Below are positions 1-31,195 of a DNA stretch of 31,195 nt, piece by piece. Source of the DNA: a virus; IMG/VR virus record IMGVR_UViG_3300046167_000051, positions 1 to 31,195 of that record, one strand, 5' to 3'. The translations under genes were made by a program, and so were the position numbers. The notes beneath the pieces were generated by a model. The model worked only from the letters and a program-made list of their open reading frames with translations, was not told the DNA's origin and did not search any database. Position 1 is the stretch's first letter. Every line of letters begins with the position of its first letter.

Positions 1-59
1 TATTATAAGAATATTTTATCATATTTTTTCGTATAACAATGCAACCAAAAGGACAACTA

Positions 60-341
60 ATGAAAACAAATGACATATCAGCGTTCAGAAAGCATAATAA
101 GCATGACCTTTCTGAGCGTTTACAAGAGTGCTTATTCTATCTTTTACTAGGGTTACCTACTAAAGCTATAGCTGAAAAGATGGATTGCTCATTTCGTACT
201 TGTAGACAACATACCAGGTTCGTTTATGATCAATTTGATGTTAACTCACACACTGAGTTACTAGCTAAGTTTATTACACCAGAAACTTTACAAGAAGAAC
301 AAGAGCGAATGATGTGGAGAAAGGGTGATGAAAAAAGATAA
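60..341 (+). CDS. Small stand-alone LuxR/GerE-type HTH protein (first of a tandem pair)
   Basis: This is a 93-aa protein made almost entirely of one LuxR (GerE) C-terminal helix-turn-helix. The run from DLSERLQE through GLPTKAIAEKMDCS to NSHTELLAKF follows the family pattern: a leading hydrophobic helix, the G-L-x-x-K-x-I-A-E-K-M core, a recognition helix, and the conserved SHTELL end. There is no receiver or autoinducer-binding domain, so it probably acts as a minimal DNA-binding regulator. The ATG at 60 is preferred over the in-frame ATG at 39 because AAAAGGA lies just upstream of 60. The gene overlaps the next, which encodes a second copy of the same fold, by 14 bases. Its position at the head of the replication arm suggests early regulation, which is an inference. 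The operator is unknown. Confidence 0.8.
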   Translation: MKTNDISAFRKHNKHDLSERLQECLFYLLLGLPTKAIAEKMDCSFRTCRQHTRFVYDQFDVNSHTELLAKFITPETLQEEQERMMWRKGDEKR

Positions 342-528
342 ATTAGATCCTCGATGTCAAGCAGTTTTAGTTGGGATATTAAAAGGCTTGAGCAATTCTG
401 AGATAGCAAACAAGCTAGGACATTCAGAGAATCACATTCGTATGCAGCTCTATAAGATCCTAGAGCATTATGAATTGCACTCTCGTACTCAACTGCTTGC
501 AGAATACTGTTTGCGAGTATGCCTTTGA
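328..528 (+). CDS. Second small LuxR/GerE-type HTH protein
   Basis: This is a 66-aa protein that is again little more than a LuxR-type HTH. LDPRCQAVLVGILKGLSNSE, then the IANKLGHSE core, then LHSRTQLLAEY matches the family, including the GLSNxEIAxKL signature and the SRTQLL terminal turn. It aligns end to end with the upstream protein, so the two are probably diverged duplicates. The ATG at 328 is preferred over the GTG at 325 because GGAG and AAGGG lie within the preceding 12 bases. It overlaps the upstream gene and is presumably translationally coupled to it. The two proteins could form a heterodimer or bind related sites, but nothing in the sequence proves this. Confidence 0.78.
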   Translation: MKKDKLDPRCQAVLVGILKGLSNSEIANKLGHSENHIRMQLYKILEHYELHSRTQLLAEYCLRVCL

Positions 529-717
529 ATGGGAAACTAAACAACTTGAAGGGACTAAGTATCATGGAACTATTTGATGTGCTAATATTGTCTGTATATG
601 AACCCGCTAAAAAGATCAGATCAGGGGTCACAAGCTGAGGAGTTTGATGTTTTGAATAGAGAATGGGATCACACTAGAAATGATGGTACAACTGCTATGC
701 TTAGTGCCACATTATGA
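519..717 (+). other. Gap with two short overlapping ORFs, coding status uncertain
   Basis: Between the second HTH gene and the primase there are about 200 bases without a clear gene. Two short frames overlap here. One runs 519-638 (39 codons; an internal ATG at 564 has AAGGGA upstream) and the other 598-717 (39 codons, no clear ribosome site). Moving from the first to the second needs one base skipped, the same kind of break seen in several real genes of this window, so they may be one small gene of about 50-65 codons. I recognise no family, and the frames may be meaningless. Confidence 0.2.
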
Positions 718-728
718 GGGAGGTCTTG

Positions 729-824
729 ATGAGTAGTCCGCAGAAGGGTGATCCTCTTTATAAGAAATCTTGTGAAAAGTGTGGGTCTAGTGATGCGAAT
801 CAAGTTTTTTCCCTACGACCATAA
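729..824 (+). CDS. Primase zinc-binding domain fragment (N-terminus of the gp4-like primase-helicase, frameshifted)
   Basis: This is a 31-codon open frame with a strong ribosome site (GAGGGAGGT at 716-724, ATG at 729). It encodes SCEKCGSSDANQVF, which closely resembles the first half of the T7 gp4 zinc motif (CxxCGSSDGNSLF). The frame stops after Leu-Arg-Pro. The second half, DHKPNDSWCFACEN, with its CxxC, is present immediately downstream in the +1 frame (814-858). A second +1 step near 860-866 is then needed to enter the helicase frame. Removing one base at each place gives a continuous protein of about 560 aa from 729 to 2413, close to the 566 aa of T7 gp4. The zinc site is intact at the residue level, so two base errors are more likely than decay. 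Confidence 0.75.
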   Translation: MSSPQKGDPLYKKSCEKCGSSDANQVFSLRP

Positions 825-850
825 ACCAAACGATAGCTGGTGCTTCGCTT

Positions 851-2413
851 GTGAAAACATTTTTCCGAGTGGATGATAGCTTAGACAAAGTAGTACCAAT
901 AAAACAACAGTACAACAAGGTTAGCACAATGGAAATTGAAGATATTAAGAAACTGCCTATCAGAGCATTAGAAGATAGAAAAATCAGAAAAGAAACTTGT
1001 GCTGCTTACAGGGTCAGGGTTGCTTTATCTCAGGAAGATGGTAAAACAATCACCAGTATATTCTCACCTGATACAAGCGAGGGTATCCTGGTTGGTTATG
1101 AGCAAAAGCAAGTCAAAGATAAAAGATTTATGTCTATAGGTGATCGTAAGGGCCATTTAGATTTATGGGGCAAACACCATGCTGCAGCTTGCAATGGTCA
1201 TAAACTTTATATTACTGAAGGTAGGCTTGATGCTCTGAGTTTATATCAGGTTATTAAAGATCACACTGCTGAGAAGTACAAGCATCTTAAACCATCTGTC
1301 GTCAGTTTAACTAAAGGTTGTTCGGGTGCAGTAAAAGATTTGATCAACAATAGGAACTTTGTTGAGTCATTCAAAGAGATCATCTTATGCTTTGATAATG
1401 ATCAGGCAGGTGATAAGGCTGTTAAAGAAGTCCTTAAAGTATTTCCAATGGCAAAGGTCGCTACACTACCCTTGAAAGATGCTAGTGACATGCTTGTAGC
1501 CGACAAGTCAAAAGAGTTGTTTCAACAAGTTATTTTTAGAAGTGCTGTACAACGACAGGGAGAAGTGGTCGAGGTTAATGATGAATTAATCAAGAAAGCC
1601 CTACAAAGACCGACACGGGGATTATCTACTTGTTGGGCTACTTTAGATGCAATAACCCACAATGGCATACTAAGAAAAAATACCATAGTTGTGCTAGCTT
1701 CTTATCCTAAGGGCGGCAAGAGTGAGTTTAAAAACCAATTAGTTAAACACATAATCATAGAGCATGGTAGACCAGTGGGTGTTTATGACCTTGAAGTACA
1801 CCCGATAAAAACCTTAAAACAAATAGCTTCTAAGTTAGCAAGAACAAACTTCTTGTTACCTGACAATAACTATGATGATAGGTTGTTAGCGTCTACCTTA
1901 GATAGGTTTAAAGGTAATCTCTTTTTGTATGATCGTACAGGCAGTAGGGATTGGCATGACATAAAGGCTTGTATTATTGAGCAGCACTTGATTGATGGTG
2001 TATGTGAGTTCTTTTTAGATCCACTTACAGCACTAATATCTAGGTACACTAGCTCAGAAGCTAATGATAAGTTGAATGAGATAATGACTGACCTAGCTGA
2101 CCTAGTAAACTGTTATCCTATTACAATACTATGTTTTAGCCACGTTAATCCACCCAGTAAAGGCAACAAGAGTCACGAAGAAGGTGGTAAGGTACTGTCT
2201 GGACAGATGACGGGATCGCGGGCTATTGAAAAATGGAGTCATATTGGCTTGGGGTTAGAGCGTGATAGATCGGCAGACTGCCCTCCTGACAAAGTTAATC
2301 ACAGTCAGGTTAAGATTTTATATGATCGTGAGTTTGGTACGAGCGGTTCAGTAGATATGTTTTACGATAGTGAAACTACTGAATATTTAGAACCTAAAAC
2401 GAGGATTTGGTAA
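851..2413 (+). CDS. Primase-helicase, T7 gp4-like (TOPRIM plus RecA-fold helicase)
   Basis: A bifunctional replisome enzyme that lays down primers and unwinds DNA as a ring. In the 520-codon frame the TOPRIM primase signature appears as ITEGRLDAL (Glu near residue 123) and CFDNDQAGDKA (Asp near 182 and 184). The helicase half has a Walker A segment SYPKGGKS near 284-291, starting with Ser as in T7 gp4. It also has an acidic DLE segment near 313-315, a Walker B-like FFLDPLTAL, and the late motif LSGQMTGSRAIEKWSHI. The frame opens at a GTG (851), but homology runs upstream through a frameshifted zinc domain, so 851 is probably not the real start. A short form lacking the zinc domain, as in T7 gp4B, cannot be excluded. 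The next gene begins 2 bases after the stop. Confidence 0.93.
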   Translation: MKTFFRVDDSLDKVVPIKQQYNKVSTMEIEDIKKLPIRALEDRKIRKETCAAYRVRVALSQEDGKTITSIFSPDTSEGILVGYEQKQVKDKRFMSIGDRKGHLDLWGKHHAAACNGHKLYITEGRLDALSLYQVIKDHTAEKYKHLKPSVVSLTKGCSGAVKDLINNRNFVESFKEIILCFDNDQAGDKAVKEVLKVFPMAKVATLPLKDASDMLVADKSKELFQQVIFRSAVQRQGEVVEVNDELIKKALQRPTRGLSTCWATLDAITHNGILRKNTIVVLASYPKGGKSEFKNQLVKHIIIEHGRPVGVYDLEVHPIKTLKQIASKLARTNFLLPDNNYDDRLLASTLDRFKGNLFLYDRTGSRDWHDIKACIIEQHLIDGVCEFFLDPLTALISRYTSSEANDKLNEIMTDLADLVNCYPITILCFSHVNPPSKGNKSHEEGGKVLSGQMTGSRAIEKWSHIGLGLERDRSADCPPDKVNHSQVKILYDREFGTSGSVDMFYDSETTEYLEPKTRIW

Positions 2414-2414
2414 T

Positions 2415-2867
2415 ATGACAATCGATACCTTTAAAAGAGATTTACAAAGAGGCGAAGATATTGAGCAACACGCTTTAAAAATCATACAAGAAAAGTACCC
2501 AAATGCTTATAAAGTCAAAGGATACTGTAAAGAGTGGGATATATTTATACCCTCTATTAATAAGGGTATAGAAATAAAGTCTGACTTTAAATCTAAGTAC
2601 ACAGGAAATCTTGTTGTTGAAATAGAGTTTGGTGGCAAGCCCTCTGCTTTGTCTACCACAAAGGCTTATCGTTGGTTTTTTTACACTGGCGATAGTATTA
2701 TAATAACCTCGCCTGACAGGTTGCAACAATTAATAAAAGATAATAATCTTTATCCAGCTACTTTTACGGGTCGTGGTGATAGCAAAAGTAAAAAGGCTTT
2801 TTTAATTAAAAAACATTTAATAGAAGATACAGCTTTTTTAGTATTAAAGGATAACATTAATGACTGA
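2415..2867 (+). CDS. Putative PD-(D/E)XK-fold nuclease of the replication module
   Basis: This 150-aa protein has the residue layout of a PD-(D/E)XK nuclease. Glu17 lies in an N-terminal helix, Asp42 in KEWDIFIP, and the E-x-K pair is Glu53/Lys55 in GIEIKSD, followed by predicted strands and a conserved aromatic segment (YRWFFYTGD). That fold is used by many phage endonucleases and resolvases. The family assignment rests on the motif spacing only. The gene sits between primase-helicase and DNA polymerase, starts 2 bases after the former and overlaps the latter by 8 bases. It is therefore almost certainly part of the replication operon. A nicking or end-processing role is plausible but not shown. 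It is visibly AT-richer than its neighbours. Confidence 0.6.
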   Translation: MTIDTFKRDLQRGEDIEQHALKIIQEKYPNAYKVKGYCKEWDIFIPSINKGIEIKSDFKSKYTGNLVVEIEFGGKPSALSTTKAYRWFFYTGDSIIITSPDRLQQLIKDNNLYPATFTGRGDSKSKKAFLIKKHLIEDTAFLVLKDNIND

Positions 2868-4668
2868 GTATGTATTTGATATAGAAGCTGATGGTATTGA
2901 TGCAACAAAGATACATTGCATGATTGCTAATGGAGAAGAAGTTGATAAGACTTTCTTTGAGAACCTTAGTAGTGATAGTGTTCTAATAGGTCATAACGTA
3001 GTCCGATATGATATTCCAGTACTAGAGAGGTTGTTAGGCATTAAGATCAAAGCACAGCTTATAGATACCCTAGCTTTATCTTGGTACTTGTTCCCTACAA
3101 TTAACAGGCATGGATTAGAGCAGTGGGGCGAAAGATTAAAAATCGAGAAGCCAACCATTACTGATTGGGAAAACTTATCTCGTGAAGAATATCTTTATCG
3201 CTGCAAAGAAGATGTGAAGATTAACACCAAGCTATGGGGTTTACAGAAGTCTTTGTTGATTAAGATTTATGATAGTGACTATCAACCACTGGTTCGTTAC
3301 CTATCATTCAAGATGAAAATGGCTATGTTGCAAGAGAAATCAAAGTGGAAGCTAGACGTAGATAAAGCTAACACCTTACTCAATGAGTTAGAGCTAAAGA
3401 ACGAGCAAGCAATCAATGAATTATCTAAAGTTATGCCTACAGTTCCTAAGATAGCAAATCGTAAACGACCAAAACTACCCTATAAGCAGGATGGTTCTTT
3501 GTCTGTAGCTGGTGAGAGATGGAAAGTCTTAGCAGAAGCTAATGGATTTACTATTGAGTACGACCATGAGATAGAAGAAGTAGTAGGTCAAGACGAACCC
3601 AATCCTACTAGTAGTAAACAGATCAAGGACTGGCTATTTACTTTAGGTTGGAAGCCTATGACATTCAACTTTGTAGATGATAGGGAGATACCCCAAGTAA
3701 AAACTAAAGATGGAGAATTGTGTAAGTCTATTAAGAAGTTATCCGACCTACACCCAGAGGTCTTAGTTCTCGATTCTATGGCAGTTGTTAAGCATCGTAT
3801 AGGGTTGGTCAAAGGGTTACTAAAGAACGAGCAGAATGGCTTTGTACAGGCTTGTATACAAGGATTAACTAACACTCTTAGATTTAAACATGCAGTATGC
3901 GTTAATCTACCCTCTGCGAGAAAGCCTTACGGATTAGAAATTAGAGGTTTATTGACAGCTAAAACTGATAATACAGAGTTATGTGGCAGTGATATGTGTA
4001 GCCTAGAGGACAGAGTCAAGCAACATTATATGTGGGAGCATGACGAAGAGTACGTTAAAGAGATGAGTAAACCAGACTTTGACCCACACCTTGACCTTGC
4101 ACTATCTGCTAAAGCTATTACTCAACAAGAGATGCAAGATTATAAAAATGGTAACAAACTTGATAGGATTTCTCAGCTACGATACAACTACAAGGGTGGT
4201 AACTATGCACTTCAGTATGGTGCAGGAATTAAAACGCTAGCAAAACAGTTGGGTATTACTATGAAGGAAGCCAAAGTAATCAGTGAAGCATACTGGGAAC
4301 GTAACTGGGGTGTTAAAGCTATTAGTGACAGCATGGTAACTAAAGAAGTTGAAGGTGCTACATGGCAGTACAATCCTGTATCTAAGCTATGGTACAGTTT
4401 AAGAAGCGACAAGGATAAGTTCAGTACATTGTGTCAGGGTACAGGTACTTATTTGTTTGATGCGTGGGTGGGGTTCATCTTAAAAGAAAGAGAGCAACTA
4501 ACAGCTAACTTTCATGATGAAATAATATTGGAGGTAAAGAAAGGTAATAGAGATAAATGTGTTAAATTGTTGGAAAATAGTATAAAAAAAGTAAATCGTA
4601 TGCTAAAATTGAATCGAGAGTTGCAGGTTGATGTCCAATTTGGTGCAAATTATTCAGAAATACATTAA
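2860..4668 (+). CDS. DNA polymerase, family A (T7-like, with 3'-5' exonuclease domain)
   Basis: The 602-aa replicative polymerase starts with a proofreading exonuclease. Its ExoI motif is FDIEAD (Asp7, Glu9), the ExoII region is LIGHNVVRYDIPVL (about residues 42-55), and ExoIII is YRCKEDV (about 113-119). The polymerase half has motif A in GSDMCSLEDR (Asp378), motif B in RYNYKGGNYALQYGAG (Arg441, Lys445), and motif C HDE at 552-554. These are the catalytic residues of family A enzymes. The length is shorter than T7 gp5 (704 aa), and I see no DnaJ-like zinc insertion of the kind reported for HMO-2011. The start overlaps the upstream gene by 8 bases and is preceded by AAAGGAT. Confidence 0.95.
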   Translation: MTEYVFDIEADGIDATKIHCMIANGEEVDKTFFENLSSDSVLIGHNVVRYDIPVLERLLGIKIKAQLIDTLALSWYLFPTINRHGLEQWGERLKIEKPTITDWENLSREEYLYRCKEDVKINTKLWGLQKSLLIKIYDSDYQPLVRYLSFKMKMAMLQEKSKWKLDVDKANTLLNELELKNEQAINELSKVMPTVPKIANRKRPKLPYKQDGSLSVAGERWKVLAEANGFTIEYDHEIEEVVGQDEPNPTSSKQIKDWLFTLGWKPMTFNFVDDREIPQVKTKDGELCKSIKKLSDLHPEVLVLDSMAVVKHRIGLVKGLLKNEQNGFVQACIQGLTNTLRFKHAVCVNLPSARKPYGLEIRGLLTAKTDNTELCGSDMCSLEDRVKQHYMWEHDEEYVKEMSKPDFDPHLDLALSAKAITQQEMQDYKNGNKLDRISQLRYNYKGGNYALQYGAGIKTLAKQLGITMKEAKVISEAYWERNWGVKAISDSMVTKEVEGATWQYNPVSKLWYSLRSDKDKFSTLCQGTGTYLFDAWVGFILKEREQLTANFHDEIILEVKKGNRDKCVKLLENSIKKVNRMLKLNRELQVDVQFGANYSEIH

Positions 4669-4678
4669 GGAGATTAAG

Positions 4679-5320
4679 ATGGGATTTGAAAGAAAGTCAG
4701 CAGTACAATCAAAAACTACAAGCAACATGGAGTATGAAAACTTAACCGAAGGCGAACATGAAGCAAGGTTAATCTATGTAGCTGATTGTGGTATGCAACT
4801 TCGTGAGTACAAAGGCGAGGTTAAATCACCAGCACAACAAATTGCTTTGTGCTTTGAAGTGCTAGGCTCTACTGTAAAGATAGATGATGTAGAACAGCCA
4901 AGAATTATTTGGTCTAAACCTTTTAATATATTTGGTACTATGTCTGGGTTATCTACAGAGTATGAAATGTTTAAGGCTTTTGTACCTACAGCTAAAGAAG
5001 ATACAGTAGCAGATTGGGAGTCAGTATTAGGTGAACCAGTTAATATTATTATCAAACACACCCACAAAGATGGTGCTGTGTACGATAATGTATCTGGTAT
5101 TACTGCTATTCCAAGTAAGTATCGTTCTAAGGTAGACAAGGCTATTACTACTGAATTTGCTATAGCTGGCTCTGAGGATGTTGATAGCCCTGCTATTAAA
5201 AGTTTATTTGGATTAGCTAAGTTTGTTCACGATAAGCGTATTACTGGTAATGTTGCACCAGCTAAAGAGCCAAAGCCAGTAGTAGAAGAAGAAGATTTTG
5301 ATAGTGATGTTCCATTTTAA
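4679..5320 (+). CDS. Single-stranded DNA-binding protein (gp2.5/SSB-like)
   Basis: This 213-aa protein ends in a strongly acidic tail closed by FDSDVPF. That matches the acidic, aromatic C-terminus through which SSB and T7 gp2.5 proteins contact polymerase and helicase. The body is predicted to be strand-rich (NLTEGEHEARLIYVADCG near the start, PVNIIIKHTHKDG near residue 120), consistent with an OB fold. It lies directly between DNA polymerase and the 5'-3' exonuclease, where such a protein belongs. AAGGAG at 4667-4672, overlapping the polymerase stop, fixes the ATG at 4679. An in-frame ATG at 4628 lies inside the polymerase gene and has no such site. Function is inferred from tail, size and position rather than from a recognised core motif. 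Confidence 0.75.
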   Translation: MGFERKSAVQSKTTSNMEYENLTEGEHEARLIYVADCGMQLREYKGEVKSPAQQIALCFEVLGSTVKIDDVEQPRIIWSKPFNIFGTMSGLSTEYEMFKAFVPTAKEDTVADWESVLGEPVNIIIKHTHKDGAVYDNVSGITAIPSKYRSKVDKAITTEFAIAGSEDVDSPAIKSLFGLAKFVHDKRITGNVAPAKEPKPVVEEEDFDSDVPF

Positions 5321-6037
5321 ATGCACGCCCTAGTCGATGGAGACATTATTGCCTATCGTGTAGGCTTTGCTTGTCAGAAGAAGGATAAGGAAACAGGGTT
5401 AGTTACTGCTGACCCTTTATCTTATGCTTTACACTCTACTAAGCTCTATGTCAATCAGATAATAGATGACTGTGGCTGCAACAGCTACACTATATACCTC
5501 ACACCTAAGACAACCTTCCGTAACAAAGTAAGAGATGATTACAAGGCAAACCGCAAAGGTATTGACAAGCCTGTACACATCAAAGCAATAAGAGATTACT
5601 TAGTCAATATTTACAAGGCTAAGATAGTAAAGAACATTGAGGCTGATGATGCGTTAGGTCTTAAACAAGATCGGAATACTATGATATGCAGCATAGATAA
5701 AGATTTGTTAATGTGTGAAGGCAATCATTACAATTTTGTAAAGCAAACTTTTACAACTGTAACTAAAGGCACTGAATTTTTTTATCAACAAATGATAACT
5801 GGTGATAGTGCGGATAATATCTTAGGGATTAGAGGTCTTGGTAAAGTTAAGGCAAGCAAGCTATTAAAGGATACTGCAAGGGAAGATTGGGATAATATGA
5901 TTATTGATTTGTACATAAAAGAGTTTGGCTACGAGGAAGGTCGTAACAGATGCGTTCAGAATAGCCAACTCTTATGGATATTACAAAAAAACAAACAAAT
6001 GCCAATGGACTTTAGTTATGATGCTACAACAACTTGA
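5321..6037 (+). CDS. 5'-3' exonuclease / flap endonuclease family (T7 gp6 role)
   Basis: This 238-aa FEN/PIN-type nuclease would remove primers and degrade DNA from 5' ends. Conserved acidic clusters are visible in order: LVDGDIIAYR (Asp6, Asp8), IEADDALG (Glu107, Asp109, Asp110), SIDKDLL (Asp126, Asp128) and MITGDSADNILG (Asp162, Asp165). They are followed by the helix-hairpin-helix-like GIRGLGKVKASKLL. The ATG abuts the SSB stop with no gap, so coupled translation is likely. The gene ends inside the first codons of the next one. The acidic residues expected for two-metal catalysis are present, so it should be active. Confidence 0.92.
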   Translation: MHALVDGDIIAYRVGFACQKKDKETGLVTADPLSYALHSTKLYVNQIIDDCGCNSYTIYLTPKTTFRNKVRDDYKANRKGIDKPVHIKAIRDYLVNIYKAKIVKNIEADDALGLKQDRNTMICSIDKDLLMCEGNHYNFVKQTFTTVTKGTEFFYQQMITGDSADNILGIRGLGKVKASKLLKDTAREDWDNMIIDLYIKEFGYEEGRNRCVQNSQLLWILQKNKQMPMDFSYDATTT

Positions 6038-6695
6038 AATGTTTAAGAAAGACCAACAATTAGTTTTAATTGGCGATTACGTTGTTAAGCAAATTGAATA
6101 TAAAGAAACAAAACCTTTTATATTAGATATACATTATGCAAAGCGTATGCCTTCTATAAGTTTTGCTTATGGTTTGTTTTTAAACAACACTTTAGTTGGA
6201 ATGGTTTCTTATGGTTCACCACCTTCCCCTTCTTTGTGTAAAGGTATAGCTGGAGAAAGTAATAAACATCTTGTTATAGAGCTAAACAGATTGGTTCTTA
6301 AAAACAATAAGAAAAATGAAGCATCTATTTTAATTTCATCTTCTTTTAAGTTGCTACCAAAACCAAAAATAATTGTTTCTTATGCAGATACTGAACAAAA
6401 TCATTTAGGAATAGTGTATCAAGCAACCAACTTTTTATATACTGGTTTATCTGATAAAAGGAAAGAATGGAGAATAAAAAACTCTAATTTACATAGTAAA
6501 ACTGTTTGTGAAAAATATACATTAAACGAAAGAAAGTTTAATGCAGATAAGTTTATACAAATAGAAAGACCTAGAAAACATAGATACATATATTTAATTG
6601 GAAATAAAACTGAAAAAAAACAACTTAAAAAACAATTAAAATATAAACAATTAGATTATCCTAAAGGTTTTAAATATGAACAAGTACAGAAGTAA
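6018..6695 (+). CDS. Mom-family adenine modification enzyme (GNAT-like)
   Basis: This 225-aa protein resembles the phage Mom family, which converts adenine in DNA to a bulky modified base and so protects phage DNA from restriction. The recognisable stretch runs from ISFAYGLFLNNTLVGMVSYG through VIELNRLVL, KIIVSYADTEQNHLGIVYQA and FLYTGLSD to a basic end with KHRYIYLIGNK and LDYPKG. These segments occur in this order in Mom-like proteins that I recall. The start is uncertain: ATGs at 6018, 6021 and 6039 all lack a good ribosome site, and the conserved core begins after all of them. It overlaps the exonuclease end and the endonuclease I start. Base composition is noticeably more AT-rich than in the flanking polymerase genes, which hints at separate acquisition. 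Confidence 0.78.
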   Translation: MMLQQLEMFKKDQQLVLIGDYVVKQIEYKETKPFILDIHYAKRMPSISFAYGLFLNNTLVGMVSYGSPPSPSLCKGIAGESNKHLVIELNRLVLKNNKKNEASILISSSFKLLPKPKIIVSYADTEQNHLGIVYQATNFLYTGLSDKRKEWRIKNSNLHSKTVCEKYTLNERKFNADKFIQIERPRKHRYIYLIGNKTEKKQLKKQLKYKQLDYPKGFKYEQVQK

Positions 6696-7086
6696 GTATG
6701 AAGCTAATATAGCTAAAGACTTAAAAGCTAGAAGAATTAAATTTGAGTACGAAACTATAAAGATACCTTACTATTTAAGTAAGAAAGGTAGATGTAAGTT
6801 TTGTTCATCTGGTGTGGTGTTTGTTCACAAAGTATATACACCTGACTTTATAATAGGTTCACTTATTATTGAGGCTAAAGGAAGGTTTGTAAGTTCCGAC
6901 AGAACAAAAATGTTAGCTGCCAAAGAAGCAAATCCAAATTTAGATATTCGTATGTTGTTTATGCGTGATCAGTGGTGTACTAAAAAGAAAAGAAAAAGAT
7001 ATTCTGATTGGTGTAACGACCATAATATTCCTTTTGCTTTTGGTACAGCACTACCTAAGTCTTGGTTAAGGGAGTCAAGAAAATGA
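6676..7086 (+). CDS. Endonuclease I, Holliday-junction resolvase (T7 gp3-like)
   Basis: This 136-aa enzyme matches T7 endonuclease I, which cuts branched DNA and trims replication intermediates before packaging. YRSKYEANIAKDL, then KFEYETIKIPY, YTPDFIIG, LIIEAKGRF and LDIRMLF parallel the T7 protein step by step. The expected catalytic residues are present: Glu9, Asp57, Glu66 and Lys68. Between the second strand and YTPDF it carries an insertion with a CxxC (residues 40-43) and His51, which I do not recall in T7 gp3 and which might bind metal. It starts 20 bases before the end of the Mom-like gene and shares an ATGA junction with the next gene. Confidence 0.9.
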   Translation: MNKYRSKYEANIAKDLKARRIKFEYETIKIPYYLSKKGRCKFCSSGVVFVHKVYTPDFIIGSLIIEAKGRFVSSDRTKMLAAKEANPNLDIRMLFMRDQWCTKKKRKRYSDWCNDHNIPFAFGTALPKSWLRESRK

Positions 7087-7385
7087 TGGATACACTTTAT
7101 TGTATTTCTTGCGGTACTTGTAATCCTGAGTACCGAATAATTAAAGGAATGAAGTCCTGCAAGATTTGTAGAGATGGTGCTGTACTAACTGTCAATGAGA
7201 TGATAGATGTTATTAATGACCTACAAGTACAGGGGTTATTACCTAGTAACTTCTTGAGTGACAGAGTAGAGCAACAATTTCAACGAGGGGAGATAGATTT
7301 TGATGATGACCTCCTATCCGTTGAACAAGCTATATCATTATCAGATGCCATGCGTGATATGTACGACATAGATGAGGAGCGTTAA
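7083..7385 (+). CDS. Small zinc-ribbon protein, function unknown
   Basis: This 100-aa protein has an N-terminal zinc-ribbon-like pair, CISCG...SCKIC (cysteines at about residues 6, 9, 25 and 28). An acidic, mostly helical remainder follows, rich in Asp and Glu (FDDDLLSVEQ). The ATG at 7083 overlaps the endonuclease I stop in an ATGATG context and is preceded by AAGGGAG, so it is preferred over the upstream TTG at 7062. I do not recognise a family. Its place between a resolvase and a phosphoesterase in a tightly packed operon suggests a nucleic-acid-related or accessory role, but that is only positional. Confidence 0.7.
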   Translation: MMDTLYCISCGTCNPEYRIIKGMKSCKICRDGAVLTVNEMIDVINDLQVQGLLPSNFLSDRVEQQFQRGEIDFDDDLLSVEQAISLSDAMRDMYDIDEER

Positions 7386-7386
7386 G

Positions 7387-8145
7387 ATGAAAATATGCGT
7401 GATACCAGATACACAGGTTAAGCCTGATGTAAAGATAGACCACTTGCTGTACGCAGGTAAGTACATAGCAGATAAGAAGCCAGATGTGATATTGCACCTC
7501 GGAGATCACTGGGACATGCCGAGCCTTTGTTCATATGACAAGGGTAAGACCTCATTCGAGGGTAGGCGTTATAAAAAAGACATTCAAGCAGGTAACTTGG
7601 CAATGGATTTGTTTCTTCAACCTATTAAGGCTGAGTGCAACAGGCTCAAGATCAATAAGAAAAAGCAATGGAAGCCTAGGCTTGTGTTTACAATGGGCAA
7701 TCATGAGCAAAGGATAGAACGAGCTGTAGAGTATGATGCTATCCTAGAAGATACTATTGGTTATCAAGATTTAAACCTTAGTGATTGGGAGGTAGCGGAT
7801 TACTTAGAGCCTGTTGTTATAGGGGGTGTAGCATTTGCTCACTTCTTTACTAGCGGGGTTATGGGTAGACCTGTGACCAGTGCTAGGGCTATGCTCACTA
7901 AAAAGATGATGAGTTGTGTGATGGGTCATGTGCAGGACAGGGATATAGCATATGGTAAACGAGCAGACAACGTAAGACTGACGAGTCTATTTGCTGGTAT
8001 GTTTACCCAACATGATGAGGGCTACTTAGGCAATCAAGGTAACAGTTCTTGGAAAGGTATCTGGATGTTAAACGAAGTAGACAATGGTAGCTTTGACGAG
8101 CTTCCTGTATCACTAAATTATTTAAAAAATAAGTATGGAGGATAA
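7387..8145 (+). CDS. Calcineurin-like metallophosphoesterase
   Basis: This 252-aa protein has the metal-binding motifs of the metallophosphoesterase fold in order: ICVIPDTQVKP (Asp8), LHLGDHWD, FTMGNHEQR and MGHVQDR. These residues build a two-metal site that hydrolyses phosphoester bonds in nucleotides, nucleic acids or proteins. Phages often carry such enzymes near nucleotide-metabolism genes, as here. The true substrate is unknown. GAGGAG immediately before 7387 favours this ATG over the in-frame ATG at 7372. The stop overlaps the ribosome site of the next gene. Confidence 0.85.
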   Translation: MKICVIPDTQVKPDVKIDHLLYAGKYIADKKPDVILHLGDHWDMPSLCSYDKGKTSFEGRRYKKDIQAGNLAMDLFLQPIKAECNRLKINKKKQWKPRLVFTMGNHEQRIERAVEYDAILEDTIGYQDLNLSDWEVADYLEPVVIGGVAFAHFFTSGVMGRPVTSARAMLTKKMMSCVMGHVQDRDIAYGKRADNVRLTSLFAGMFTQHDEGYLGNQGNSSWKGIWMLNEVDNGSFDELPVSLNYLKNKYGG

Positions 8146-8146
8146 G

Positions 8147-8380
8147 ATGACTAAGGTGGTTAAAGGTGTTAGCAACTTTCAATGGGGTGGAGATCACTAT
8201 AGGAAACTACCTATCCAAGTATGGGATTTTATTGCTGCTAACAAACTAGATTACTTCCAAGGTAATGTTATTAAGTATGTATCAAGATACAAAGAGAAAA
8301 ATGGCTTAGAAGATTTACAAAAAGCCAAGCATTACATAGATAAAATTATTGAAAACGACTATACGGAGTACAAAAAATGA
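8147..8380 (+). CDS. DUF3310-like small protein
   Basis: This 77-aa protein contains DHYRKLPIQVWDFI, followed by NKLDYFQGNVIKYVSRYK, GLEDLQKAKHYIDKII. This is the hallmark of the DUF3310 family of small phage proteins, often labelled nucleotide kinase without direct proof. The fold is an all-helical pair resembling the MazG type. The ATG at 8147 is chosen because GGAGG lies just upstream; the ATG at 8135 overlaps that site itself. The last codon overlaps the start of the ribonucleotide reductase by 4 bases, which fits a nucleotide-pool role. That role is an inference from context. Confidence 0.85.
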   Translation: MTKVVKGVSNFQWGGDHYRKLPIQVWDFIAANKLDYFQGNVIKYVSRYKEKNGLEDLQKAKHYIDKIIENDYTEYKK

Positions 8381-9576
8381 ACCAATACCAACAGTACATA
8401 GCCTTGTCAAGATACGCAAGATGGATACCTGAGCTAAATAGAAGGGAAACTTGGAAGGAAACAGTCAACCGATATATGACTAATGTTGTATCTGATAAGG
8501 TAAGTAAAGATACTTACAAGCAACTAGAAGATGCAATCTACAATCTAAATGTCATGCCAAGTATGCGAGCAATGATGACTGCTGGTCAAGCTATGCAACG
8601 AGATAACACATGTTCTTACAACTGTAGCTACTTAGCAGTAGATGACCCTAAGTGTTTTGATGAAGCAATGTTTATCTTATTGTGTGGTACTGGTGTTGGT
8701 TTTAGTGTTGAGCGTCAGTACATTAGCAAGCTCCCTGACGTACCAGATGAGCTGTACAAGAGCGATACTACTATAGTAGTTAGTGATAGTAAAGAAGGGT
8801 GGGCTAAAGCCTTTAGACAGCTAATCTCGTTGCTCTATGCAGGTGAGATACCTAAGTGGGATACACATAAGGTACGACCTGCTGGTGCTAAGTTAAAAAC
8901 ATTTGGTGGTAGGGCATCTGGTGCTGAACCTTTAGAAGACTTGTTTACCTTTACTTGTGAAACATTTGAAGCAGCTAAAGGTAAGAAGCTATCTAGTATT
9001 CAGTGTCATGATCTACTATGTTATACAGGACAGGTTGTGGTGGTGGGAGGGGTAAGGAGAAGTGCAACGATCTCCTTGTCTAACTTATCTGATGATCGTA
9101 TGCGTCATGCCAAGTCAGGCGATTGGTATGTGCTTAATCCTCAGAGAGCATTAGCAAACAACAGCGTTGCTTACACAGAGAAACCAGACATGGAAACATT
9201 CCTTCGTGAGTGGACTGCCCTAGTAGAATCTAAGTCTGGTGAGCGTGGTATCTTCTCTCGTGTTGCATCTAAGAAGCAAGCTGCTAAGAATGGTAGGAGA
9301 GATACTAACTATGACTTTGGTACAAATCCTTGCAGCGAGATAATCTTGAGAGGGTCAAAAATAGATGCTAAAGGAAACCCTATTACTGGTACAGGTGGTC
9401 AGTTCTGTAACTTAACAGAAGTTGTAGTTAGACATGATGACAATCTTGAAACCTTAACTGAGAAGGTTAAGTTAGCTACTATCTTAGGTACAATACAAGC
9501 TACCTATACTAAGTTTCCCTTACCTAAGAAAAGTATGGCAACGAAACACAGAAGAAGAGAGATTGCTTGGTGTTAG
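8377..9576 (+). CDS. Class II (adenosylcobalamin-dependent) ribonucleotide reductase, N-terminal part
   Basis: This frame holds the first 380 or so real residues of a class II ribonucleotide reductase, which makes deoxyribonucleotides for phage DNA synthesis. Visible landmarks are NTCSYNCSYL (active-site cysteine near residue 79 or 83), LLCGTGVGFSVE, GGVRRSATISLSNL, FGTNPCSEI (Cys319, Glu321) and QFCNLTEVV (Cys344). There is no ATP-cone domain and no small subunit nearby, which points to the monomeric B12-dependent type. After TKFP at about 9519 the frame runs into unrelated residues and stops. The homologous continuation YLRKVWQRNTEEERLLGVSM lies in the +1 frame. One extra C in CCC at 9517-9519 explains the break. 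Confidence 0.9.
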   Translation: MNQYQQYIALSRYARWIPELNRRETWKETVNRYMTNVVSDKVSKDTYKQLEDAIYNLNVMPSMRAMMTAGQAMQRDNTCSYNCSYLAVDDPKCFDEAMFILLCGTGVGFSVERQYISKLPDVPDELYKSDTTIVVSDSKEGWAKAFRQLISLLYAGEIPKWDTHKVRPAGAKLKTFGGRASGAEPLEDLFTFTCETFEAAKGKKLSSIQCHDLLCYTGQVVVVGGVRRSATISLSNLSDDRMRHAKSGDWYVLNPQRALANNSVAYTEKPDMETFLREWTALVESKSGERGIFSRVASKKQAAKNGRRDTNYDFGTNPCSEIILRGSKIDAKGNPITGTGGQFCNLTEVVVRHDDNLETLTEKVKLATILGTIQATYTKFPLPKKSMATKHRRREIAWC

Positions 9577-10306
9577 TATGACAGGGATTATGGATAACAA
9601 GTTAGTATCTACAGGTAAAGATGCTAAAGAAATATTGGAGCAACTAAGAGATGTTTCTATACAGACTAATAAAGAGTTTAGTAAAAGATTGGGGATTCCA
9701 CAATCTGCTGCTATTACTTGTGTTAAGCCCTCTGGTACTGTTAGCCAACTTGTTGATGCTAGTAGCGGGATTCATACTAGACATAGCCAGTTTTATATAC
9801 GGACAGTTAGAGGTGACAACAAAGACCCCCTCACAAGATTCTTAATAGACAGTGGTGTACCATCAGAACCTTGTGTTATGAAACCTGACACCACTACTGT
9901 GTTTAGCTTCCCTACTAAAGCACCCAAAGGTTGTGTTACTAGAGATGACTTAAATGCTATTGAACAACTAGAAGTATGGTTGATGTATCAAAGACATTGG
10001 TGTGAACACAAGCCCTCAGTTACTATTACTGTAAGAGAGCATGAATGGTTAGAGGTAGGAGCATGGGTCTTTAAACACTTTGATGAGATGAGTGGTGTAT
10101 CATTCCTTCCTCACAGTGACCACTCGTACAAACAAGCACCCTATCAAGAGATAGAGCAAGACGAATACAAAGAACTTAATAAGTTGATGCCTAAAGATAT
10201 TGATTGGGAGAAACTATCAGAGTACGAGATAGAAGATACTACTGTTGGTTCACAGACTTTAGCCTGTTCAGGTGATAGTTGTGAGGTTGTAGATATAGGA
10301 GCATAA
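9518..10306 (+). CDS. Class II ribonucleotide reductase, C-terminal part (frameshifted continuation)
   Basis: This frame continues the reductase with PYLRKVWQRNTEEERLLGVS, then TGIMDNKL, AITCVKPSGTVSQLVDASSG, HTRHSQFYIRTVR and a C-terminal LACSGDSCEVVDIGA. The last carries the cysteine pair expected to re-reduce the active site. Joined to the upstream frame by removing one base at 9517-9519, it gives about 642 aa, a normal length for a phage class II enzyme. If translated alone it could start at TTG 9563 or ATG 9578, but the product would lack the radical and substrate cysteines. I read this as one gene with a single-base error. A genuinely split gene would be unusual. Confidence 0.88.
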   Translation, partial: PYLRKVWQRNTEEERLLGVSMTGIMDNKLVSTGKDAKEILEQLRDVSIQTNKEFSKRLGIPQSAAITCVKPSGTVSQLVDASSGIHTRHSQFYIRTVRGDNKDPLTRFLIDSGVPSEPCVMKPDTTTVFSFPTKAPKGCVTRDDLNAIEQLEVWLMYQRHWCEHKPSVTITVREHEWLEVGAWVFKHFDEMSGVSFLPHSDHSYKQAPYQEIEQDEYKELNKLMPKDIDWEKLSEYEIEDTTVGSQTLACSGDSCEVVDIGA

Positions 10307-10324
10307 AATAATTCTAAATAAGTG

Positions 10325-10353
10325 TTGCTTTTTATAAATTAACAGATAATAAT
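10325..10353 (+). promoter_or_regulatory. Possible sigma70-type promoter for the 120-aa gene
   Basis: TTGCTT at 10325-10330 and AATAAT at 10348-10353 are separated by 17 bases, in the only gap of note in the second half of the plus-strand arm. The downstream gene has AAGGA about 10 bases before its ATG. The match is partial and the region is AT-rich, so chance is a real alternative. Confidence 0.35.
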
Positions 10354-10385
10354 AGGTCAACAACAACAAAAAAGGATTATAAAAC

Positions 10386-10748
10386 ATGAAATATGAAATA
10401 CACCAAATCAAATTAACTGAAGTTGAAGTAGACTTAATAAACTCATTAAAAGATGACGAAAGTTTTGATAAGTGGACTGCCTACCAAAAAGCAAGCGTAA
10501 GCAGCCATCGCACTGAAGATAAGACTAGAGAACAAGCAAATAAATCTTTAGCAGATGGTTTTTATACTCATGTTGCTAACATAACAGCAGATAGCTTAGA
10601 CCATGTTTTTAAAATTAGTAATTTGCAAGAAGAAGAAGATAAAGTAGAGCGTCTACACCCCATGAGATCAGTTAGTGTTGGTGACATAATAAGAGATGAA
10701 AATGGTATTAGCTCAGTAGTTTGTAATTGGGGTTTTGTACAAATATAG
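10386..10748 (+). CDS. Small protein with C-terminal SMSVGD-type motif, function unknown
   Basis: This 120-aa protein ends in HPMRSVSVGDIIRDENG and WGFVQI. The pattern resembles a short motif (mRSmSVGDvi, then a Gly-Phe end) that I recall from small plasmid and phage proteins. The N-terminal part is charged and probably helical (LTEVEVDLINSLKDDES). It has its own possible promoter upstream and a strong hairpin terminator downstream, so it may be expressed separately from the replication operon as its last gene. Some proteins with this motif have been linked to antirestriction, but I cannot claim that for this one. Confidence 0.7.
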   Translation: MKYEIHQIKLTEVEVDLINSLKDDESFDKWTAYQKASVSSHRTEDKTREQANKSLADGFYTHVANITADSLDHVFKISNLQEEEDKVERLHPMRSVSVGDIIRDENGISSVVCNWGFVQI

Positions 10749-10775
10749 TTTTATTTAACAATTTTAAAGTATAAA

Positions 10776-10802
10776 AAGAGGGGGCAATTAAGCCCCCTTT
10801 TG
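10776..10802. terminator. Bidirectional intrinsic terminator at the convergence of the two arms
   Basis: GGGGGC (10780-10785), a 6-base AATTAA loop, and GCCCCC (10792-10797) form a perfect 6-bp GC stem. On the plus strand it is followed by TTTT. On the minus strand it is followed by TCTTTTTAT. It therefore can end transcription from both sides. It lies between the last plus-strand gene (ends 10748) and the last minus-strand small ORF (ends 10808). Confidence 0.88.
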
Positions 10803-10807
10803 TATTT

Positions 10808-10843
10808 CTAATAACTTGGTTTTCTTACTCTTTTCTTTTTCAT
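10808..10843 (-). CDS. Possible 11-aa basic peptide at the end of the late operon
   Basis: A minus-strand ATG at 10843 opens an 11-codon frame (MKKKRVRKPSY). Its start overlaps the stop of the upstream gene as TAATG, and AAGGAG sits 6 bases before the ATG. The ribosome site is good, but a frame this short proves little. If real, it is the last of a run of four small basic proteins. Confidence 0.3.
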   Translation of the reverse strand: MKKKRVRKPSY

Positions 10844-11016
10844 TAAGCACTCCTTTTGGCTTTTAGTTTAGCTTTATTACTTAAATCTTTAAAATGAAAT
10901 AACTTTACTGAAGTTTTAGTATGGTTTTTATTACTGTGTAAATCACCATTTGGCATCTTGTGTGTATTACCTTCGTATAAAGTACCATCTTTTTTATAAT
11001 GTTTAATACCCTTCAT
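10843..11016 (-). CDS. Small basic protein (57 aa), function unknown
   Basis: This 57-aa minus-strand frame starts within the stop of the 47-aa gene (ATGA overlap at 11013-11016), with AAGGA about 10 bases upstream. It begins MKGIKHYKKDGTLYEGNTHK and ends in a lysine-rich stretch (NKAKLKAKRSA). The central LHSNKNHTKTSVKLF is reminiscent of short conserved phage peptides, but I cannot name a family. Tight coupling on both sides and consistent ribosome sites make it a likely real gene. Its basic charge suggests nucleic-acid or capsid-interior binding. Confidence 0.62.
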   Translation of the reverse strand: MKGIKHYKKDGTLYEGNTHKMPNGDLHSNKNHTKTSVKLFHFKDLSNKAKLKAKRSA

Positions 11017-11156
11017 ACTGTTGTTTTCCTTTTCTTTTTAGGAAAACCAGCCTTCATATTTGCAAAAGCCGCAGGTGAGATTGTTGATTTCTTTTTAGAT
11101 CTGCTTGTACCTTTCTTTTTTCTTGCGTTAATATTAGCGTACAATCCCCTAGTCAT
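11013..11156 (-). CDS. Small lysine-rich protein (47 aa)
   Basis: This 47-aa frame has an ideal ribosome site: AAGGAG, five bases, then ATG at 11156. The sequence MTRGLYANINARKKKGTSRS, then KKKSTISPAAFANMKAGFPK, is of a type I recall at the ends of structural operons in marine podoviruses. I know no function for it. About a third of the residues are Lys or Arg, so it may bind nucleic acid in the virion or neutralise DNA charge. It shares ATGA with the following gene. Confidence 0.72.
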   Translation of the reverse strand: MTRGLYANINARKKKGTSRSKKKSTISPAAFANMKAGFPKKKRKTTV

Positions 11157-11171
11157 ATAAACTCCTTATTA

Positions 11172-11456
11172 TTACCATTTAGTTTTGTTAGCCCAGTAAG
11201 CTGCTGAACATTTACCTTTGGCTATGTTCTTTGCGTGTCTAGCTTTAAATGATTTACGTTTAGCTTTCATTTTAGCAGACTCACCAGCTTTAGCTTTACC
11301 AGCAGTCTTAGCACCTTGTTGTCCAAACCTAATAGTCTTAGGCTTACCATCACACATAGCTACAACTACATGAGATTTAGTAGGGTGGTTGGGTGTACGC
11401 TTTGGCTTGTTATAACCTGATACACCTATCCTTTTTAGTATAGAGTCTTTAGGCAT
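11172..11456 (-). CDS. Basic protein, DUF6321-like (94 aa)
   Basis: This 94-aa protein contains GVSGYNKPKRTPNHPTKSHV, TIRFGQQGAKTAG, RKSFKARHAKNIAKGKCSA and AYWANKTKW. That order is characteristic of a small family of basic proteins common in marine phages, which I associate with DUF6321. The family has no established function. AGGAGAG lies upstream of the ATG at 11456, inside the end of the 727-aa gene. It belongs to the run of small basic genes closing the late operon, so a virion or DNA-binding role is likely but unproven. Confidence 0.8.
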   Translation of the reverse strand: MPKDSILKRIGVSGYNKPKRTPNHPTKSHVVVAMCDGKPKTIRFGQQGAKTAGKAKAGESAKMKAKRKSFKARHAKNIAKGKCSAAYWANKTKW

Positions 11457-11457
11457 T

Positions 11458-13641
11458 TTATTCTTGATCTCTCCTAGTTTCTACTTGACCTGCTAATAGG
11501 GCTTTGTTTTCTGTTTTATTAAATCCCTTGCCAATTTTTTTAAGTATAGACCGCATTAAAGTTTCTGCCTCTTTACTATTACTATTTAATTTTTTAAGAG
11601 TGTTCATCTCTGTTGTCCATTTTGGATTAAAAATAAGTTCTGTCAGTTCTGCCAACCTTTTTTCAAAACCAGTTTCACTAGCAACCCCAGCAACATCTCT
11701 TGCAGTGCTTGCACCCCCACTAGCAATACTAGTGGTTACTGACTTTAAGGCTTCTACAAAAGGTTTTATAGAACCGCCAAGTTTTTTCTTTATAGATTCA
11801 AATTTACTTGTTGGCGAGCCAGTTATTCTCCCCATACCAGCTCTTTTGAGTGCTATGTCAAGATACCTTAAGTTGCCTGCTATAGGAGTGCCTTTGGCTG
11901 CTTCCATAATAACTTTTTTACTTGCTTTTGTTCCACCGAATATAGCTTTGTGAAGATAAGCTGGTGTGTTGGTAGCATCTGCATTAGTACCAGCCTTGCT
12001 TAAACCCCTTTCAAAATTAACCCTTAGTATTTCTGACCAAGCGTCTTTACCACCTTCGACAGACAATATTTGTTCTTTAACTCTTTTAACTTGACCTACA
12101 TTAGTAAGGTTTTGGTTTTGCCCAAAAATTTTGTCTGCAACTTTATTTAAATCCTCTACTTCATATTTAGCAAAACTACCTATTAAAGATTTTTCTAGTC
12201 TTTCTACTTCTGGAGTATTTTCTGCAAAAATTTCTCTAGCTAGTTTATAATTAGGACTAGCACTATCTAGTTGGTTTAATAAAATATCTTTAATGTCTAA
12301 AACATTTTGTTGTAGTTTTTTATCTAATGAATCATCTCCAACAGCCTTTAACATTTTGTCTATTTCAAACTTTGCACTGTGAAGTTTTTTAATACTGCCG
12401 AAATCAGAATCCTTCTTTTTTGAAGATTTAATTATTTTTTGTATTCTGGAGATTTGATCGAAAGCCTGTCCAACAGTAGGCAACTCTTCAAAAAGATCAT
12501 TAATATAATTTTCTATGGGTTCTATGTTTACATCTGGGTTTTCTACTTTTATAGCTTGGTCGTAAAGTGGTGATGCTTTTTCTTTACGAATTAATCTTGC
12601 TCTTTCAATAACATCTTTTGATCTATCAACAATCCCTTGTTCACCTGTTTCTACTGCTGTTGATGGTGCTAGTTTATTTAATAGGTTTTCAACAGCATTT
12701 TCCGAAGCTACATCTTGTACTTGTAAAGCCCTCTCGGTAATTTCTGCACCACCTTCCTGACCTAAAGCAAATTGTTGTTGTGTTAAATCAGAGGGTCGTT
12801 TAGTTTTTTGACCCCTGTATAATGGCACTCCTGTTTCTTTTGATGCCTGATCAGCTATATCAACTCGTTTTTGTATTACCTTATTAAAACTTTCATCACC
12901 ACCCCTAGTAAAGTCTTTTGATGCCCGATAGCCCCTAACCAATCCTTTTGCAAGTTCAACACCACCACCAGTAGTTCCTGCAACAGTTATATCAAATAGG
13001 TTTGGATTTTCTCTACCAATAAGCATTTGTGACCCTTGTAGAGATGCTTCTGTTCCTCCTTGACCTAATATTTGAGCAAGCATTTTTATTCCCGTACTAG
13101 AGGATTTAACAAGTTTGTTTGCAGCCCTAGCAGCTGCACCAAAAGGTACAACAGTACCTACAACACTTTCTATATCAGAGGTTGATAAGCCAGCCTTGTT
13201 AAGAACATATTGCTTACCATCATAATCAATTTGCATATAACCATCACCAACATCTTTAAACTCAGCACTAGGAAATTGTTTCTCTATTATTTGTTGTTGT
13301 GCTTCTTGATCAAAGGTTGTTGCAAGACCAAGTTTAGTAGGTGTTTTCATAGGGTCAAGTGGTGACATTTGATTTACAACAGCACTACTAAACTCAGGAA
13401 GGTTTTGTGGGTTAAACCTAGCCTCCCTTTCATTACCAGTAATAAACTCTCCAATAGACTTACCGAAACTTCCTTCTTCTACTGTAGGTGTTTGATTAAA
13501 ATAATTTTGATTAATTTTGTTTGCTTCTTCCACAGTTATTTCGTTTTTGTCTGAAGAATCAGAAACCTTTGGTTTTTGTTTGGAAATATTATTATTAAAA
13601 TAATTTTGATTAATTGTGTCTGCTTCTTTTTTAGTTATCAT
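11458..13641 (-). CDS. Large internal virion / DNA-ejection protein (putative)
   Basis: This 727-aa protein has no enzyme motif that I can see. The N-terminus carries two copies of a short segment, ITKKEADTINQNYFN and ITVEEANKINQNYFN. A hydrophobic, Gly/Ala-rich stretch lies near residues 155-235 (VVGTVVPFGAAARAANKLVK), followed by a long helical, charged region predicted to form coiled coils, and an Ala/Gly-rich part near 650. In short-tailed phages the large helical proteins at this position, after the tail genes, are the internal core proteins ejected to form a trans-envelope channel. That is the best guess from size, composition and order. The start at 13641 has only a weak TGGA upstream. 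Confidence 0.6.
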   Translation of the reverse strand: MITKKEADTINQNYFNNNISKQKPKVSDSSDKNEITVEEANKINQNYFNQTPTVEEGSFGKSIGEFITGNEREARFNPQNLPEFSSAVVNQMSPLDPMKTPTKLGLATTFDQEAQQQIIEKQFPSAEFKDVGDGYMQIDYDGKQYVLNKAGLSTSDIESVVGTVVPFGAAARAANKLVKSSSTGIKMLAQILGQGGTEASLQGSQMLIGRENPNLFDITVAGTTGGGVELAKGLVRGYRASKDFTRGGDESFNKVIQKRVDIADQASKETGVPLYRGQKTKRPSDLTQQQFALGQEGGAEITERALQVQDVASENAVENLLNKLAPSTAVETGEQGIVDRSKDVIERARLIRKEKASPLYDQAIKVENPDVNIEPIENYINDLFEELPTVGQAFDQISRIQKIIKSSKKKDSDFGSIKKLHSAKFEIDKMLKAVGDDSLDKKLQQNVLDIKDILLNQLDSASPNYKLAREIFAENTPEVERLEKSLIGSFAKYEVEDLNKVADKIFGQNQNLTNVGQVKRVKEQILSVEGGKDAWSEILRVNFERGLSKAGTNADATNTPAYLHKAIFGGTKASKKVIMEAAKGTPIAGNLRYLDIALKRAGMGRITGSPTSKFESIKKKLGGSIKPFVEALKSVTTSIASGGASTARDVAGVASETGFEKRLAELTELIFNPKWTTEMNTLKKLNSNSKEAETLMRSILKKIGKGFNKTENKALLAGQVETRRDQE
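13495..13615 (-). repeat. Two in-frame copies of a 22-base segment in the ejection-protein gene
   Basis: The bases at 13495-13516 recur at 13594-13615, exactly 99 bases (33 codons) away, so the reading frame is kept. They encode the repeated INQNYFN peptide at the N-terminus of the 727-aa protein. The repeated peptide may be a binding site for a partner such as portal or another core protein. Confidence 0.8.
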
Positions 13642-13668
13642 AAAATATCCAAAATGTTTATAGTATAT

Positions 13669-14901
13669 TTATTTTTTTTGTACATAAGATTCTTTTTTTG
13701 CAAGTTTCCACGCTTTTGCTATATCTTGTTTTGTAAGATTGCTGTTTTGTTCCTTAAGGTCTCTTGCATACTCCCAATAAAATGTAGGCACTGTCGCACC
13801 TTTAGGTTTGTAAAAGTCAACAGCAGTAGGTTGTTCTTTTTCATATTTGCTATAAGCCTTATAAGCATTTTGCAGTGCTTTATCTCGATCTCTGCTTACA
13901 TCTTTATCTAAAAAATCATTAATAAAATTGAATCGTTCTGTTTCAGCTTGTGCTAAACCTAACGAAAGACCCACTATAAATTTGTTTGCCTCTGGTGTAT
14001 TTCCTAAACTAGCAAGTTGTTGTCTTGCCCTATCTGCATCACTGTCAGTTTGCGGGCCGGTAGCTGCATTTAAAGTGTCTGCTAGTAAACGCTCCCTAAC
14101 ACTAGTAAACGATTGGTCAAATGAGGCTTGATCTGCATAATCTTTAACACCTATCTCTCCAAGAAAAGAGGAAAATTTTGATGTAATACCTCTACTAAAA
14201 CCAGTGGATTTACCATACTCTTCATCATTTACTAAACTATACATTACTTGTAAGTTTGGAATTTGTGAGCTTGTTTCTCTAATTCGCTCAAAAGACTTTC
14301 CAAAGTCGCCCCTAAGAACTTCTCCTCTAATACCTTTTTGTTTTGGTGCTTCTTTTAAAGCATAATCTTCAATAAATTGGTTATAATCGTCATCTCCCTG
14401 TTTATACCCAAGCTCTTCTGCCATTACAGCTGCACTAGATCGTTTAACATTATTAGCACCAGCAGCTTGTAAAATTTTTAACCCATCTGCCGACCTACCT
14501 CGTTTGATTAGAAAGTTTCCAACTTCTATTAACTTATCTTGTGCTGAAGCGTCTGGCATACTAGCAAGTTTTTGATCTAGTTCTCTTTGTAGATCAACAT
14601 TTTCTTGTGCTTGTTTATCAGCTTTACTAGGTAAAAACTTTTTTTGAAAAGGTTTAAAAAACCCCTCACTTACTTCAAAACCTAAATCTCTACCTAAACT
14701 GGTGGGTCTATTTGAACCTGTCATAGCCATTGCTTGCATACGATTATTGATTTTGGCTTGTTCATAATCAACCCGTTCTTGTTCTTCTGGTGTCAAACCA
14801 AAAAAACTTTGCCTGATAGGACTTTTGTAGTTGCCCAAAGCACCGCCCGTATTTAAGCTATTTGATAACATTTGTTGTTTAAGGGCTTCTCTTGATGCCA
14901 T
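13669..14901 (-). CDS. Internal virion protein (putative), 410 aa
   Basis: This 410-aa protein is strongly helical and charged, with no transmembrane segment or catalytic motif recognised. Notable parts are an N-terminal basic segment (MASREALKQQMLSNSLNTGG), a helical repeat-like region (IEVGNFLIKRGRSADGLKIL) and a Lys-rich end (KAWKLAKKESYVQKK). GAGGAT upstream of 14901 supports the start. It lies between two other proteins of similar type, and short-tailed phages typically carry three such genes in a row. It is therefore probably the middle ejection/internal protein. Confidence 0.58.
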   Translation of the reverse strand: MASREALKQQMLSNSLNTGGALGNYKSPIRQSFFGLTPEEQERVDYEQAKINNRMQAMAMTGSNRPTSLGRDLGFEVSEGFFKPFQKKFLPSKADKQAQENVDLQRELDQKLASMPDASAQDKLIEVGNFLIKRGRSADGLKILQAAGANNVKRSSAAVMAEELGYKQGDDDYNQFIEDYALKEAPKQKGIRGEVLRGDFGKSFERIRETSSQIPNLQVMYSLVNDEEYGKSTGFSRGITSKFSSFLGEIGVKDYADQASFDQSFTSVRERLLADTLNAATGPQTDSDADRARQQLASLGNTPEANKFIVGLSLGLAQAETERFNFINDFLDKDVSRDRDKALQNAYKAYSKYEKEQPTAVDFYKPKGATVPTFYWEYARDLKEQNSNLTKQDIAKAWKLAKKESYVQKK

Positions 14902-14927
14902 TTTTTTATCCTCAATAAGTGTTGTGT

Positions 14928-15140
14928 TTAAAGTAGTGGTGGTATTCCAAAAAACGTTAGAAGACCATTACCAGCAGTTTTCCACCAATCGTCTTCATCC
15001 ATGCTACCACCATCATTATTACTTATGGGGTTTAGAAAACCCCCTTGGTCATTAAATAAGTTTAAAGTATCTAAACTAAAACCTTCTCCTCCTGCACCAT
15101 CAGGGGGATTCTTAAATACGTCTAAGAACCCCCCATCTAA
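14928..15140 (-). CDS. -1 frame extension (70 codons) of the 316-aa structural protein
   Basis: Immediately at the stop of the 316-aa gene, the -1 frame is open for 70 codons to a TAA at 14928-14930. It begins LDGGFLDVFKNPPDGAGGEG, continues FSLDTLNLFNDQGGF and ends DDWWKTAGNGLLTFFGIPPL plus Leu. The composition (Gly, Asp, aromatic) matches the end of the upstream protein. The frame has no start codon at its beginning: a TAA lies at 15165-15167 and the first ATG is 46 codons in. It can hardly be made except by frameshifting or if one base is missing. A slippery heptamer and a strong hairpin sit exactly at the junction. Confidence 0.72.
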   Translation of the reverse strand, partial: LDGGFLDVFKNPPDGAGGEGFSLDTLNLFNDQGGFLNPISNNDGGSMDEDDWWKTAGNGLLTFFGIPPLL

Positions 15141-15146
15141 AAACCC
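15103..15146 (-). promoter_or_regulatory. Probable programmed -1 ribosomal frameshift signal (slippery heptamer plus hairpin)
   Basis: Read on the minus strand, G_GGT_TTT in the zero frame (15146-15140) is an X_XXY_YYZ slippery heptamer, followed directly by the zero-frame stop TAG. After a 5-base spacer (TAGAT) comes GGGGGGTTCTTA (15134-15123), an 8-base loop, and TAAGAATCCCCC (15114-15103). This is a 12-bp stem with a single G-U pair. No T-run follows, so it is not a terminator. An AGGAGGGAG sequence lies 21 bases upstream of the heptamer (15168-15176) and could act as an internal Shine-Dalgarno stimulator, though dnaX-type stimulators lie closer. Confidence 0.72.
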
Positions 15147-16087
15147 AGATTTAACAAGTCTTGATTACTCCCTCCTAAATTTAAAGAGTTTGTAAATGAG
15201 GAACTAGTATTACCACTATTAGGGCTACTAAACATACCTATAATCTGGTTTGCACCAAAATCTGCTAAAGGGTTTGCAAAAGTTGAGACTGCACTTGATA
15301 AAACCCCACCTAACAAGCCACCATCACCAGAAGTTGCTTTAGTACCAGCTTGTGCTAATGCAGCACCACCTTGTGCAGATGCAGATTGTGCCCTAGACCT
15401 AGCCTCTTCAACACTAAGACCACGATTAATTAAGGCATCTTCCAGATTAACAATATCTCCAAATGCACCAAGAGTTCCTTGAAATCCACCCAATAGGTTT
15501 TGAGCTTGTAGTTGTTGTTGTTGCTCATTGGTTAAAAATGCTTGTAAGGCTTGATTATATGCTTGTTGTTGCTCTTGTTGTGCTTGTAACCTTGATTTAC
15601 TACTTAAATCAGCTAAAGCCCTAGCTTGTGCTAAACCTAATCCATAAGCATCTGGTTGAACCATACCAACATTACCAGCACCTGCTGCTTCTCCTGATAG
15701 TTGTAATCCTAGTCTACCACTACCAAACAAATCTGATTGTAGTTGTTGTCTTTGTCGCTCTAATGATGGCTCAAGCAAAGCAGACTGTGTTCTAAATATG
15801 TCAGCAGCCCTTTGTTCACCACTATCAACGCCACCGAACAGAGGCAGTTGTCTACCAGCTTGTTTTGCAAAACCCTCTAAAAAGGGTTGTGGGTAAGGTA
15901 GTGCTGATTGACCTATATTTACTAAAGTTGGGTCAATTTGTGACTCCACATTAAAACCATAAGAACCAACAGGTTTACCAGTAGTAGTACCTATCTGACT
16001 TGTATAAGTGTAAGGTTGAAACTGAGCTCCTTTGTAGGGTTGTGCTGGTTTGGCTTTTTTACCACCACCACCTAAAACTTTACCCAT
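15137..16087 (-). CDS. Gln/Gly/Ala-rich internal virion or tail-associated protein (316 aa; 386 aa with -1 frameshift)
   Basis: The protein opens with a basic Gly-rich segment (MGKVLGGGGKKAKPAQPYKG). It has a helical, Gln-rich middle (SRLQAQQEQQQAYNQALQAF near residue 165) and a Gly/Ala/Ser-rich end (GGLLGGVLSSAVSTFANPL). No enzyme motif is visible. It is the first of three probable core or ejection proteins following the tail genes. The stop at 15137-15139 is part of an apparent programmed -1 frameshift site. A minor longer product would carry 70 extra residues, much as T7 makes two capsid forms by a -1 shift. The start at 16087 overlaps the previous gene by 8 bases. Confidence 0.72.
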   Translation of the reverse strand: MGKVLGGGGKKAKPAQPYKGAQFQPYTYTSQIGTTTGKPVGSYGFNVESQIDPTLVNIGQSALPYPQPFLEGFAKQAGRQLPLFGGVDSGEQRAADIFRTQSALLEPSLERQRQQLQSDLFGSGRLGLQLSGEAAGAGNVGMVQPDAYGLGLAQARALADLSSKSRLQAQQEQQQAYNQALQAFLTNEQQQQLQAQNLLGGFQGTLGAFGDIVNLEDALINRGLSVEEARSRAQSASAQGGAALAQAGTKATSGDGGLLGGVLSSAVSTFANPLADFGANQIIGMFSSPNSGNTSSSFTNSLNLGGSNQDLLNLGF

Positions 16088-16382
16088 TATTATTTACTCC
16101 TTTAACAAAGATTGTTCTATTATCACCATCAAAGTCTTTTATAACTCCAACATATTTAAATCCGTACATATTTAAAAACTTCCTGTGTTTATTATCATTA
16201 TCTATCTGTGCTGCAAAAATAGGTCTATTGTATTTTTTTAATAAAAAATCTAAATGTATTTCCATTTTCTTTCTTGTACTCTTTAACCACTTATGTACAT
16301 CACAGTGAATAAATAACAAATTGTTGTATTCTTCTAAGTACAAAGTAAAAGCCTTATCCTCTACTACAGGAACTTTATCCAT
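16080..16382 (-). CDS. Short GNAT-like protein, role unknown
   Basis: This 100-aa protein has a C-terminal part (RPIFAAQIDNDNKHRKFLNM, YGFKYVGVIKDF) that resembles the end of a GNAT acetyltransferase: an N-x-K-H-R-K-F-L helix followed by the GF-x-x-V-G strand. The full acetyl-CoA-binding motif is not obvious, so it may be a degenerate or reduced GNAT. Some T7-like phages carry a similar small protein (gp13-like) just before the internal core proteins, and the position here is the same. AGAGGA lies about 11 bases before the ATG. It overlaps the next gene by 8 bases. Catalytic activity is doubtful. Confidence 0.6.
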   Translation of the reverse strand: MDKVPVVEDKAFTLYLEEYNNLLFIHCDVHKWLKSTRKKMEIHLDFLLKKYNRPIFAAQIDNDNKHRKFLNMYGFKYVGVIKDFDGDNRTIFVKGVNNNG

Positions 16383-16406
16383 ACTATATTAGTCCTCTTG
16401 GACTCA

Positions 16407-16934
16407 CTACGCAGTACGTTTCCACATATAAACTGTTATGTAAGGTTGGTAGTTAGTGTCAGTAGCACTTACACCTTCTGTGCTGTTAGCAACAGTAATA
16501 CCTGTTACTGCTGAACTAGTGTCATTAGTCATACTATAAGTTTCATCACCATTAAAATCATCTGTCGATACGCCTCCCCCTGGTCTATAAACACCACCAT
16601 GAACGTGACCACCATCAGTAACAGTAGCAGTATGAGTGTGTGACACAAGAATAGAATCAGCACTACCACCTGTTTCTTCAACAGTATCAAACAGTGTATT
16701 ACCACCATCTAAACCAACCATTACTCTACCAGCACCAAAGGCAGCCCATGTACCAAAACCTAATAAAGTGGCTGGGTTAGTGGCTACAGAAGCCTGTGTA
16801 TAAATACTTCCTACTGGAAGTAAGGCAGTTTTTGTAGCAGCAACTGCTGTTGTAATAGCTGCTGTTACATAAGCTGTTGTAGCTAGTTGAGTATTGTCTG
16901 TATCAGAGCTAGCTGTTGGGGCTGTAGGAGTGCC
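16407..16934 (-). CDS. Tail-collar domain protein, C-terminal part (frameshifted)
   Basis: This frame carries GTPTAPTASSDTDNTQLATT, then LLPVGSIYTQASVATNPATL, LGFGTWAAFGAGRVMVGLDG and the His-rich SHTHTATVTDGGHVHG, ending YQPYITVYMWKRTA. That is the phage tail-collar/fibre-tip domain, whose HxH motifs bind metal in related fibres. The open frame reaches back to 17006, but residues before about 16934 are out of register with the family. The N-terminal half lies in another frame (16909-17094), and dropping one G from GGG (16933-16935) joins them into 228 aa. It probably forms part of the receptor-binding tail tip. Confidence 0.85.
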   Translation of the reverse strand, partial: GTPTAPTASSDTDNTQLATTAYVTAAITTAVAATKTALLPVGSIYTQASVATNPATLLGFGTWAAFGAGRVMVGLDGGNTLFDTVEETGGSADSILVSHTHTATVTDGGHVHGGVYRPGGGVSTDDFNGDETYSMTNDTSSAVTGITVANSTEGVSATDTNYQPYITVYMWKRTA

Positions 16935-17094
16935 CTGTAAGGGCTGGACTATTGGTGTCAGCTTTACTATTAACTGCTGTTTGAATAGCACTAAACTCAT
17001 CATCAATCTCCGTACCTTTTACAATCTTGTTAGCGTTACCTGTACTCAGGGCATCTTTAGCTGCAAAGTCTGTTGTTTTTGAATAATTACTCAT
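16909..17094 (-). CDS. Tail-collar protein, N-terminal part (frameshifted)
   Basis: This 61-codon frame encodes MSNYSKTTDFAAKDALSTGN, then KIVKGTEIDDEFSAIQTAVN and SKADTNSPALTG. This is the typical virion-anchoring start and first fibre repeat of tail-collar proteins. It then runs into unrelated residues and stops at a TAG. The expected continuation (GTPTAPTASS...) is in the +1 frame. AGGAT 8 bases before the ATG gives a good start, and the ATG follows the stop of the nozzle-like gene directly. Read together with 16407-16934 it is one 228-aa gene. Confidence 0.85.
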   Translation of the reverse strand: MSNYSKTTDFAAKDALSTGNANKIVKGTEIDDEFSAIQTAVNSKADTNSPALTGHSYSPNS

Positions 17095-18654
17095 TTATAT
17101 AATCCTACCTAGTTTTCCGTAAATATCTACTTTTTGTATACTCAAAGAACCACCATCAATTTCTGCTTCTATACCTAACTGAAAGATGCTTCCCGAACCT
17201 GATACAGATGAATCTAATCTATCTAATGATATACCTGCTTGATACTCTGCTACACTTGCTGCATTAGCTCCATACTCTGCTGTTCCGTACTCTGACACTG
17301 GTATATCTTTTATTGTAAACGGAAACGAGAAGTAGCTTGTTACATAATCAAAACCAGCCTTTAAATTAAATGGTTGTGCAGTAGAACCAATAACAGTGAC
17401 AGCAGCCCTTTTTAATAACTTGTTTCTATTTGCTTCACCTAAATCAAAATGGTTAGTAAAGTAACTCATAGTGTAAGAAACAGAGTTATCTGTAAATCCA
17501 CCATACTCTGCTATACCATTAGCTTGTGTAAGATACATTTTTTTAGTTGTTTTATCGTAAACAAAATCAGTGTGGTCTAAGTTATTCCAAGTTGTTACTC
17601 TATAAGCATTATCTTCTAGTGGTCTACGAGTATCAAATACATAAATAGTTTTTGCTTCTGGTAAGAATATTAAATAAAACGCTTTTTCAGGAAAGTAACA
17701 AGACTTGATTAAACTAAAATTAGATTCTCTATTTACATTACCTAAAAAAGAATCTCTTATGTTTTTAGATAGGTCATTTAACTTAGCTGACTTTTCTTGT
17801 ATTGTTCTACCTAAACTTCTTAATCCTGTAGCAGATAAAAATAAAATATCTGTGCCTGTGTTTTGTATTGTATCTCTAGCAATACAACCTACACCTTCTA
17901 ATACTTCTACTAATTGTAAAGTGTTTACATCAAAGCTACCTTGAAAACTATCAGTGTCTTTAAATATAATAATATTGTTTTTACAAAATATAATTAAATA
18001 ACCATTGTGGCTACCAAGCCCTGTAACGACATCTGAGCCTTTTGGAAGCACACCTGCTATGTTGATACTACCAGCACTACCACTGCCCCATTTAGTACCT
18101 TCTAGGAGGTCTGAGAAGTATACAGTAGTCTTGTTAGTAGAAGTGTCTGCTGCCCATAGTCTACCATAAGCACTCATTACTATGTTTGCACTAGGTACAC
18201 TGCCTGTATAATCAGCGTGTTGGTCTATGCTTTTAAACTCATCAGCAGTAGACTCGTTAGTGTAGTACAAAGGTTTGTAACCTGCTTGAAAGAAATAAGC
18301 TCTGTCATTCAAGGTTACACCTTGCCAGTTACCTGCTGATATAGTATCAGTTGTAGTAGGTGTTATTGTAGTAAGTGTACCAAAACCTTTTTTAAATGTA
18401 GTAGCGTTCCAAGATATAAAAGTATTAACACCAGCTACATCTAAGAAAGGGTGCATACCTAATAGGTTAATACCATCACTACCTGTTGTACGATAGAACC
18501 AACCTTCTCTTGCACCTAGTCTACCAAACTCATCAATAACACAGTTGTTTGCATCAAGAGCAAAGCTAGGGTCATTAGACAAACTAGACTCTTGAGTATT
18601 TAAACCTAAAAATGCTGGTGCTACTAGTGATGCTGTTACTAATTCTTTTGCCAT
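17095..18654 (-). CDS. Tail nozzle / tail tube-like protein (519 aa)
   Basis: This large strand-rich protein begins MAKELVTASLVAPAFLGLNT, then QESSLSNDPSFALDANNCVI and DEFGRLGAREGW. That opening is typical of a family of podovirus tail proteins that I recall being annotated as tail tubular or nozzle proteins. The middle is made of repeated beta-blade-like segments (GRLWAADTSTNKTTVYFSD, NGYLIIFCKNNIIIFKD, FDTRRPLEDNAYRVTTWNNL), consistent with a propeller body. Genes for a small beta protein and the adaptor lie just upstream in transcription order, as expected for a tail tube. Two bases separate it from the previous stop. Confidence 0.68.
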   Translation of the reverse strand: MAKELVTASLVAPAFLGLNTQESSLSNDPSFALDANNCVIDEFGRLGAREGWFYRTTGSDGINLLGMHPFLDVAGVNTFISWNATTFKKGFGTLTTITPTTTDTISAGNWQGVTLNDRAYFFQAGYKPLYYTNESTADEFKSIDQHADYTGSVPSANIVMSAYGRLWAADTSTNKTTVYFSDLLEGTKWGSGSAGSINIAGVLPKGSDVVTGLGSHNGYLIIFCKNNIIIFKDTDSFQGSFDVNTLQLVEVLEGVGCIARDTIQNTGTDILFLSATGLRSLGRTIQEKSAKLNDLSKNIRDSFLGNVNRESNFSLIKSCYFPEKAFYLIFLPEAKTIYVFDTRRPLEDNAYRVTTWNNLDHTDFVYDKTTKKMYLTQANGIAEYGGFTDNSVSYTMSYFTNHFDLGEANRNKLLKRAAVTVIGSTAQPFNLKAGFDYVTSYFSFPFTIKDIPVSEYGTAEYGANAASVAEYQAGISLDRLDSSVSGSGSIFQLGIEAEIDGGSLSIQKVDIYGKLGRII

Positions 18655-18655
18655 A

Positions 18656-18997
18656 TTAGTTTGTACTCACAATAAATGGTACTTCTTCAACTGTAAGGAT
18701 ACAAGAAACTCCTGTACCACCTGCACATGAACCTTTAATTTTATAACCAGCTTCTAGCATTACATAACCACCATTCATTTGTAATTCTATAAAGTCACCA
18801 GAGCTTAGACTTTTATCACCTAATACTGTTATCTCTGTAGAATCAAAGTTAATAGTTACATTTACATCGCCTCTAGTAGAACCTGCACTGTTAGATACAA
18901 AAACAAGAACTAACTTTGCTCTCATATTATTAGGTACTGTGTATACATCTGCTGGTGATGATGCTAGTGATTCTATAAAGACTGTTCTAGCTTTCAT
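18656..18997 (-). CDS. Small beta-rich tail or virion protein
   Basis: This 113-aa protein is predicted to be nearly all strands (VYTVPNNMRAKLVLVFVSN, VNVTINFDSTEITVLG, GYVMLEAGYKIKGSC), as in jelly-roll or immunoglobulin-like virion proteins. No family is recognised with certainty. It lies between the adaptor (start overlap of 11 bases) and the nozzle-like gene (2-base gap). It is therefore a likely structural component of the neck or tail, or a decoration protein. Confidence 0.6.
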   Translation of the reverse strand: MKARTVFIESLASSPADVYTVPNNMRAKLVLVFVSNSAGSTRGDVNVTINFDSTEITVLGDKSLSSGDFIELQMNGGYVMLEAGYKIKGSCAGGTGVSCILTVEEVPFIVSTN

Positions 18998-19634
18998 ACC
19001 ACACTAACTCCTCTGGGTGTTTGTTACCATCTAAAGTTACTGCATCTTGTAAAGCATTAGTAGCTCTAGCATAAGCACTAACAGGGTTAATACCACCATC
19101 TTCACCACGCTCCTCTACTGCCATTGCATAAGCTAGTAGCTCTACTGGTTTAGTTGGTACAGTTAATTTATCAGCATCATTTACTAAATCATCTGACCTA
19201 AGTACACAGTTAAATCTAATTGTGTATGCTTTGTCTGGTATAGGATATAGGTCTACTTGTGTATCCCCATCAGCACTAACTCCGTTAAACGAATAGTAAT
19301 AAGGTGAGCCTGTTGCTACATCATTACTTAAAAAGAATTTGTTAAAATCGTGTGCTGCTTTGTAATCTAAGAAAAAGTTATCTGTTACATTTGTTGCATC
19401 TAATACTGTTAAAGCATTTAAAGAACCATTTAGTTCATAGTTAAAAATACCATTAGATGTAGTAGCACTTAATGTAGTTCTTAATGCACTCCAGTTCCAA
19501 GCATTTTCTACTGACTCTTTTGCATCATTAACAAGTACAGCTATTAAACTAGAGTAAGAAGATTCATTGACTGTTGATACAGTACGCTCTCTTAATCTTT
19601 TTAAAATGTTATTAACTATATCTAAGTAAGTCAT
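18987..19634 (-). CDS. Head-to-tail adaptor / tail tubular protein A-like
   Basis: This 215-aa protein begins MTYLDIVNNILKRLRERTVS, continues LIAVLVNDAKESVENAWNWS and includes VDLYPIPDKAYTIRFNCVLR and KPVELLAYAMAVEERGEDGG. This arrangement of an N-terminal helical bundle with the AWxWS segment, then strands and a C-terminal helix, is typical of podovirus adaptors (gp11/gp4-like) that form the ring below the portal. The ATG at 19634 is preferred over that at 19685, since AGGA lies about 10 bases before it and the longer form would overlap the upstream gene. Confidence 0.72.
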   Translation of the reverse strand: MTYLDIVNNILKRLRERTVSTVNESSYSSLIAVLVNDAKESVENAWNWSALRTTLSATTSNGIFNYELNGSLNALTVLDATNVTDNFFLDYKAAHDFNKFFLSNDVATGSPYYYSFNGVSADGDTQVDLYPIPDKAYTIRFNCVLRSDDLVNDADKLTVPTKPVELLAYAMAVEERGEDGGINPVSAYARATNALQDAVTLDGNKHPEELVWYES

Positions 19635-19644
19635 ATCTTGTATC

Positions 19645-19869
19645 CTAATTAAACCATTTAGAGAATAAAGTGCTACCAAGACCACCTAATCCCATTGCTA
19701 TAAATATAGCTCCAGCAAACATTCCCTTTCCTTTAGCCATTTGTTTTTCTAATTCATTTACTCGTTCAGATAGCATAATGCAAGTTTTATTCATTTCACT
19801 TATTTCATTGTTAAGCTGAGTAACTACTGCTACTAACTGTCCTGCTTCGTAATCTGTCATGTTAGACAT
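19645..19869 (-). CDS. Small coiled-coil protein with C-terminal membrane segment (XhlA-like, possible lysis factor)
   Basis: This 74-aa protein has an N-terminal helix with heptad spacing (VVTQLNNEISEMNKTCIMLS, ERVNELEKQMAKG) followed by one membrane-spanning segment (MFAGAIFIAMGLGGLGSTLF). The architecture is like XhlA-type phage proteins linked to host lysis, and it could serve as a holin partner. The location among tail genes is not decisive. AAGGA about 11 bases upstream supports the ATG at 19869. No endolysin is found nearby. Confidence 0.6.
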   Translation of the reverse strand: MSNMTDYEAGQLVAVVTQLNNEISEMNKTCIMLSERVNELEKQMAKGKGMFAGAIFIAMGLGGLGSTLFSKWFN

Positions 19870-19884
19870 AAGTATGTTTATCCT

Positions 19885-20352
19885 TTATCTTACGAAATTT
19901 ACATATATTATAGCTGCATCATAATTAGTATTTCCTGAGGTTCTTGCATTTAACCTAAATGCACTTACTGTAGGTGCATCAGTTGCTCCAGCAACAAATA
20001 CATTGTTGTTAGCTTCTATCATAGTTATTCCACTTACCGAATAATTAATATCTGGCATATTAGTAGTAAAGTTAACTGTATAATTACCAACAGCATTATC
20101 AGTTATACTAGATACATTTCCAGAAGCATTTATACTAACAGTACCAGAACCATTAAAATTAACCCAAGCTCGTACTCCATAAGCAGTTGCAGAAGAACCA
20201 AACCCTGAGTTCATCTGTAAGTTATTACTACCATCTTCTAATATAGCAGTACCAGTAGCAGCAGGGAGTGTTATAGTCCTAGTACCAGCTACTGCTGGTG
20301 CTGATACAGTAACAGCTCCGCTTGTCTCTCCTGTAAGGACTATTGAACTCAT
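19885..20352 (-). CDS. Appendage/fibre protein with a repeated beta module (copy 1)
   Basis: This 155-aa protein begins MSSIVLTGETSGAVTVSAPA, with the TRTITLPAATGTAIL element often seen at fibre N-termini. It carries the module AYGVRAWVNFNGSGTVSINA, then SGNVSSITDNAVGNYTVNFT and NMPDINYSVSG. The same module occurs in the 154-aa gene at 20768-21232, so the two are paralogues. Such modules are common in phage fibre and appendage proteins that contact the host surface. The start overlaps the previous stop (TAATG) with AAAGGAG upstream. Confidence 0.7.
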   Translation of the reverse strand: MSSIVLTGETSGAVTVSAPAVAGTRTITLPAATGTAILEDGSNNLQMNSGFGSSATAYGVRAWVNFNGSGTVSINASGNVSSITDNAVGNYTVNFTTNMPDINYSVSGITMIEANNNVFVAGATDAPTVSAFRLNARTSGNTNYDAAIIYVNFVR

Positions 20353-20582
20353 TACACACTTGCTCCTTTAAGCTGGTCTAGTGTTGTCATACTATCCACT
20401 TGATTAGTAATATCTCTTAGTCTTTGTTTCTCTGTGACTATAGCTGAAGTTGATGTGCCAGCTTCTTGTGCTTGCATAAACAAAATATCTTGTGCTTCAA
20501 GTAAAGGCTTTCGTTCTTCACGAAGTCTGTCTTTAGTAATAACTTTAGCTTTAGTTATATCTACTGTTATGCCCATGTCCAT
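20352..20582 (-). CDS. Fibre-associated protein, C-terminal half (VDITKAKVI...TTLDQLKGA)
   Basis: This 76-codon frame encodes VDITKAKVITKDRLREERKP, then LLEAQDILFMQAQEAG and EKQRLRDITNQVDSMTTLDQ. In related phages I recall this as the C-terminal half of a single protein of about 135 aa, whose N-terminal half matches the next feature. The two frames overlap by 16 bases here and join if one base is added (-1 direction), giving 134 aa. Either a base is missing or the gene has been split by overlap. A fibre-assembly or fibre-binding role is suspected from position. Confidence 0.65.
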   Translation of the reverse strand: MDMGITVDITKAKVITKDRLREERKPLLEAQDILFMQAQEAGTSTSAIVTEKQRLRDITNQVDSMTTLDQLKGASV

Positions 20583-20755
20583 GCACCTCTAAATGTTCTA
20601 TCTGATGGTACTACACTATCTTCTACTATTTCGTAGTTAGCTCCTGCTGGTACATCTTTAGCAGCTAGTTCTTCCATAGTGTGGGTTAATAAATACTCAG
20701 GTGTAGGAACAATAACTGCTACTCCACCATCACTTGTTTCATATATTATTCTCAT
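20567..20755 (-). CDS. Fibre-associated protein, N-terminal half (ends RTFRGAW)
   Basis: This 62-codon frame encodes MRIIYETSDGGVAVIVPTPE, then EELAAKDVPAGANYEIVED and VPSDRTFRGAWTWA. It matches the recurring start of small phage proteins next to tail fibres (a DGGVAVIVP strand pair, KDVPxG, SDRTFRxAW). In those proteins the chain continues with VDxxKAKxI, which is found here in the overlapping -1 frame. AAAGGA precedes the ATG at 20755. It is probably one gene with 20352-20582. Confidence 0.68.
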   Translation of the reverse strand: MRIIYETSDGGVAVIVPTPEYLLTHTMEELAAKDVPAGANYEIVEDSVVPSDRTFRGAWTWA

Positions 20756-20767
20756 TTTACTTTTCCT

Positions 20768-21232
20768 TTATCTTACTATTGAAACATTTGCATGCAACGG
20801 GTCTGCAAAACTAGAAATGGAATAAGTTTCAAACCTAACACTATCTACTGCTGGAGTTGAAACCCTGCTAAGTGCAGTATTAAAACCGCCATTATTACTA
20901 ACTGTTCCTTGTACAGACCCAGTTAAATGAACACAGTAATTTACATCTGGCATATTAGTAGTAAAGTTAGCTGTGTACTGACCTGTACCATGGTCGGTAA
21001 TAGAACTTACATTACCACTATCTCTAATTGCTACTGTTCCTGTACCATTAAAATTAACCCAAGCCCTAACACCATACGCTATATCAACAGACCCATACCC
21101 TGAGTTAAACTTTAAATTACCAGAAGTATCTATTGTAGCTTTAGTAGACCCTGCTGATTGAAGGTCAATCTGACCACTGGTATCAGAGGTTAGTTTTAAA
21201 CCATCACTTGTATCTGCATTAATAATTGTAGC
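20768..21232 (-). CDS. Appendage/fibre protein with the repeated beta module (copy 2)
   Basis: This 154-aa protein starts MATIINADTSDGLKLTSDTS, with a GQIDLQSAGSTKATIDTSGN fibre-start element. It then has AYGVRAWVNFNGTGTVAIRD, SGNVSSITDHGTGQYTANFT and NMPDVNYCVH, nearly the same module as the 155-aa gene at 19885. The C-terminal parts differ, as expected for variable host-contact ends. The ATG at 21232 follows the fibre stop (TAATATG) with no Shine-Dalgarno, so translation is probably coupled to the fibre gene. The longer reading from 21262 would run through the end of that gene. Confidence 0.72.
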   Translation of the reverse strand, partial: ATIINADTSDGLKLTSDTSGQIDLQSAGSTKATIDTSGNLKFNSGYGSVDIAYGVRAWVNFNGTGTVAIRDSGNVSSITDHGTGQYTANFTTNMPDVNYCVHLTGSVQGTVSNNGGFNTALSRVSTPAVDSVRFETYSISSFADPLHANVSIVR

Positions 21233-21236
21233 CATA

Positions 21237-21764
21237 TTATAATAACACCCATCTTTGTCCACTTGGTACTGTTACTGTTACACCACTTGCAATAGTCATT
21301 GGGCTAACACTCATACCATTAGTGTCAGTAGTTAAAGTATAGTCAGCAGTTATCTCGTTAGTGTTTTCGTATATTGCACCACCTGCTGATGCACCACCAC
21401 CTCCTCCTATAGCACCCCAAGCACTTCCATCATATCCTTCAAAAGAACCTGTAGTAGAATTAAACCTAATGTATCCTGCTGCTGGAGAACCATCTCGTTG
21501 TGCTGTAGTACCACTGGGTAATAAACCTGCACCTGTACTAGAAGTTTTAGTTACAGTAGTTGCTAGAGGAGAAGCATCATCTGCTTTAGTTCCCTGTGCT
21601 GCTGTTGCGTAATCTGTACTAGCAGTTGTAGCTGCTGTTCCTAAACCTAAGTTAGTTCTTGCAGTACTAGCATTAGTTAAGTCTGATAGATTGTTTGCCT
21701 TCTGCATAAAAGAACTAGTGTCAATACTAGCTGCACTAGCTGCTGCTTCTGAGGCAGATGTAGC
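21237..21764 (-). CDS. Tail fibre/appendage, C-terminal part (frameshifted)
   Basis: In this frame the protein continues as ATSASEAAASAASIDTSSFM, then QKANNLSDLTNASTARTNLG and LGTAATTASTDYATAAQGT. That is the classic phage fibre shaft segment (NLSDLxNAxTARxNLGLG). It ends with a Gly-rich GSFEGYDGSAWGAIGGGGGA region and a strand pair closing in QRWVLL. Reading further upstream in this frame gives Gln/Leu-rich nonsense from the shifted alanine repeats. The real N-terminus is in the other frame (to 22335). One extra base near 21764-21765 separates the two. Joined length is about 365 aa. Confidence 0.8.
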   Translation of the reverse strand, partial: ATSASEAAASAASIDTSSFMQKANNLSDLTNASTARTNLGLGTAATTASTDYATAAQGTKADDASPLATTVTKTSSTGAGLLPSGTTAQRDGSPAAGYIRFNSTTGSFEGYDGSAWGAIGGGGGASAGGAIYENTNEITADYTLTTDTNGMSVSPMTIASGVTVTVPSGQRWVLL

Positions 21765-22335
21765 CTGCTGCTGTTGCAGAGTTAGCTGCGTTTGTTTCGC
21801 TTGTGCTTGCTGCACTTGCAGAGTTACTAGCATTAGTTGCTTGTGTAGAAGCCGTGCTTGCTGAAGTAGCTGCATTAGTAGCAGATGTACTAGCTTCAGA
21901 AGCCTTAGTTGTTGCTGTTGTAGCAGATGTAGCTGCCTCACTAGCCTTAGTAGTAGCTGTAGAAGCACTGCTTGCTGCATTAGTCTCTGCTGTCTCAGCA
22001 TTTGTTTCTGAGGTTGCCGCTGCCGTAGCTGAACTTGCTGCTGCGGTAGCTGAATTAGAAGAGTTAGTCGCTTGTGTACTTGCAGTAGATGCAGATGTAC
22101 TTGCATTACTTGCAGAGGTAGAAGCACCAGAAGCAGAAGTTGCTGCTGCTGTTGCTGAGTTACTTGCATTAGTTTCTGATGTGCTAGCATTACTAGCTGA
22201 TGTACTGGCTGAAGTTGCACTTGATGCTGCTGAATCAGCAGAATTTGCTGCTGCAGTAGCTTTTTCTGTAACAGAGTTAATTGTTACATCAGTGTTTGCA
22301 TCACCTGCTCCACCATCACCACGAAATATTGCCAT
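21736..22335 (-). CDS. Tail fibre/appendage, N-terminal part (frameshifted)
   Basis: This frame starts MAIFRGDGGAGDANTDVTIN, an opening known from fibre proteins of marine phages. It continues as a long Ala/Ser/Thr repeat (SASNASTSETNASNSATAAA and similar), which probably forms a trimeric coiled shaft. After NSATAA near 21766 the frame becomes out of register and stops. The shaft continues in the +1 frame. The start lies a few dozen bases after the capsid terminator, with only a weak ribosome site (GTGAG). Confidence 0.8.
   Translation of the reverse strand: MAIFRGDGGAGDANTDVTINSVTEKATAAANSADSAASSATSASTSASNASTSETNASNSATAAATSASGASTSASNASTSASTASTQATNSSNSATAAASSATAAATSETNAETAETNAASSASTATTKASEAATSATTATTKASEASTSATNAATSASTASTQATNASNSASAASTSETNAANSATAAGYICLRSSS
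21800..22290 (-). repeat. Ala/Ser/Thr codon repeat region of the fibre shaft
   Basis: About 490 bases are built of imperfect short repeats encoding Ala, Ser, Thr and Asn in near-heptad order (units such as TSASNAS and TASTQATNS). Both wrong frames stay open for long distances because of this composition, which produces false Leu/Gln-rich frames. The repeat number could vary by recombination or slippage, changing shaft length. Confidence 0.8.
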
Positions 22336-22357
22336 CTTGTACTCACTATATAATATT

Positions 22358-22386
22358 AAATAAAAAGCAGCCCCCGAAGGGGCTAC
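22358..22386 (-). terminator. Intrinsic terminator after the major capsid gene
   Basis: On the minus strand GTAGCCCC, a TTCG tetraloop and GGGGCTGC form an 8-bp stem with one G-U pair, followed by TTTTTATTT. The UUCG loop and T-run make it a strong rho-independent terminator. It lies between the capsid gene (ends 22403) and the fibre gene (starts 22335). It would limit read-through from the highly expressed head genes. Confidence 0.92.
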
Positions 22387-22402
22387 CCATCTATCTTAGT
22401 TC

Positions 22403-23353
22403 CTAGTTTTTAGGTACAGAGATAACTAGACCACTTTCAGGTCTAACTGTTTTAACACCATATAGAGTGTCAGCAGTCATCAAATCACCCAAATACTCTT
22501 GCTTGTATTGAGTTTGTGTACGAACACCGATTTGTTCTGCTAGTACCATTGCATCTTTCTGAGCCATGATAGCACCAATAGTATCAACAGCAGATGCTGA
22601 GTTGTCAGCAGCAGTTTCAACTACAGGTAGGTTGTTAGACACATAAATGTCAACACCATAAAGGCTACCGATTTGACCATTAACAACACCTCTGTTATCT
22701 ACGAAGTCAGAAGATTGATAGCGATCAATGCCCATGATAGTAGTACGAACACTTGGTGGAATAACTAAGAATCTTCCGTCCATAGGAACATCATTATCAT
22801 CAAGTTGTTGTACTGCTTCTCTGAAGGCTAAGTCAGTAAACAAGTCAGTTGCAGCTACAGTATCAACTGCATAAGCAGCCAATCCATTAGCAGCATCAAT
22901 GTAAAAACTGTTAGAGTGAACAAAGTCAGAACCTGATCCGTTATCATCTCCAAAAGTTTTAGCTAACAAGCCTATGTCAGAATCTAATTGTGTTGCTAAA
23001 GCATATCCAGCATCTTCGGTGTAGAAACTACGAAGTGAAGGTTGTGCTTGAACATCAACAATATCTTCAATTAAGCGTGAGTATTCAAAGTGCTTGTTAA
23101 TTGCTACTTGCACTTCAGACTCAGTTGCTGCAATCAAAGTTACTTCTGTGTTTGCTGCTTTAGCAGAAGCTGCACCACGAGTAGGTTTAGGGATATGAAT
23201 TGTATCTCCCTTCTTTCCACTGTGATTCATTTTGTTAATTAAGTTCGCGAGAACCAAATTTTTCTTATAGCCAGCGATGATCTCATCAGACCAAATCTCT
23301 GGTATAAAAGTAGCCGCTGTAGTAGTGGTTACTTGATTAGTACCTAATCCCAT
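22403..23353 (-). CDS. Major capsid protein
   Basis: This 316-aa protein is the likely shell subunit with the HK97 fold. It starts MGLGTNQVTTTTAATFIPEI, then WSDEIIAGYKKNLVLANLIN, a typical N-arm. It contains GDTIHIPKPTRGAAS (E-loop region) and EAVQQLDDNDVPMDGRFLVI, followed by PPSVRTTI, a widespread capsid segment (the dVPxdgRflVi motif). It ends in a strand-rich domain closing VRPESGLVISVPKN. The gene directly follows the scaffold gene, has AAAGGA before the ATG, and is followed by a strong terminator. This is the usual set-up for the most abundant late protein. Confidence 0.93.
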   Translation of the reverse strand: MGLGTNQVTTTTAATFIPEIWSDEIIAGYKKNLVLANLINKMNHSGKKGDTIHIPKPTRGAASAKAANTEVTLIAATESEVQVAINKHFEYSRLIEDIVDVQAQPSLRSFYTEDAGYALATQLDSDIGLLAKTFGDDNGSGSDFVHSNSFYIDAANGLAAYAVDTVAATDLFTDLAFREAVQQLDDNDVPMDGRFLVIPPSVRTTIMGIDRYQSSDFVDNRGVVNGQIGSLYGVDIYVSNNLPVVETAADNSASAVDTIGAIMAQKDAMVLAEQIGVRTQTQYKQEYLGDLMTADTLYGVKTVRPESGLVISVPKN

Positions 23354-23377
23354 TTTACTATTCCTTTTAGTTTAAGT

Positions 23378-24196
23378 TTATTTTACCCTCCCTTCAGCAT
23401 AAGCCTTGTCAAACAAATCAACATTTGCTTTATACCTCTGGGGGTCGTTAATCATTAAATTAACTATCTCAGAACGCTTATAGATTTTTCTGGACATTGG
23501 TTCACCTGAACCTTTGCCACCTGTAGATGCTGCTTTAACCTGTAGCTTACGATCTTTTTCGTTAAGACTTTGAGTCTTTTCGACCACTCCCTTGATTTCT
23601 TTCCAATTAGAAAGAAGTTCATCAGCAGCATTAAAATCGTATTTATCAGCCCTATGATACAGTTCAGTACGAACAGTTGATGATTTAATCCAATCTACAA
23701 AGTTTTCATTTTTAATGATCTCTTCATAGTCTGGGTGTTTTTCACCAATTTGTTTTAGAGCCTCTTGCTGTTGTTGCCTAGCAAGCATTTCTTTCATCTG
23801 AATTATTGTGTCACTGCTTTCTACAGCTTTACTAACAGAACCTTTAGGGTCATCATAAAAATCTAATTCTGGTTCTTCTTCTTTTGTGGGGCTTTTGGCA
23901 TCTTCACTAATTTTGACCTTGACCAGCTCGTCAACTGCTTTACGAAGGTCGCCTACTTCTGAACTTTGTTTACCCAGTAGCTTTTCAGCTTCTTGGTGCA
24001 TACGAACAATATCTTCCAGCGATTTATCTTTGTACTTATCTGGTATATCAGATGTTGTTGTTTCAGTTTCGTTAGCTTTCTGTTCTGGTTCTTGAGTTTC
24101 CTCAGGTTTTTCCATCTCTTCAGAAAGTGATACAAGCTCTTCGTTTTCTTCTAAATTAACTTCTTGGTTATCAAGGGGATTTATTGTTCTAGCCAT
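23378..24196 (-). CDS. Capsid scaffolding protein
   Basis: This 272-aa protein is highly charged. It has an acidic N-terminus (VNLEENEELVSLSEEMEKPE), a coiled-coil segment with IPDKYKDKSLEDIVRMHQEA and KLLGKQSSEVGDLRKAVDEL, an acidic middle (KEEEPELDFYDDPKGSVSKA) and a basic C-terminal helix (DPQRYKANVDLFDKAYAEGR) that would bind coat protein. The IPDKYKxKSLEDIVxMxxEA-LGKQxxEVGxLR pattern is common in phage scaffolds. It lies between portal-side genes and the major capsid gene, with GGAG before the ATG. Confidence 0.9.
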   Translation of the reverse strand: MARTINPLDNQEVNLEENEELVSLSEEMEKPEETQEPEQKANETETTTSDIPDKYKDKSLEDIVRMHQEAEKLLGKQSSEVGDLRKAVDELVKVKISEDAKSPTKEEEPELDFYDDPKGSVSKAVESSDTIIQMKEMLARQQQQEALKQIGEKHPDYEEIIKNENFVDWIKSSTVRTELYHRADKYDFNAADELLSNWKEIKGVVEKTQSLNEKDRKLQVKAASTGGKGSGEPMSRKIYKRSEIVNLMINDPQRYKANVDLFDKAYAEGRVK

Positions 24197-24234
24197 TTAA
24201 TGATCTCCGTACCTTTAGGTATTATGGAATTAAG

Positions 24235-24426
24235 TTATACTTGAGCAGCCTTCTCATGTTCTTTCGCCCATCTGTCAGTATGAATACTTAACTTTAAACG
24301 AACAGGAGAGATTAGCCGCTTGCTTGGTTCACCACAAACAGAACATATTGCTTCCTTTACATCAGGTTTGACAAACAGTTCTTCGGTGTGTTGATTTACA
24401 CAAGAAAAATCATATAATCTATTCAT
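24235..24426 (-). CDS. FmdB-like zinc-ribbon protein
   Basis: This 63-aa protein has MNRLYDFSCVNQHTEELFVK, then ICSVCGEPSKRLISPVRLKL. This is the FmdB-type zinc ribbon: the aromatic YDFxC start, one Cys-x-x-Asn-x-His-like half-site, then CSVCG and a Ser-Pro end. Small FmdB-like proteins are frequently encoded near portal and scaffold genes in phages. Their role is not established. The first half has only one clear cysteine plus a histidine, so metal binding may be CHCC-type. Confidence 0.75.
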   Translation of the reverse strand: MNRLYDFSCVNQHTEELFVKPDVKEAICSVCGEPSKRLISPVRLKLSIHTDRWAKEHEKAAQV

Positions 24427-24434
24427 AATATTTC

Positions 24435-24692
24435 TTATTGTAAATTAGTTGATTGGTAAGATTGATCTTCTTCGTTGCTTTCATAAGCATTGGTTACAGA
24501 GTCTTTCCAATTTAAAATTTGATTTAACATACTCAATTTGCCTTGAACTAGATGTAGTTCTTTAGCATCTTCTAAACTTAATAAATCTATTGAGGCTGCT
24601 GTGTCCTCTAATTCTTCTATTAATTGTTTCCAACCATCATGTTGAAATAGAGAAAAATAATTTTCAAAATAATCTTGTAATTCTTTATCCAT
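24435..24692 (-). CDS. Small acidic helical protein of the head module
   Basis: This 85-aa protein begins MDKELQDYFENYFSLFQHDG, then WKQLIEELEDTAASIDLLS and ends acidic. It resembles small proteins located after the portal gene in marine podoviruses, which share the YFxLFxxxGWKQLxxxL pattern and a QGKLxxLxxILNW segment. No function is known. It is the first gene behind the perfect promoter at 24715-24743, with AAGGAG upstream of the ATG. It is therefore probably strongly expressed together with scaffold and capsid. Confidence 0.72.
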   Translation of the reverse strand: MDKELQDYFENYFSLFQHDGWKQLIEELEDTAASIDLLSLEDAKELHLVQGKLSMLNQILNWKDSVTNAYESNEEDQSYQSTNLQ

Positions 24693-24714
24693 CTTGGAGA
24701 ACTCCTTGTGTTCG

Positions 24715-24743
24715 ATTATAACATTTTATGTTAAAAATGTCAA
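24715..24743 (-). promoter_or_regulatory. Perfect-consensus sigma70 promoter for the head genes
   Basis: On the minus strand TTGACA (24743-24738) and TATAAT (24720-24715) are separated by exactly 17 bases, a full match to the bacterial housekeeping consensus. AAGGAG and an ATG (24692) follow about 20-25 bases later. It sits right after the portal gene, where extra transcription would raise scaffold and capsid levels above portal and terminase. Confidence 0.9.
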
Positions 24744-24770
24744 GCACTATTTTTTTAGGTTTGTCAAGCA
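24738..24770 (-). repeat. Direct repeat TGCTTGACA overlapping the head-gene promoter
   Basis: TGCTTGACA occurs at 24746-24738, containing the -35 hexamer, and again 24 bases upstream at 24770-24762, overlapping the portal stop codon. Each copy is flanked by a similar AT-rich stretch. It could be a regulator half-site pair or a trace of promoter duplication. The upstream copy has no matching -10. Confidence 0.6.
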
Positions 24771-26719
24771 TTATTTTTATTTTCTTGCATTTGAGCAGAA
24801 ACAATATCTAGTTTATTATTAATTTCTTGCTCTCTAAGCTCTAGTTTTGCAAACTCAAGAATTTTATCGTACTCAGATTTTTCTGGTGGGTTGTTGTTTG
24901 ACATAGCAACCATCCTTTTAGTTTCTTCTTCAACAGGAAGCAACTGTGTTTCAACATTGTTTTGTTGTATACGAGAAGAAATCTCTGCTGTTTCTGCTTT
25001 TAGTTTTTCTAGCATAGCCATAGCAGAATCAAGTTCAATTTTTTGTTTTACTTGGTTTATTTGTTGTTGCTCTGGTGTTGGTTGGTTAGCCTTTCTAAGA
25101 ACTTCTATAATTTGATCTCTATTAGTCAAGCTCATGTTGCTAACTATAGATTCAATCAATAGTGGATAAGCAGGTGACTCAGGTGACATAGTTTGTAACA
25201 ACTGTACTAACTGAGTAACCTCATACTCACGAGCAACTACACCTAAAGAACTTGTAGCTACAAACTTGTAGTCTTTTACTGGATACAACTCAGGAGTAAA
25301 CTGCATATACCTGCAAGCAGCTTTTTCAATGAATGGTATCAAAAAGTTTTCTTGAAAGTTTACTAAGGTACGCTTGTGTCGTTTAATAACAGCACCTAAT
25401 CCCATAGAGATTCCTGCTGCTGTACCTTCTCCATTAAGACCTGCTGGTACTCCATTAGAATCTATAGCACCAGTAGATTGTTGTACCATTTGCTGTAACT
25501 GTGCTGCTTGTGTAAAGCTAACTTGATCTAATGAACCAAACTTAAATGGTTGTAATACCTCTGATGGGTTACCATTAGTAAGAATAGTTTTACCTGCTCG
25601 TATATCTAACTTAGCACCTCTTGGCATACGACTAGCATCTACTGCTAACATTGGGTGTACAGTAAGAGCAAGTGCATCAATCCTAGCACGAAGCTCTGCA
25701 TCTAATGCTTTCTGTGAGTTGTAACCTTTCTCACATATACCACGACCCCAAAACTTAAATGGCACTTTATCCCAAGAAAAAGCAATAACAGGTCTATCCT
25801 TTTTCATGTAAGGGTTCTTTTCAATCTTTAGGATTTCGCTTTCATTAGCAATAACCATAATGACTTCTGTGTAAGAACCTTCTTCTTCACTAAGATCAAC
25901 CATGTCTTGCAGTTCTTCATTTTCATCTAGCTCTTGATTCTTTAATAAGTCTGTAGGTACTAAGCCATAGTATTTAGTTAAGCGTACCATGTCATCATTG
26001 TAACCATAGACAATTTTACTAGCATCTTCTATTTCTGATTCTGATTGAACCCTACCAACTTCTACATCACGATAAATACCAGAGTCAATACCTTGTTGTA
26101 CTTGATGATGTGGAATCATCTTATCAATAGCTACACCTACAGCATCTTCTACATTGGTTGCTAATGGGTCAATTAAGAAGTTTTGTGGCATGATTGGGTC
26201 TAGCCTAACAATCATTCTTTCACGCCTGTTTACACCTACTGCTGTCATCTGTCCTTCAAGTGTAGGTTGAGTAGCTGCTGTAAGCTCCTCAATCTCATCT
26301 AAGACGAGTTCTCCTATACCAGTACCAAACACAGCAGAGTTAATTAAACACTCTCCTATGGAGCTTCTAGCCTTACTAAAGTGCATATCTTCTGTTAGTT
26401 GTGTTTTAAGTATTTCAACATCAGCAGGATTAGGGTCTTGAAGATCATCTTTAATATCAAAGAAAGCTCCACGACCAAAGGTTGCTTCTTCAATCTCAGC
26501 TACAGAAGATTCTACTGCTTGTTGTGTAGCAGGAGCAATAAGCCTAGAACGCTCTGACTCACGCATAGAGTCATTCTTATCCCATATCCCTCGCCAAGTA
26601 CGATAGTACTCATCAAATCTTTCTTGATAGTTTGTATTGTAATGATCTCGCCACTGATCGCACTTGCTCATTACCCAACTTTCTACTGTAGAATCTTTAC
26701 TATAATCTTCATCTTTCAT
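24764..26719 (-). CDS. Portal protein
   Basis: This 651-aa protein fits the portal, the 12-subunit ring through which DNA enters and leaves the capsid. Typical parts are YYRTWRGIWDKNDSMRESER, then SRLIAPATQQAVESSVAEIE, ATFGRGAFFDIKD near the N-terminus, and a portal-core segment PVIAFSWDKVPFKFWGRGIC. Further on are LDAELRARIDALALTVHPML (clip/stem region), GTAAGISMGLGAVIKRHKRT and a Gln/Lys-rich coiled C-terminus. It lies between terminase and scaffold. Its stop overlaps a direct-repeat element of the downstream promoter. Confidence 0.9.
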   Translation of the reverse strand: MKDEDYSKDSTVESWVMSKCDQWRDHYNTNYQERFDEYYRTWRGIWDKNDSMRESERSRLIAPATQQAVESSVAEIEEATFGRGAFFDIKDDLQDPNPADVEILKTQLTEDMHFSKARSSIGECLINSAVFGTGIGELVLDEIEELTAATQPTLEGQMTAVGVNRRERMIVRLDPIMPQNFLIDPLATNVEDAVGVAIDKMIPHHQVQQGIDSGIYRDVEVGRVQSESEIEDASKIVYGYNDDMVRLTKYYGLVPTDLLKNQELDENEELQDMVDLSEEEGSYTEVIMVIANESEILKIEKNPYMKKDRPVIAFSWDKVPFKFWGRGICEKGYNSQKALDAELRARIDALALTVHPMLAVDASRMPRGAKLDIRAGKTILTNGNPSEVLQPFKFGSLDQVSFTQAAQLQQMVQQSTGAIDSNGVPAGLNGEGTAAGISMGLGAVIKRHKRTLVNFQENFLIPFIEKAACRYMQFTPELYPVKDYKFVATSSLGVVAREYEVTQLVQLLQTMSPESPAYPLLIESIVSNMSLTNRDQIIEVLRKANQPTPEQQQINQVKQKIELDSAMAMLEKLKAETAEISSRIQQNNVETQLLPVEEETKRMVAMSNNNPPEKSEYDKILEFAKLELREQEINNKLDIVSAQMQENKNNA

Positions 26720-26731
26720 TGTTTTGTTGTC

Positions 26732-27061
26732 CTAGTTTTTTAAAGGGTTAAACTTTTGTAAAGGTGTTTTATTTTTATAACCACCCCTAGCATAATCAAT
26801 AGCTTCTTTTTTATTTTTCATAGGTAAATAATTATTTGTTCTTAAATTATATTCTTGTGCTGATGTACTATCTTTAAATTTATAAAGTTCTCCAGAAGGC
26901 AATTGAACAATAGTAGGAAAAACAAACCAATTACCATCTTCATCAACTTCTGCTGCCATGTTATGCGTAGATATACTGCCATCTTCATTAGTAATATAAG
27001 GATATTTTTCTGGGTTATTTATTCTATCAATAAATTCTGGTTTGTTTTCTTCATCTTTCAT
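26732..27061 (-). CDS. Conserved small phage protein (STHNMAAEVDEDGNWFVFPT family), function unknown
   Basis: This 109-aa protein contains YITNEDGSISTHNMAAEVDE, then DGNWFVFPTIVQLPSG and NNYLPMKNKKEAIDYARGGY. The pattern occurs as a stand-alone protein in podoviruses and, as I recall, as a domain inside large phage polyproteins. No function has been demonstrated to my knowledge. It sits between terminase and portal. Its first codons and ribosome-site context are identical over 20 bases to those of the portal gene. Confidence 0.75.
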   Translation of the reverse strand: MKDEENKPEFIDRINNPEKYPYITNEDGSISTHNMAAEVDEDGNWFVFPTIVQLPSGELYKFKDSTSAQEYNLRTNNYLPMKNKKEAIDYARGGYKNKTPLQKFNPLKN

Positions 27062-27080
27062 TGTTTTTTCCTGTTTTTAA

Positions 27081-28334
27081 TTAATACCCAGCAGTCACAT
27101 CTAAAAGTTCATGTTCTTCATATTCCAAATCAAAAGAGTATGCACTTGCTACTAAACTTTGTAGTTGATCTACATAAGATAATGAATCAACCAAATCATC
27201 ATGTACATGGCGATTAGGAAACTGAAAAAGTTGATCCATAAACTCAACATTCCACTTACCCCTGTTAAACTTAAGAGCACCTCTTTCAAGTCTTCCCTCT
27301 AAAGCTGAAGTTATCCTAGTTATTTTGTTTGTACCACCATGAGTAAGTTCTTTTATAGTAAAATACATATTTCTTATCTTCATTAAATCTATTAAAGGGC
27401 TTCTTATAGCTTGCTTTGCAATACCACCCTCTATTCCAGTAACAATAGGGTTATATTCTTCTACAATATTAAAAAGCCTTCTTGCTGTTTCTTGAAACTG
27501 CCATCTACCATGTTGTATGTCTTTTACCCACCAACCTTTAGAATGAATTTTGACAAGACATATAGCAGTTTCATCTAATCTTACTTTTGTTTTACCGCCT
27601 TCTTCAAACCCTGCCATATCGACACTAACAACCCACTCACCATCTTCAGGTTCTGTTTCAGAAAATTGTATCCATTCTTCTTTAAATATATCAGAATCTC
27701 TAGCTTCAAAGCTCGCCATATACTCTTGCCTAAACGCAAAAGACGACATTGATTTTTTTGCAGTATCGATTTCATCTTTATCCAGTAGAGTATTATCGTA
27801 AGATGTAAAGTGCCAAGATTCATAAGTGTCATGTTCCTCTAAGTTTGCTAGTTGGTATAAATCATAAAAATGGTTTCTGCCCATTGGTGTACCAATAAAC
27901 AGAGCAGCACCTTTCTGGTCTGTTAGTGCAGGTCTAAGTATCTGTTCCCAGACCTCTGGCTTCATGTCAGCGTACTCGTCCATTACTAGGAACTTAAGAG
28001 ATACACCACGCATTGTTTCTGGTCTGTCTGCACCCTTTAACGAAATAATAGTTCCGTTAATCAGTGTAATTTGTAAATTGTTTATGTGGCTTTTTTTAAT
28101 TACTTCGTGACCAACCTCTAGTAACACCTGCCACATAATATCTCTTGCTTGCCCCTGTGTAGGTGCAACATAAAAGACCTGTCCTTGTTTAGCCTGTAAG
28201 GCATTAACAATGAGTAAGTAAGCAGCTAACCTAGACTTACCTGTACGTCTACCAGCAGCTACTACTTTAAATCTTGCTTCACTATCCCAGACTTGTTGTT
28301 GCCAAGGTAGTAACGATATAGCTAAATCAGTCAT
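27081..28334 (-). CDS. Terminase large subunit (packaging ATPase-nuclease)
   Basis: This 417-aa motor cuts and pumps DNA into the procapsid. The ATPase half has Walker A VAAGRRTGKS (residues 25-34), Walker B FLVMDEYADM (Asp119, Glu120) and a coupling-type segment ALFIGTPMGRNHFYDLY. The nuclease half has VVSVDMAGF (Asp239), an IEGG segment near 300 and a late DDLVDSLSYVDQL, giving the acidic residues of the RNase H-like fold. Its length is a little short but normal for this group. The start overlaps the stop of the upstream membrane protein gene. The small subunit is not certain; the AT-hook protein at 30747-31121 is a candidate. Confidence 0.95.
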   Translation of the reverse strand: MTDLAISLLPWQQQVWDSEARFKVVAAGRRTGKSRLAAYLLIVNALQAKQGQVFYVAPTQGQARDIMWQVLLEVGHEVIKKSHINNLQITLINGTIISLKGADRPETMRGVSLKFLVMDEYADMKPEVWEQILRPALTDQKGAALFIGTPMGRNHFYDLYQLANLEEHDTYESWHFTSYDNTLLDKDEIDTAKKSMSSFAFRQEYMASFEARDSDIFKEEWIQFSETEPEDGEWVVSVDMAGFEEGGKTKVRLDETAICLVKIHSKGWWVKDIQHGRWQFQETARRLFNIVEEYNPIVTGIEGGIAKQAIRSPLIDLMKIRNMYFTIKELTHGGTNKITRITSALEGRLERGALKFNRGKWNVEFMDQLFQFPNRHVHDDLVDSLSYVDQLQSLVASAYSFDLEYEEHELLDVTAGY

Positions 28335-28669
28335 TAATAGTTCAACGGATTTTCTAATGCTTTAGTTATCTTCTTATCTATTCGTTCTTCTATCTTGTAC
28401 ATATCAGTAGATAGCTTTTCTATAATCTTTACTTGTTGTTCCATAGTCTGACGAATAGTAAGGTTCTCTGCTTGAAACACTGCTACTTGTTGCTTAATAC
28501 CACTAAGGTCTGGTGCAACATAACTCATAATCTGTGTTTTCATATCTGTGTAATCTTTGTAAAACTCAAACCCACCCCACAAACCACCTACAATACTTGT
28601 CACTAAGGGTACGATTAGTAGTAGTTTACTGCCACCTACTTTGATTCCTTGGTATTCTATCTCTGCCAT
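28334..28669 (-). CDS. Membrane-anchored coiled-coil protein (possible spanin or holin-like lysis protein)
   Basis: This 111-aa protein has one N-terminal transmembrane segment (KLLLIVPLVTSIVGGLWGGF, about residues 15-34). A periplasm-side coiled coil follows (VAVFQAENLTIRQTMEQQVK, IIEKLSTDMYKIEERIDKKI). A single N-terminal anchor with a coiled coil is the architecture of inner-membrane spanins, and lysis genes often sit next to terminase in T7-like phages. No outer-membrane partner of the expected lipoprotein type is evident. The stop overlaps the terminase start. Confidence 0.65.
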   Translation of the reverse strand: MAEIEYQGIKVGGSKLLLIVPLVTSIVGGLWGGFEFYKDYTDMKTQIMSYVAPDLSGIKQQVAVFQAENLTIRQTMEQQVKIIEKLSTDMYKIEERIDKKITKALENPLNY

Positions 28670-28962
28670 TGTGTATTCCTTTGTGGGTATTGTAAGTCTT
28701 CTAGTTTTATAAAGTTTTTATCGTTTATAAACCATCTAGCAAAAGCATTATCTACGTTATCTTTACTAGGGTAGAAACTAGCTAGGTCTTTCATCTCTTG
28801 TTCAGCATAGTTAAAGTTAGGTACAAACGAAATAAGTGACATTAACTGTTGCTGTACTACAATCTGTTGTTCTAGGGTAACTGCACTCTCTACTTTCTTA
28901 GCTAGAGCTACTGCCCTCTTTGATACTAGGGCTTTGAGCTTATCATTCTTTGTAATGACTTG
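28657..28962 (-). CDS. -1 frame extension of the secreted 439-aa protein (or separate 61-aa gene from 28842)
   Basis: This frame is open for 101 codons before its stop at 28657. It reads QVITKNDKLKALVSKRAVAL, then AKKVESAVTLEQQIVVQQQL, MSLISFVPNFNYAEQEMKDL and VDNAFARWFINDKNFIKLED. The first ATG is at 28842, 40 codons in, with no evident ribosome site. No ATG, GTG or TTG lies earlier in the frame, although the residues upstream of 28842 look equally protein-like and coiled. It probably forms the C-terminus of the upstream 439-aa protein, reached by a -1 shift at AAAAAAC or if one A is missing. The joined product would be 529 aa. Confidence 0.58.
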   Translation of the reverse strand, partial: QVITKNDKLKALVSKRAVALAKKVESAVTLEQQIVVQQQLMSLISFVPNFNYAEQEMKDLASFYPSKDNVDNAFARWFINDKNFIKLEDLQYPQRNTQWQR

Positions 28963-30245
28963 TTTTTTCTCAGCTTCTTCGGAGCTTGTTTGTTAGCAAC
29001 TGTCTTCTCAATCGGTTGCTCCTGCTTTCTATCATTTTGTTCATCAACAGGCTTCTCCCTTTCCTCAACAACTTCTAATTCCTCTGTTGGCTCTTCTCGT
29101 TCCTCTCTTGGTTCTTCTCTTTCCTCAGGTTCTCTTTCTCTCTGGACAATTTCCGAGAAAGATTCCTCTCCCATACTTGGTTCTTCCATTTCCCTCTGTT
29201 CCAATTCACGAGGTTCAACATCATTTACAACTTCCTCTCTTCTTGGTTCAATAACTGGGGCAGAGGCACTTGGCATACCCTCTATTTGATAACCAGTTGT
29301 ACCAGCAAAGTCAGTAATTAAGTCTGGTTGCTCTAGCACTTCACTAATAGGATTCTCACCTTCAATCCTAATAGGTTCTGGTTTTTCTTCTGTTACTTTT
29401 CTTTCTTCTCTGTCTACATAACCAGCACAAGTCTTGTCATACTGTGGGTTATACATACACTGTTGTTCTAAATACGCTTTAGCGTACCCTGTACACTCTG
29501 GGTCATAAGTAGCATCAGCATTACAAGCCTCTGTGTACAAGAATTCTGCGTAAGCCTCTGCATAATTAGGGCAAGATGGGTCATATAACGCATTAGAATC
29601 ACAAAAAGCTAGGTTTAAGTTACCAAATGTACTAGGTATTCCTTCATATCCATTAGGATAGTAGGCTTCTTGTACTCCTTCTGACACATCTTTTGCTAAG
29701 TTTCCTGCTTCTCCTGTACTTATTGTATGGTCTTGTATGTTTACAGCAGTGTAATCTACAATATAAGTACCATCTTTCTTAATTTGTAGCTCAAAGGTGT
29801 TTAATCTAGTAGCATCATAGAATTCTGCTAGGTTTTTCCACCTGTAAGTCTGTTGTGAGGTATCACCTTCTGTAAATAACCCACTGTTTCCTTGTTCTAA
29901 GTCTATTAAGTCTGTCCATAATGGGGCTATAGCGTATCCGTACCTACTAATATCAGTACCATCTTCAGACATTTTAACCAAGTCAAGACCTTGACAGCAC
30001 CAGTGGCTTTCTACTTGACTATCTGTTGGGTTACGAAAACCAACTACACCATTTGTAAACATATAAGAGGTTTCAAACTCTTCACCATAAAAAGGAAATA
30101 CAAACTGTAGTGGTACTTCTGCATAACCATCATCAGATACAGTAGTCTGATTAGGGCTAGTTAGCTTAACCTCATCACAGTAAGAATAGGAGCATAGCGA
30201 GAGTAACAATACCGCTAGCAATCCAACCTTGACGCTCTCTGACAT
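28926..30245 (-). CDS. Secreted protein with NIDO-like domain, Cys repeats and Glu/Arg-rich tail
   Basis: This 439-aa protein starts with a signal peptide (VGLLAVLLLSLCSYSYC near residues 7-23). Residues about 45-215 resemble the extracellular NIDO fold: FVFPFYGEEFETSYMFTNGV, YAIAPLWTDLIDLEQG, NTFELQIKKDGTYIVDYTAV. Next come three Cys repeats of the form C-(8-9 residues)-YDP-x-C-x-x-YA-x-AY (about 219-283), then a long acidic, Arg-containing low-complexity stretch (EREPEEREEPREEREEPTEE). The zero frame ends in KSLQRMISSKP, but a -1 frame continues. Such a protein could act in the host envelope during lysis or adsorption blocking, or on the virion surface. Function is unknown. It overlaps the preceding gene by 71 bases. 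Confidence 0.68.
   Translation of the reverse strand: MSESVKVGLLAVLLLSLCSYSYCDEVKLTSPNQTTVSDDGYAEVPLQFVFPFYGEEFETSYMFTNGVVGFRNPTDSQVESHWCCQGLDLVKMSEDGTDISRYGYAIAPLWTDLIDLEQGNSGLFTEGDTSQQTYRWKNLAEFYDATRLNTFELQIKKDGTYIVDYTAVNIQDHTISTGEAGNLAKDVSEGVQEAYYPNGYEGIPSTFGNLNLAFCDSNALYDPSCPNYAEAYAEFLYTEACNADATYDPECTGYAKAYLEQQCMYNPQYDKTCAGYVDREERKVTEEKPEPIRIEGENPISEVLEQPDLITDFAGTTGYQIEGMPSASAPVIEPRREEVVNDVEPRELEQREMEEPSMGEESFSEIVQREREPEEREEPREEREEPTEELEVVEEREKPVDEQNDRKQEQPIEKTVANKQAPKKLRKNKSLQRMISSKP
28962..28968 (-). promoter_or_regulatory. Candidate -1 slippery heptamer AAAAAAC
   Basis: In the zero frame of the 439-aa gene the codons are AGA AAA AAC AAG, so A_AAA_AAC fits the X_XXY_YYZ rule in phase. 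A shift here leads straight into the 101-codon -1 frame. A weak stem (GCCCT and AGGGC with a 10-base loop) lies downstream, but more than 20 bases away, and no strong internal Shine-Dalgarno is seen. A missing A in the run is an equally good explanation. Confidence 0.4.
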
Positions 30246-30351
30246 CTTGTTTTGTTTCCAATATTATGGGTTCTGGTATTAACTCAGGGTTAAGTACCCA
30301 CTTCTTAGCAGCTGCTGTACCTATCTCACCTAAGAACGGACAAGGAGTTCC
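30175..30351 (-). CDS. C-terminal part of a signal-peptide/TM phage protein (frameshifted)
   Basis: This frame encodes GTPCPFLGEIGTAAAKKWVL, then NPELIPEPIILETKQDVRER, ending in a transmembrane segment (WIASGIVTLAMLLFLL). The GTPCPFxGxIGxxA stretch is the normal continuation of VYDAMGMA in the family to which the 30326-30754 frame belongs. That frame instead reads NSLSVLR and stops. One extra G in GGG (30350-30352) explains the split. The in-frame ATGs at 30372 and 30369 could start a separate 65-aa product, but this is less likely. Joined length is 192 aa. Confidence 0.75.
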   Translation of the reverse strand, partial: GTPCPFLGEIGTAAAKKWVLNPELIPEPIILETKQDVRERQGWIASGIVTLAMLLFLL

Positions 30352-30754
30352 CTGCCATACCCATTGCATCATAGACTCTTCTGTCTTGACATAAAACTGA
30401 TACTGCTGCTACCTTCATACCCATATCGTATAAAGTCTTAGAAATCTTTAATCGTTCACAGTTCTCATCTCGTACTGTCTCACCTGTAGACACACCTAAG
30501 ATTTGTGTTTGTATTGCTCCACTGACCCCTGATGTACATATATCAGACGAAGAACCACCAATAGAAGGACTAATAGCAGAGGGTGGTGGGGATATAACTA
30601 CTGTTCTACCTTTTGATTTAACATCTGATTCAGAGTTAGTTGTAGTGTTTACTTCTGTAACTGCATTAGCTTCACTAGGTATCATCACACAAAGAAATAA
30701 ACCTAAGAAGTAAATAAATATAATTCCCCAAAAGACGTTATCACCTTTATTCAT
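30326..30754 (-). CDS. Signal-peptide phage protein (SPPPSAISPSI...NCERLKISKTLYDMGMKVAAV family), N-terminal part
   Basis: The protein opens with an N-terminal signal or membrane segment (VFWGIIFIYFLGLFLCVMIP) followed by SEANA, a plausible cleavage site. It continues VVISPPPSAISPSI, SGAIQTQILGVSTGETVRDE, NCERLKISKTLYDMGMKVAA and LCQDRRVYDAMGMA. I recall this conserved family from marine podoviruses near the terminase, with no known role. With the shifted continuation it would have a C-terminal membrane anchor as well, giving an envelope-spanning topology that fits a lysis or envelope function. It overlaps the AT-hook gene by 8 bases. Confidence 0.75.
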   Translation of the reverse strand: MNKGDNVFWGIIFIYFLGLFLCVMIPSEANAVTEVNTTTNSESDVKSKGRTVVISPPPSAISPSIGGSSSDICTSGVSGAIQTQILGVSTGETVRDENCERLKISKTLYDMGMKVAAVSVLCQDRRVYDAMGMAGNSLSVLR

Positions 30755-31121
30755 TCTCTATGACCTCTCCACCTATAGGGGTTATCTCTCCACCTACACC
30801 AGTAATGGTTATGTTTACTGCTGACCTACCACCACCCATCTGACTTTTTTCAAAGTACGATAAAGGCATTAACCTATCTACTAATAACTTCCATGCAGCA
30901 GCTTGGTTCTTATGGTCATCATCTAAAGCAGCATTGAGAATACTATCTAAGACCCTACGAGATTTAGGAGAAGCGAGTAATCTAGCTTTGTATTCTTTGA
31001 TAGCATCAGCATCACCTTTAGGTCTGCCAACTTTGTTCCTGTTGCCTTCTTTTTTAGATTGAATCAAAGACTTCTTAGGTCTACCAGCTTTTCTTTTTTC
31101 ACCAACTGTTGTCTTAGTCAC
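30747..31121 (-). CDS. AT-hook protein, possible small terminase subunit
   Basis: This 124-aa protein starts at GTG (31121, overlapping the previous stop as GTGA). It has two AT-hook-like motifs, KAGRPKKS and KVGRPKGD, near residues 12 and 33. A helical segment follows (IKEYKARLLASPKSRRVLDS, ALDDDHKNQAAAWKLLVDRL), then a C-terminal strand region (SAVNITITGVGGEITPIGGE). Basic AT-hooks bind the minor groove of AT-rich DNA. The HKNQAAAxKLxxDRxxPxSxFEK pattern occurs in proteins found close to phage terminases. A small-terminase role is plausible from size, DNA binding and location, but unproven. Confidence 0.65.
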   Translation of the reverse strand: MTKTTVGEKRKAGRPKKSLIQSKKEGNRNKVGRPKGDADAIKEYKARLLASPKSRRVLDSILNAALDDDHKNQAAAWKLLVDRLMPLSYFEKSQMGGGRSAVNITITGVGGEITPIGGEVIENE

Positions 31122-31195
31122 TTTTTCATCATCTTAGTTAGGGATTGAACACCGAATGAAGCAGCGAATACAATACCAACTGCTGTCTTATAGAA
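31118..31195 (-). CDS. Partial protein with membrane segment, cut by the window edge
   Basis: Only the last 25 codons are inside the window. They read FYKTAVGIVFAASFGVQSLT then KMMKK and stop at 31118-31120. The hydrophobic stretch suggests a C-terminal transmembrane helix followed by a positively charged end. The stop overlaps the GTG of the next gene. If the window were a closed circle this frame would hit a stop 15 bases into the left end with no start, so it does not circularise simply. Confidence 0.55.
   Translation of the reverse strand, partial: FYKTAVGIVFAASFGVQSLTKMMKK

Follow-up and report, generated by a model that had tools for sequence, protein, structure and literature searches.

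A predicted programmed -1 ribosomal frameshift at the end of a virion-protein candidate gene in a clade of podovirus-type phages

Described frameshift systems and the setting of the locus

Gene 10 of the podoviruses T7 and T3 encodes a virion protein; a -1 shift close to its 3' end yields a C-terminally extended second form (10A/10B), and the X_XX part of the T7 shift site is G_GU (PMC5009743). This is the major capsid gene, and stimulation in T7 involves sequence more than 200 nt away. Phage lambda G/GT likewise makes two products, in a set ratio, by a -1 shift near a gene end. This pair belongs to long-tailed phages, where it serves their tape measure protein. Escherichia coli dnaX combines a slippery heptamer (A_AAA_AAG), a short spacer and a simple stem-loop of 11 bp with an internal Shine-Dalgarno sequence 10 nt upstream, and its shifted frame ends early. 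A putative -1 slippery sequence has also been announced, without comparative evidence, for the overlapping endolysin and internal virion protein genes 39/40 of a marine podovirus, Alteromonas virus vB_AspP-H4/4 (PMC5658483); the likeness to the present locus is one of description, and the idea of a frameshifted virion protein therefore has precedent.

The window, meaning the whole stretch of DNA analysed, is a virus record of 31195 bases. Its minus strand encodes a terminase, an SU10/P22-type portal, the major head protein and tail/fibre genes and its plus strand replication genes, a podovirus-type set in a short-tailed-type genome. The plus strand also has a strong match to the Mom protein family at 5925-6695 (PF25680, E 7e-39) and, at 8377-9576, a 399-aa protein with matches to B12-dependent (class II) ribonucleotide reductase domains. 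The gene of interest encodes 316 aa and is flanked by a fibre/100-aa gene pair on one side and by 410- and 727-aa genes on the other (Table 1).

The 316-aa protein had no match, nor had the surrounding 7.2-kb region, among INPHARED phage records, and sequence searches of Pfam, PHROGs and the PDB gave no usable match. Its AlphaFold model (mean pLDDT 44) was too poor for a fold search. One relative with an S74 domain, L012, has matches to virion proteins that rest mostly on its C terminus. Together with the neighbouring fibre and large late genes, these matches make the protein a likely virion-protein candidate, and the label of core/tail protein given in the original prediction is plausible.

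The locus resembles T7 gene 10 in the position of the shift, in the predicted extended second form and in belonging to a podovirus-type genome. It differs in that the gene is other than the major capsid gene, the extension is another one and a strong hairpin adjoins the site. A T7-like dual capsid was rejected, as a separate gene encodes the major head protein and neither Pfam nor PHROGs gave a match for the 316-aa protein; a lambda-like tail assembly chaperone was rejected on the same lack of matches, the SU10/P22-type portal and the podovirus-type gene set. The 316-aa gene would work like T7 gene 10 and lambda G/GT while being a member of neither gene family. The arrangement of heptamer, short spacer and simple stem-loop (14 bp here) is that of dnaX. 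Unlike in dnaX, the shifted frame lengthens the protein, and the sole Shine-Dalgarno-like motif, GGAGGGAG, is too distant, at more than 20 nt upstream, to be accepted as a stimulator.

Table 1. Positions of the frameshift features and associated genes in the window
Feature	Position	Strand	Remarks
Zero-frame gene, 316 aa (short product)	15137..16087	minus	Stop TAG 15139-15137; homologues found
TAA closing the -1 frame upstream	15165..15167	minus	
Slippery heptamer GGGTTTT, phase G_GGT_TTT	15140..15146	minus	AAATTTT in the same phase in L004/L006
5-nt spacer TAGAT	15135..15139	minus	Zero-frame stop TAG within
Putative stimulatory stem-loop, 14 bp (two G-U), 4-nt loop CGTA, -21.3 kcal/mol	15103..15134	minus	Arms 15134-15121 and 15116-15103; identical in five relatives
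-1 frame extension, 70 codons (LDGGFLDVF...GIPPLL)	14928..15140	minus	Stop TAA 14930-14928 included
Major head protein	22403-23353		

Heptamer, hairpin and the -1 frame

The sequence makes a programmed -1 ribosomal frameshift at the end of the 316-aa gene highly probable. Read directly on the minus strand, the 3' end of the gene is CTG GGT TTT TAG AT, followed by GGGGGGTTCTTAGACGTATTTAAGAATCCCCC, so that the overlap of both frames holds an in-phase slippery heptamer directly before the zero-frame stop (GGGTTTT here, AAATTTT in L004/L006). The -1 frame contains no ATG, GTG or TTG between its upstream TAA and the hairpin, and is open through 14931, giving 70 codons after the heptamer and the C terminus ...LLTFFGIPPLL. 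The extension is an acidic tail with a hydrophobic end (DDWWKTA...FGIPPLL), and the predicted long product of 386 aa has its first 316 residues in common with the short product. Direct reading thus agreed with the original prediction on the heptamer, the limits of the -1 frame and both product lengths.

On mammalian ribosomes, G_GGU_UUU ranks with the heptamers most prone to shifting; the spacers studied most measure 5-9 nt, and simple stem-loops act as stimulators of -1 shifts in bacteria (PMC5009743). A downstream RNA structure is present within this distance, as the 14-bp hairpin begins 5 nt past the heptamer. It was found by folding and missed by an inverted-repeat finder, whose seeds are broken by G-U pairs. 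The location and spacing of the stem had been predicted correctly; the 12 bp, 8-base loop and single G-U pair first assigned to it gave way on folding to the values in Table 1. Of the 20768 segments of 45 nt tested on both strands of the window, none folds more stably than the hairpin, and among the 53 in-phase X_XXY_YYZ sites in window genes the GGGTTTT site has the strongest downstream fold (-21.3 vs -16.2 kcal/mol for the next best). The surrounding 120 nt also fold better than their shuffles (z -3.3). A screen of 731 ORFs of at least 100 aa from the fetched loci, a redundant set, required three features together: a heptamer in phase, 40 or more codons of -1 extension, and a -1 frame free of early start codons. 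Only copies of the 316-aa gene were returned. This screen and the rank of the fold upheld the earlier claim that the coincidence of heptamer, spacer, stem and open -1 frame goes beyond chance. An Rfam search gave no credible match, and an intrinsic terminator was rejected for the hairpin, with no T tract present and no terminator found.

In the proposed mechanism, the ribosome would pause on GGT TTT as it meets the strong hairpin, whose base is 5 nt downstream. The tRNAs on GGT and TTT (AAT and TTT in L004/L006) would slip in tandem, and a fraction of ribosomes would move back one base on GGGTTTT (AAATTTT in the sister phages), read past the stop and lengthen the protein by 70 residues. The 316-aa form is expected to be the major one and the 386-aa form the second product. 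Both forms may be built into the virion, in which case a minority of subunits would carry the acidic tail.

In this family a stop codon commonly overlaps a start codon, and many relatives begin the next gene in this way. This would fit re-initiation at the stop codon, with the -1 frame as an independent small gene that has a start codon. Such a gene is very unlikely: past the upstream stop, the first start codon in the window's -1 frame is an ATG that follows more than 45 codons of the extension, and where L004/L005 have an earlier ATG the window reads TTA, which leaves no conserved start. Transcriptional slippage on the T run, which would generate mixed mRNAs, is the least probable alternative considered and can almost be set aside. 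The window does have a run of five T, but slippage usually requires runs of about 8 or more, L004/L006 have only four, and a strong hairpin 5 nt downstream is a ribosomal arrangement.

Conservation among close relatives

The decisive evidence is comparative and, like the rest of the case, comes from sequences. The same protein is present in five IMG/VR contigs (93-96% identity), whose DNA is 86-95% identical to the window over the aligned parts. The pair L002/L003 agrees at 99.9% and the pair L004/L006 at 99.5%; with these near-duplicates the contigs amount to about three lineages besides the window. In L002, L003 and L005, GGGTTTT is followed by TAG. The junction in L004/L006 is TTA AAT TTT CAG ATG GGG GGT TCT TAG, with AAATTTT in the same phase; three adjacent G-to-A changes, from GGGTTTTTAG to AAATTTTCAG, have preserved the X_XXY_YYZ pattern. 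The zero-frame stop of these two contigs is displaced downstream past MGGS, to within the 5' arm of the hairpin, and their -1 frame is open to the same ...FGIPPLL end (protein 80% identical). Shift site and shifted frame are therefore conserved in five contigs of three lineages. The original prediction looked to homologues for the split, a conserved GGGTTTT and the hairpin: split and hairpin were kept in all five, GGGTTTT itself in three and AAATTTT, in phase, in two. None of the five has one continuous frame without slippery site and hairpin.

These contigs also bear on whether a sequencing or assembly error removed a base from the T run of a truly continuous gene. The window has two other breaks with the look of such errors. 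At 16933-16935 on the minus strand, in the fibre gene (genes 16909-17094 and 16407-17006), a third G breaks the reading between ALTG and TPTAPTAS, where five relatives have GG and a continuous frame. In gene 28926-30245 (minus strand, 439 aa), the frame is broken at an in-phase AAAAAAC at about 28962-28968; homologues L104-L108 are in one frame of 529-535 aa, and this AAAAAAC was rejected as a frameshift signal as the relatives read through. Both breaks are absent from relatives and are therefore window-only indels, arising from error or from recent mutation. A further frame break is possible at 21237-22335 on the minus strand, where both of two overlapping frames match tail fibre families. 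The concern over a missing base is thus sound in general, and only homologues tell a real case from look-alikes. At the heptamer site, however, no frame-changing indel was found between the window and its relatives, and the split is common to five other contigs of three lineages. L004/L006 have just TTTT behind AAA and a stop at another place, so that the same error would be needed in every contig at two different sequences. A single missing base, which the original prediction had thought hard to reconcile with the locus, is ruled out because L004/L006 have a different slippery heptamer, and error as the source of the split is highly improbable.

If the split instead went back to a frameshift mutation fixed in an ancestor, only the short protein would be made and the -1 frame would be a remnant. 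In favour of this, the extension reads on naturally from the end of the zero-frame protein (DLLNLGF ... DTLNLFNDQGGF), and more distant relatives manage without it. Against this, the -1 frame is still open and still encodes a similar protein. After the heptamer, the window differs from L004 by 27 substitutions with 56 of 69 residues kept, and from L005 by 32 with 55 of 69 kept; the frame is stop-free despite these changes, and a stop appears in 60-65% of trials when they are placed at random. For each of the two relatives, protein similarity exceeded all 5000 randomisations, and dN/dS of the extension is about 0.45. This indicates that the -1 frame is under selection. The survival of the heptamer pattern through the triple G-to-A change and the invariant hairpin also argue against a remnant, and an ancestral mutation is an unlikely explanation, the least so of the alternatives to a programmed frameshift.

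The invariance itself extends beyond the stem, which is identical across all relatives and offers zero varying base pairs to count for covariation. There are no variable columns from the spacer, past its first base, through the hairpin, and the next one is 61 nt from the heptamer start; the first base of the spacer is a base of the stop codon and is changed in L004/L006. Codons 3-14 are unvarying (p about 0.007, random placement of variable codons). Part of this invariance could reflect protein constraint.

Clade limits and meaning for the family

A profile search for homologues of the 316-aa protein gave 80 loci. The extension is absent from relatives outside the five close contigs (those with a readable C terminus, at most 72% identity), and when searched alone, as a sequence and as a profile, it matched only the same five. 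The distant relatives have an ordinary stop; some end shortly past the conserved part and others with an in-frame C terminus resembling an S74 chaperone. Judged by these relatives, the frameshift device is confined to one clade, in which it appears to have arisen or survived at the C terminus, a part of the protein that varies between members of the family. The S74-type intramolecular chaperone C terminus occurs in frame in L012 (with a Pfam match), L017, L030, L040 and others. The C terminus of the homologues is, on this comparison, a modular slot, S74-type in some and with nothing in others. In L007 (6770-6810) and L029, an in-phase GGGAAAA immediately precedes TAATG, at which the following gene overlaps. 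This was taken as an ordinary overlap; a shift there would fuse two genes.

That a known trick is used here in a new gene context, away from the tail chaperone and major capsid genes that are its usual sites in phages, is a well-supported reading of these sequences. The clade offers a natural swap between two slippery heptamers, GGGTTTT and AAATTTT, and a single contig contrasts a shift that appears real with two indels that resemble one. Gene callers would list the short protein only. More tentatively, this uncultured marine-type podovirus clade may frameshift a 70-residue tail onto a minority of the subunits of an internal or tail-associated virion protein, while its cousins fill the same slot in frame with an S74 chaperone domain or with nothing; the ratio of the two forms could in this way have become selectable.
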